Shown here: one piece after another, positions 1 through 47,744 of the stretch | Layout: each line of letters begins with the position of its first letter | How positions within the stretch are numbered: the first letter of the stretch is position 1 | Source of the DNA: Nitrosopumilaceae archaeon | GTDB taxonomy: Archaea; Thermoproteota; Nitrososphaeria; Nitrososphaerales; Nitrosopumilaceae | Length of the DNA: 47,744 bases | Reading direction: 5' to 3' | Assembly: GCA_021296175.1 (NCBI GenBank) | Contig: JAGWAX010000007.1 | Location: 1-47,744, forward strand | Translations under genes and position numbers: made by a program | Notes under the pieces: model-generated | The model's input: only the letters and a program-made list of their open reading frames with translations | Told to the model about the DNA's origin: nothing | Databases searched by the model: none

Positions 1-74
1 CAACGGCCGTACGCCGCCTCTGCCGCACGCCTTTGCGCCAGATCCGCGAACCGTACAAAAAGGGAGGCATGCAT
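1..74 (-). CDS. possible 5' end of a gene leaving the left edge
   Basis: A minus-strand frame opens with ATG at 74 and stays open to the window edge, giving about 24 residues (MHASLFVRFADL and on). A second overlapping frame from the ATG at 70 is also open. The palindromic TATA-like box at 83-92 could serve this direction, although its spacing to 74 is short. No family can be recognised from so few residues, and this may be non-coding. Confidence 0.2.
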   Translation of the reverse strand, partial: MHASLFVRFADLAQRRAAEAAYGR

Positions 75-82
75 GCTCACAA

Positions 83-92
83 GGTTTAAACC
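83..92. promoter_or_regulatory. palindromic TATA-like box GGTTTAAACC
   Basis: A perfect 10-bp palindrome, GGTTTAAACC, has its centre about 29 bases before the TTG at 117. That is the usual distance from an archaeal TATA box to the start of a leaderless transcript. Because it is symmetrical it could in principle be read in both directions. No clear BRE was identified. Confidence 0.45.
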
Positions 93-116
93 GATACCGC
101 ATGTGACAACAGCGGT

Positions 117-521
117 TTGGGCGAGAGCGGCAGAGTAATTAGCGTGATCGAGGAGTTCTTCAGGGCGGGGACTACAAAGGACCTGTCAAGGCTCGGGGAT
201 ATACAGCTTGACGACTCGAGGTTCTCGAGCTTCAGCGACCTGCCGCCGTACGACCTCAAGGGGTACAAGGAGACCATCGAGCTTGAAGAGCTGCGCTTTG
301 TGAGCATATCGGACTATTCATACGAGATAAAGAGTCCAAAGATAAGCGTGTACGATAACGCGGCGGTGGTGGCAGCAGAACTGGTGCAGACCGGCATGCT
401 GGTAGACAACAAGTCGTTCACAGGCAAGCACATGACCGTGTCGGGGCGAGCGACGTTTGTGCTGATAAGGGATAGCACCGCATGGAAGATAGTCCACATA
501 CACCTCTCAAGGACGGACTGA
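117..521 (+). CDS. NTF2/SnoaL-like small protein
   Basis: 134 residues. The pattern is that of the cone-shaped NTF2/SnoaL-like fold: an N-terminal helix (VISVIEEFFRAGTTKDL), a middle segment with alternating charged and hydrophobic strands, and a final pair of strands ending GRATFVLIRDSTAWKIVHIH, the typical close of this fold. Such proteins are small cytosolic enzymes or ligand-binding modules, and no specific substrate can be read. The frame is open from a stop at 87-89. TTG at 117 fits the TATA-like box at 83-92 as a leaderless start, and GTG at 144 is the alternative. It ends 41 bases from the convergent aldolase-family gene. The fold call is by sequence pattern only. Confidence 0.6.
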   Translation: MGESGRVISVIEEFFRAGTTKDLSRLGDIQLDDSRFSSFSDLPPYDLKGYKETIELEELRFVSISDYSYEIKSPKISVYDNAAVVAAELVQTGMLVDNKSFTGKHMTVSGRATFVLIRDSTAWKIVHIHLSRTD

Positions 522-561
522 CCAAGGGATTTGTAGATGCGGGCGCCCGCGTCGTCGCGCG

Positions 562-1794
562 CTAGCCGGACTTTGCCAGGTCAAGATACATGCCATATGC
601 CCGGTCCGCGTCGTTTGTGCCGTGAACTATGGAGCGGACAGCGCGTATCATTGCGACCGGGTGGTCAGACTGCCATATGTTGCGCCCCATGTCCACCCCT
701 ACCGCGCCCCCGCGTATAGAGTTGTATGTGAGCTCCAGCGCGTCTCGCTCTGGTATCTTTTTTCCACCGGCAACTATAATCGGGACAGGGCACGACCCTG
801 TGACCTTTTCAAAGTCCTCGCAATAGTACGTCTTTACAATGTGCGCGCCCTGCTCGGCCGCGATCCTGCACGCAAGCGACAGGTATCTCGCGTCTTTGCC
901 GAGTTCCTTGCCGACTGCCGTGACGGCAAGTACCGGGATGCCGTACTCCTGCGCCTGGCCGACTAGCCGCCCCAGGTTCGCTATTGTCTGGTACTCGTAC
1001 TTTGAGCCGACAAAGATGGAGAGCGCAAGGGCCGAGGCGTTGAGCCTTATGGCATCCTGTATGGATACGGTGACGTCCTCCTGGGAGAGATCCTCCCCTA
1101 TGATGCTAGAGCCGCCGGATACGCGAAGTACCATCGGGGTCCGGGTGGTCGGAGGAACCGATGTGCGCTGGACTCCGCGCGTCAGCATGAGCGAGTCGCA
1201 GTACTCTAGGAGGGGGGCTATGACCCTGTCGGGCTCCTCGAGCCTCTCGGTGGGCCCTAGAAAGTACCCGTGATCCACGGCAAGCATGAGGGCGCGGTTG
1301 TCCTCAGGCCTGATTATGGACGCCATTCTGTTTGCAAGCCCCCAGTCCATTCCGCCAAGATTCGGGCCGCGCGTGGCAGAGACAGTGGTGGCTGGCTTGG
1401 CAGCCGTTGCCGCCGTTGCCGCCGTTGCCGCAGCTGCCGCCGTTGCCGCAGCACCGCTCCGGCTTTTTTGCGGCTTGGAGCCCGGAGCCTTTGCCCCTCG
1501 TTTTGGTTCGGGGGCAGAAACGGTTTTTGTCTCGGCAGGATTCGGGGCCGCCGCCTCTGCGGCCGTTGTGTCGGATCTGGAGTGGACGGCCGCCAGCCTC
1601 TCCTTGCCTGCCTTTGAGCGCGGCTTTGTCCTGAGCTTGGTGCCGCAGCACTGGCAGTGCATATTCGCAGTGTCAAAGAACACGCCGCACGTGTTGCAGC
1701 GGCGCTGCCCTGCCTCGTATCTGCCCCTGCCGTCGGTCGGCTTGGAGGCCTTTGAATCGACGCACAGCTGCTTGCACTCCAACACTGAACGCAT
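562..1794 (-). CDS. LsrF/DeoC-type class I aldolase or thiolase with N-terminal zinc ribbon
   Basis: 410 residues in three parts. Residues 33-52 hold a CxxC...CxxC zinc ribbon (RCNTCGVFF, HCQCCGTKL). Residues 60-148 are an Ala/Lys/Thr-rich linker made from GCN repeats. Residues 149-410 are a complete class I Schiff-base aldolase domain closest in pattern to LsrF (3-hydroxy-5-phosphonooxypentane-2,4-dione thiolase): LAVDHGYFLGPT, LRVSGGSSI, AHIVKTYY with the likely Schiff-base lysine, PIIVAGGKKIPE and GVDMGRNIWQS. Archaea lack the Lsr autoinducer system, so the true substrate is unknown. The box TTATATTTA near 1806-1815 sits 12-20 bases from ATG 1794, but about 27 from GTG 1785, which may be the real start. 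The zinc ribbon joined to the enzyme is unusual. Confidence 0.8.
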   Translation of the reverse strand: MRSVLECKQLCVDSKASKPTDGRGRYEAGQRRCNTCGVFFDTANMHCQCCGTKLRTKPRSKAGKERLAAVHSRSDTTAAEAAAPNPAETKTVSAPEPKRGAKAPGSKPQKSRSGAAATAAAAATAATAATAAKPATTVSATRGPNLGGMDWGLANRMASIIRPEDNRALMLAVDHGYFLGPTERLEEPDRVIAPLLEYCDSLMLTRGVQRTSVPPTTRTPMVLRVSGGSSIIGEDLSQEDVTVSIQDAIRLNASALALSIFVGSKYEYQTIANLGRLVGQAQEYGIPVLAVTAVGKELGKDARYLSLACRIAAEQGAHIVKTYYCEDFEKVTGSCPVPIIVAGGKKIPERDALELTYNSIRGGAVGVDMGRNIWQSDHPVAMIRAVRSIVHGTNDADRAYGMYLDLAKSG

Positions 1795-1837
1795 GCCGCC
1801 CGTCTAAATATAAGCCTAGGCGGGTTGCCGCTGCAGG

Positions 1838-2917
1838 TCAGTCGCCTGTGATTATTATCTTCATCGCCCCGTCTCCCGCGCGCGCGTGCTCAAACGCCCT
1901 CTGCGAGTCGGACAGGCCGTAGGAATGCGTGACAAGCCGGCCGACGTCTATCTTTCCCGACTCGATCAGTCCTAGCGCCTCGGCGGTATCGCGGTCGGAC
2001 GCGGCATAGCTTGTAAGAAGGGTGATCTCGCGCGAGTAGATGTCGGCCATGTCTGCCTCCATTGTAGCGCCCCTTGACGGCACGCCGAACATCATTACCG
2101 TGCCGCCCTTGCGCGTCGTGGATATCGCGTACGCGAGGGCCTGAATGCTGCTCGTGGCCACTATCGACACGTCAGCGCCAAGCCCCCCGCTCTGGCCCAG
2201 TATCGCGTCCCGTCGCGAGGCATCATCGGAGCGTATCGTCCGTACGGCGGGCGAGGGATCCTCCCCAATCACATCCGATGCAAACTGCAGGCGGTAGTCG
2301 TTCAGGTCAAGGCACGTTATGCTCGACGAGTTTCGCATCGCCGCAAGCATGACGTGCATTATCCCGGTCGGCCCCACGCCGTGCACTGCCACGCTGTCCC
2401 CCGGACGGTGGTCGATCTTGCGCCACGCCCTCACGCAGCACGCAAGCGGCTCTATCATCGCGGCCTCGGCAAACGTGATGGAGTCAGGCAGTTTTAGGAC
2501 GCCCCCGTGCGAGACGTTCCATGCGGGAACCACGTACCGTTCCGAGAGGCCGCACGGCGACAGGTTGGTCTCGTAGTATCTGGGACACATGGTCTCCTGC
2601 CCGTGCGTGCACAGGTGGCACGAGTAGCACGGGACGTGGTGGTGCGTAAAGACCCTGTCGCCCCTGGAGAATCCTGCAGGGCGTGCGCCGCCATCGGGGC
2701 CGTCGGCGACCGGCTCCCCCATATCCACCACGACCCCGGCAGGCTCGTGGCCGAGCCGCATCGACGGCTGCCCGTACTGCCCGAACACCTTTTCAAGGTC
2801 AGAGCCGCATATGCCGCAGGCCTTCATCTCGACTAAGAGCTCGCCGGGCCCAGGCCTGGCATCCTCATTATCAAGCACTCTCACCTGCGACGGCCCCGCC
2901 ACCGTTACGGTCCTCAT
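1838..2917 (-). CDS. zinc-dependent alcohol dehydrogenase (threonine/sorbitol dehydrogenase-like)
   Basis: 359 residues, usual length for the medium-chain dehydrogenase superfamily. CGICGSD supplies the catalytic zinc cysteine and GHEPAG the catalytic histidine/glutamate. The lobe from CYSCHLC to MCP carries the four cysteines of the structural zinc. The Rossmann domain includes HGVGPTGIMHV for NAD(P) binding. It oxidises an alcohol or polyol reversibly in the cytosol; the substrate is not readable. The frame is open to ATG 2944, but CTATTTATGG (2942-2950) is a TATA-like box 27 bases before the ATG at 2917, so MRTVTVAG is the likely N-terminus. It lies 43 bases upstream of the LsrF-like gene on the same strand. 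Confidence 0.88.
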   Translation of the reverse strand: MRTVTVAGPSQVRVLDNEDARPGPGELLVEMKACGICGSDLEKVFGQYGQPSMRLGHEPAGVVVDMGEPVADGPDGGARPAGFSRGDRVFTHHHVPCYSCHLCTHGQETMCPRYYETNLSPCGLSERYVVPAWNVSHGGVLKLPDSITFAEAAMIEPLACCVRAWRKIDHRPGDSVAVHGVGPTGIMHVMLAAMRNSSSITCLDLNDYRLQFASDVIGEDPSPAVRTIRSDDASRRDAILGQSGGLGADVSIVATSSIQALAYAISTTRKGGTVMMFGVPSRGATMEADMADIYSREITLLTSYAASDRDTAEALGLIESGKIDVGRLVTHSYGLSDSQRAFEHARAGDGAMKIIITGD

Positions 2918-2986
2918 TAGAATCAGATACGTGCGGCCAGCCATAAATAGAATGCCAATCGGGCCACCGCATGTAGACGCGGGCAG

Positions 2987-3280
2987 TCAGACCCCGAGTA
3001 TCTTTTTTAGCATCGCCCTGTAGTCGACCTCTGTCTTTTCGCTTCCGGCCGCAGGCAGTGCAAACACCAAGGCAGACTTTTCTGCGCGCAGCTCCGTCAG
3101 CGCGTCTCCAATCTCCTTTGTCATGTCGTCGCTTACCAGCACCAGCCCCACATCCGAGTCGTCGGTCAGTTTGCGTATGTGTCCGAGCGCCTCGCGCGGA
3201 TCCTCGGATATCATGCCCTGGACCCCGGCAAGCTGAAAGCTAGTGACAAATGACTTGCTTCCAACCGTGACCACCTTCAT
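2987..3280 (-). CDS. atpF: A/V-type ATP synthase subunit F
   Basis: 97 residues, the usual size of the F subunit of archaeal A-type/V-type ATPase, a CheY-like central-stalk protein. MKVVTVGSKSFVTSFQLAGV matches the typical first strand and helix, and VGLVLVSDDMTKEIGD the third strand and following helix. The F subunit joins subunit D in the rotor shaft. No other ATPase subunit lies in this window, so the gene is an orphan here. A TATA-like box (GGTTAAATTG on the minus strand, 3302-3311) lies 27 bases before the ATG, so it has its own promoter. Confidence 0.75.
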   Translation of the reverse strand: MKVVTVGSKSFVTSFQLAGVQGMISEDPREALGHIRKLTDDSDVGLVLVSDDMTKEIGDALTELRAEKSALVFALPAAGSEKTEVDYRAMLKKILGV

Positions 3281-3603
3281 GCCCTGCCGACTGCCCGTTC
3301 CAATTTAACCCTATTGCGGCCGTCGAGGGGGATCGTCCCTCCCCCCTCTTGCGCACCATGCACGGGTTCTGAAACTCTGATGCCCGTAAGGCGGATCATG
3401 GTACGGATCAGGGCCGTGCGCATACCCTTGTGCCCGTTTCAGTTGGCTGCCGGCGCACGTTCAGGTCGGTTGAAATTTTATGCCCAGAATGGCAAGATAC
3501 GGGGCGTCCAGAAACGAGTGGAATCGACCAGGGGCGTGTACGGCCTTCACACGGATCATGCCAGTCAGAAAGGTTGATTTACCGCCGGACGCGACCGCAC
3601 TGT
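3281..3603. other. 323-bp intergenic region between divergent genes
   Basis: It holds the minus-strand TATA-like box of the ATPase subunit F gene (3302-3311) and a plus-strand box (GATTTACC, about 3576-3583) serving the ATG at 3604. A further A/T-rich box, TTGAAATTTTATG at 3469-3481, predicts a transcript start near 3505 that no gene explains. Only short overlapping frames follow it. I see no tRNA or other recognisable RNA. Confidence 0.5.
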
Positions 3604-3903
3604 ATGGCAGAATACGACACCACAAAGGACGTCCACCTCTTTTTGCACGGCAGGATGGACCTCAGGGAAAAGGCGACGGCCGCCCTGACATCCTCGGGAT
3701 TTGGTGCGGACAAGATAGCAGTGGCAAGGCCAGATGCCGTGGGGGACGTGGACGACTATATGGCCATGCTCTGGATGCCACCCAATCCGGACCACATAAA
3801 GATACAGCGCATAACAAAGGTCGAACAGGTGGAACCGGAGGGCATGACAGGACTGTGGAAGGGCGTATCCAGCGACGTGATAGATACAATACCGCTTGGA
3901 TGA
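3604..3903 (+). CDS. conserved-looking small protein of unknown function
   Basis: 99 residues starting MAEYDTTKDVHLFLHGRM and ending SSDVIDTIPLG. The frame is open further upstream (to 3430), but the TATA-like box near 3576-3583 lies 25-27 bases before the ATG at 3604, so this start is preferred. It has no signal peptide, membrane segment or cysteine motif. The middle (YMAMLWMPPNPDHIKIQRI) looks like a compact alpha/beta protein. It converges with the next gene with one base between the stops. Function is unknown; it is probably a lineage-specific soluble protein. Confidence 0.65.
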   Translation: MAEYDTTKDVHLFLHGRMDLREKATAALTSSGFGADKIAVARPDAVGDVDDYMAMLWMPPNPDHIKIQRITKVEQVEPEGMTGLWKGVSSDVIDTIPLG

Positions 3904-3904
3904 G

Positions 3905-4210
3905 CTAGCTAAAGCCGGCCCCGAACTCGGAGCCTTGGTCAAGTATGCTTGCGTTCCGGCCGCGACTGCCGTGGCTCTCATCAGAATCCTTCATCTTCCG
4001 GTACAAGAGGGCCTCATATACGACGCTCATCGCCTTTTCGTCCCTGTTCTCGTCGGATTCTGAAATGTTGCATGCGTCAAGGCGCACCTGCCGCGCATAC
4101 GGCTCAAGCTTGCCGCGGTCCTGCTCGTCGGCAGGTATCCCGTCGTGCAGCATCAGGTTTGCCAGCCTCTCCACTTCTGCGTTGATTCCGATCTCATCTG
4201 GCACCGGCAC
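3905..4210 (-). CDS. small acidic protein of unknown function
   Basis: 101 residues, mostly charged helix: MPVPDEIGINAEVERLANLM at the start, AMSVVYEALLYRKMKDSDES in the middle and a Gly/Ser-rich tail. No known motif is visible. The minus-strand sequence GTTAATAGGG (about 4248-4257) can serve as a TATA-like box for the ATG at 4210, at a rather long distance. The opposite strand of this stretch is also open, but the acidic composition here is more protein-like. Confidence 0.55.
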   Translation of the reverse strand: MPVPDEIGINAEVERLANLMLHDGIPADEQDRGKLEPYARQVRLDACNISESDENRDEKAMSVVYEALLYRKMKDSDESHGSRGRNASILDQGSEFGAGFS

Positions 4211-4367
4211 ACATTCCTCCCATGTCTACTATGGGTACGCGCAAGAACCCTATTAACTGTGGCATTTGGGTTGGGCGGGGTGCTGGCCCATGACCCTACC
4301 CCCGTGATGCGGCAGCGGTGACAACCACAGCTACGGCAGCAGTAACGGCGACAACAGTACAGGCGGC

Positions 4368-4727
4368 CTATAGTTCCGGCACGAGCCCCCGCACAAAATC
4401 GTCAAACTCCTCGTCGGCAAACACAATCACCTCGGCCTTTCCAGAGTCCAATGCGACGCGGGCCGACTTTATGTGGTAGCATGATGGATTCCCGCCGCGC
4501 GTCACTGCAAAATAGAACGCGCGGCACGAGCAGAACCCCATGCCCGAGTCCACCCAGTGCTCGTCCCCCTTTCCCACCACGGTCGTTATGCTCCTCCCGC
4601 TCGGTTCAAACCGGTGCACCTTTACCCTGCCTGCCGACGCGGTAGAAAGGATCCTGGCGGCGGCGGGATCCGGGAGGGCGTCGGCCTTCGTACCAGTGGC
4701 TGCCGAGGCAGAATCATGCGCGCTCAC
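4368..4727 (-). CDS. SWIM zinc-finger protein
   Basis: 119 residues. The segment GFCSCRAFYFAVTRGG followed by SCYHI gives the CxC...CxH ligand set of the SWIM zinc finger, a short fold that binds DNA or protein partners and is often linked to recombination or ubiquitin-like systems. The rest is a small strand-rich domain before the finger (KVHRFEPSGRSITTVVG) and an acidic end (VIVFADEEFDDFVRGLVPEL). There is no catalytic domain. In archaea such stand-alone SWIM proteins have been connected with Rad51-paralogue function, but nothing here proves that link. The start is ATG 4727. Confidence 0.7.
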   Translation of the reverse strand: MSAHDSASAATGTKADALPDPAAARILSTASAGRVKVHRFEPSGRSITTVVGKGDEHWVDSGMGFCSCRAFYFAVTRGGNPSCYHIKSARVALDSGKAEVIVFADEEFDDFVRGLVPEL

Positions 4728-4952
4728 AGCGGTCTAGTCGCATGCGGTGCGTATAACGCTATGTCCCACTCAAGGATAATCTGAGATGTCCCACATGCTT
4801 GCGGAGTGCTGTGGTGGTGGCGGCCGGTGAGGAGGAGGACGACGGTGGCGGTGGCGCCACAAGGCATTTGCCCACCACGGACGGGATCCTGCCCGTCGCG
4901 CGCGGCTGTCACGACACCGGCGGCGCCGGTTCTCAAACCACCGTCGCCGTAG

Positions 4953-7900
4953 TTACTGATTGCCGTTACCGTCAGAGTATGACGGCAAGGAATCCCTTGT
5001 CGTCTTGTTTGTGCGCAGCCACTCCAAGGTCTTTACAAAAGAGTCTGCAAGCTCGACTGTAGTCAGGACCGGGACCCCGAGCTCGAGCGCCTTGCGGCGT
5101 ATCTGGTACTCGTCCTCCAGCATTCCGACGTATTTTTCCAAGGTCGAGGTGCTCGGTATGTTGAGTATAAAGTCAATCTTGCGCTCGTACAGCAGGTCCG
5201 CGATGTTCGGCTTGCGGTCCGGCTCGGATATCTTGTGGACCGTGCGGACCGGCCCCACCACCTCTGAGATGAACTCCGCGGTGTGCTCCGTTGCCATGAT
5301 CTCAAACCCGAGATCCTTTAGCTTTGCGATTGCCGGAATCAGCTTTTCCTTGTTCCTGGCCCCGCCCACCGTCACCAGTGCGGCCCCGGAATCGGGCAGG
5401 TTGTAGCCCACGGAGGTGAGCGCCTTTGAGAGGGCGTCATAAAAGCTGTTTCCAAAGCAGGCAGCCTCGCCTGTCGACTGCATCTCGACTCCCAGCGCAA
5501 TGTCGGCCCCGTCAAGCTGCATAAAGGAGAACTGCGGCACCTTTATCCCGTACGTGGCGGTGCGGCGCCACTTCTCCTCTGGTATGGGACTCAGGGGCCT
5601 GCCGAGAATCGCCCGGGCCGCAAGCGCGATGAGGTTGGAGCGCACAAACTTTGAGACAAACGGCATGGACCGGGAGGCCCTTATGTTCAGCTCTATTACG
5701 TACACCTGCCCGTCGCTCACCAGGAACTGCAGGTTGAACGGGCCCCTCACGCCAAAGGTCAGGGCAATCTCTTTGGTGTACTCGGTGATGGTATCTATGG
5801 TGTTGTTGCTCAGGCGCCAAGGCGGGATGCACATCATGGCGTCGCCCGAGTGCACGCCGGCGCTGTCTATATGCTCCACGATCGCCCCTATCACCACGTC
5901 CTTGCCGTCGGCCACGCCGTCCACGTCGACCTCCAGCGAGTTGAGCATGAACTTTGATATCACGACCGGGTGGTCAGGCGAGACGTCGGCCGCCTCCCTG
6001 ACATATGTGCTGAGCTCGTCCCGGGACCACACCACCTTCATTGCGGCGCCGGACAGCACGTACGAGGGCCTCACTATAACCGGATAGCCGACTGAGGACG
6101 CAAAGGCGCGCGCGTCTGCCATGCTGGCAAACGCCTGCCATTCCGGCTGCCGTATGCGCAGCTTGTCAAGCTCGGCGCTGAACTTTGAGCGGTCCTCGGC
6201 CCTGTCGACGTCGGAGGCGGCAGTCCCCATGATGCGGACGCCGCGGCGCGCCGCGCCGAGCGTAAGGTTGTTTGCAGTCTGTCCCCCGACGCACGTTATG
6301 ACCCCCTTTGGCTTCTCAAAGTCGGATATGTCAAGCAGCCTCTCCTGCGTAAGCTCCTCAAAGTAGAGGCGGGTGCAGATGTCATAGTCAGTAGAGACCG
6401 TCTCGGGGTTGCAGTTGACTACGACTACGTTCTTCTCGCCGTTCTCCTGCAGTCCCCACACCATGTTTACGGTCCCCCAGTCAAACTCCACGCTGCTTCC
6501 TATGCGGTAGGGCCCCGCCCCCACCACCACGATTCCGCGGTCGTCGGGGCCGGACAGGTGTACGTCGTCGTGGCTGCCCCCGTACGTCACGTACAGGTAG
6601 TTTGTCACGGCGGGCCATTCGGCCGCAAGCGTGTCTATCTGCTTTATGGACGGAGTGACGCCCATCGACTTGCGCCATTCTCGGACGGCATCCGGGGACG
6701 TCTGGCGCGCACGTGCTATCTGCGCGTCGGAGAATCCCGCCTTTTTTGCCTCCCACATGAGGCGTGCAGGTACCTTGCTGCTGGCGCTGTCACCGCTGCT
6801 GCCGTCGCCGCCGTCGGGGCCGCGCCCCCCGTTGCCGCCGGCTCCGGCTTTACCGTCATTTGAGACGAGCCTGTCGGCAACCTGCACCACGTGCCGTATC
6901 TTTGCGATGAACCACGGGTCGATCGCGGACAGCTTGTATATCCGCTCGGTGCTTATTCCCATTTTGATTGCGGCCGCCACGTTATACAGTATGCGGTCGT
7001 CATGGTGCGAGAGGCGTTCCTCTATGTCCTCGACGTCGGGGGCGCGGCCGTCGCCTCCCTCGCTGCGGCCATATACCGTATAGTCCGCGCGGTTCAGTAC
7101 CAACCCGTCGTTCCCAATGTCAAGCATGCGTATCGCCTTTTGCACCGACTCCTCAAACGTGCGGCCCACTGCCATCACCTCGCCGACGGACTTCATGGTG
7201 GGGCCGAGGCGCCTGTTGGCCATCTCAAACTTTGCAAAGTCCCACCGGGGATGCTTGCAGACCACATAGTCAAGGGACGGTTCAAAGCAGGCCGTGGTGC
7301 TTTTCGTAATGCGGTTGACAAGCTCGGACAGCTTGTACCCGAGCCCTATCTTGGCAGACATGTACGCAAGCGGGTATCCGGTCGCCTTGCTTGCAAGCGC
7401 CGAGGATCTCGAGAGCCGCGGGTTTATCTCAATTGCCACGTACCTGTCAGAGTCCGGCGCCAGCGCGTACTGTATGTTGCATTCCCCCACAATCCCCACA
7501 TACGCGGTGGCCCGCAGGGCGGCCGAGCGCAGCATGTGGTACTCGGCGTTGTCTATGGTCTGGGACGGCGCCACCACGATGTTGTCGCCCGTATGCGCCT
7601 TCATGGACAGGACGTTCTCCATGTTGCACACGATTACGCTATTCCCCGAATAGTCCTGCATGACCTCGTACTCGATCTGCTTCCACTCGCCCACGTACAC
7701 TTCTATAAGCACCTGTCCCACCAGGCTCGCCTTTATGCCGCGCTCTACAATCTCGTGCAGCTCGATCTCGTTGTACGCGACGCCCCCGCCGCGCCCGCCA
7801 AGCGTGTACGCCACCCTGATTATCACCGGATACGAGAGCTCCTCTGCCGCGGCTTTTGCGTCTGCAAAGTTTGTCACGGTCTTGCTCCTCAGCACGGGCA

Positions 7901-8342
7901 CCCCCGCCCCGCCCATGGCGTCCTTGAAGAGCTGCCTGTCCTCGGTGTTCTTGATGCCAGATACGGGAGTGCCGAGCACGCGCACGCCGTATTTGGCAAG
8001 CACGCCGGACTCGTCGAGCTTGACGCCGCAGTTGAGCGCAGTCTGGCCGCCGTACGCAAGCATTATCCCGTCCGGCCGTTCGGACTCTATTATGGAGGAT
8101 ACGTAGTCTGGCGTGACGGGCAGCAGGTACACCTTGTCTGCGAACCGCGTGTCAGTCTGGATCGTCGCAATGTTCGGGTTTATCAGCACGCTGTCCAGTC
8201 CGTCCTCGTGTATGGCCTTGAGGCACTGGCTGCCGGAGTAGTCGAAATGGCGGCCGTTTTAGCGGCTTTCGCCGGCCTCTCCGATCTTGATGGCCCCGCT
8301 TCCAAGCACGAGTATCTTCTTGAGCGTCTCATTCTTTGGCAG
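4953..8342 (-). CDS. carB: carbamoyl-phosphate synthase large subunit, interrupted near the N-terminus
   Basis: The large subunit makes carbamoyl phosphate from glutamine-derived ammonia, bicarbonate and two ATP, feeding pyrimidines and arginine. An open frame from ATG 8189 (1078 residues) holds both ATP-grasp halves (AYTLGGRGGGVAYN; RPSYVLSGAAMKVV), the second-half start VVVGAGPYRIGSSVEFDWG and the C-terminal allosteric domain. A Gly-rich insert lies between the halves. The conserved first 50 residues are present upstream in the same frame: PKNETLKKILVLGSGAIKIG then, after the break, FDYSGSQCLKAI. They start at CTG 8342 behind a perfect Shine-Dalgarno sequence, but a 21-bp insert (8247-8267) adds seven codons including TAA at 8261-8259. 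Either the stop is bypassed or spliced, or the assembled sequence is wrong, or the gene is damaged. The identity of the enzyme is certain. Confidence 0.93.
8247..8267 (-). other. 21-bp in-frame insert with a stop codon inside carB
   Basis: Read on the minus strand, the conserved GEAGE-FDYSG motif of CarB is split between GAA (8270-8268) and TTC (8246-8244) by seven extra codons coding S-R-stop-N-G-R-H. Removing exactly 21 bases restores the family motif and creates CGAATTCG, a palindrome. The insert can fold as GCCG-CTAAAA-CGGC, and with the palindrome halves CGAAA/TTTCG it forms a longer bulged stem (8243-8271). Possible readings are a tiny intron, a footprint of an insertion event, or a cloning or assembly artefact. 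Confidence 0.75.
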
Positions 8343-9738
8343 TTGCTGTTATCACCTCCTCTGCGTCCTGCAAGCGTGATGTTTTTTGGGTGTTGCTGCT
8401 GCCGTGGCTGTGGCTGCTGCCGCGGTGGCCGCCGCCGTTGCCGCTGCCATTACCGCCATCGCGCGAGCGCCCGCCGGCCGCCCCGCCCCGCCCCTCTATG
8501 AGGTCCCTCAGGTTCTCAAACACGAACCGGCAGTCGTAGGGACCCGGCGACGCCTCCGGGTGGAACTGCACTGCAATGCACCGGCTCGACCTGTGTTTTA
8601 TGCCCTCCACCGTGTCGTCGTCGGCGTTTGAGAACCACAGGTCAAACTCAGAGTCCTGCAGTGAGTCGGGGGATATTCCGTACCCGTGGTTCTGGCTCGT
8701 CACGTACGTCTGCCCGGTCTCAAGGTTGGTGCAGGGCTTGTTCTGGCCCCTGTGTCCGTACTTTAGCTTGTACGTGCGGGCGCTCCCCGCAAGGCCCAGT
8801 ATCTGCGCGCCCAGGCATATGCCCAGGGTCGGGACATCGTCTTTCATCAGGCGCGCGGCAGTCTGTACGGTCTCTCTGCAGTTCTCCGGATCGCCGGGCC
8901 CGCTGCTGATGACGACGCCTGCCGGGTCATACGACATTACATCATCGTACGGGGTGTCCCACGGCACCAGTATGGCGCCGTATCCAAGCGCGCGTACGTT
9001 GCGCAGTATCGCATACTTTGCACCCGTGTCGATCACTACGATCGGCCTCTTCTTCTCCCCGCCTCCGTCGCCGGGTTTTGGCGCCTCCACGGAGCCGGCT
9101 TTCCTGGCGACTCCGCCGCCTCCCCCGGCCGCGCGCCGCGCGTCGCACCCGTACGCGCGCGGAGACTCGGTCGACACCGCATCCATGAACTGCTCGGACG
9201 TGTACCGGGGCGACTCTGCAAGCCCGTCCCTCACCAGGTCCGCGTCAATCTCAGAATCAGACACGGCAAGGGCCGCCATCATCACGCCGCCAGTCCGGAG
9301 CCCCTTTGTAAGGGCCCTCGTGTCCAGGCCGGATATCCCCGGGATGCCCTGCCCGTGCATCCACTCGTCAAGGGTCATGTGCATGTTCCAATGGCTCGCG
9401 ACAAGAGAGAGCTCGTGCACTACGAGCCCGCGGGCCTGTATGCGGCCCGACTCGAAGAACCTCGGTATGCCGTCCGCGTCGAGTGCGGACGGGTCCGGTA
9501 CCCCGTAGTTTCCCACAAGCGGGTAGGTCAGCGTGAGTATCTGTCCGTTGTACGACGGGTCGGTCAGGGCCTCCGTATACCCGACCATTCCCGTATTGAA
9601 CACGATCTCCCCAAATACGGTGGCAGAACCCCCAAAGCCATCTCCCTCAAGGACGGTTCCGTCATCAAGGATCAGCTTTGCGTGCTTTCCTGCGTGACTA
9701 GATTCCTTTATGGTTATTTTGAACCCTCGTGGAGTCAA
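8329..9738 (-). CDS. carA: carbamoyl-phosphate synthase small subunit
   Basis: 469 residues. The glutaminase subunit releases ammonia from glutamine for CarB. The N-terminal domain shows LILDDGTVLEGDGFGG and NTGMVGYTEALTDPSYNGQI. The class I amidotransferase domain shows the nucleophile elbow LGICLGAQILG and the His/Glu pair in FHPEASPGPYD. The protein is longer than most CarA (about 360-380) because of a Gly/Ala/Lys-rich insert near residues 200-225 and a Gly/Ser/His-rich tail of about 50 residues. The first codon is TTG 9738; A/T-rich boxes at 9746-9760 lie closer than usual, so the exact start is uncertain. The last ten codons contain the Shine-Dalgarno sequence of carB, and the two genes overlap, so translation is probably coupled. 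Confidence 0.93.
   Translation of the reverse strand: MTPRGFKITIKESSHAGKHAKLILDDGTVLEGDGFGGSATVFGEIVFNTGMVGYTEALTDPSYNGQILTLTYPLVGNYGVPDPSALDADGIPRFFESGRIQARGLVVHELSLVASHWNMHMTLDEWMHGQGIPGISGLDTRALTKGLRTGGVMMAALAVSDSEIDADLVRDGLAESPRYTSEQFMDAVSTESPRAYGCDARRAAGGGGGVARKAGSVEAPKPGDGGGEKKRPIVVIDTGAKYAILRNVRALGYGAILVPWDTPYDDVMSYDPAGVVISSGPGDPENCRETVQTAARLMKDDVPTLGICLGAQILGLAGSARTYKLKYGHRGQNKPCTNLETGQTYVTSQNHGYGISPDSLQDSEFDLWFSNADDDTVEGIKHRSSRCIAVQFHPEASPGPYDCRFVFENLRDLIEGRGGAAGGRSRDGGNGSGNGGGHRGSSHSHGSSNTQKTSRLQDAEEVITATAKE
8351..8360 (-). promoter_or_regulatory. perfect Shine-Dalgarno sequence for a CUG-started carB
   Basis: On the minus strand AGGAGGTGAT is fully complementary to the standard 3' end of 16S rRNA (ATCACCTCCT). 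Eight bases separate it from CTG at 8342-8340, which begins the conserved CarB N-terminus (PKNETLKK). A stop codon (TAA) lies two codons before that CTG in the same frame, so no upstream ATG, GTG or TTG is possible. The ATG overlapping the carA stop is in the wrong frame. The site lies inside the last codons of carA. Confidence 0.75.
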
Positions 9739-9745
9739 GGCGGTT

Positions 9746-9761
9746 TAAATTTAAATTTTAT
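9746..9761 (-). promoter_or_regulatory. A/T-rich promoter of carAB
   Basis: A double TTTAAATTTAAA tract just upstream of carA stands out in GC-rich sequence and is the only promoter-like element for the carA-carB unit. It sits 8-23 bases before TTG 9738, a little close for a leaderless start there, so the transcript may begin slightly downstream or the tract may extend the core box. Confidence 0.5.
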
Positions 9762-9927
9762 GAAACCGACCGCCGGCGCTAGGGGCAGGCAGCTTGCACC
9801 TGCAGCGTGGCGGGCTGGGTTGCCACGCATACTCGATGCCTGCAGGGGGATGCCGTCTTGGGTTCGGGGGAGTCCCCACGGGCCTCGTGAGCCCCTCGCC
9901 TGGCAGGGGGACGCCGGCAGGGCGCCA

Positions 9928-11184
9928 TCAGAGCGCCTGGTATTCGGTGCTCCACTGGTGGTATGAGCGGATCATGTCCGGCGAGACGCTCGGCTTGCGG
10001 CGCTCCATTATCTTTCTAAAGTCGGCCATCGTCAGGTCCCTCGGCTGCGGGGGCTCGTCCCCTTCCACGGGCTCCTTGTAGTCCGGCGAGTCGAATATCT
10101 CATGGACCGTCATGATCTGCGCGGCCTGGCACACGTCCTTGATGTCGCTTGCGCTGTACCCGTCAAACAGCTTTGCCAACCCCGCGCTGTTCAGACGGTA
10201 GTCGGTCTTTAGCTCTGAGGTGTACTGCTCAAACAGGTTTTGCCGCGCGTCCTGCGTGGGAAGCGACACGTATATCCTCTTCTGAAACCTCCGCAGGAAC
10301 GGCCAGTCAAGCGTCCACGGCTTGTTGGTGGCGCCTATGACATACATCATGAGCTCCTTGCCCTTCGTGTTGATGCCGTCCATCTCGGTGAGAAACTGGT
10401 TTCTGGAGCGTGTCTCGCCCCCTATCTCGCTCTGCCTCGAGCCGAGCAGCGAGTCCACCTCGTCCAAGAACAGGATCACCGGCTTGGACTCCTTCTCCGC
10501 ATAGTGGCGCGCCATGTCGAACAGCTTCGAGACGTTCTTTTCGGCCTCGCCAAGCCACTTGCTCATCAGCGAGGAGGCGTCGGCGCTGATAAAGTAGCCG
10601 TCCATCTCGTTTGCAGTGGCCGCGGCCAGCATGGTCTTGCCCGTCCCGGGCGGGCCGTACAGGAGCATTCCCTTTGGCCATCCAAGCGGGAACAGATCGG
10701 GGCGCTTTGTGGGATACACGATCGACTCGCGCAGCGAGCTCTTTGCCTCTTCTAGTCCCACCACCTGGTCCCATGTCACGTCGGGCTTGTCACGCATTAT
10801 GAGATCCTCAAAGTCATTCTCGTCCTCTTGGCGCTGTATCGACTTTTTCTGCTCCTCCGGCGTGGCAGACGGATCCACTGCCGGCTCCACCCCGTGGGCC
10901 TGCTGCAGTACGGTTATCCTCTCATGGTACGAGTTGCACTTGTCCTTGTACAGCGGGTTGAGCTTGCTTGAGGGGTACAGGTTGATGAGTTTTACCAGCG
11001 CGTCTATCGCCTGCTGGTAGTACGTAATCGCCATGCCCCGCGCGCCCTGCGAGTCGCACTTTATGGCCTCGTTTGCGCACATGCTTGCGGTGCGCTCCAG
11101 CTGCTGGGGCGCGCTCATGGACGGGTCGTCGGCAGGCCCCGTCGGCGGCCGCAGCACCTCGGGATCGCTTGGAGTCTGGCTCAT
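9928..11184 (-). CDS. cdvC: AAA ATPase CdvC (Vps4-like) of the Cdv division machinery
   Basis: 418 residues. An N-terminal MIT-like three-helix domain (about residues 15-85, MCANEAIKCDSQGARGMAIT) is followed by a linker and a single AAA module: Walker A GPPGTGKT, Walker B VILFLDEVDSL, and the GGETRSRNQFLTEMDG region. The C-terminal helix ends near SYHQWSTEYQAL, as in Vps4. CdvC takes apart ESCRT-III-type polymers (CdvB family) at the division site, using the MIT domain to hold them. The frame extends to 11220, but a minus-strand TATA-like box (CTTATACTAA, 11208-11217) lies about 27 bases before ATG 11184, giving MSQTPSDPEV. Two genes upstream on the same strand include an ESCRT-III-like candidate, which supports the role. 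Confidence 0.9.
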   Translation of the reverse strand: MSQTPSDPEVLRPPTGPADDPSMSAPQQLERTASMCANEAIKCDSQGARGMAITYYQQAIDALVKLINLYPSSKLNPLYKDKCNSYHERITVLQQAHGVEPAVDPSATPEEQKKSIQRQEDENDFEDLIMRDKPDVTWDQVVGLEEAKSSLRESIVYPTKRPDLFPLGWPKGMLLYGPPGTGKTMLAAATANEMDGYFISADASSLMSKWLGEAEKNVSKLFDMARHYAEKESKPVILFLDEVDSLLGSRQSEIGGETRSRNQFLTEMDGINTKGKELMMYVIGATNKPWTLDWPFLRRFQKRIYVSLPTQDARQNLFEQYTSELKTDYRLNSAGLAKLFDGYSASDIKDVCQAAQIMTVHEIFDSPDYKEPVEGDEPPQPRDLTMADFRKIMERRKPSVSPDMIRSYHQWSTEYQAL

Positions 11185-11389
11185 GTTTGTGTGATGCCCG
11201 GTACAATTAGTATAAGGCAATGTGAACTAACGCATACCTAGATGTCAAATTTTTTGCACCATTCGTGTACGGACGGCCCCCGGTTCGAGGAGTTTTTGCC
11301 ACGCGCATGCGGGAAAAAGGCGTCAACAGACGCGCGGAGTCCCGGGAGACAGGTGGCCGCATTGCGGCCAAGGGGCAGATGTAACTACA

Positions 11390-11423
11390 GGCGTACAGGT
11401 CGGCTAGGCGTACAGGTCGGCTA
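11390..11423. repeat. 17-bp tandem duplication
   Basis: GGCGTACAGGTCGGCTA occurs twice without spacing (11390-11406 and 11407-11423), followed by a partial third copy (GGCGTGC). It lies in the 265-bp gap between cdvC and the 246-residue gene, which otherwise shows no gene or RNA. It is a short local duplication of unknown meaning. Confidence 0.8.
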
Positions 11424-11449
11424 GGCGTGCAAGGGCCGCAGGTTGCCTG

Positions 11450-12190
11450 CTAGTCCTTGATCTCGATGTCGTCCAGGTTAGACATTGCGCTGCATCCCAA
11501 GATGCCGCACGATGCGGCCTTTTTTGCCGGCTCCGCTTCGGCGACGGCGGTGGCGGTGGGGTGAATGGTAGTAGTAGTATCGGTGACTGCCGCTTTGGCG
11601 GATCCTGCGGTGGATGTCACGGTTGCCACCGGCCCTGCCGCTGCATCTGAGTTCGCTTCAGGCGCGGGCCTGACCCCGCCACCTAGAGAATAGGGTCCGT
11701 CCCCGCACATGTTCGTGTGCATCTCCCTTATGCGCTCAAGTGACGCCTCTGCCGAGAACAGCATCTCTTGCACGTCGCCCTCTATGACGTCGAGGGATTC
11801 TGCAGAATTGCGTATTATGGACATAAGCTGGCCTGTCACGTCCCCGAGGGCTCCTTTCTCGGCATGCTTTGTCGCGATATACTCGGCAATCCAGACGAGT
11901 CTGTCCAAGTCCACCAGCTCGCCGTCATCAAGACGCCGCATGTCGTCAGCGGATATAAAATCGATGCACGGCTCTGCCCCGGCCGGCTGAGGCACGCGGG
12001 GGCGGGCTGCATCGCTGCAATTGTCGTTACTGCCACCAGCATCATCATTATCACAACTGCAGGCGGCGCCGGCCGTGTCGTCCTCGGCCGCCCGCCGTGC
12101 CTTTTCCCGGCCAATCATGGAGGCGGCCGCGTCAAGTCCCCGCCTGCTTGTCGCCGGGCGCCGTATCTTGCCTAGCAGCATCGTCTGCAT
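11450..12190 (-). CDS. unknown protein overlapping the ESCRT-III-like gene
   Basis: 246 residues starting MQTMLLGKIRRPATSRRGLD. A low-complexity Ala/Asp/Cys segment (residues 35-75) is followed by a helical core (DFISADDMRRLDDGELVDLD, then WIAEYIATKHAEKGALGDVT and LDVIEGDVQEMLFSAEASLE), a long Ala/Thr tail and the end CSAMSNLDDIEIKD. I do not recognise a family. It overlaps the upstream gene by 19 bases in another frame. The upstream product ends just where this one begins, so the two could be one ancestral protein split by a frameshift, or a translationally coupled pair. Its place upstream of cdvC suggests a division-related role, which is inference. Confidence 0.6.
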   Translation of the reverse strand: MQTMLLGKIRRPATSRRGLDAAASMIGREKARRAAEDDTAGAACSCDNDDAGGSNDNCSDAARPRVPQPAGAEPCIDFISADDMRRLDDGELVDLDRLVWIAEYIATKHAEKGALGDVTGQLMSIIRNSAESLDVIEGDVQEMLFSAEASLERIREMHTNMCGDGPYSLGGGVRPAPEANSDAAAGPVATVTSTAGSAKAAVTDTTTTIHPTATAVAEAEPAKKAASCGILGCSAMSNLDDIEIKD

Positions 12191-12795
12191 GCTCCCGGTA
12201 TCTCTAGTTTATCATACTGCTTTCTTAATTTAGAGTCGACGATCAATTTTGCTTGATCAAATATTGCCGAGACCTCCGCGTTGGATCGGCCAAGGCTCAG
12301 GTTGGAGCCCGATATCGTGGCCGCGTCCAGGATGACGCCGCCCAGGTGGGCCGACGCGTCGCGCAGGCTTCTCTGGCACTCAGGCGCCGCGTCCCGGGCC
12401 AGCTGCACGTGCGCGGCGCGCACCACATACAGCGCAGGAAGCAGCGCGCGGGGCATCTGGCGCGCCGTGACAGGCGTCACCATCCTCCGGCGTGCGCGGT
12501 CCAGCGCCTCAAGCATGACGGACATCATGTGCTCCAGGTCCATCGACCTGGCGTGCACCTCGTTGCAGGGGTCGTACCTGTGGGCCAGCTTCCTGTTGCG
12601 CGCGCGCACGTCGTGCACCTGCCCCCTTATGGACACGATCGCGGAGTCAAGCGCGTCCGCCGCAAGCTCCAGCCTCGTAAGTATGCCAGAGGCGGTGATG
12701 GCGGCGCCGGCAGCGGGGGGGTTCGGCCAGCACAGGGAGCCCGTGCCGTGCCCCGCGTGCCCCTTTGCGCCCACCTGCAAGTCCGATGCCAGCAT
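12172..12795 (-). CDS. ESCRT-III (Snf7/CdvB)-like candidate
   Basis: 207 residues, nearly all helix after residue 35. The order of conserved positions resembles CdvB-family ESCRT-III: an arginine-rich first helix (ILTRLELAADALDSAIVSIR), a long second helix with a NE...R pattern, MLEALDRARRRMVTPV in the place of ALEQVxxRLET, RALLPALYVVRAAHVQL in the place of LSPVxxVVxxxR, and a final AEVSAIFDQAKLIVDSKL like the C-terminal helix preceding MIT-interacting tails. Such proteins form membrane-constricting filaments that CdvC disassembles. The similarity is my reading of patterns and not a computed alignment. A TATA-like box (CTCAAATACG on the minus strand, 12814-12823) fits ATG 12795. The neighbour cdvC supports the call. 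Confidence 0.55.
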   Translation of the reverse strand: MLASDLQVGAKGHAGHGTGSLCWPNPPAAGAAITASGILTRLELAADALDSAIVSIRGQVHDVRARNRKLAHRYDPCNEVHARSMDLEHMMSVMLEALDRARRRMVTPVTARQMPRALLPALYVVRAAHVQLARDAAPECQRSLRDASAHLGGVILDAATISGSNLSLGRSNAEVSAIFDQAKLIVDSKLRKQYDKLEIPGACRRCC

Positions 12796-12948
12796 GCATG
12801 CATGTCGCGCGGCGCGTATTTGAGCGGGCTGTGCTCCCGCACGGGGTGACCGCGGTCACGCATGGGCGCAGTTACTAGGAAATTTTTTATCAGTTGTTCA
12901 AACGAATTTAACTTTGCAGCTTAGTTATGGGTGCCGTGACACGCATGT

Positions 12949-14160
12949 ATGGAGGGCGAAAGCGCACTTACAGTCAGCCTGGAGGAGCTCGGCCTCAGCA
13001 GGTACGAGGCGCGCGCGTACGTCGCCCTGATAACAAAGGGAACCATGTCGGCAGGCGACTTGGCATTCTACTCGGAGATTCCGAGGGCCAAGATATACTC
13101 CACCATGAAAAAGCTTGCAAGCAAGAACCTTGCCATAACCTCCAACACAAAGTCCGCGATGGTGTGCACGGCGGTCCGGCCGGAAGACGCCTTTGACGGC
13201 ATCATACACGAGCAGATCCAGAAGGTGACCGCGATGAACGCGCTTGTAGCGGATCTCAAGAACATAAGCGAGATGAACCGGAGGGCAGGCGACTCGGAGG
13301 AGAAGCGCTACATGCAGATAGGGGCGGGCAGCGTGTTGCCAAAGCTCCAAGAGATGACGATCAACGCGGAGGCGTCCATCATAATAACTGCCGACGACGG
13401 AGGCCTGGGCCTCTTGTCCGGATGCAGGGACCAGCTGCTTGCCGCGCAGAAGAAGGACGTGAGTATCAGGTGCATCATACCGCACGGCGAGGTATGCTCC
13501 GAGTCGCACAGGGCGCTGCCGCGCGGCGTGGAGTCCAGGGCCTCGCACGACGCGTCTGGAAGCTGCATCGTGTTTGACGGGACGGACGTAATGATACTTG
13601 ACGGCGCCGACGGGCGCGGGGCTGTATTCGAGTCGGCATCTACGCTCGGCTCGGCGCATACGGCGATATTTGAGAAGGCGTGGTCGGAGTCCATGCCAGT
13701 CGACGCCCTTGCGGACATGGCCCCGGAGGATGCGCGCCAGATATGCCGCATCATAAGCGCGACGGGCGCGGGAGGACTGCAGTACCTGCTGGAAGAGATG
13801 GCCGGGGGGGCGCCAAGGAACGTCGGCAACGACAGCGGCGGCCACGCCGCAAGACTGTACGGGCTGCTAGAGCAGGACGGAATAGCGCCGGACTCCAAAA
13901 GGCCGCTTGCAGAGGTGCTCGGCATGTTCGATGCCATAATGCAGATCATGTGCTCGGGGAGCGCCTGCATGGATGCGGGGGGCCGAAACGTCACTGTAGA
14001 GTCGCCCCAGAACAGCAACAGCTCGCTTCCCTGGGTCTCCATGCTTGAGGGATGCCTGCGCGGGCGCGGATATGCCATCAGGACGGTCAGGCAGAGCAGT
14101 CCGTCCCCCAAGCACGGCGACGCGGGCGAAAGGTTCCACATACGCATAGACAAAAACTAA
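12949..14160 (+). CDS. TrmB-family transcriptional regulator
   Basis: 403 residues. The N-terminal winged helix (residues 10-75: EELGLSRYEARAYVALITKG, then IPRAKIYSTMKKLASKNLAI) is the TrmB-type DNA-binding domain. A short coiled segment follows (HEQIQKVTAMNALVADLKNI). Residues 105-215 form a phospholipase-D-like effector domain (EASIIITADDGGLGLLSGC), as in TrmB proteins that bind sugars or other ligands. The last 150 residues are Gly/Ser-rich and not recognised. ATG 12949 is preferred, with A/T-rich boxes at 12904-12928 upstream. It is divergent from the ESCRT-III-like gene and may control neighbours; the target is unknown. Confidence 0.78.
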   Translation: MEGESALTVSLEELGLSRYEARAYVALITKGTMSAGDLAFYSEIPRAKIYSTMKKLASKNLAITSNTKSAMVCTAVRPEDAFDGIIHEQIQKVTAMNALVADLKNISEMNRRAGDSEEKRYMQIGAGSVLPKLQEMTINAEASIIITADDGGLGLLSGCRDQLLAAQKKDVSIRCIIPHGEVCSESHRALPRGVESRASHDASGSCIVFDGTDVMILDGADGRGAVFESASTLGSAHTAIFEKAWSESMPVDALADMAPEDARQICRIISATGAGGLQYLLEEMAGGAPRNVGNDSGGHAARLYGLLEQDGIAPDSKRPLAEVLGMFDAIMQIMCSGSACMDAGGRNVTVESPQNSNSSLPWVSMLEGCLRGRGYAIRTVRQSSPSPKHGDAGERFHIRIDKN

Positions 14161-14187
14161 AAAACAGACCGCCATGCACGTCGCAGC

Positions 14188-14649
14188 ATGATAGAGGAGA
14201 GGATAAGCGAGATGGGAATCGCGCTGCCAAGCGCCCCGGCGCCCCCGGCAGGTTCGTACATCCCGGTTGCAAGATCCGGCAGCCTGCTCTACGTCTCGGG
14301 ACAGATTCCGCAAAAGGACGGCAAGATAGTGTTTGCAGGAAAAGTGTCAGACTCGAACGTTACAAGGGCCCAAGAGTCCGCGCGCCTCTGCGCCATAAAC
14401 ATACTGGCGCAGGCAAAGTCACACCTGGGCGATCTCGAAAGGGTCGAGAGGATAGTGTCGCTGACAGGCTTTGTCAACAGCGTGCCGGAGTTCACGCAGC
14501 ACCCCAAGGTAATCAACGCGGCATCCGACCTGCTTGTGGAGATATTCGGAGGCGAGAGGGGGAGCCACAGCAGGATGGCAGTGGGCGCCTCGAGCCTCCC
14601 GCTTGGCGTCATGACAGAGATAGGGGCCGTAATACAGGCGAAGGGATAG
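14188..14649 (+). CDS. RidA/YjgF/UK114-family imine deaminase
   Basis: 153 residues, slightly above the usual 125-130 because of a longer N-terminal part. LLYVSGQIP, ARLCAINILAQAKSHLGDLE and VERIVSLTGFV are typical of the trimeric RidA fold, and GERGSHSRMAVGASSLPLGV carries the arginine that binds the carboxylate of enamine/imine substrates. RidA destroys reactive 2-aminoacrylate and similar products of amino-acid enzymes in the cytosol. ATG 14188 lies about 27 bases after ACTAAAAAAC (14157-14166), a TATA-like box overlapping the end of the upstream regulator gene. Confidence 0.9.
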   Translation: MIEERISEMGIALPSAPAPPAGSYIPVARSGSLLYVSGQIPQKDGKIVFAGKVSDSNVTRAQESARLCAINILAQAKSHLGDLERVERIVSLTGFVNSVPEFTQHPKVINAASDLLVEIFGGERGSHSRMAVGASSLPLGVMTEIGAVIQAKG

Positions 14650-14799
14650 CCGCGCCCGCGGCTGCCGCGAGAGGCGCCCCTGCCGTACCGCCCCGCATGC
14701 CTCCAAAGGCGGCGGCCGTGTGGCGCGCGGCCGGACGGGTTCGGTTCTGGGACTCGTGCAGCCTTGCTTTTTATTGTACGTCGTGTACGCACAGGCGGC

Positions 14800-15195
14800 A
14801 TGGACGTTGCAACCATGATGGAGCGGCAAAAGTACATCACGGTAGAGACCTACAAGAGGGACGGCACGCCGGTAAGGACGCCGGTCTGGTTCCATGTCAG
14901 GGACGGGCAGGTGATCGTGGTCACGAGATCCGAGACGGGCAAGGCAAAGCGGCTCAGGGCCAACAACAGGGTCAGGATTGCGCCGTGCACCATAAGGGGC
15001 AGGGTCAAGGGGCCGTGGGCGTCAGGCGGGGCCGCCATACTGGACGGGGAGCAGACTGACGCGGCGGTAAAGGCGCGGGACAAAAAGTACGGGATGATGG
15101 CCCGCCTGGCAAGGTCCCTCACCGGCGGCAAGGGCGAGCTCTTTGCATTTGCAATAAAACTTGACGGCGCACACGATGATGCAAAGTCAACATAG
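14800..15195 (+). CDS. PPOX-class (split-barrel) F420/FMN-binding oxidoreductase
   Basis: 131 residues from ATG 14800. The split-barrel pattern of the Rv2061-like PPOX group is clear: YITVETYKRDGTPVRTPVWF, VVTRSETGKAKRLRANNRVR and IAPCTIRGRVKGPW. Proteins of this group bind F420 or flavin and reduce or sense small aromatic or haem-derived molecules; the substrate is not known. The frame begins at 14764, but a TATA-like box (TTTTTATTG, 14768-14776) lies about 27 bases before 14800, so MDVATMMERQK is the likely start. It converges with the DHH gene. Confidence 0.82.
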   Translation: MDVATMMERQKYITVETYKRDGTPVRTPVWFHVRDGQVIVVTRSETGKAKRLRANNRVRIAPCTIRGRVKGPWASGGAAILDGEQTDAAVKARDKKYGMMARLARSLTGGKGELFAFAIKLDGAHDDAKST

Positions 15196-15267
15196 CCGTG
15201 CAGCAGGGAAGGCGGAAGGCCGCGCGCGAGTTACGGCAGGCGAGGGCGGCCCTGACAGGCCGCCGCA

Positions 15268-16592
15268 TCACGCGGCCGCGACCCGCTTGTTAAGCTCCGA
15301 GACGAATTTTTTGATCCTTGCAAGCGGGATTATCGCGCCGCACGCCCTGTCGTGGCCGCCGCCAGAACCCCCCAGCTCGGAGGCCAGCACGTTTACAATC
15401 TTGCCCAGGTGCACCCTGCAGGACCTGGAGCCGCGTACGGACACAGAGTAAAAGTCCTCGTTCTTCTTTGCCTTGTATGCCACGCCCACGTCCTTGCCGG
15501 ACAGTCCCAGTACAAAGTTCACGGCGCCGCCGGCCCCCGCGTCGGTTATCTCCATGTGCGCAAGGTTCCGGGTCTTTTTGAGGCCGGCCTTTACCTTTGC
15601 TATCATCTCAGAGAGCCGCTCGACCTGGGACTGCGCAAACTCAAAGGAGCCGGGGATCTCGTGCGGAAACTTCGAGTCGGCCAGCGCGTCGACCAGCGAC
15701 TGCAGGTATGCGCCGTCCTTTTGGTGCCCTACGATGTTGTACGTCATTACGGTCGCGCTGATCAGCGCAAACTGCCTGTCGTACATCTGCAGCAGCCGCG
15801 AGCCCAGGGGCCTGTCCTCCATATAGTCTGTTATGGCGGCGCACGAGGCGACAAACGTCGCGTGGTCCGACATCTTTGACTTGAACGAGTCGTATACGAG
15901 CACCGACGCGCATTCGTTTGTGTTGTGTACCATGCGCACCCCCAGGTTCGAGAGGCGCCGCGCCGTGCCGGCGTCTATCATGTGGTGATCCACGTATGTG
16001 ACGGACACGCGCTTTTTTCGAAGCGACGAGACGATATCCACGAACTCGTCCTGGTTTTTTTTGCTGAGTCCGAGATCGCATATGAACAATTTTTTGAGGG
16101 ACTGGTCGGCCGCAATATCGGCAAGGGCCTTCATCTGCCCCGGATAGTCAGTCAGGACCGTGTCCCCCCCGTGGGCCTGCTTTACCAGCGCGGCGGCGCT
16201 TATTCCGTCCAAGTCCTCCCTGTGCGAGAGGCATACGACGCGGGTGCGCTTTGGCGCAGCGGCGCGCCCATCCGCCTTCCGGATCCTTGCGGGCGCAGCG
16301 GCGCGCCCATCCGCCTTCCGGATCCTTGCGGGGGCGCAGCGGCGCGCCCATCCGCCTTCCGGATCCTTGCGGGCGCAGCCTTCGCGGCGCCTGCCAAAGG
16401 CGCCCTTTTGGCGGGCCGCGCAGCCCCGGACGCCTTTGCAGCGGCGGCGGCGGCGGCAGGGCTCCTCGTGGCCCTGCCAGATGACGCGGTAGTGGCAGCG
16501 GCTGTCCTTTTTTTGGCCGCGCGCGCCCCCGGGGACGCGGACTCCCTCGGCGTGCGGCTAACGGGAGGCTTTGGGGAGGCAGCGGAGGCCAT
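15268..16592 (-). CDS. DHH/DHHA1-family phosphoesterase, frameshifted in its N-terminal repeat
   Basis: The catalytic part reads LSHREDLDGISAAAL (motif I), FICDLGLSKKNQ (motif II), SVTYVDHHMIDAG (DHH motif) and the DHHA1 signature GSGGGHDRACGAI near the C-terminus. Such enzymes are Mn-dependent nucleases or phosphodiesterases, relatives of RecJ/GAN and nano-RNases. As assembled, this frame has no proper start: motif I is reached only from a TTG (16212) inside it. Upstream, an Ala/Lys-rich frame starting at ATG 16592 (MASAASPKPPVSRTP), with its TATA-like box at 16615-16624, runs into three 39-bp repeats coding RIRKADGRAAAPA. A two-base excess in one repeat (five G at 16330-16334 instead of three) throws the frame. 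Without it one 440-residue protein results. Confidence 0.82.
16253..16380. repeat. 39-bp tandem repeat inside the DHH gene
   Basis: Three copies begin at 16253, 16292 and 16333 and a fourth short start is at 16372, so the periods are 39, 41 and 39. Each carries a BamHI-like GGATCC and a GCGGCGCGCCC block. The 41-bp copy has GGGGG where the others have GGG. A 39-bp unit keeps reading frame (13 codons), and the extra two bases break it. Confidence 0.92.
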
Positions 16593-16703
16593 ACAAAGCC
16601 GCACAGGGGCGCCTCAATTTAAATGGAGAATCGGGATGTGCGGAAAAACCACAAACCCGCCAAAATGCAACCGCCGGCGGCGCCCGCGCGCAGACAGGAG
16701 GCG

Positions 16704-16937
16704 TCACTCTCGGCGGCGCCCGTGGCGCTGGCATGCATAGCTGTCACTGCTCCCGTACCGGCCGCTTACAAGGGCAGCAGAGTCCACGCACACGTCGTAA
16801 AAGGGCAGGCCGTCCCCCTGCGTACGATAGTCCACCTGCTGTATGCGCCGAAGCTCGTCCGGTGACGCTCCCAGCACCATGTCGTCAAGCTCCTGAAGTC
16901 TTCTGCGCTCATCAGGGGTCATGCCGCATTCTTCCAT
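16704..16937 (-). CDS. small unknown protein (FYD-type, copy 1)
   Basis: 77 residues from ATG 16937. It opens with MEECGMTPDERRRLQELDDM, has a charged helix, then LPFYDVCVDSAAL, and ends basic (QRHGRRRE). The minus-strand box CTAATAATTTAA (about 16960-16971) is about 27 bases upstream and supports this start over ATG 16946. A similar small gene (18374-18619) lies on the other side of citrate synthase and shares the G-x-x-FYD segment, SD and a basic end. The function is unknown. Confidence 0.5.
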   Translation of the reverse strand: MEECGMTPDERRRLQELDDMVLGASPDELRRIQQVDYRTQGDGLPFYDVCVDSAALVSGRYGSSDSYACQRHGRRRE

Positions 16938-17070
16938 TGTGTGCATTTATGGCAGAGGATTAAATTATTAGGCCATTTGCTAAAGTTTGTTGACACAACT
17001 TGGCAGCGCAGAGCCGCGCGCGTCGAGATCTCCAAAGCATAATAAATAGACGCCGGCCTGCACATGTGAC

Positions 17071-18234
17071 ATGAAGACAAAGAATATCGGCCTGAGGGGG
17101 ATAGAGGTTGCGGACACCAGGATATCCAACATCGACGGCGAGAAGGGCAAGCTGATATACCGTGGATACGACATAATCGATCTCACCAAATACTCCACGT
17201 TCGAGGAGACGGCGTACATACTGATTTACGACCAGCTGCCGACCACACACCAGCTCAACGAGTTCAAGTCAAAGATGTCAGATGCGCGGAGCATACCGAG
17301 GCAGATGCAACGCAACATGTCCAACTGGAGAAAGGACGCGGATCCCATGGACATGCTGCAGGCCTTCGTGGCAGCCCTTGCAGGATACTACGACGAGGAG
17401 TTCTCCACAAAGGAGGCAAGCTACGACAGGGCAATCAACCTCGTCGCAAAGGTGCCGACCATAGTCTCAAGCTGGCAGCGGCTCCGAAGCGGCGAGGAGA
17501 CAATAGATCCGGACCCCAGCCTGACACATGCAGGCAACTTCCTATACATGATGTCAGGGCGCAGGCCGGATCCCGAGGTCGAGAAGATATTTGACACGTG
17601 CCTCATACTGCACGCGGACCACACGTTCAACGCGTCGACCTTTACGGCAAGGCAGGTCGCCTCCACCAGGGCCCACATGTATTCGGCCTCAAGCGCCGCA
17701 ATCGGGGCGCTGAGCGGCGAGCTGCACGGGGGCGCGAACACAGAGGTGATGAAGATGCTGCTTGAGATTGACAAGCAGGAAAACGTGGAACCGTGGATAA
17801 AGGAGAAGCTGTCGGAGGGCCAGAGGATAATGGGCATGGGCCACGCAGTATACAAGACGTTTGATCCCAGGGCCCAGGTGCTAAAGGAGATGTCAAGACG
17901 GCTTGCAGCAAAGACCGGCCAGAGATGGTTTGACATGACAGAAAAGGTGGAGACCACCACCATGTCCGAGATGAAGATGAAGAAGGGCATAGATATTTAC
18001 CCCAACGTCGATCTGTACAGCGCGTCGATATACTATATGCTCAGCATACCCGTCGACCTCAACACCCCGATATTTGCAATATCGCGCTCAGTAGGGTGGG
18101 CCACCCACATAATAGAGGAAAAGTTCGCAGAGGCCGCGCCCAAGCCCGCGCTTTACAGGCCAAAGGCAGTCTACGTGGGCAAGTACTGCGGCCCCGAGGG
18201 ATGCGAGTACAAGACCATAGACCTGCGCAGGTAA
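17071..18234 (+). CDS. gltA: citrate synthase
   Basis: 387 residues, standard for the archaeal/Gram-positive short type. It condenses oxaloacetate with acetyl-CoA at the entry of the citric acid cycle. Active-site segments are visible: LILHADHTFNASTFTARQ, ELHGGANTEVMKML with the catalytic histidine, MGMGHAVYKTFDPRA with the second histidine and arginine, and VDLYSASIYYMLSIP with the catalytic aspartate. A methylcitrate synthase activity cannot be excluded from sequence. ATG 17071 follows the TATA-like box CATAATAAATAG (17039-17050) by the usual 27 bases, so it has its own strong promoter. sucCD, another part of the cycle, lies 24 kb downstream. Confidence 0.95.
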   Translation: MKTKNIGLRGIEVADTRISNIDGEKGKLIYRGYDIIDLTKYSTFEETAYILIYDQLPTTHQLNEFKSKMSDARSIPRQMQRNMSNWRKDADPMDMLQAFVAALAGYYDEEFSTKEASYDRAINLVAKVPTIVSSWQRLRSGEETIDPDPSLTHAGNFLYMMSGRRPDPEVEKIFDTCLILHADHTFNASTFTARQVASTRAHMYSASSAAIGALSGELHGGANTEVMKMLLEIDKQENVEPWIKEKLSEGQRIMGMGHAVYKTFDPRAQVLKEMSRRLAAKTGQRWFDMTEKVETTTMSEMKMKKGIDIYPNVDLYSASIYYMLSIPVDLNTPIFAISRSVGWATHIIEEKFAEAAPKPALYRPKAVYVGKYCGPEGCEYKTIDLRR

Positions 18235-18373
18235 CTGGCGTGACGGATCAGAGCTGCGGCAGCAATTACGATGCCCGCAGACGGCGGCAACGCGTGCCGA
18301 CACGTCAAGCAGACTCGGATGCAAGACAACCCACGTACAAGCGCCCGACACCATACGCAGAGCATGCAGAATC

Positions 18374-18619
18374 CTAGTTGCGCCTGTCAAGCCATGCCCT
18401 GTGATCGGATATGGAATATTCGCGACGGTACAAAACCTCAAAGGCCATGTCGTAAAACGAGATGCCGCGCCTCTGTGCCTGGTCATCAAGCCATCTGAGT
18501 CCATCGGCCAGTTCAGGGTCGTCGTCGGCAGTCTGGACCAGCTCGTCCATCACGCTCGTAAAGAAAGAGTCGCTCATGACTCCAGATGTAAAAAAAGAGT
18601 CCATAAGGCATGCATTCAA
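18374..18619 (-). CDS. small unknown protein (FYD-type, copy 2) with duplicated N-terminus
   Basis: 81 residues. The N-terminus repeats itself: MDSFFTSGVM is followed at once by SDSFFTSVMD. The body is acidic (ELVQTADDDPELADGLRWL), followed by RGISFYDMAFEVLYRREYS and a basic end. The AAATAAACC box (minus strand, about 18638-18646) fits ATG 18619, while ATG 18577 after the duplication is a shorter alternative. It resembles the gene at 16704-16937 over the FYD region. The function is unknown. Confidence 0.5.
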   Translation of the reverse strand: MNACLMDSFFTSGVMSDSFFTSVMDELVQTADDDPELADGLRWLDDQAQRRGISFYDMAFEVLYRREYSISDHRAWLDRRN

Positions 18620-19063
18620 AATATGTAGACAAAAGCGGTTTATTTTTTTGACAAGAGCTGATCGCCGGTTACAAACGGGCGGGGTGGAAGCACGGCCGTT
18701 GTGAGGCAGGAGGATGGCGCGGCGCAGGCACGAGCAATCACAGGACAGACAGTCCCGCGTCTGTCACCTCTGTTATCCCCTGTCGCCCCCCCCCCCCCCA
18801 CCCCGCCCCTTCTCCTTCCCGCCCCTTCTCCTTCCTTCTCCTTCCCGCCCCTGCTGTCGGCAGGCGCGCGTCAGGATGGCGGGGGCAGAAGGGAAGAATT
18901 GCTGCGTGCAAGTGCCAAGGGAGACAGTCCAAGCATAGGCATGTCGGCGGCAGCGAGGGGCAGCGGCACAGCTCGTTACCGGCTGCCGCGCGACCTTTAT
19001 GCACGCATCAGGGAACACAGGTTTAGAACGTTTATTTAGTATGAAGAGATACACAAGGCAATT
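18620..19063. other. 444-bp intergenic region with a pyrimidine-rich tract
   Basis: It holds the promoter of the small gene on the minus strand (about 18638-18646) and that of the copper protein on the plus strand (TTTATTTA, 19031-19038). Between them are the C14 run (18786-18799) and imperfect CCCGCCCCTTCTCCTTCC repeats to about 18852. No convincing gene or structured RNA is seen. Confidence 0.6.
18786..18799 (+). repeat. C14 homopolymer followed by C/T-rich repeats
   Basis: Fourteen C in a row open a 65-bp almost pure pyrimidine strand (18786-18850) with repeats of CCTTCTCCTTCC. Such tracts can form G-quadruplex or triplex structures on the opposite strand and are prone to length change. 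The exact count may suffer from sequencing error. Confidence 0.85.
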
Positions 19064-20047
19064 ATGGCAGCAATTGACAAGGCGGCAATCGGGTTCTCAA
19101 TTGCAATTGTGGCGATAGGTGTGGCCTTTGCAATGTCTGGAGAGGTAACGCAGAGCAGTACGCTTGCACCTGTGGCACCAGTTGAGAGACCGGCACCAGT
19201 CGTGGAAGAACCAGAGATGATAGAAGAAGAACCAGAGATGATGGACAAGGAACCAGAGATGATGGACAGGGACAAAGAAATGACAATGAAGGACAAGATG
19301 GCGCTTAGCATCGAATTTAGAGCAGGAGCAGAGACGATCGAGATACTCATATCTCCATCGTACGAGCTAAGCGACGAAGAGACCGAATGTCCAGAAAACA
19401 AGCTCGGAATCAGCGGCCATTGCGTCCCGTACTACATCAAGGGAGGAATGGTAACTGACGCCAGCGTCGTCACGGAGGATAATTCCGTAGTCATTACAAT
19501 CGACGCGGTAGAAGACGGGAAACTGACGCTCATCAAGTCAAAAGAAGGTATCGAGGTAGTCGAGCTCATACTTGTAGACGGCGAAGAGACAGACGACTAC
19601 AGTGTGATGGAAAAATCAGAAATGATGAAGGACAAAGACAGGGAAGCAATGGAGGAAAAGGAGAGCGACGCTGAATATGGAGGCGACATGACAAGAGAGG
19701 ATATGGCCGAAGAGACAGCTGAGAAAGAGGAGACCATGGCAGGACCTCAGACAGTCACAGTCGACATGCCAGAAGGAACGGCATTTCCGGGATGTGAGGT
19801 AGACGACACATGCTACATACCAGCAGATGTTTCGATCAACGCAGGAGACACGGTATCGTGGATCAATTCCGACACGGCGGCACACACCGTAACCAGCGGC
19901 AGCGTGACGGACGGACCTACAGGCATCTTTGACAGCAGCCTGGTCATGGTCGGCGCGGTCTTTGAGCATACGTTTGAAGAAGCAGGCACCTTTGAGTACT
20001 TCTGCATGGTTCATCCATGGATGGATGGTACGGTAACTGTAAACTAG
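19064..20047 (+). CDS. membrane-anchored plastocyanin-like blue copper protein
   Basis: 327 residues. Residues 7-25 form a signal or anchor helix (AAIGFSIAIVAIGVAFAM). Residues 48-82 are a Met/Glu/Lys/Asp repeat (EPEMMDKEPEMMDRDKEM). A first strand-rich domain with two cysteines (90-180), a second acidic Met-rich linker (185-228) and a C-terminal cupredoxin (230-327) follow. Type 1 copper ligands are H274 (AAHTVTSG), C314, H317 and M320 (FCMVHPWM). Thaumarchaea use many such proteins outside the membrane to carry electrons from ammonia oxidation. The Met-rich linkers might also hold copper (inference). Base composition is clearly lower in GC than the neighbours, with many AGA/ACA/ATA codons. 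TATA-like box 19031-19038, terminator at 20050. Confidence 0.9.
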   Translation: MAAIDKAAIGFSIAIVAIGVAFAMSGEVTQSSTLAPVAPVERPAPVVEEPEMIEEEPEMMDKEPEMMDRDKEMTMKDKMALSIEFRAGAETIEILISPSYELSDEETECPENKLGISGHCVPYYIKGGMVTDASVVTEDNSVVITIDAVEDGKLTLIKSKEGIEVVELILVDGEETDDYSVMEKSEMMKDKDREAMEEKESDAEYGGDMTREDMAEETAEKEETMAGPQTVTVDMPEGTAFPGCEVDDTCYIPADVSINAGDTVSWINSDTAAHTVTSGSVTDGPTGIFDSSLVMVGAVFEHTFEEAGTFEYFCMVHPWMDGTVTVN

Positions 20048-20049
20048 GA

Positions 20050-20068
20050 TTTTTTATTTTTGTTTTTT
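20050..20068 (+). terminator. T-rich terminator after the copper protein gene
   Basis: Three T runs (six, five and six T) follow the stop codon within 22 bases, the usual archaeal termination signal. It stands out sharply in GC-rich surroundings. Confidence 0.75.
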
Positions 20069-20442
20069 AGCCGGTGGTGCGCGCCGCGCGCGGCCCGTGC
20101 ATGTGCCAATCACGCGAAGTTTACGCCTAGATTAGCCATACTCCATTGTACGGTATCAGGCAAGAATCCGCGGGTATGATATAGGCAAATGCAGCGCTTC
20201 CTGATCACCCCGTACCACATCAGGCACGTATGAAAAAGACGAAGCTCGGCCGACTGTCCAGTAGGCGTGAAAAAACCCCGTCAGGAGACTCCGTGCAACT
20301 AGTATGATCAAGATCCAGAATCACCAAGGGCGCGAGCAGCGCGCCGCAGAACAAGCATCGGTGCGGGAATGCCGGGGGCACGGGAAAGCGCGAGCATCGC
20401 CTTTGCAAGAGCTCCCAACTCGAGCAGGCTATGGGGCCCCAG
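20069..20442. other. 374-bp region between convergent genes
   Basis: Between the copper protein and uvrC, which point at each other, no promoter would be required, yet GTATGATATAGG (about 20174-20185) looks like a TATA box. Downstream, ATG 20230 opens a 25-codon frame (MKKTKLGRLSSRREKTPSG...) ending at 20307. It is too short to call. No tRNA or C/D-box RNA is recognised. Confidence 0.45.
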
Positions 20443-22284
20443 TTACCGGCCCTGCATCATCTTTTTCTGGAGAGTGCGGTTGTATGACACGCCGAACCTG
20501 TGCGACTCGTCCCGGGCATGCTGCAGTATCTTAAGTGACTGGTTGCTTCTTGGGATCACGACCGGGTCGCTGCGCCCGGGCATGTACACCTCCTCGTTCT
20601 CCTTTGCAAGCGAGATGCAGGGCAGGTCGCGCAGTCCCAGCTTGAAAAGTGACTTTAGCGCGGCGCCAAGCTGCCCCTTGCCGCCGTCGATTACCACCAA
20701 GTCCGGAAGTCCTGCCGTCTTTTTGTCCGTGCCGGGGTCGGCGGCGGGGGCGGCGCCGTCGTTATCAGCATCGCCGCGGCCGCCGCCCGCCCCCTCATCC
20801 AGGATGCGGCGGTACCTCCTGTGGACAACCTCAGATATCATCGCGTAGTCGTCGCGGCCGCTCACGGTCTTTATCCTGAACCTACGGTACCCCGGCTTGT
20901 CAGGAACGCCCCCCACAAACCGCGACATCGAACCCACCGCAAACGCCTCGCCATGGTTTGAGATGTCAAAGCATTCTATTACGTGCGGGGTGCGCGCGAG
21001 TCCGAGCACGCCCCGCAGCTGCAAGAGTCCGGGGGACTCTGCGGATGCGGGGGTGCGGCCGCGGCTGCTCCCAGCGCGGCCGTCCCCGGCACCGGGGAGG
21101 TCGCCGGCCGAGTCGTCGGCGCCGCTCTCATGCACTATCGCCACGTTTCTCAGTATCAGGTCGATCATCTCCTTGCGCCTGCCCCTCCGGGGCACCGACA
21201 TGTCCACCGCGTGGCCTGCGCGCTCAGAGAGCAGGGACTCCAAGAGCCCCGCGTCCTGCGGCATCTCGCTCAGTATAATGTGGTGCGGTATGCGCCTGGT
21301 CGTATAATACTGGTACAGGAACCCGGCAAACGTATTGTCGGCCATTGCGTCAAACACGAACTTGTCGCTGTCTCGAATCACTCCGTGAATCATGCGAAAC
21401 GTCATGACCACGGCCGTGTGGTCGCGCACTGCAATGCCAAAGTACTCCTCGTCGGAGCTCTTCACGCGCTCCATCTTCTGGCCCGAGTTCAGACCGTCAA
21501 GGCGGACAAGCGTGTCCCGTATCTCGATTGCGCGCTCAAAGTGCTTCGCGTCGGCGGCCTCTTTCATCTGCAGCCTTAGCTTTTCAGAGAAGATTTTTAG
21601 CTGGTCGGATCCCGCAAGGACGTCCTTGAGGGCGTCGACATGGCCCCGGTACCTCTTCTGGGCCGACTCGAACTCGCAGGGCCCCTCGCAGTTCCCGAGG
21701 TGGTACTCCAAGCAGACCTTTTTTGGAAGCGTCTTGCAGATGCGTATCTGAAACGCTTTTCTCAGCGCCCCGACTGTGAGTATCTTGGAGCTCCCCTGCA
21801 CAAACGGCCCAAAAGTCTGCCCCTTGCCAAGAAAGCGCCCGTCCCGGGTTCGCCTGGACACCAGCAGCCGCGGGTACTTTTCATCGGATATCCGCAGGTA
21901 CGTATAGCGCTGCTGGTCCTTGAGCTCGATGTTAAAGCGCGGCCGGTGCCGCTTTATCATGTTGGACTCGAGCAGGAAGGCCTCGCCCTCCGTGTCAGTT
22001 ACCACAAACTCCACGCCGGCCACCAGCTCCACCAGCCGCTGCGTCTTGTAGTTCTCGTGCGTCTTGTTGCCAAAGTACGACCTTACGCGCTTGCGCAGGC
22101 TCTTTGCCTTGCCGATGTAGATTATGCGCCCCTGGCCGTCCTTCATTATGTAGACCCCGGGGCCGTCAGGTATTGCAGAAGGCTGCAGGTCAAACGGCCG
22201 CGGCGGGGGTGGTGGCGGTGGCGTCGGCGGCGTGGTGGCGGTGGTAGTGGTAGTGGCAGCAGCAGCAGTGTCAGCAGGCGTCAT
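20443..22284 (-). CDS. uvrC: excinuclease ABC subunit C
   Basis: 613 residues. UvrC makes both incisions around DNA damage after UvrA/UvrB recognition. After an N-terminal Thr/Pro-rich low-complexity stretch (about 30 residues) comes the GIY-YIG nuclease domain (GPGVYIMKDGQGRIIYIGKA), a UVR motif near residues 230-260 (LQMKEAADAKHFERAIEIRD) that meets UvrB, and the RNase H-like domain (ECFDISNHGEAFAVGSMSRF; DLVVIDGGKGQLGAA). The protein stops at HRFGVSYNRTLQKKMMQGR, so the C-terminal helix-hairpin-helix pair found in bacterial UvrC is missing. Low-complexity Gly/Asp inserts interrupt the second half. It lies 36 bases after uvrA. The true start may be downstream of the Thr/Pro stretch. Confidence 0.95.
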   Translation of the reverse strand: MTPADTAAAATTTTTATTPPTPPPPPPPRPFDLQPSAIPDGPGVYIMKDGQGRIIYIGKAKSLRKRVRSYFGNKTHENYKTQRLVELVAGVEFVVTDTEGEAFLLESNMIKRHRPRFNIELKDQQRYTYLRISDEKYPRLLVSRRTRDGRFLGKGQTFGPFVQGSSKILTVGALRKAFQIRICKTLPKKVCLEYHLGNCEGPCEFESAQKRYRGHVDALKDVLAGSDQLKIFSEKLRLQMKEAADAKHFERAIEIRDTLVRLDGLNSGQKMERVKSSDEEYFGIAVRDHTAVVMTFRMIHGVIRDSDKFVFDAMADNTFAGFLYQYYTTRRIPHHIILSEMPQDAGLLESLLSERAGHAVDMSVPRRGRRKEMIDLILRNVAIVHESGADDSAGDLPGAGDGRAGSSRGRTPASAESPGLLQLRGVLGLARTPHVIECFDISNHGEAFAVGSMSRFVGGVPDKPGYRRFRIKTVSGRDDYAMISEVVHRRYRRILDEGAGGGRGDADNDGAAPAADPGTDKKTAGLPDLVVIDGGKGQLGAALKSLFKLGLRDLPCISLAKENEEVYMPGRSDPVVIPRSNQSLKILQHARDESHRFGVSYNRTLQKKMMQGR

Positions 22285-22320
22285 TTCAAAAGACAGTCAC
22301 TGCAGGAACCATGCCAAATA

Positions 22321-25300
22321 TCACTGCTTGTCTGCCCTGCCGCGCCTCTTTGCGGCAAGCGCCCGGAGCAGGTACCGCCCCGTATGGCTCTCCGGCACCT
22401 CCGCCACCTGCTCGGGCGTCCCCGTGCAGACCACCTGGCCGCCCGCCTCGCCGCCCTCGGGGCCCAGATCTATTATCCAGTCCGAGTTCCTGATCACGTC
22501 CATGTTGTGCTCTATGACCACCACGGTGTTTCCCATCCTGACAAGCCGGTCAAGCACGTCAAGCAGCTTTTGCACGTCTGCAAAGTGCAGCCCCGTGGTG
22601 GGCTCGTCGAGTATGTACAGGGTCCTGCCCGTGCTGGGGCGGGACAGCTCGGATGCAAGCTTCACCCGTTGCGCCTCCCCTCCCGACAGGGTGGTGGAGG
22701 GCTGCCCCAGCTTGATGTATCCGAGCCCCACGTCGGCCATGGTCTGCAGCTTTGAGCGCACCGCGGGGACGTTTGCAAAGAATTCGAGCGCCTCGTCTAT
22801 CGACATGCCGAGGACCTCTGTGATGTTTTTTCCCTTGTACGTGACTGCAAGCGTCTCAGAATTGTACCGCTTGCCTCCGCACTCGTCGCACGTGACCTGC
22901 ACGTCGGAGAGAAACTGCATCTCGATCTGCTTTACGCCCGCCCCCTCGCATGCAAAGCACCGGCCCACCTTGACGTTGAATGAGAACTGGCCCGGCTCGT
23001 AGCCGCGCGTGCGCGCAAGCGGGGTCGAGGCGAATATGGCGCGCACGGGGGTGAATACGTCGATGTACGTGGCCGGATTCGAGCGCGGCGTCCTTCCTAT
23101 GGGGGACTGGTCTATCTCTATCACCTTGTCGACGTACTGCATGCCGTCTATCCTCTTGTGCGCGCCCGCCCTGGCGATGGACTGGTACATCTGCGCCATC
23201 AGCCCCTTGTAGAGGACCTCCGTGACCAGGGTCGACTTGCCGGAGCCGGACACGCCAGTCACGCAGACAAACCGCCCAAGCGGGATCTCCACGTCTATGC
23301 CCTTTAGGTTGTGCTCAGAGGCGCCCCGGATCACGACGGCGCGGTTGCGGCGGTGGCGGCCGTCGTCGCCGTCTTCAGGGCCTGCGTTGCGCGCCTCAGT
23401 CGATACTGTCATCTCCCCCCGCAGGTACGCGCTTGTGGGCGACCGGCTGTCGGCCAGCATCTCTTGGACCGTACCCTCAAACACGACGTGCCCCCCGTGT
23501 ATCCCGGCCCCGGGCCCCAGATCCACGATATAGTCGGAGCTGCGTATGACCTCCTCGTCGTGCTCTACTATTATTACCGTGTTTCCCAGGTTGCGCAGCT
23601 TTGTGAGCGTGCGGATGAGCCGCTCGTTGTCCCGCTGGTGCAGCCCGATAGTGGGCTCGTCGAGCACGTACAGGACGCCGGTCAGGTTGGAGCCTATCTG
23701 GGTTGCAAGCCTGATGCGCTGCGACTCGCCGCCGGACAGGGTGGAGCTCCGCCTATCAAGGGTCAGGTAGGTGAGCCCGACGTTCATCAGAAACTCCAGC
23801 CGCTCCGTGATCTCCTTTAGGATGTCGCGCGCGATGTACGCCTCCATGTCCGAGAGCTGCAGGTCGGAGAAGAACCCGTGGCACGACTCTATTGGCATGT
23901 CGCACACCTCCATTATCCCCCTGCCGCCCACCCTGACTGCAAGCGATTCGGGCCGGAGCTTTTTGCCCTCGCATTTGCCGCAGGGTATGTCGCGCATGAA
24001 CCTTCGAAGCCAGTCCCGCTTCGAGTCTGACGTGGTATTCTCAAGCATGTAGTACAGGTCGTTCATCACCCCGCTGTACGTATCGGGATCCCTCAGGGTG
24101 GACATCTTCTCCCGCCTCAGGCCGGTCTCAGGGGCCCCCCACAGCAGTAGCTGCATATCCTTTTTGTCTAGGTTCTCAAGCGGGGTGGTCAGGTCGATCC
24201 CAAAGTATTCCGCGACGTCGGTCAGCTTGTCGGTCTTGTATGCAGAGTACTGTCCCCGCCACGGGACGATCGGATACTCGAGCAGGCACATGGACCGGTC
24301 TGGAATCACGAGATCCTCGTCAAACTGCAGGTTGACGCCCAGCCCGTGGCACTCGTCGCACATGCCAAAGGGCGAGTTGAACGAGAAGTTGCGCGGCTCC
24401 ATCTCGCCTACGCTCAGCCCGCAGTGCGGGCACGCGTTTTCTTGGGAGAATACCGCGTCCTTCATAGAGGCGTCCTTGGCGCGGCCGCGGGTGCGGGCGC
24501 TCCTGCCCCCGCCGCTGCCGCTACCGCCGCTGCCCCTGCCCGCACCGCGCGATGACGCGACAGATATTACAACCGTGCCCTTTGAGGCCTTTATTGCAGA
24601 CTGTACGGACTCAAAGAGCCGGGAGCGCTCCTGCGCGGTGGGCGTTATGCGGTCCACCACGATCTCGATGTCGTGCCACTTTTTCTTGTCAAGTGTGGGA
24701 AGGCGCCCCCCGCCCCCGCCGCCCATAAGCGACACCACCTCGCCGTTGACCCGGACGCGCGAAAAGCCGTCGCGTCTCGCGTCGTCAAACACCTTTTCAT
24801 GCGCGCCCTTCTTGCGCTGTATTACGGGCGCCAGCACCAAGACCGGCCGTCCCTCGTACATCCGGAGCACGGAGTCGCATATGGCGTCAAGGGACTGCGT
24901 CGATATCCTCCTGCCGCACCCCGTGCAGTGCGGCACGCCTATGCGCGCGTACAGGAGCCTCAGGTAGTCGTATATCTCGGTGGTGGTCCCCACAGTGGAC
25001 CTTGGGTTTTTTGCGGTGGTCTTCTGCTGTATGGAGATTGCAGGGGACAGCCCCTCGATGTAGTCCACCTCGGGCTTTTCCATCATCTCCAGAAACTGCC
25101 TTGCGTACGCGGAGAGCGACTCGACGTACCTTCTCTGCCCCTCCGCGTATATGGTGTCAAACGCAAGCGACGACTTGCCGGAGCCGGACAGTCCGCTTAT
25201 CACCACCAAGCTGTTCTTCGGCATGCTTGCAGTGATGTTCTTGAGGTTGTGGTGCCGGGCGCCCCGCACGGTGAGCCTCCCGGCATACTGCGCAGGGGCG

Positions 25301-25434
25301 ATCCCGTTGGGCGCCGTGTCATAACCGTACGGGTGACGGGGCGAGTGAGGGGAAGAAGAAGAGGGGGTAGTGGAAGTGGAAGAGGAAGAGAGAGATGCAG
25401 AACCGTTACGGGCGCCCCTTTTTGGCGCGTCCAT
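22321..25434 (-). CDS. uvrA: excinuclease ABC subunit A
   Basis: UvrA is the ABC-type ATPase dimer that finds DNA lesions and loads UvrB. Both nucleotide sites are complete: Walker [20 protein letters not shown] and [15 protein letters not shown], signatures [12 protein letters not shown] and [12 protein letters not shown], and Walker [11 protein letters not shown] and [13 protein letters not shown]. Zinc-binding cysteine pairs [18 protein letters not shown] and [14 protein letters not shown] are present. Usual UvrA has about 940 residues; this frame is open to 25560 (1079), with an Ala/Ser-rich N-terminal extension. I chose ATG 25434 (1037 residues, [10 protein letters not shown]), which overlaps the end of uvrB by 29 bases. 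A Gly/Arg-rich insert lies before CPHCG. Confidence 0.96.
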
Positions 25435-27595
25435 TGCCGCCGCCGCCGGCGTCGCCGCCGCGACCGTTGCGGTCCTTGCCGCGGCCCCCGCCGTCCTTTT
25501 TCTTGCCAAAGCGAGTCCTCTTTTTCTGCCTTCCGCGGCCCCTGCCACCTTTTTCACCATTTCTTGACTCGAGCTCCCCCGTCAGTCTTTTTATTGTATC
25601 CCTGCATTTTATGGCCTGCTCAAAGTCAAGATCGTGCGAATACTGCTCCATCTTGGCCCCCAAGTCGGCAAGCTCCCTGTGTATGTCGTGTACGGACTTT
25701 GTCTTCGAGTCGTCAAACGCGCCCGAGTCCGCGGCGCCGGCGGGGATTGCCTTGGTTATGGTCCTCGGCACGAGCCCGTGCCGCGCGTTGTACTCGGACT
25801 GCCTCCTCCGGCGGCGCTCAGTCTCGTCCATGGCGGCCCTCATCGAGTCGGTCACGGCGTCCGCGTACATTATAACGGAACCGTTTGCGTTGCGCGCCGC
25901 CCTGCCAAACGTCTGTATGAGGCTCGTGGTGTTGCGCAAAAACCCCTCCTTGTCCGCGTCAAGTATGGCCACAAGCGAGACCTCGGGTATGTCCAGCCCC
26001 TCGCGCAGCAGGTTTATCCCGACAAGCACGTCAAACTCGCCCAGCCGCAGCTGCCGTATCAGCTCCGTGCGCTGCAGTCCCTCTATCTCAGAGTGCAGGT
26101 ACCGCACGCGCACGTCCCTGCGCGACAGGTACTCGGCCAGGTCCTCGGCCATCCTCTTTGTAAGCGTGGTCACAAGCACCCGCTCGCCGCGTCCGGCCCT
26201 GTCGCCTATCTCGGATATCAGGTCGTCCATCTGCCCCTGCGTGGGCCGCAGCTCGACGCGGGGGTCAAGCAGCCCCGTGGGCCGCACGAGCTGCTCGGCC
26301 ACCCCGGAGGAGACCTCGCGCTCGTATGCGGCGGGGGTGGCCGACACGAATATCGTCGGGTGCCGCATCACGTACTCCTCGAACTCTTCGAACTTTAGCG
26401 GCCTGTTGTCGTACGCGCTGTCCAGCCTGAACCCGTGCGTCACCAGCTCGCGCTTGCGCGAGTGGTCCCCCTTGTACATGCCGTGCAGCTGCGGCAGCGT
26501 CACGTGCGACTCGTCTATGACCAGCAGAAAATCCTTGTCAAAAAAGTCCATCAGGCAGAACGCCTGCTGGCCCGGCCTGCGGCCGTCAAAGTGCCTCGAA
26601 TAATTCTCTATGCCGGAGCAGTATCCGAGCTCCTCGATCATCTCGAGATCATACGTCGTGCGGGACTCCAGCCGCTGCCGCTCAAGCTCCGCAAGCTCAG
26701 GCAGCCTGCCGGCAAGCTCCGCCTTGATCGACTTGATTGCGCTTGCCCGCACGTCGCTTGCAATAAGGTAGTGCTTTGCCGGGAATATGCGGAGCTCCGG
26801 CAGATCCCGCACCACGTCACGCGACACCCTGTCAAGTATCGACACCCGCTCTATCTCGTCCCCGAACATGGATATGCGCACCAGGTCCTCGGAATACGCA
26901 GGCGTGATCTCAAGCGTGTCGCCGCGGACCCTAAAGTTTCCTGGCGCGACTTCCATGTCGTTGCGCTCGTATCGCGCGTCGACGAGCCTCTGGATCAGCG
27001 CGCCGCGCCCCAGCTGGTCGCCGCGGCGTATGCGCAGGGCCAGGTTGTCCCAGTCCCGGGGGTTTCCAAGGGAGTATATGCACGACACCGTGGCGACGAT
27101 TATGGTCGGCTCGCTGGAGAGCAGCATTGCAGTGGCCTCCAGGCGCATCTTCTCGATCTTTTCGTTCACCTGCGTGTCCTTTTCGATGTACGTGTCAGTC
27201 TGCGGTATGTAGCTCTCAGGCTGGTAGTAGTCGTAGTACGACACAAAGTAGCCCACGTTGTTGCGCGGAAAGAACTGCTTTAGCTCCGAGTACAGCTGGG
27301 CCGCGAGCGTCTTGTTGTGCGATATCACAAGCGTGTTCTTGCCGCATTTGGCAATCACGTTGGCCACGGTAAACGTCTTGCCGGAGCCCGTCACCCCGAG
27401 AAGTGTCTGCCTCTTGTTCTTCTGCACGCCGGATGCCAGCTCCGAGACGGCCCGCGGCTGGTCCCCGGTGGGCTCGAACGGAGAGTCCAGCTCGAATTCG
27501 GGGGCGTGGTCATACAGAGGGGAGAATGGCGTGCCTGTGGTGGTGGTGGTGGCCGCAGCCGACACGTCTGCTGCAACGGTTCTTGCGCGTCCCAT
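25406..27595 (-). CDS. uvrB: excinuclease ABC subunit B
   Basis: About 729 residues. UvrB is the helicase-like damage verifier. Motifs are Walker A LLGVTGSGKTFTVANVI, the beta-hairpin region YYDYYQPESYIPQTDTYIEK, the DEAD-equivalent LLVIDESHVTLPQ, motif V VLVGINLLREGLDIPEVSLV and motif VI QTFGRAARNANG. The C-terminal UVR motif (LGAKMEQYSHDLDFEQAIKC) that contacts UvrC is present, followed by a Gly/Arg/Lys-rich tail of about 55 residues that is not part of the family. ATG 27595 gives MGRARTV; GTG 27604 is an alternative. It overlaps or abuts the upstream flavin protein gene (stop at 27598), forming one operon with uvrA and uvrC. Confidence 0.96.
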   Translation of the reverse strand: MGRARTVAADVSAAATTTTTGTPFSPLYDHAPEFELDSPFEPTGDQPRAVSELASGVQKNKRQTLLGVTGSGKTFTVANVIAKCGKNTLVISHNKTLAAQLYSELKQFFPRNNVGYFVSYYDYYQPESYIPQTDTYIEKDTQVNEKIEKMRLEATAMLLSSEPTIIVATVSCIYSLGNPRDWDNLALRIRRGDQLGRGALIQRLVDARYERNDMEVAPGNFRVRGDTLEITPAYSEDLVRISMFGDEIERVSILDRVSRDVVRDLPELRIFPAKHYLIASDVRASAIKSIKAELAGRLPELAELERQRLESRTTYDLEMIEELGYCSGIENYSRHFDGRRPGQQAFCLMDFFDKDFLLVIDESHVTLPQLHGMYKGDHSRKRELVTHGFRLDSAYDNRPLKFEEFEEYVMRHPTIFVSATPAAYEREVSSGVAEQLVRPTGLLDPRVELRPTQGQMDDLISEIGDRAGRGERVLVTTLTKRMAEDLAEYLSRRDVRVRYLHSEIEGLQRTELIRQLRLGEFDVLVGINLLREGLDIPEVSLVAILDADKEGFLRNTTSLIQTFGRAARNANGSVIMYADAVTDSMRAAMDETERRRRRQSEYNARHGLVPRTITKAIPAGAADSGAFDDSKTKSVHDIHRELADLGAKMEQYSHDLDFEQAIKCRDTIKRLTGELESRNGEKGGRGRGRQKKRTRFGKKKDGGGRGKDRNGRGGDAGGGGNGRAKKGRP

Positions 27596-27597
27596 AG

Positions 27598-28227
27598 TCA
27601 CCACACCGGCTCGTCGACCATCCGGGGCCCGCCGTCCGTCACCTCAAACCCCATCACGCGGAGCGTCTCCGCGGCCGTCGGGGAGCCGCGCCCGAGTATC
27701 TGCTCGGCGAGCTCCTGGCGGCGCTCCCGGCTCATGTGCTGCCCTATCTTGTACTTGCCGTGCATGACCTCAGGTACGATCTTCAGGATGGCGACCGCGT
27801 CGACCACCCCCATGTCGGGCCTGACCGGCTCGTAACGGCCCTCAGGCTGGTACTTTTTCATGAGGCCGTTGAGCGCAAGCGCCTTCTCGACGCGGTCGGA
27901 GACGAGGCTGCACGCCCCCTTTACCACCACGCTGATGTACAGCGTGTCGGCAACCGACGCGTCGCGCGGATCCTCAAAGTAGGACGGCAGGAACTCCAGC
28001 TCCCTGTCGACTTCGAATCCGACCCTCGGGTTTCGGACGACGTTGTCCAGCTTTTCGCCGCGCGTGTGCGAGTGCATGTAGATGCACCCGCCAAGGTACG
28101 CAAAGTTCATCGGTATGACCTGCGGGTATCCGTCGCGGTCTATGCTTGCGATCCGCCCCGTGTGCTCGGAGTCGAGGAACTCCACCATCTTTTCCCGGGA
28201 TTTGATGCGTAGTATGCCAGCATGCTG
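27598..28227 (-). CDS. pyridoxamine 5'-phosphate oxidase-like flavin-binding protein
   Basis: 209 residues from ATG 28227. The split-barrel FMN/F420-binding fold is seen in EKMVEFLDSEHTGRIASIDR, DGYPQVIPMNFAYLGGCIYM, HSHTRGEKLDNVVRNPRVGF and the later VADTLYISVVVKGACSLV. It resembles the NimA-like branch of the PPOX clan; the substrate is unknown. The frame reaches 28275, but a minus-strand TATA-like box (GATTTATAGC, 28250-28259) lies about 27 bases before ATG 28227. It is the first gene of the uvrB-uvrA-uvrC run and its stop codon overlaps the uvrB start region. Whether it contributes to repair is open. Confidence 0.82.
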   Translation of the reverse strand, partial: QHAGILRIKSREKMVEFLDSEHTGRIASIDRDGYPQVIPMNFAYLGGCIYMHSHTRGEKLDNVVRNPRVGFEVDRELEFLPSYFEDPRDASVADTLYISVVVKGACSLVSDRVEKALALNGLMKKYQPEGRYEPVRPDMGVVDAVAILKIVPEVMHGKYKIGQHMSRERRQELAEQILGRGSPTAAETLRVMGFEVTDGGPRMVDEPVW

Positions 28228-28295
28228 CATGGGGGCGGTGCCCCGCATAGTGCTATAAATCAAATGTGCGGGCATGGACCGCTGATATCTGCTGC

Positions 28296-28394
28296 TGCGT
28301 ACACGCGTCAGTCACGCCGCTGCTGCTGCTGCTGCGTACACGCGTCAGTCACGCCGCTGCTGCTGCTGCTGCGTACACGCGTCAGTCACGCCGC
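28296..28394. repeat. 37-bp tandem repeat, two full copies and a partial third
   Basis: The unit TGCGTACACGCGTCAGTCAC plus CGCC and a CTG/CTGC run begins at 28296, 28333 and 28370, an exact period of 37. The third copy runs into the last codons and stop of the LLM oxidoreductase gene (TGA at 28386-28388 on the minus strand), so the duplicated unit includes a copy of that gene's end. Copies are contiguous with no spacers, so this is not a CRISPR array. Confidence 0.93.
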
Positions 28395-29489
28395 GGCGGC
28401 CTTTTCGCGCAGGACGGGCATCACGTGGCTGGCAAACTTGTCAATCGAGCCGAAGTAGTTCTTGCCCCAGAACCTGATGACAAAGTGGTTGACTCCCGCC
28501 TCCATGAACCTCTCAAACACCGGTATCACATCGTCGGGGGTTCCCACGGCGGTGGACGAGCGCGCGATCGGGTCCGGAATCTTTGTCGCGGCCTCCCTCA
28601 TCTTTACTATCCAGTCCTGGTTTGACATCGAGTATTCCGTAAAGTACTTTCTAAAGTCAAATCCCTCTATCTCCTTGAGTCCGTGCACCCGCAGTATCTC
28701 GGGCTTGAAGAGGCTCACCTTTACGGCCTCCTTCATGCGCGCCCACGACTCCTCAGAGTCGTCTGAAAAGTACACGTCTATGTCCAGCGCGTACTCAAAG
28801 TTGTCCTTTTCCTCCTGCGTCCGGCCGTTTGCATCCATTGACGCCCTGATCTGGCCCGCGTGATCCTCGAAGAGCTCCGGCGTGTACCCGATGGGAAGCC
28901 AGCCGTCGCCGAGCTTGCCTGTGAGGGCAAGCGTGCGCTTGCCGCCGGACGCCATGTACGTGGGCGGCCTGGGCTTCCTGATCGGCGGCGCCTGCAGGCA
29001 GGCCCCCTCCAGCTTGTAGTACTTGCCGTCATAGTCCACGGTGTTGTCCGGCGTCGAGCCATAGAGGGTGTGTACGACCTCTATCTGCTCCTCCCACTTT
29101 GAGACGGGTTTTTCAAACGGAATGCAGAACTCCTTGAGGTTCTGCGCCTCGCCGGCGCCTATGCCGAGTATGGCCCTGCCCTTTGAGACGCGATCAAGCG
29201 TGATTGCCGCAAGGGCGATGTTTGAGGGGTGCCTGCGGATGGCATCCGTTACGCACGTCCCAAGCTCCACGTTGTTGGTAACGGCCGCAATTGCGGAGAG
29301 CATGACCCATGGGTCGAGCACGATAGCGTTGGTCCACTGCGGGACGTTCGTGTGGTCCATGTAGAATATGGAGTCATAGCCGGTCCTGTCGGCAAGCGTG
29401 CAGGCAGTCAGGATCTGGTCCTCCGTATAGCCGGCGCGGGCGACATTCAGCCCGTTTTGAATCCCAAACTTTATCCCGGTCCTGCCCAT
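28386..29489 (-). CDS. F420-dependent LLM-family oxidoreductase
   Basis: 367 residues. The luciferase-like TIM barrel is clear: IKFGIQNGLNVARAGYTEDQ, TGYDSIFYMDHT, LDPWVMLSAIAAVTNNVELG, LDRVSKGRAILGIGAGE (the F420/FMN phosphate loop) and KPRPPTYMASGGKRTLALTG. Relatives include methylene-tetrahydromethanopterin reductase and F420-glucose-6-phosphate dehydrogenase; the actual substrate cannot be told. ATG 29489 (MGRTGIKFG) is 27 bases after a minus-strand TATA-like box (TTTTTTATTC, 29511-29520), so the longer frame to 29555 is rejected. Thaumarchaea make F420, which fits. Confidence 0.88.
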   Translation of the reverse strand: MGRTGIKFGIQNGLNVARAGYTEDQILTACTLADRTGYDSIFYMDHTNVPQWTNAIVLDPWVMLSAIAAVTNNVELGTCVTDAIRRHPSNIALAAITLDRVSKGRAILGIGAGEAQNLKEFCIPFEKPVSKWEEQIEVVHTLYGSTPDNTVDYDGKYYKLEGACLQAPPIRKPRPPTYMASGGKRTLALTGKLGDGWLPIGYTPELFEDHAGQIRASMDANGRTQEEKDNFEYALDIDVYFSDDSEESWARMKEAVKVSLFKPEILRVHGLKEIEGFDFRKYFTEYSMSNQDWIVKMREAATKIPDPIARSSTAVGTPDDVIPVFERFMEAGVNHFVIRFWGKNYFGSIDKFASHVMPVLREKAAAA

Positions 29490-29745
29490 CCATGAAAACT
29501 CCCGTATGAGAATAAAAAAGTGTATCGATAGATATAAGGGCGCGGCGCCGCTCACGGGCGGCTTGGGGCGTACGCATGGCAGCGGCCCCGGCGCCGCACG
29601 GCGCGTTAGATGCTACTACTACTTGGCTGCCTGCTCGAGCCGCTCCCGCATGCGCGGTGCCGCCGCCCGCCTGCCGCGAGAAGCCCAAGCAGAAGAAGCG
29701 GCGCCGTCCCCGCAGTCGGCAGAAAAGATCAGAAAAGACAGGCGC

Positions 29746-30690
29746 TCACAGGTTGCCGGACTTTATGTCCTCTAGGCACTTTACGACATCCCCCTTTGAT
29801 ATCGGTATGGGGTTGGGATCCAGGTGTCCGCGGTCGGTCATGACCACGTCGGCGGCCTCTGACACGTCTGCCTTTAGCTCGAGCCTGTCAAAGCCGAGCT
29901 TTTCCATCGCCTCCTTGAACCTATCATAGAATACCGACTTGTTGTGCTTGTGCGCCACCGTGGTGCACGACGACAGCGAGTATCCGTGGGGCACGCCCTC
30001 GTTTGAGAACACGTAGGAGAGCGCGTGTCCGAGCGTAGTAGAGCAGTTGCCAAATCCCATGCCGGAGAGCATTGAACCGTAGGGATAGTCCTCCGGCCTG
30101 TCCTCCATGATGGCCGCATACAGAATGTCAAACGCCTGCTTGCACAGCGTCCTTGTCATGTCGTTTCCAATCTTGCTGTCGTACCCCTCCGTGGCCTGCG
30201 CGCACGCGTCGCACACAGAGTTCTTGATCACCTGCTCCGGCGTGCCGTCCATAAAGTACGAGTCGACCACCGCCATGTCGGCAAGGAACCTGTCCTCCCG
30301 GAGCAGCTTCTTCTTGCCCTCGAACTTTAGCACGCAGTAGGTGGTCATCTCGGCGCCGGTTCCAAAGGTGGTCGGTATCAGTATCTTCTCCTTTTTCATC
30401 TCGGGGGCCGCGTACTTTACCACGTCCATCGAGCTCCCGCCGCCGAGCCCTATCAGAACGGAGGGATCCCGGTCCTTGAACTGCGATATCACGGCATTGA
30501 CGTCATCAATTGACGGCTCCGGCGTCACCTTGTCGTACAGCATAAAGTCCTTTATCCCCATCTTGGCGGTCCACTTGTCGGACAGCTCCGGTGGGACCGT
30601 GGTGACTATGAGCGCGTTTCTGGGGTACTCGGTCTGGGACAGGGCGTCCTTGCCAAAGTTGATGATCTTTGGGATGCGTACGGTGTGCAT
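29746..30690 (-). CDS. iron-containing alcohol dehydrogenase (candidate semialdehyde reductase)
   Basis: 314 residues, shorter than the usual 380 of group III iron alcohol dehydrogenases. VLIGLGGGSSMDVVKYAA binds NAD(P), and IPTTFGTGAEMTTYCVL follows. The metal-site histidines are in TLGHALSYVFSNEGVPHGYS, with the preceding DACAQATEGYD. In Nitrosopumilus a member of this family has been assigned to succinic or malonic semialdehyde reduction in the 3-hydroxypropionate/4-hydroxybutyrate cycle. From memory of that work and the thaumarchaeal context, this is the likely role. The TATA-like box at 30710-30719 (minus strand) is about 27 bases before ATG 30690. Confidence 0.85.
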   Translation of the reverse strand: MHTVRIPKIINFGKDALSQTEYPRNALIVTTVPPELSDKWTAKMGIKDFMLYDKVTPEPSIDDVNAVISQFKDRDPSVLIGLGGGSSMDVVKYAAPEMKKEKILIPTTFGTGAEMTTYCVLKFEGKKKLLREDRFLADMAVVDSYFMDGTPEQVIKNSVCDACAQATEGYDSKIGNDMTRTLCKQAFDILYAAIMEDRPEDYPYGSMLSGMGFGNCSTTLGHALSYVFSNEGVPHGYSLSSCTTVAHKHNKSVFYDRFKEAMEKLGFDRLELKADVSEAADVVMTDRGHLDPNPIPISKGDVVKCLEDIKSGNL

Positions 30691-30720
30691 AAATGGCCGA
30701 GATGTGGTTCATTATTATAT
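30687..30720. promoter_or_regulatory. overlapping divergent promoters
   Basis: GATATAATAATG on the minus strand (about 30709-30720) serves the iron alcohol dehydrogenase (ATG 30690). GCATAAATGG on the plus strand (30687-30696) lies about 27 bases before TTG 30722 of the glycerate kinase. The two transcripts would start within each other's promoter, so they may exclude each other (inference). Confidence 0.45.
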
Positions 30721-30721
30721 C

Positions 30722-32179
30722 TTGCAGTCTGGAGGCGACAACCACAATGGCAGCGCCGGTGACGCAACCACCGCCATAACCATATCGGGCAGGGAGGAGA
30801 TAATCGCAGAAAGTGACAGGCGGAGGGACTGCATCTCCATTGTGGAGGCGGGGCTGGCCGCGGCGGACCCGGCCATGTTCATACCGAGGTACGTAAGGGA
30901 GGACAGGATATGCACTCCTGACCCGGGAGTGACCGTGCGCCTGGACGACTACAACGGCGTATACACGGTGGCGTTTGGCAAGGCGGCGGACTCTATGACC
31001 AGGGCCGCAAACGGCATACTGCAAGACAGGCTGTCCGGCGGCGTCATAACCATTCCAAGGGGGTCTAGGTCCGCCATAAGGGGCAGAAAGTTCCGCATAT
31101 TCAACGCCGGCCACCCGGTGCCGGACAAGGCGAGCGTCAGGGCCGCCAAGGAGTCTATCAAGTTTCTGCGCGCAAGGAGGAGCGGCGACCTCGTGATATT
31201 TTTGATATCTGGAGGGGGATCGTCGCTGCTTGCGCTGCCCGACGGAATCACGCTGGGCCAAAAGGTGCACATGACAAATCTGCTGCTCAAGTGCGGCGCG
31301 CCGATACGTGAGATCAACACTGTGAGAAGCGCCCTCTCCGGCGTAAAGGGGGGGAGGCTGGCCGGGCACCTCAGATGCGACGCAGTGAGCCTGATAATGT
31401 CCGATGTCGAGGGCGACGACGTTGCAAGCATAGCGTCAGGCCCCACGTATCTGGGAGAGGCCGCAGACGGCAAGGACGGCAGGTACGGAGCGGCGCTCGA
31501 CGTCATCGCGAGATACGGACTGTCAAAAAAGGCGGACAAGGCAGTCGTCGACTGCCTCTTCAAAAAGGCCCAGGCGCAACGCGACGGCCCTTCAGAGTCC
31601 GCCGGTTCCGGCGCAGGCCGCATGATGGGAAACTATGTGATTGCAAGAAATGCGGACTGCCTGGAGGCGATGGTCGCGGCCGCCAAAAGACTCGGGTACG
31701 GGCCGTCCGATTCCACGCCGCTCCAGGTATTTGGCGACATCAAAGAGGCTGCAGACGCAGTTTATGGCGAGATACCACCTGACGGGCGCAGGTGCGTCAT
31801 ATTCGGGGGGGAGTCCACGATCAAGGTGCTCGGGCGCGGCGTCGGCGGCAGGAACCAGGAGATGGTGCTCAGGCTCCTCAAAAAGAGCCAGAGGATGCGG
31901 GGCGCCGCAGCACAGGGCAGGAAGAGGAGAAGGGACAGGCTGGTAATCGCGTCGGCAGGCACGGACGGAATCGACGGCAACTCCATAAACGCCGGGGCCA
32001 TTGCAGAAAACGAGATTGTAGACATCAGGCTGGTAAATGACGCAATAAGGAACAGCGACTCGGGGGGGTTCTTTGAGCGGCGCAAAAGAAGCGAGAGCGG
32101 CGGGGCCATGCCACCGTCGCTCATCAGGACGGGGCCCACGCACACAAACCTGATGGACGTAGGGGTCGTACTGACTTGA
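30722..32179 (+). CDS. glycerate 2-kinase (MOFRL family)
   Basis: 485 residues from TTG 30722. It phosphorylates D-glycerate to 2-phosphoglycerate in central metabolism. Family segments are VAFGKAADSMTRAANG, NAGHPVPDKASVRAAK, DLVIFLISGGGSSLLALPDG, REINTVRSALSGVKGGRLAG, SLIMSDVEGDDVASIASGPT, IFGGESTIKVLGRGVGGRNQ and the end GPTHTNLMDVGVVL, characteristic of the GckA/MOFRL type. The open frame continues upstream to 30341, opposite the iron alcohol dehydrogenase gene, and must be a shadow there. No ATG or GTG is near the domain start; TTG 30722 is set by the TATA-like box at 30687-30696. A downstream start is possible. Confidence 0.88.
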   Translation: MQSGGDNHNGSAGDATTAITISGREEIIAESDRRRDCISIVEAGLAAADPAMFIPRYVREDRICTPDPGVTVRLDDYNGVYTVAFGKAADSMTRAANGILQDRLSGGVITIPRGSRSAIRGRKFRIFNAGHPVPDKASVRAAKESIKFLRARRSGDLVIFLISGGGSSLLALPDGITLGQKVHMTNLLLKCGAPIREINTVRSALSGVKGGRLAGHLRCDAVSLIMSDVEGDDVASIASGPTYLGEAADGKDGRYGAALDVIARYGLSKKADKAVVDCLFKKAQAQRDGPSESAGSGAGRMMGNYVIARNADCLEAMVAAAKRLGYGPSDSTPLQVFGDIKEAADAVYGEIPPDGRRCVIFGGESTIKVLGRGVGGRNQEMVLRLLKKSQRMRGAAAQGRKRRRDRLVIASAGTDGIDGNSINAGAIAENEIVDIRLVNDAIRNSDSGGFFERRKRSESGGAMPPSLIRTGPTHTNLMDVGVVLT

Positions 32180-32317
32180 GGTGCGGTAACTAGAATCCGT
32201 CCGGGTCTGCGGGCCTGTACTGATCTGAGTTTAAAAAACTGGCAATTGTGCGAAGGCTATTCTGATCCGGACGGCGCGACGCGCCCTGTTTTAATACGAT
32301 AAAGCCGTATTACAGAT

Positions 32318-32671
32318 ATGATTGAAAAGGAGTTCAATCCGGACGTGCTGTACGGCAAAATAGTCCACTATTACATGGACAGGAGAGGATACGACAAGGT
32401 AAAGGCAAACACCATAGCACAGCGCGTAGTCCAGAGAGAGGCGCAAAGGCGCATATGCACGACAGAGGGATGCGGCCACTTTTCGCACGACCATCTTCGA
32501 AACACTGGAATATGCCTGTCAGACGGCTGCGCGTGCAGCAAGTTTACGAATAGGCGCGGAATGCGAGCAGGATTCACGAGGGACGAGGGGAAAAAGGCGA
32601 GTACTTCGGATGTTACAATGGCAGCAGCGACGGTGGCGGCGGCAATGCCAGATGGCGGCAGCACCAGATAG
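32318..32671 (+). CDS. small Cys/His-rich protein of unknown function
   Basis: 117 residues. A helical N-terminal half (NPDVLYGKIVHYYMDRRGYD, then IAQRVVQREAQRR) is followed by CTTEGCGHFSHDHLRNTGIC and CLSDGCACSKF, giving two C-x3/4-C pairs and three histidines that look like a metal site, probably zinc. The last 35 residues are low complexity. ATG 32318 lies about 27 bases after TTTTAATACG (32289-32298). No known family is recognised; the Cys pattern with conserved spacing suggests a nucleic-acid- or protein-binding zinc module found in this lineage. Confidence 0.72.
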   Translation: MIEKEFNPDVLYGKIVHYYMDRRGYDKVKANTIAQRVVQREAQRRICTTEGCGHFSHDHLRNTGICLSDGCACSKFTNRRGMRAGFTRDEGKKASTSDVTMAAATVAAAMPDGGSTR

Positions 32672-32800
32672 ACAAGGGCAGCTGGTACACGATACCGCGC
32701 TACAAAGTAAAAAGTGACGCGAACAGTCATGCATGACGCAAGGCAGAAGACAGGCAGCAAGCGCAGCTTCGACGCTGCGACCAATCCACCGTACACCGGT

Positions 32801-32852
32801 GGCGGCAGCGTGGGCGGCGGCAAGCGTGGGCGGCAGCGTGGGCGGCGGCAAG
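32801..32852. repeat. 24-bp GC-rich direct repeat
   Basis: GGCGGCAGCGTGGGCGGCGG followed by CAAG occurs at 32801-32824 and again at 32829-32852, separated by CGTG. It lies just beyond the 3' end of the MBL-fold gene, between two convergent genes, in a stretch otherwise empty of features. Confidence 0.85.
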
Positions 32853-32862
32853 GGCAGGGGCG

Positions 32863-33864
32863 TCAGTGCGGCGGACCGCCGGCCCCGGCGGCGGTCAGTG
32901 GCACGGCATTGATTCCAAGCTTTTGCAGGTCCCGCGCAAACTCCTCTTCAAATCCGTGCGTCGTATACACCGTCTCTGCCCCCGACTGCCGCACCATCCG
33001 AAGCAGTTCGGAATAGTCGCAGTGGTCGCTCATCGGTATGGAGTAGTCGGCCCTCCTGCCAAACGCAAACCGCGGGGACTTTGCCCACCCGCTAAACCCG
33101 ATCGTAACGGCCCCGTATTTTGACTTTAGATCCCGGATGAACCGAGACTTTTCGGAGAGCATCGGCGATATCATCAGCCACGGCCTTCTCTCAAGCAGGC
33201 CCTTGGACTCGGCCTCCGCATGTCCGATGCCGCCTGCAAGGCTTACGCCGAGCCGCCCATGCAGCGAGTTCATCTCAAGCACGGAGTCGTGAAAGTAAAG
33301 CGGCATCCAGTGCCCGAACAGGTGGGTCAGGGTCTGGGCCTTGCCAAGCTGGTATCCCATCAATACGACTGGGACGCTCCGCTCGTACATCTCGGATATA
33401 AGGCGGTTTACGCGCTCCGTTACGTTTTGGATGGAGGGAAACTCGAACTCCGGCAGCCCGAACGTGCACTCCGTAATCAGCGTCTTGCAGCGGGGCACCT
33501 TGGCCCCCCTCAGAAACCCCCTGTCGCGGGTGCAGACGTCGCCGGTATAGAACGTCTCGCCAAACAGAAGCCCCTTTGATCCCAGGATGTGGCCGCTGTC
33601 GACCATCTCAAAGCCGTCCGCATGCTCGGAATGATCGTCCAGCCTGAATCCGCGTATGGCGGCTATCGCGTGCGTCTGCCGGGATGCCAGCAGTGTGCAG
33701 CGGTCGCCACCGCGCCCGTTTCGGGCCGCCGGCAGGTGGTCGGTGTGCGCATGCGACACAAAGTTCACCGCCCCGGGAACGGGCGCCTTTGGGTCGAGCC
33801 AGACCTCCTGCGATCCGTTACGGCACACGATGCCGTTTGCAGTCATTTGTATGCGCGGCGGCAT
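32863..33864 (-). CDS. metallo-beta-lactamase-fold nuclease (SNM1/RNA-processing type)
   Basis: 333 residues from ATG 33864. The zinc site motifs of the MBL nuclease superfamily are present: FVSHAHTDHLPAA (HxHxDH), MVDSGHILGSKGLLF, TFYTGDVCTRDRGFL and the later SIPMSDHCDYSELLRM and VYTTHGFEEEFARDL, typical of the beta-CASP branch (SNM1 and 3'-end processing exonucleases). It likely hydrolyses RNA or DNA with two zinc ions. The frame is open to 34293 opposite folD; the TATA-like box GTTAAAATC (minus strand, 33886-33894) fixes the start at 33864, with ATG 33846 as an alternative. It is divergent from folD. Confidence 0.85.
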   Translation of the reverse strand: MPPRIQMTANGIVCRNGSQEVWLDPKAPVPGAVNFVSHAHTDHLPAARNGRGGDRCTLLASRQTHAIAAIRGFRLDDHSEHADGFEMVDSGHILGSKGLLFGETFYTGDVCTRDRGFLRGAKVPRCKTLITECTFGLPEFEFPSIQNVTERVNRLISEMYERSVPVVLMGYQLGKAQTLTHLFGHWMPLYFHDSVLEMNSLHGRLGVSLAGGIGHAEAESKGLLERRPWLMISPMLSEKSRFIRDLKSKYGAVTIGFSGWAKSPRFAFGRRADYSIPMSDHCDYSELLRMVRQSGAETVYTTHGFEEEFARDLQKLGINAVPLTAAGAGGPPH

Positions 33865-33984
33865 GGCGGGGGTGCAGGGGCCTCTGATTTTAACATGAGG
33901 ATGGGCGGGCGGGCGGCGCCAGACCTGTGCGGCGCGCCGCTGCCATGCATGGGGTTTAATACCCTCGCGGGCGCGCACCACCGC

Positions 33985-34848
33985 ATGGCCTGCGTCAGAA
34001 TCAACGGGGTCGAGCTGGCAGACGCAGTAAAGGCGGATGTCAAGGAATCCGTGCTCCGGCTCCAACGCAACGGGGCCGAGGCGTGCCTTGCGACCATCCT
34101 GGTCGGAGACGACCAGGCCTCGGCCACGTACGTCAAGAAAAAGCACGAGGCGTGCGCAGAGGTCGGGATTAGCGCAGTAGACCACAGGCTCGGAGCCGAT
34201 GTCGGACAGGGCGAGCTCAACGCGCTCATCGAGAGGCTGAATTCGGATGCCCGGGTGCACGGGATACTGCTTCAGCTCCCCCTGCCCGGACACCTTGATG
34301 CGTCAGAGGCAATATCGAGGATATCGCCGGGCAAGGACGTCGACGGGCTCGGCACGGCCAACATGGGCCGCCTCGCGGCGGGGCAGACTGGACTCGTGCC
34401 GTGCACCCCGCTTGCGGTGATGTACATGCTTGACCACTTTAAGATAGGTCTCGCGGGAAAGACGGTCGTGATAATAAACAGAAGCGGCCTCGTCGGCAAG
34501 CCCCTGTACCAGCTGCTTCTTGGCAGGGACGCAACCGTAATCACGTGCCACTCAAAGACCGTGGACATTGCCAGATTCAGCGTCATGGCAGACGTGGTGA
34601 TCACGGCAGTCGGCGACAGGGAGAGGTTCGAGCTGACGCCGGACATGATAAGCGACGGGTGCGTCGTAATAGACGTGGCAATCACCAGACACAACGGAAA
34701 GCTTGCAGGCGACGCGGACTATGAGAAGGTGGCATCAAAGGCCTCCCACGCGACGCCGGTGCCCGGCGGGGTCGGGCCCATGACAGTTGCGATGCTGCTA
34801 AAGAACACCACGGCTGCGGCGGCGGGTGCAAACGGAATTGAGCTCTGA
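33985..34848 (+). CDS. folD: methylene-tetrahydrofolate dehydrogenase/cyclohydrolase
   Basis: 287 residues, the usual FolD length. It interconverts 5,10-methylene- and 10-formyl-tetrahydrofolate with NADP. Signatures are ATILVGDDQASATYVKKKHE with the catalytic lysine, GILLQLPLPGHLDASEAI, ISPGKDVDGL, KTVVIINRSGLVGKPLYQLL (NADP site) and TPVPGGVGPMTVAMLL. ATG 33985 follows the TATA-like box GTTTAATACC (33954-33963) by the standard distance; the open frame upstream to 33589 is a shadow of the MBL gene. The next gene overlaps its end by 23 bases and also belongs to folate metabolism. Confidence 0.95.
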   Translation: MACVRINGVELADAVKADVKESVLRLQRNGAEACLATILVGDDQASATYVKKKHEACAEVGISAVDHRLGADVGQGELNALIERLNSDARVHGILLQLPLPGHLDASEAISRISPGKDVDGLGTANMGRLAAGQTGLVPCTPLAVMYMLDHFKIGLAGKTVVIINRSGLVGKPLYQLLLGRDATVITCHSKTVDIARFSVMADVVITAVGDRERFELTPDMISDGCVVIDVAITRHNGKLAGDADYEKVASKASHATPVPGGVGPMTVAMLLKNTTAAAAGANGIEL

Positions 34849-35461
34849 GCGCGTGCAGGAGGAGAAGAGCAGGCTACGCAGGCTCCTGCTTGAGAGGAGG
34901 GACGCCACGTCGGCCGAGTACGCGGAGATTGCCGCTGGGCGCATACTGCGCAGGCTGCTCTCATGCAGGGAGTTTTCAGAGGCCCTGACCGTGGGCGCGT
35001 ACCACCCCATAGGCAGCGAGGTGCCCACGCGCGGGATAATGTCAGAAGTCATGTCAGGCGGCAAGGAGCTCTACCTGCCACGGGTGACAGACGACGAGGC
35101 AATGGAGTTTTGCCGCGTCCGAGACGTATCGGAGCTCAGGCGGGGCCGCAGGTACAGCGCCATAATGGAGCCGACGGGCCCGTGCGCGGAAGCCTTGTCG
35201 CGCGGCCTTGACATGATTATAGTGCCCTCCATAGCCGCGTCAGCCGACGGGTGCAGGCTCGGCTACGGGCGCGGATACTACGACAGGTATCTGGAAGGGC
35301 GCAGGGGGGCCGCGACGACAGTATGCGCAATACTCTATGAAAAGCAGGTCACAAAAAGGATCCCGGCCGACCCGCACGACGCAAGAGTGGACATGATAAT
35401 AACTGAGAAAAAGACGAGATACGTGGGCGGTAGAAGAGAGCGTGCGGCACGTGTCAGATGA
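34826..35461 (+). CDS. 5-formyltetrahydrofolate cyclo-ligase family protein
   Basis: 211 residues. It converts 5-formyl-THF to 5,10-methenyl-THF with ATP. Family segments are EEKSRLRRLLLERRDATS at the start, VGAYHPIGSEVPTRGIM, MIIVPSIAASADGCRLGYGR with the nucleotide-loop GYGRGYYDRYL, and RIPADPHDARVDMIITEK. The start GTG 34826 lies inside the last codons of folD (23-base overlap), so the two are co-transcribed and probably translationally coupled, forming a one-carbon folate pair. The last 15 residues are basic and not conserved. Confidence 0.88.
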   Translation: MQTELSSERVQEEKSRLRRLLLERRDATSAEYAEIAAGRILRRLLSCREFSEALTVGAYHPIGSEVPTRGIMSEVMSGGKELYLPRVTDDEAMEFCRVRDVSELRRGRRYSAIMEPTGPCAEALSRGLDMIIVPSIAASADGCRLGYGRGYYDRYLEGRRGAATTVCAILYEKQVTKRIPADPHDARVDMIITEKKTRYVGGRRERAARVR

Positions 35462-35480
35462 TCTGGGATCCGCGCGCCTC

Positions 35481-35490
35481 AAAAAAAAAA
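35481..35490 (-). terminator. T10 run after purD
   Basis: On the minus strand ten T follow the purD stop codon by 12 bases, a typical archaeal terminator for purD. In the other direction the same run is A10 just past the cyclo-ligase gene. Confidence 0.6.
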
Positions 35491-35502
35491 GGCGAGTCGG
35501 CA

Positions 35503-37353
35503 TCAGGTCTGCGAGGCGCCAAGCTCCTTTGCGCGCGTATCCATGGCGCCCAGGCTCTGGGCGGAGCCTATGTCGCGCCGGTATTCTAGTACCCCGGTCC
35601 TGACGCACGAGTCGATTGCCTCGTTGACCTTGTCAGAGGCCCCTTGCACGGTGTCCGACGCGGCGCAAAACGCCACGACCCTGGACCTTTTGAGCGTGCG
35701 GTATTTGTTGTACGTGTGGCCGCTGCCAGTGTCCGACGTGACGTCATCGCTGGTGTGATCATGGGCATCAACACCACGATTACTGTCATCAGGGTCGAGC
35801 TCCCTGACAAGCAGCCGATAGCACCTCGCGATGTCCTTGCGCTTGATGTTGGTGGCCTGCTCCACATCCTTGAGGTTTCGCGGCGTGGCAGTCTCCCTGC
35901 ACGCTGCATACAGGGCCGATGCCACAAGGGCCGATGTGGAACGGCCCCGCGCAAGTCCCTTGTCGAGCGCCTTTCTATACACGTAGGCGGCCTTCTCGAT
36001 CACAGTATCCGAGATTGCCATCTTGTCCTTTAGGCGGTTAAGCTTGTCTAATGCCTGCCTGAAGTTGGGATCAACTGGCTCGTGCACCTGGCTGCGGCTG
36101 TCCCACGTACGGAGCCTACACCCGTCACCGTCGACGGCGGCATCGGCGCGCACGCAGGACGCATAGTATGCAGTAACGCCCAGTCTGCCCACCGAGTCGT
36201 CGTCCACCTCAAAGCAGGAGGCGCTAGGGCTTGCAGAGGGATACTCCCTTGCAACCAGATACTTGCAGACGCTCGCCTTGTTTGCAAAAGACACCGTATC
36301 CCCGGACAGCGTGCCTTCCCACATGCGCGCCAGCACCTCTGACAGTGGCGTCTCCAACACGGACATTATGTTGAGGCACTCCGGATCCCCGAACCGGCTG
36401 TTGAACTCCATGAACCTGATTCCGCCCGCGGTCTTGAAGAACCCGCCGTTGAGCACGCCGGTAAACCCGAGGCCTCGTGCGCGCATGTCGTCTATCACTC
36501 TGCGCATTATAGTCTGGCAGCCCTCCAGATCCGAATCGGACAGAAACGGGAGCGTGTCGCAGTCAGAAAAGCAGCCCATGCCCCCCGTCCCGGGCCCCCT
36601 GTCGCCCTCGAGCCGGTACGGGTAGTCGTATGTGGCGGGGGACATTACAAGATGCGTCCCGTCGGTGAGTCCCATTATGGTAAACTCAAGCCCGTCCAGC
36701 TTCTCGACTAGCAGCACCTGCTGCCGGCCGCCGTGCGCGCCAAGCAGTTCTGAGGCATACCTAGCGCACTCCTCGTATGACGCCAGGTGCTCCGGCATCA
36801 CCTTGACTCCCTTGCCCCCCGTCAGCCCCTGCGGCTTTACCACGAGGTGCATGCCGCGGGACTCAAACTCGGATATCGCATCGCCAAGCTGCCGCTCGTC
36901 CCGCACAACCCTGTAAAGCGGGGTATACTCGGGGCAGAGCCGGCTCATCATCTCCATTGCATACACCTTGTCCCACTCTATGCGGGTGGCGGATTTGGTG
37001 CCGCCCACCGCCTTGAAACCTTCGCGTACAAGGGCGTCCACCACCCCGTTGGCAAGCGGCTCGTCGGCGTTTACAAATGCATAATCTACAGAGTGCAGAC
37101 GGGCATATTCCAGCACGGTATCCGGGTCGCTGGGATTGCCGATTGTGTAATCACCGCCGGATCGCCTCGTACAGTCCGCAATGAGCGGGTTTTCGTGGGG
37201 CATGACGGCGTACACGAGGGGCGCGTCCCGACTGCTGCCGTCGCCGGAAGAACTCTGTATTTCTGCCGCGCCTGCCGGTTTTGTCGCCGCGCCTGCAAGG
37301 TTTAGCGCAAAGGAGGCCTCGCGTCCGCCCCCGCCCACCAAGAGAAACTTCAT
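35503..37353 (-). CDS. purD: phosphoribosylamine-glycine ligase (PurD) with a TFB cyclin domain inserted
   Basis: 616 residues against about 430 for the family. PurD joins glycine to phosphoribosylamine in step 2 of purine synthesis. N-domain MKFLLVGGGGREASFALNLA; ATP-grasp VVKPQGLTGGKGVKV, VLLVEKLDGLEFTIMGLTDG, LEGDRGPGTGGMGCFSD and FMEFNSRFGDPECLNIMSVL are intact. The C-terminal domain begins (VTAYYASCVRADAAVDGDG) and is then broken at about residue 412 by some 110 residues of TFB type (see 35791-36117) and an Asp/Thr linker, and resumes near 546 with RTLKRSRVVAFCAASDTVQG and LEYRRDIG, the normal PurD end. The reading frame is continuous. An Ala/Ser/Gly insert follows the first helix (residues 20-45). 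A box CTTTTAATTACG (about 37381-37392) lies upstream. Confidence 0.94.
   Translation of the reverse strand: MKFLLVGGGGREASFALNLAGAATKPAGAAEIQSSSGDGSSRDAPLVYAVMPHENPLIADCTRRSGGDYTIGNPSDPDTVLEYARLHSVDYAFVNADEPLANGVVDALVREGFKAVGGTKSATRIEWDKVYAMEMMSRLCPEYTPLYRVVRDERQLGDAISEFESRGMHLVVKPQGLTGGKGVKVMPEHLASYEECARYASELLGAHGGRQQVLLVEKLDGLEFTIMGLTDGTHLVMSPATYDYPYRLEGDRGPGTGGMGCFSDCDTLPFLSDSDLEGCQTIMRRVIDDMRARGLGFTGVLNGGFFKTAGGIRFMEFNSRFGDPECLNIMSVLETPLSEVLARMWEGTLSGDTVSFANKASVCKYLVAREYPSASPSASCFEVDDDSVGRLGVTAYYASCVRADAAVDGDGCRLRTWDSRSQVHEPVDPNFRQALDKLNRLKDKMAISDTVIEKAAYVYRKALDKGLARGRSTSALVASALYAACRETATPRNLKDVEQATNIKRKDIARCYRLLVRELDPDDSNRGVDAHDHTSDDVTSDTGSGHTYNKYRTLKRSRVVAFCAASDTVQGASDKVNEAIDSCVRTGVLEYRRDIGSAQSLGAMDTRAKELGASQT
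35791..36117 (-). other. TFB (archaeal TFIIB) linker plus first cyclin repeat inside PurD
   Basis: Residues about 413-521 of the purD product read RLRTWDSRSQVHEPVDPNFR, then a complete five-helix cyclin repeat: RQALDKLNRLKDKMAISDTV, EKAAYVYRKALDKGLARGRS, ALVASALYAACRETATPRNL, KDVEQATNIKRKDIARCYRL, LVRELD. YRKAxDKGLxRGRS, AALYAACR and the KRKDIxRxYRxLxRELD motif are hallmarks of TFB repeat 1. The zinc ribbon, B-reader and second cyclin repeat of TFB are absent. The segment is followed by a charged low-complexity linker of about 25 residues before PurD resumes. Confidence 0.87.
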
Positions 37354-37604
37354 TCGGGTCGTAGTGACGGCGGGGTATGAACGTAATTAAAAGATTGGAC
37401 GCGTACGGCACATCTTCAGCGTGCCACATGCGGCGGCAAAGCATGCGCATGCCGGAACCGGCCCATGCCAGGCCCTGCTGCCGCGCGCGGTGCCGTCGCC
37501 ATCCCCACCGTCGCCGCCGCCGCCCCCAAGCATGCCATCGCGCGGGGCGGCCCCGATCCTAGCTTTATAATGCAGCGCGCAGATGCCACAACCAAGGGCC
37601 GACA

Positions 37605-40600
37605 ATGGAGTTATCTCAGAAATTCGATGCCAAGCGCATAGAATTGCGCGTAAGGGGTTATCTGGCCGAGACCGACGTCGCGTCGGATCTGCTCGAGTCC
37701 GTCAAGGACAGAGAAAAGGCCAGGTTCATAGAGGGGCCTCCTACCATGAACGGCCCGCCGCATGTGGGGCACCTGAGGGGCAGGATAATCAAGGACCTGT
37801 GGTACAGGTTCAGCACGCTGCGCGGCGCGTATGTAGAGTTCAACGCCGGATGGGACACACAGGGGCTGCCAATCGAGCTGCAGGCAGAAAAGGAGCTCGG
37901 GGTGACCGGCGGCAAGGCAGAGGCAATCGAGAGGTTTGGAATAGAGCGCATCGTGGCCGAGTGCAAAAAGATAGTCGCAAAGAACACCACGGAGTGGGAG
38001 GAGGCAGATAGGCAGCTTGGCATATCGCTTGATCATGACAAGGCATATCGCACCTTTGATGACGAGTTCATAGAGCGCGAGTGGAAGATACTAAAAAGTG
38101 CAAAGGAGTCCGGCGTCATAAGGGAGGACTATACCGTAATCGCATACTGCCCGAGCTGCCAGACGTCGCTGAGCCACGCCGAGGTCGGGCAGGGATACAA
38201 GGAGGTGGTGGACCCCTCGCTGTATTATACGGTAGAGTTGGAAGGGGAGGCAGGCAGCGGCCAAGACGGCCGCGCCCACCTTGTAGTGTGGACCACCATG
38301 CCGTTTACGCTGCTGACTGACGCAATGGTCGGCGTCCACCCCGACGAGGAGTACGCGTACGTCAGGGTCAAGCAGGATTCTGACGGCAACGGTAGTGACG
38401 GCAACGGTAGGGTATGGGTAGTGGGCAAGACCCGGCTGGACGGGTTCCTATCGGAGATAAAGGCAGAGTCACACGAGATCATAAAGGTCGCAAAGGGCTC
38501 CAGCCTTAACGGCCTCGGCTACAGGCACCCCCTACGCGACGCCGTACCGGGGCTTGACGCAATGCTCAAGAGGCATCCGGACAAGTACCACAAGGTCGTG
38601 GCCGAGGAGTTTGTCGACGTCAATGCCGGAAGCGGCCTTGTGCACATAGCGCCCGCAAACGGCGAGGAGGACATCAAGGTGGCCGCCAAGCGGGGCGTCG
38701 AGGTCTTCTGCCCCATTGACGACCAGGTGCGGTTCACCTGGGAGGCCGGCGACAGGTATGCCGGCATGCCCGTCAGGGACGCGGACCGCGCGATAGTAGA
38801 GGAGTTGAGGACGCGCGGCGCCCTGGTAAGGATAGGCCGGATAAAGCACAGTTATCCGCACTGCTGGCGCTCCGGACACGCGCTCGTATGGCTTGCGCGC
38901 AGGGGGTATTTTTACGACACCGGCGCGATAGGGGACAACGCCACGAGGGCCGCCGAGGAAGCCGAGTACTTTTTTGAGCAGCCAAGAAACAGGTTCCTTG
39001 GCATAATAAACGACAGGCACCCCTGGTGCATATCAAGGGAGCGCATATGGGGATGCCCGCTGCCCGTGTGGAAGTGCAACGACTGCCAGGAATCCACGTG
39101 GCTCTATTCCAGATCCGAGATAGTGAACAGCTCGGTGTATCTTCCCGACGGGGTTGATTTTGAGCTGCACAGGCCCTGGATTGACAACGTAAAGGTGCGG
39201 TGCGGCAGCTGCAGCGGCGTGAACACGACAAGGGAGGACTTTGTGCTTGACACGTGGCACAACAGCGGCTCGGCCCCGTGGTCGTCGCTTGACGACTACA
39301 CATACCACAGCGACGTGCCGGTCCCGTTCCTGACAGAGGGGATTGACCAGACGCGCGGATGGGCCTACACGCTGCTCCTTGAGAACGTCATACTCAGGGG
39401 GGAGCCCGTGGCCCCGTTCAGGGCGTTCCTGTTTCAGGGGCACGTGCTTGACGAGAACGGCCAAAAGATGAGCAAGAGCAAGGGAAACGTCCTAGGTGGG
39501 AGAAAGCTGCTCGAGGACCACCCGGCCGACATGATCCGCCTGTACTGCATGTGGAAGGCCTCGCCGATAGAGCCCCTGAGCTTTAGCATACAGGAGATGA
39601 ACGCCAGGCCGCACCAGACCATCAGCACGCTATACAACCTGCACCTGTACTTTGCGCAGAACAGCCGATACGACGGGTTCGACGAATCGGTGCACACAGT
39701 ACAGTGGGCGGGCGGCCAGGACCTGCTAAGGAAGCCGGAGAGGTGGCTGCTCTCAAAGCTGCAGAGGCTAATATGCGGAGTGACGGAGAGAAACGAGAGG
39801 TGCAGGTTCCACGAGGCGGCCAGGGCGCTAGACGACTATATCGTCAACACATTCAGCCAGACGTACGTGAGGATGACAAGGGCGGAGATATGGAACGAGG
39901 AGGACGACAACAAAGACAGAAGGCTAGCCATATACGCGGTACTGTGCCACGTGCTCAGGGCGCTTGACGTAATGGTGCACCCGCTGTGCCCGTTTGTTAC
40001 AGAATACCTGTGGCAGTCCGCATTTGGTTCCGGCGGTGCAGGCGGCGGCAGCGGCGTGGTGGGCAAAAGCATACTGCTCTCAGCATGGCCCAAGCGCGAT
40101 GCCGGCATGGAGGACTCCGCGCTTGAAGAGTCATTTGACCTGATGACAGGCGCGATATCGGCATGCGGTGCGGCCCGCATGTCCAAGAAATTGAAGGGAA
40201 GGTGGCCGCTTGATGAGGCGGTCATATGCGTGCGCGCAGGGCAAAAGTCAAGGCTCGAGCCGCTTGCCACGATGCTCCAAGAGCAGATCAACGTCGAGAG
40301 GCTCTCAATTGTGGAGGCGGAGCACATGGGCGGTGGTGGCAACGGTGGCAGTGGCGGCGGCGCGGGAGACAGTACAGGCGACGCTGGCGGCAGCGGCAGC
40401 AACAGCGGCAGCAGCGTCGCGGCCGGCGAGTCGGCCGCAAGGCTGGCCCTGGAACTCGAGGAGATCGGCATGCCTATCACCATAACGGCAGAGCTCAACG
40501 GCAAGAGCGCGGGCCCAAAGGCCAAAAGGCACATGCCGAACCTGGTAAAAAAGTTTGGAGAGACACGGCCAAAGGAGATTGCCGAGTCGCTGCGCCGCCG

Positions 40601-41018
40601 CGGCTCCCACGACGTGCGCGTCGAAGACGGCGTTACAATAAGCCTTGACGGCGAGGATGTTGCAATAGGATACGGCGCGGCCGAGGGATACGCGACTGCC
40701 TCGAGGGGCGCCGGCGCCGACAGCTGCGCCGTATTTCTGACCACGTCAAGGAACAGGGAGATGACTGCAAAGGGGCTCGTAAAGGACGTCGCAAGGAGGC
40801 TGCAGGCGCTCAGAAAGGAGAGGGGTTACAATCCCACCGACATGCTGGAGCGCGCATCGATACTGGGGCTGACTGCAGAGCAGAAAGAGATGCTAGAGGA
40901 GAAGGCCGGCGAGCTCGCGTTCCTAGTCAGGGTGCGCGGGGTAAACTTTGAGGAGACCTGCGGCGCCTACAAGGACGAGGACATAGACGGCCAGGGGATC
41001 AGGGTGTCCGTAGAATAG
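37605..41018 (+). CDS. ileS: isoleucyl-tRNA synthetase
   Basis: 1137 residues, a little above the usual 1040-1070. It charges tRNA-Ile. Class Ia signatures are PPHVGHLRG (HIGH-type) and GQKMSKSKGNVLGG (KMSKS). GWDTQGLPIELQAEKELGV and the CP1 editing domain (WTTMPFTLLTDAMVGVHPDE) follow, then CISRERIWGCPLPVWKCNDC, typical of IleRS. The anticodon-binding region is at about 700-880. Extra length comes from a Gly/Ser/Asp-rich linker at about 908-945 (GGGGNGGSGGGAGDS...) with strong GGN repeats, placed between C-terminal segments. ATG 37605 fits the family N-terminus; CTTTATAATG (37563-37572) is a TATA-like box giving a leader of about 10 bases. Confidence 0.95.
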   Translation: MELSQKFDAKRIELRVRGYLAETDVASDLLESVKDREKARFIEGPPTMNGPPHVGHLRGRIIKDLWYRFSTLRGAYVEFNAGWDTQGLPIELQAEKELGVTGGKAEAIERFGIERIVAECKKIVAKNTTEWEEADRQLGISLDHDKAYRTFDDEFIEREWKILKSAKESGVIREDYTVIAYCPSCQTSLSHAEVGQGYKEVVDPSLYYTVELEGEAGSGQDGRAHLVVWTTMPFTLLTDAMVGVHPDEEYAYVRVKQDSDGNGSDGNGRVWVVGKTRLDGFLSEIKAESHEIIKVAKGSSLNGLGYRHPLRDAVPGLDAMLKRHPDKYHKVVAEEFVDVNAGSGLVHIAPANGEEDIKVAAKRGVEVFCPIDDQVRFTWEAGDRYAGMPVRDADRAIVEELRTRGALVRIGRIKHSYPHCWRSGHALVWLARRGYFYDTGAIGDNATRAAEEAEYFFEQPRNRFLGIINDRHPWCISRERIWGCPLPVWKCNDCQESTWLYSRSEIVNSSVYLPDGVDFELHRPWIDNVKVRCGSCSGVNTTREDFVLDTWHNSGSAPWSSLDDYTYHSDVPVPFLTEGIDQTRGWAYTLLLENVILRGEPVAPFRAFLFQGHVLDENGQKMSKSKGNVLGGRKLLEDHPADMIRLYCMWKASPIEPLSFSIQEMNARPHQTISTLYNLHLYFAQNSRYDGFDESVHTVQWAGGQDLLRKPERWLLSKLQRLICGVTERNERCRFHEAARALDDYIVNTFSQTYVRMTRAEIWNEEDDNKDRRLAIYAVLCHVLRALDVMVHPLCPFVTEYLWQSAFGSGGAGGGSGVVGKSILLSAWPKRDAGMEDSALEESFDLMTGAISACGAARMSKKLKGRWPLDEAVICVRAGQKSRLEPLATMLQEQINVERLSIVEAEHMGGGGNGGSGGGAGDSTGDAGGSGSNSGSSVAAGESAARLALELEEIGMPITITAELNGKSAGPKAKRHMPNLVKKFGETRPKEIAESLRRRGSHDVRVEDGVTISLDGEDVAIGYGAAEGYATASRGAGADSCAVFLTTSRNREMTAKGLVKDVARRLQALRKERGYNPTDMLERASILGLTAEQKEMLEEKAGELAFLVRVRGVNFEETCGAYKDEDIDGQGIRVSVE

Positions 41019-41047
41019 CTTTTATGTGAATATCGGTGCACGACAGC

Positions 41048-41701
41048 ATGGCGGGGACGGGTCGCACTGCAAAGCCGAGCGCGGCGAAGAGAAAGAAGGG
41101 CGGTTCGGCCGCCTCTGGGCGGAAAAAGCCGCCCGGCGTAATCGGGATCACGGTACTTGAAAAGAACGGCCTCGACGTCGACGCGCTGATAAGCGAGCTT
41201 GTGCGCAACGCCGCCGTCGAGTTCACCGCGTACTATTACTTTACCAACCTCAGGGCGCACTGCACCGGAATGGAGGGCGAGGGGCTAAAGGGAATAATAG
41301 AGGACGCAAGGCTGGAGGATCTGAGCCACTTCGAGTCGTGCATAGAGCGCATATACCAGCTCGGAGGATCACTGCCCAACGACGCGACGGAGTTCATACG
41401 CATGTCGGGGTGCGACTTTCTAAAGCTGCCACCAGATCCGACTGACCACAAGGCGATACTTGAAAAGTGCCTCAAGGCAGAGCAGGGGGCCATAGTCAAC
41501 TGGAACAACGTATGCAACATGACGATCGGCAAGGATCCGGCCACGTACGACATCGCAAAGGACATACTGGCCGAGGAGATAGAGCACGAGTCGTGGTTTC
41601 TGGAGCTCCTGTACGGCAGGCCGTCCGGACACATGAGGCGCAAGTATTCCGGGGAGAGGCCGCATACAAGAAAGCATTCGCGCGCGCTCGACATGGCGTG
41701 A
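41048..41701 (+). CDS. Dps-like (DPSL) ferritin-family protein
   Basis: 217 residues from ATG 41048. A basic Lys/Ala-rich N-terminal tail of about 30 residues (GRTAKPSAAKRKKGGSAASG) precedes a four-helix ferritin-like bundle. Ferroxidase-type ligands are seen as E in VRNAAVEFTAYYYF, ExxxxDLSH in ARLEDLSHFESCIE, E in AEQGAIVNWNNVC and ExxH in LAEEIEHESWFLE. Single cysteines near the metal site resemble the thioferritin DPSL group, which detoxifies peroxide with iron. The basic tail might bind DNA, as in Dps (inference). CTTTTATGTG (41019-41028) supports ATG 41048 over 41036. Confidence 0.82.
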   Translation: MAGTGRTAKPSAAKRKKGGSAASGRKKPPGVIGITVLEKNGLDVDALISELVRNAAVEFTAYYYFTNLRAHCTGMEGEGLKGIIEDARLEDLSHFESCIERIYQLGGSLPNDATEFIRMSGCDFLKLPPDPTDHKAILEKCLKAEQGAIVNWNNVCNMTIGKDPATYDIAKDILAEEIEHESWFLELLYGRPSGHMRRKYSGERPHTRKHSRALDMA

Positions 41702-41922
41702 CCGGGCAGTAGCCGCACCGCGGCAATTTGGCAGGTTTTGTTGCAATTACAGCGTAAAAAGGCTGCGCCGCAAATCTAGGCAATACGCGCCGGCCACTGC
41801 GCGGATTTGGAAAACGGCGGCCCACTGCGAACTTTACGCAGGCGCATGCCGGCGCATGTGCAATAGAACCCACGCACGCCAGCCCGGTTCACGGTTAAAT
41901 ACGAAATCACACAATGTAATTC

Positions 41923-42282
41923 ATGGTAAAGCAGGTAAGCCTTGACGCGTGGCAGGTCCAGCGCTTGCAGAATCTACTCATGATGGGCTCGGATATTGCA
42001 TCAAAGACTGACAGGTCCATAATACTGTACAGGCAGACGCTGGAGGAGGAGGACGGGTGCTACGAGGAGATCGTATGCACGCTTACCGCGGGCTTTGTCA
42101 TAGAGCAGATAGTCACGTCCGGGGGGATGCTGGTGCCGAGTTTTCGACGCCAAGTGGTGCATTCCATAGTCGAGTACCCGCAGGTGCTTCTTGGCCAGAG
42201 CAAGGACAGGTTCGCGGATGTAACAAGCAGGCTTGAGGAGCAGCTCGGGATACAGGAAGAAGACGAAGAGGTGCCAGGCTGA
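41923..42282 (+). CDS. small conserved-looking protein of unknown function
   Basis: 119 residues, MVKQVSLDAWQVQRLQNLLM at the start, then DRSIILYRQTLEEEDGCYEE, a hydrophobic VCTLTAGFVIEQIVTSGGML and the acidic end EEQLGIQEEDEEVPG. No membrane segment or metal motif. ATG 41923 is 27 bases after GGTTAAATAC (41893-41902). It precedes sucC by 116 bases but has a separate promoter. I do not recognise a family. Confidence 0.65.
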   Translation: MVKQVSLDAWQVQRLQNLLMMGSDIASKTDRSIILYRQTLEEEDGCYEEIVCTLTAGFVIEQIVTSGGMLVPSFRRQVVHSIVEYPQVLLGQSKDRFADVTSRLEEQLGIQEEDEEVPG

Positions 42283-42398
42283 CAGGAGATAGCGGCGCGG
42301 CCAGAACGTAGGCCGCGGCCGGCATGCAGACGTTTTTGTGACCATGGCAGGAACCGCAAGTCACAGTCGTTAAATTACGGCGCCAAGCCGATACAGAC

Positions 42399-43508
42399 AT
42401 GCGCCTCTTGGAATACCAGGCAAAGGAGCTGTTCAGGGAATACGGCATAAGGCTTCTTGACGGCAGGTCATCGACCAGCATCGGGGAGGCCAGGGGGCAC
42501 GCCGGGGAGCTCGGGTATCCGTTTGTGATAAAGATACAGGTGCCAGTCGGAGGAAGGGGCAAGGCCGGCGGCGTCCAGTCCTGCAACAACCCAGACGAGT
42601 TTGAGATAAGGTACCCGCAGGTCATGAACCTGGTGATAAAGGGCGAGAAGGCAAGGGCCGTGCTCCTTGAAAAGATGGCCGACATCAAAAAGGAGCTGTA
42701 CGTGTCGCTGTTTCTGAACCGCTCAAAGAGGTGTTACACGATAATAGCGTCATCTGAGGGCGGAGTCGAGATCGAGTCGGTAAAAAGCCAGACCATAAGG
42801 GAGGTCGGCATGGGCGACGTATCGCGCGAGACCGCCCTGGAGGTCGCAGGCCAGATCGGCCTTGACGGGAGGCTGGCAGACGGCTTTGCAGACATTCTGG
42901 TCAGACTCTCGAGGCTGACTGTAGAGAAGGAGGCCGAGCTCGCAGAGATAAATCCGCTGGCAATTACTCCGGGCGACTCCATAATAGCGCTCGACGGCAA
43001 GTTTGTGACAGACGACAACTCCAACTTCCGCCACCCCGAACTGGCCAAATACCAGGAAAAGTCAGAGATAGAGGAAAGGGCCGAGAAGAGCGGGTTCTCG
43101 CTTGTCGAGCTTGACGGCGACATCGCGGTAGTAGGGAACGGCGCGGGACTGGTAATGTCAACGTTTGACATGCTGTCAGACAACGGCGGCAAGCCGGCGT
43201 GCTTTCTTGACGTGGGCGGAGGCGCCACCACCGAGTCCGTATACGAGGCCCTCACGCTGATAAGCCGCATAAGGGGCGTCAAGAGCATACTTGTGAACCT
43301 GTACGGGGGCATAGTCAAGACGACAGTGGTGGCCGAGGCCTTCCTGAGGGCGTACGAGTCGGGCCTGATAGACATGCCGGTATACGCCAAGTTGAAGGGA
43401 ACCGAGTCCGACAAGGCCAAGGAGATGCTAAGGGATTCAAGGACCGAGATGTTTGATTCTGTAGAGGGCGCCATAAACGCGGCCGTTCTTGGGGGCAAGA
43501 AGAGTTGA
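42399..43508 (+). CDS. sucC: succinyl-CoA ligase beta subunit
   Basis: 369 residues. With SucD it interconverts succinyl-CoA and succinate with ADP or GDP in the citric acid cycle. MRLLEYQAKELFREYGIRL is the standard N-terminus; VIKIQVPVGGRGKAGGVQ belongs to the ATP-grasp, EINPLAITPGDSIIALDGKF provides metal-binding residues, and CFLDVGGGATTESVYEAL and ILVNLYGGIVKTTVVAEAF the C-terminal lobe. ATG 42399 is 27 bases after GTTAAATTAC (42369-42378), the promoter of the sucCD unit. Its stop overlaps the sucD start. Confidence 0.96.
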   Translation: MRLLEYQAKELFREYGIRLLDGRSSTSIGEARGHAGELGYPFVIKIQVPVGGRGKAGGVQSCNNPDEFEIRYPQVMNLVIKGEKARAVLLEKMADIKKELYVSLFLNRSKRCYTIIASSEGGVEIESVKSQTIREVGMGDVSRETALEVAGQIGLDGRLADGFADILVRLSRLTVEKEAELAEINPLAITPGDSIIALDGKFVTDDNSNFRHPELAKYQEKSEIEERAEKSGFSLVELDGDIAVVGNGAGLVMSTFDMLSDNGGKPACFLDVGGGATTESVYEALTLISRIRGVKSILVNLYGGIVKTTVVAEAFLRAYESGLIDMPVYAKLKGTESDKAKEMLRDSRTEMFDSVEGAINAAVLGGKKS

Positions 43509-44458
43509 AGGACATATTCGAGGTGCTGAGGGGAAACCCGGGCGACGCGGACCACAACAAAAAGGGCGTCATAGTGCAGGGGATAACCGGAGCATACGGC
43601 TCGCTGCATACAAGAAACATGATTTCATACGGGACCAACGTGGTGGCAGGCGTAACCCCCGGCAAGGGAGGGCAGAAGTTTGACGACGCCATACCCATAT
43701 ACAACACGATGTCCGAGGCAGTGGAGGCGACGGGCGCCAGGATATCGGCCGTGTTCGTCCCGGCAAAGTTCTTTCTGGGCGCCGCAAAGGAGGCGCTTGA
43801 GGCCGGAATCGAGCTGCTGGTCGCGATACCGGAGCACATACCGATACGCGACACCATGAGCGCGCTGGACATGGCGCAGAAAAAGGACGCCAGGATCATA
43901 GGCCCCAACACGCCGGGAATAATGATGCCTGGAATCATAAAGATAGGCATAATGCCTCCCACGCCGTTCAAGCCCGGCAAGATAGCGGTACTCTCAAAGA
44001 GCGGCACCCTGCTGTATGAGATATCCGACGCGCTGAGCAGCGCGGGATTCGGGCAGGCGATCACCATAGGAATAGGCGGGGATCCAGTGAACGGGACCAG
44101 GCTGATCGACGCGTTTGAGATGATCAGGGACGTGCCGGACATAGACGGCATGGTGGTAGTGGGGGAGATAGGCGGCGACTCTGAGGAGATGCTGGCGCAG
44201 CTCATAATGGACACGGGGTTTGCAAAGCCTACGGTCGCGTATATCGCCGGAAGGGCGGCCCCCAAGGAGAAGCGCATGGGGCATGCGGGCGCAATCGTAA
44301 TGGGCACGTACGGCTCCGCAGAGTCAAAGATATCCATGTTCAACAAGGCAAACATCCCGGTTGCAAAGAGGCCCGCCGAGGTGCCGGTCCTGCTTGCCAA
44401 AAAGATGGAGAACGGTGACGGGGGCGGCAGTCCAGGCACAACAGGCGGCGGCGATTAG
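43505..44458 (+). CDS. sucD: succinyl-CoA ligase alpha subunit
   Basis: 317 residues. CoA-binding segment GVIVQGITGAYGSLHTRNMI, GIMPPTPFKPGKIAVLSKSG, TIGIGGDPVNGTRLIDAFEM and the phosphohistidine loop KEKRMGHAGAIVMGTYGSAE are all present. The start is TTG 43505, overlapping the sucC stop (TTGA), so translation is coupled. The last 15 residues are a Gly-rich tail (GDGGGSPGTTGGGD) absent from most relatives. Some thaumarchaeal acyl-CoA synthetases of the carbon-fixation cycle are fused proteins of another type, so this pair is assigned to the citric acid cycle. Confidence 0.95.
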   Translation: MKDIFEVLRGNPGDADHNKKGVIVQGITGAYGSLHTRNMISYGTNVVAGVTPGKGGQKFDDAIPIYNTMSEAVEATGARISAVFVPAKFFLGAAKEALEAGIELLVAIPEHIPIRDTMSALDMAQKKDARIIGPNTPGIMMPGIIKIGIMPPTPFKPGKIAVLSKSGTLLYEISDALSSAGFGQAITIGIGGDPVNGTRLIDAFEMIRDVPDIDGMVVVGEIGGDSEEMLAQLIMDTGFAKPTVAYIAGRAAPKEKRMGHAGAIVMGTYGSAESKISMFNKANIPVAKRPAEVPVLLAKKMENGDGGGSPGTTGGGD

Positions 44459-44488
44459 AATAAAAAGAGCAAGGGAGGCGATGCAGTG

Positions 44489-44656
44489 ATGCCCATTACA
44501 GACCCGGAAAAAAAGCGCATAGCCCAGCAGGCGCGCCTAGTCATGAAGATATGCTTCAACTGCGGCTGCCGCAACGACATAGGCGCGACCAGATGCCGCA
44601 AGTGCCGCAACCCGTACCTCCGGCTCAAGAACCGCAACCTAGGCATCAAAAAATAG
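44489..44656 (+). CDS. rpl40e: large-subunit ribosomal protein L40e
   Basis: 55 residues: MPITDPEKKRIAQQARLVMK, then ICFNCGCRNDIGATRCRKCR and LRLKNRNLGIKK. The C-x2-C...C-x2-C zinc finger and basic ends match archaeal L40e in length and pattern. GGAGG (about 44474-44478) lies about 10 bases before ATG 44489 and serves as ribosome-binding site, so it is probably read from the sucCD transcript. Confidence 0.92.
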   Translation: MPITDPEKKRIAQQARLVMKICFNCGCRNDIGATRCRKCRNPYLRLKNRNLGIKK

Positions 44657-44777
44657 CGCGGTGACCATACTGAAAACCGGTATCCCGCTGCAGATTTCGC
44701 AAGAGCAGGCCGTGAAGACCACGGTTTCGCGCGGTGGCGGCAGAAGGGCGGGCCGGAACTCTAATACGCGCGCTAGG

Positions 44778-46853
44778 TCAGCGGCAGACTCTCTGCGAAT
44801 AGTCGGTTGCAAACGCGCCCCAGTGGCCCGCTGCAAACGGATACGACGGGTCGTCGAATCTTTTCACCGTCATCTCAGTAATGGTGCCGTCCGAATCTGC
44901 CAAGTAGGAGTCAAGGTAGAACGGCCCGTTGCTCACCGCCGAGTGCCCCCTGGTGTCTATCCACGATATGGCCGCGTCGTACCGCTCGTTTACGTACGCG
45001 GTTGTCCTGTCCGCATACAGAAAGTCGGGCACGTGGCCGTCGTGGTTCGTGTCCTTGAGCGCGACCAAGTGACCCCTTATCAGGGCAACGTCGGAGGCGT
45101 CAAGCATGTCAAGCCAGCTTACGCCATGGTCAGATGCCGCGGCCGAGTCCCAATGGGTCTGGTTGTTGTTAACCGCTGACTCCATGGCGGCGTATACCTC
45201 CCAGGGCAGCGTGCTCCACGTGGCTGCGACGGCAGCAATCTCGGCCTCGTCAAAATGCCAATAATCCAGATACACCTCGATCGTGTCCCGGCCCGCGTCC
45301 GGAACCCTCAACCCCACCGGAATGCTCGGATTGTTGGCCAGTTCGTTATTCTCGATGGCGAACCATACGGGATAAAATATGTCATTCATGTCCATCGGCA
45401 GGCCGTGGTGCCACTTTGAGAGGCGGAGATCGATCGTAACCTTGCTGATGGCGTTCGCGTCTGGAGGCAGTTCGACCCACGCGCGATTCTCTACGCTCCA
45501 AGTCATTGTACCCGACGGCACCGCAAGCACGCCGTCAGGTCCCGCAGTCTCCACAGAAGTCCAGACGTTCCTTGCAGGTATCAAGTCCGCAGTATGCGGA
45601 TTGCGCACCGCTCCCGGGTCGCGCAAAAGCGACCACACGACAAGACTGTACGAGTCAGACAACCCTCCGACCGGGTTCCAGGAGCTCTGCGCCACGTGGC
45701 GCACGCCGATGTCGAGGTTGGTGCCACCGTCCGGCAGCTGCGCGTTGATCGGCGTGAACCTGTTTGCGATTCCAGAGCCCTGAGCGCTTACCGCGCCCGT
45801 GATGCCGTCCCTTACCGCGTACGACTCGTGCTCAACGGCAAGAAAGATGCGGACGGATTCTTGGACGCCAAGCTCAGCCGCATCCTTTATCAGAGTCGCC
45901 CTCTCGTCCTGCGAACCATACTCCATACGGTAGAGGGACTGTGTCCAACCGTCAAGCTCCTCGTTCTCATAATTCCACAGGTGATCCTCCAGGCCGCCCG
46001 GAAGGTTGCCCCTCCAAGGGGCGTAGAATGTTGCAAGTATGGTATTGTCATATTTGATCGCCCCGAGGCCGCCCCAGGCCTCCGTGTACAGATGCCATAT
46101 CTGATCCGCGGGGTCGGAGCTGTACACGTCGCGGAATGCGGCGTACAGATCCCCGTATACCGTCTCCACTGCAAAGCCTGCCCTGTCAAGATCCGCCACG
46201 AGTCTCTCCCCTATCGATGTACGCACCGCGTCGTCGTTTCTGACGAATACCGTTATCTCTATGGGCTGGCCCCCGTAGGTCCACCTGCCGTCAGAATCCT
46301 TCGAGGCGCCCGCCGGAACAAGGGCCTCTTCAAAGAGGCGGTCGGCCTCCCCCGGGTCGTACCGCAGTCCGAGGGGTGCCAGCACGTCCTGCGCCAGGCC
46401 GTAGTCTGGATGCTCCGGGGTTATGGCAGAAAAGAGCTCGGAGCCCGAGCCGGGCAGATCGTTTGCAGTTATGCCATTCCGGTCTACCAGATAGTTAATC
46501 GCGTATCTGGCCTTTTGCAGCGAGAACGGGTTGAATCCATTTGTGTGATCGTCTGTGGGGTTTACATACATCGAGTAGATGGTGCCGCCCGTAGACTGTA
46601 GCACCTGGTGTCCTGCATCGCGCACCGCCTGAGACTCGTCTTTGGATATAGGGAGATAGTACATGTCGATGTCCCCGGCTATCAGGTTGTCCACGGCCGC
46701 GGCCGGATCCTGCTTGATGAACGTCACGTTGTCCACGTACGCTCCCGCCGCCGAGGCGTCCTGCGGCACGATTGCGGCGGCAGCGGCCATTGCCGCGACC
46801 AGCACCACGACGGAGGCCAGTACCGGAGAAGGGTGCCGCAACAGCGTGCTCAC
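44778..46853 (-). CDS. exported solute-binding protein of ABC peptide-transporter type (family 5)
   Basis: 691 residues. The N-terminus (LLRHPSPVLASVVVLVAAMAAAAAIV, in two parts: a basic start and a 15-residue hydrophobic core) is a secretion signal or anchor. The mature part begins AYVDNVTFIKQDPAAAVDNL and shows family-5 features: QKARYAINYLVDRNGI near residue 120, and the later KVTIDLRLSKWHHGLPMDMN DIFYPV pattern typical of peptide/nickel-binding proteins. The frame opens at ATG 46889, but the box GTTTTTAAACC (46873-46883, minus strand) lies inside that extension, 27 bases before GTG 46853, which is therefore the likely start. No permease genes are in the window, so its partners are elsewhere. 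Confidence 0.8.
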   Translation of the reverse strand: MSTLLRHPSPVLASVVVLVAAMAAAAAIVPQDASAAGAYVDNVTFIKQDPAAAVDNLIAGDIDMYYLPISKDESQAVRDAGHQVLQSTGGTIYSMYVNPTDDHTNGFNPFSLQKARYAINYLVDRNGITANDLPGSGSELFSAITPEHPDYGLAQDVLAPLGLRYDPGEADRLFEEALVPAGASKDSDGRWTYGGQPIEITVFVRNDDAVRTSIGERLVADLDRAGFAVETVYGDLYAAFRDVYSSDPADQIWHLYTEAWGGLGAIKYDNTILATFYAPWRGNLPGGLEDHLWNYENEELDGWTQSLYRMEYGSQDERATLIKDAAELGVQESVRIFLAVEHESYAVRDGITGAVSAQGSGIANRFTPINAQLPDGGTNLDIGVRHVAQSSWNPVGGLSDSYSLVVWSLLRDPGAVRNPHTADLIPARNVWTSVETAGPDGVLAVPSGTMTWSVENRAWVELPPDANAISKVTIDLRLSKWHHGLPMDMNDIFYPVWFAIENNELANNPSIPVGLRVPDAGRDTIEVYLDYWHFDEAEIAAVAATWSTLPWEVYAAMESAVNNNQTHWDSAAASDHGVSWLDMLDASDVALIRGHLVALKDTNHDGHVPDFLYADRTTAYVNERYDAAISWIDTRGHSAVSNGPFYLDSYLADSDGTITEMTVKRFDDPSYPFAAGHWGAFATDYSQRVCR

Positions 46854-47040
46854 AGGGCAACTGAGGATGTCAGGTTTAAAAACATTCAAGATACAGCGGA
46901 AACCCGCCGCGCGACGCGTGACTCGATACAGTATCTTCCGGCACCGGGGTGACGGCGGCCTGATGCGCGGTCAGGCAGGGGCCTGCAGGTCCCCAGCAAA
47001 CGAGCAAAAGACAAAAAAGCGGCGTATTGCAGGTCAAAAC

Positions 47041-47131
47041 GGACCGGTCGTCTAGCCTGGTTTGGATGACGCACTCACACTGCGTAAGGCACAGCCCGCA
47101 AAGGTCGTGGGTCCGAATCCCACCCGGTCCA
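47041..47131 (+). tRNA. tRNA-Val (anticodon CAC) with an intron in the variable region
   Basis: Acceptor GGACCGG (47041-47047) pairs with CCGGTCC (47124-47130), discriminator A 47131, CCA not encoded. D stem GTCT/GGAT (47050-47053, 47064-47067). Anticodon stem ACGCA/TGCGT (47069-47073, 47081-47085) encloses CTCACAC, anticodon CAC at 47076-47078, for valine. T arm GTGGG-TCCGAAT-CCCAC (47107-47123). The variable region is 21 bases instead of about 5, which implies an intron of about 16 bases at a non-canonical position. Confidence 0.9.
47089..47104 (+). other. probable tRNA intron in the variable loop (approximate ends)
   Basis: Between the anticodon stem and T stem lies AAGGCACAGCCCGCAAAGGTC. 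AAGG is present at both sides of CACAGCCCGCA, so cutting at the repeat leaves a normal variable loop. Exact splice points depend on the bulge-helix-bulge fold, which I could not compute. Non-canonical tRNA introns of this size are known from thaumarchaea and crenarchaea. Confidence 0.65.
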
Positions 47132-47137
47132 TTTTTT
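47132..47137 (+). terminator. T6 terminator after tRNA-Val
   Basis: Six T directly follow the discriminator base, a usual archaeal termination signal for tRNA genes. Confidence 0.6.
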
Positions 47138-47291
47138 CTATTCATATTCAAGGAAGCAGTTTTGGGATTATGCCACATACAACGGGCGCCGGGATCTTCA
47201 TGCGGGGTGAATGCATCCGGGTTAGCCCAGTACAACGAGGCGTTGCGGTCCCGAATGGCAGGGCCGCTACACGCGTGCGAGGTCCTGCCAC

Positions 47292-47717
47292 ATGACTAGC
47301 ATAACCACATTGCAACCCGGCACCAGCAACCGGAAATCCGGCCTTAAATCAAAACTGGAGATCCTAGGGAGGAAGTTGGGCGGAACTTCAAGAAACCTGT
47401 TGGAATCAGACGAGAACGTCGCAAGGTGGCACACGAACCTTGCGCGCGCAAGCCAGATCACGGCAGACGTGCGCCTAAGGCGGCTCAACATGTTCTACAA
47501 GAACACTGGCATAACCCCCGCCATGATGGTCGCGACGGGAAAGGAGAACAGCATGAGGGCCGAGGACATGATACTCGACTATGTGACGTGGATGGAGTCG
47601 CAAAAGTACGCGCCGGGGTACATAGAGGACGTCGTAAAGGCGCTCAAGTCGTGGCTGACATACAACTATAGTGTCGATCAAAAGTTTTGGAACTTGATGG
47701 ATCTTCGTTCTATGTAA
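47292..47717 (+). CDS. tyrosine-recombinase/integrase N-terminal fragment
   Basis: 141 residues. ENVARWHTNLARASQITADV, RLNMFYKNTGITPAMM and ILDYVTWMESQKYAPGYIED VVKALKSWLTYN resemble the helical core-binding (SAM-like) domain of XerC/D-type and archaeal integrases. The frame ends at TAA 47715-47717, where the catalytic domain with R...HxxR...Y should begin. Only 27 bases remain in the window, so I cannot tell a truncated remnant from a frameshifted gene. It stands 160 bases from tRNA-Val, the usual site for integrated elements. No TATA-like box was found. Confidence 0.6.
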   Translation: MTSITTLQPGTSNRKSGLKSKLEILGRKLGGTSRNLLESDENVARWHTNLARASQITADVRLRRLNMFYKNTGITPAMMVATGKENSMRAEDMILDYVTWMESQKYAPGYIEDVVKALKSWLTYNYSVDQKFWNLMDLRSM

Positions 47718-47744
47718 TTCATGACGTCGAGATCTGATTTGTGG

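Follow-up and report, generated by a model that had tools for sequence, protein, structure and literature searches.

Organization of the locus

The window, i.e., the whole stretch of 47,744 nucleotides analyzed here, is contig C15 of the source genome, a draft of 1.78 Mb in 166 contigs that is 91.5% complete. Its minus strand carries, at positions 35,503–37,353, a single open frame that starts with ATG and encodes 616 amino acids plus a stop. The product is a PurD (GAR synthetase) with a nested piece of the archaeal transcription factor TFB. According to the sequence-only reading, the C-domain of this PurD harbours the first TFB cyclin repeat, joined in frame at either end; this arrangement is confirmed by Pfam, NCBIfam, and DNA identity to a tfb gene.

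The N-domain, ATP-grasp, and C-domain follow each other in the same order as in known GAR synthetases (TIGR00877; PDB 2yw2, 2qk4, and 1gso), but here the C-domain is interrupted by the TFB repeat. Residues 1–405 (36,139–37,353; this and all further parts of the gene lie on the minus strand) comprise the N-domain, ATP-grasp, and the first part of the C-domain. Matches to GARS_N (PF02844) at residues 1–126 and to GARS_A (PF01071) at residues 128–326 both exceed their cut-offs, and the NCBIfam purD model TIGR00877 covers residues 1–413. Within the N-domain, residues 23–41 (37,231–37,287) form a low-complexity extension that has a shorter form in the nearest relative and is absent from other PurDs. 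Gly/Ser/Asn-rich stretches of similarly low complexity also occur in the adjoining isoleucyl-tRNA synthetase-like frame (37,605–41,018). Elsewhere in the window, an exact 47-bp direct repeat is found at 16,253–16,299 and 16,333–16,379.

A short linker, residues 405–412 (36,118–36,141), leads into the insert, residues 413–520 (35,793–36,116), which consists of the end of the B-linker and the first cyclin repeat. The profile search against TFB families gave a TFIIB repeat match (PF00382) at residues 431–517 with 62.1 bits against a cut-off of 23.6, the single match to this family in the frame. Positions 105–213 of the 312 in the TFB model NF001658 align with residues 412–520 (E 3.5e-35). The nested TFB assignment stands, while the edges of the insert have moved slightly from those first proposed. 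The cyclin repeat is complete and aligns to 1ais and 1d3u; as the sequence-only reading had noticed, the zinc ribbon, B-reader, and second cyclin repeat of TFB are missing. A charged linker, residues 521–547 (35,713–35,793), then connects to the remainder of the PurD C-domain, residues 548–616 (35,506–35,712). In this domain, which the insert splits, GARS_C (PF02843) is matched at residues 553–597 by positions 48–91 of its 92, with 30.7 bits against a cut-off of 34.8.

The AlphaFold model was based on an alignment of 11 sequences and reached a mean pLDDT of 72.6 and a pTM of 0.66. It has the PurD fold and matches solved GAR synthetases: Foldseek, with the whole model as query, ranked PurD structures. 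The insert is predicted as five helices (residues 429–445, 449–464, 473–487, 494–501, and 505–519) with a block pLDDT of about 71–82, lying between two disordered linkers at residues 405–426 and 522–544. The pLDDT is low from residue 405 onwards in the first of these linkers, and falls below 50 in the second and in the N-domain extension. A loop with such long linkers can accommodate a separate domain without strain.

Origin of the insert and the empty site

The insert is a gene piece copied from tfb, and its sequence identity rules out convergence. Over 324 nt (108 codons) it aligns without gaps to a tfb gene of the same genome, on contig C84, with 92.9% identity, while the next-best tfb paralogue reaches 75%. 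The source genome contains four tfb genes besides the nested piece, and no extra TFB-fragment copies were found in it beyond these five. Identity to the C84 gene ends abruptly at both edges, as no common word of at least 11 nt lies just outside either one; an assembler would consequently have had no sequence to join on.

The nearest relative, the sister species G093 (the same sequence as JAJEHG01), has an empty site. Its purD protein is 94% identical to the fusion over residues 1–403, and the neighbourhood is otherwise collinear, with about 91% DNA identity on both flanks. In place of the TFB piece, the same loop contains (GAT)n followed by (AAC)n, coding for DDDDDDG-NNNNNNNNN, i.e., (D)6G(N)9. 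The pre-insert linker of the fusion replaces the (GAT)n stretch, and the second part of its post-insert linker aligns with the linker that follows (AAC)n in the sister. In the alignment, the other PurDs of this divergent lineage, both thaumarchaeal and gammaproteobacterial, show no more than a short turn at this position. The sequences indicate that the loop probably passed from a short turn to a low-complexity linker and then to the TFB piece. Separate purD and tfb genes in a related genome had been named beforehand as a finding that would speak against the fusion. Such an arrangement does occur in the sister, where the separate tfb gene is intact, but it represents an empty site and is most simply read as the state before insertion rather than as a sign of an artefact.

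Comparison of purD among relatives places the insert in the source genome only, i.e., in one of 95 genus genomes; a PurD match was obtained in 83 of the 95. The only other long PurD frame (632 aa, in G107) does not carry the same insert, since its PurD match is uninterrupted. The metagenome-assembled genome (MAG) of a third close species, RHO2_bin_25, gave no match to the purD region except tfb. In this MAG, a 303-aa frame adjoining tfb (L134, 1,854–2,765; G126:C66) is built of reshuffled TFB repeat halves, so pieces of tfb duplicate elsewhere in the clade too. In G009, degenerate TFB fragments containing stops are found about 2 kb away from its divergent purD (G009:C1:185,121–185,554; L110, about 6,780–7,560), perhaps by chance.

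The host enzyme

The sequence-only reading had described a normal PurD N-domain, ATP-grasp, and first C-domain strand. The identity of the host as PurD holds, but it is a divergent one, sharing 27–30% identity with the PurD usual for the genus and scoring 260 bits with TIGR00877, below the curated cut-off of 288. Insert-free relatives of this lineage score 266–315 bits, most of them also under the cut-off. The ATP-grasp and C-terminal motifs are conserved in the alignment, and dN/dS values of 0.17 for the N-terminal part and 0.31 for the C-terminal part (residues 546–616) indicate purifying selection. No second purD was found in the 91.5% complete draft with either TIGR00877 or the fusion protein as query. 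As the sole PurD found there, the fusion is presumably still active as an enzyme. A search for purH, performed to gauge the purine pathway, gave no match in the source genome or in the sister. The host PurD might have evolved faster once the insert was in place, but the polarised changes (13 versus 7) are too few to support such a claim.

The divergent lineage occurs in 8 of the 95 genus genomes and in gammaproteobacterial MAGs (L042–L046 and L069–L077). It is the only PurD type found in the source genome, the sister, two Cenarchaeum MAGs, and several gammaproteobacteria, which suggests that the usual archaeal PurD was replaced by horizontal transfer, in either direction. In G009, the divergent purD is accompanied by a purD of the usual archaeal type that is broken into two frames (G009:C1:4,906–6,106; L112), and in G085 both types are open (C1 and C17). 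These states look like stages of such a replacement.

Proposed course of the insertion

The reading that we consider probable is that a piece of tfb was copied into a hairpin loop of the PurD C-domain by templated insertion, and that it persists as a tolerated passenger: foldable, without a working role in transcription, and in an enzyme that has kept its activity. The short C-domain loop would first have grown low-complexity sequence. The repeat-coding loop would then have broken or slipped, and repair would have copied in a stretch of tfb. No target duplication or other mark was identified at the edges of the insert, and the repair route is one that we infer. A flexible loop, together with a cyclin repeat that could fold by itself, may have let PurD keep its activity. 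The nested repeat would now be constrained to a foldable sequence. This course of events is drawn from the assembled sequence of one draft genome.

Sequence change in the insert and alternative explanations

The main alternative to a passenger is a functional repeat, which would tether PurD to TBP, promoters, or RNA polymerase, or act as a decoy coupling purine supply to transcription. In archaeal TFB, the zinc ribbon recruits the polymerase and the second cyclin fold reads the BRE (PMC7289017). As both are missing, the nested piece cannot act as a TFB on its own, although it may retain some contact with TBP, DNA, or polymerase. The insert holds a complete cyclin repeat that is predicted to fold, and its 324 nt contain neither a stop nor a gap, but a stop-free frame is forced in any case by the PurD part downstream. 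The pattern of amino-acid changes can be read in two ways. The protein sequence of this TFB region is identical in three species, and all 11 changes lie on the insert copy, compared with a neutral expectation of 14.9 (P 0.05, borderline only). They avoid conserved columns beyond chance and fall preferentially where an alignment of 52 TFBs is variable (P 0.004), which suggests that the fold has been kept. However, V468A and I473T, adjoining the RGRS motif, alter columns invariant in all 52, and the branch leading to the insert measures 0.072 against 0.005 for tfb. Selection for a foldable module explains this pattern better than selection for TFB function; the bias to variable columns would also fit retained function, and sequence cannot separate the two.

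Presence in one genome only, evolution faster than that of TFB, and changes in invariant columns favour the passenger reading, and neutral acquisition, one of the options raised initially, fits best. The other two, a link between purine supply and transcription and competition with TFB, are unsupported given the absence of the polymerase-recruiting and BRE-reading parts and an insert that evolves faster than real TFB. A transcription role of the nested repeat is therefore possible but unsupported, and we regard a functional repeat as unlikely.

The age of the insertion bears on a second alternative, in which the TFB piece entered before the split from the sister species, which then lost it and refilled the loop with simple repeats. 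The maximum likelihood tree groups the insert with the tfb gene of its own genome (support 99/92), and an older origin would also require a clean in-frame loss. Nevertheless, an AU test does not reject placement of the insert outside the group formed by the three tfb orthologues (p-AU 0.15), and a few sites agree with the nearest outgroups instead of the genome's own tfb. Synonymous divergence between insert and own tfb is 0.16, slightly more than the 0.14 that separates the two species' tfb orthologues in the same region; the closeness of these values places the insertion event near the species split. We consider an origin before the split, followed by loss, quite unlikely.

A decaying purD, broken by the insertion, is very unlikely. 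The somewhat higher dN/dS of the C-terminal part would be expected from it, but the gene shows no stop or frameshift, although 42–48% of neutral draws with the same number of changes gain a stop in the insert alone. Its motifs are intact, and no other purD was found in the draft.

An assembly chimera of purD and a tfb fragment, conceivable in a fragmented draft that is the only assembly available for its species and carries an insert absent from the sister, is most improbable, since the edges offer nothing to join on, both joins are in frame, the insert is 7% away from its nearest source in the genome, and its location coincides exactly with the loop occupied by a variable linker in the sister.

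Significance of the nested repeat

Many proteins contain nested domains, but the founding event is usually too old to be traced. The PurD-TFB fusion has the appearance of a domain insertion that is rare, recent, and traceable. Like domain-insertion proteins in general, it has a foldable module flanked by flexible linkers and set into one loop of a continuous host domain. It differs in that the donor is a general transcription factor, here embedded in an enzyme, and in that the donor gene, the empty site, and the likely pre-insertion linker can all be identified. With these three readable, it becomes possible to test whether short loops first expand by low-complexity sequence and later take up domains. 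The literature searched contained no paper describing a PurD-TFB protein, and the other genus genomes among the 95 contained no such protein. Domain nesting as such is well known; relative to that literature and those genomes, what appears new is the pairing of these two proteins and the unusually clear record of how it arose.

It is quite unlikely that the nested repeat is a working module, in which case one recent insertion would have given PurD a contact surface for TBP or the transcription machinery. If true, purine synthesis and transcription initiation would be physically coupled. The fusion provides a clean and testable case of domain nesting, and there is a small chance that it really couples purine synthesis to transcription.
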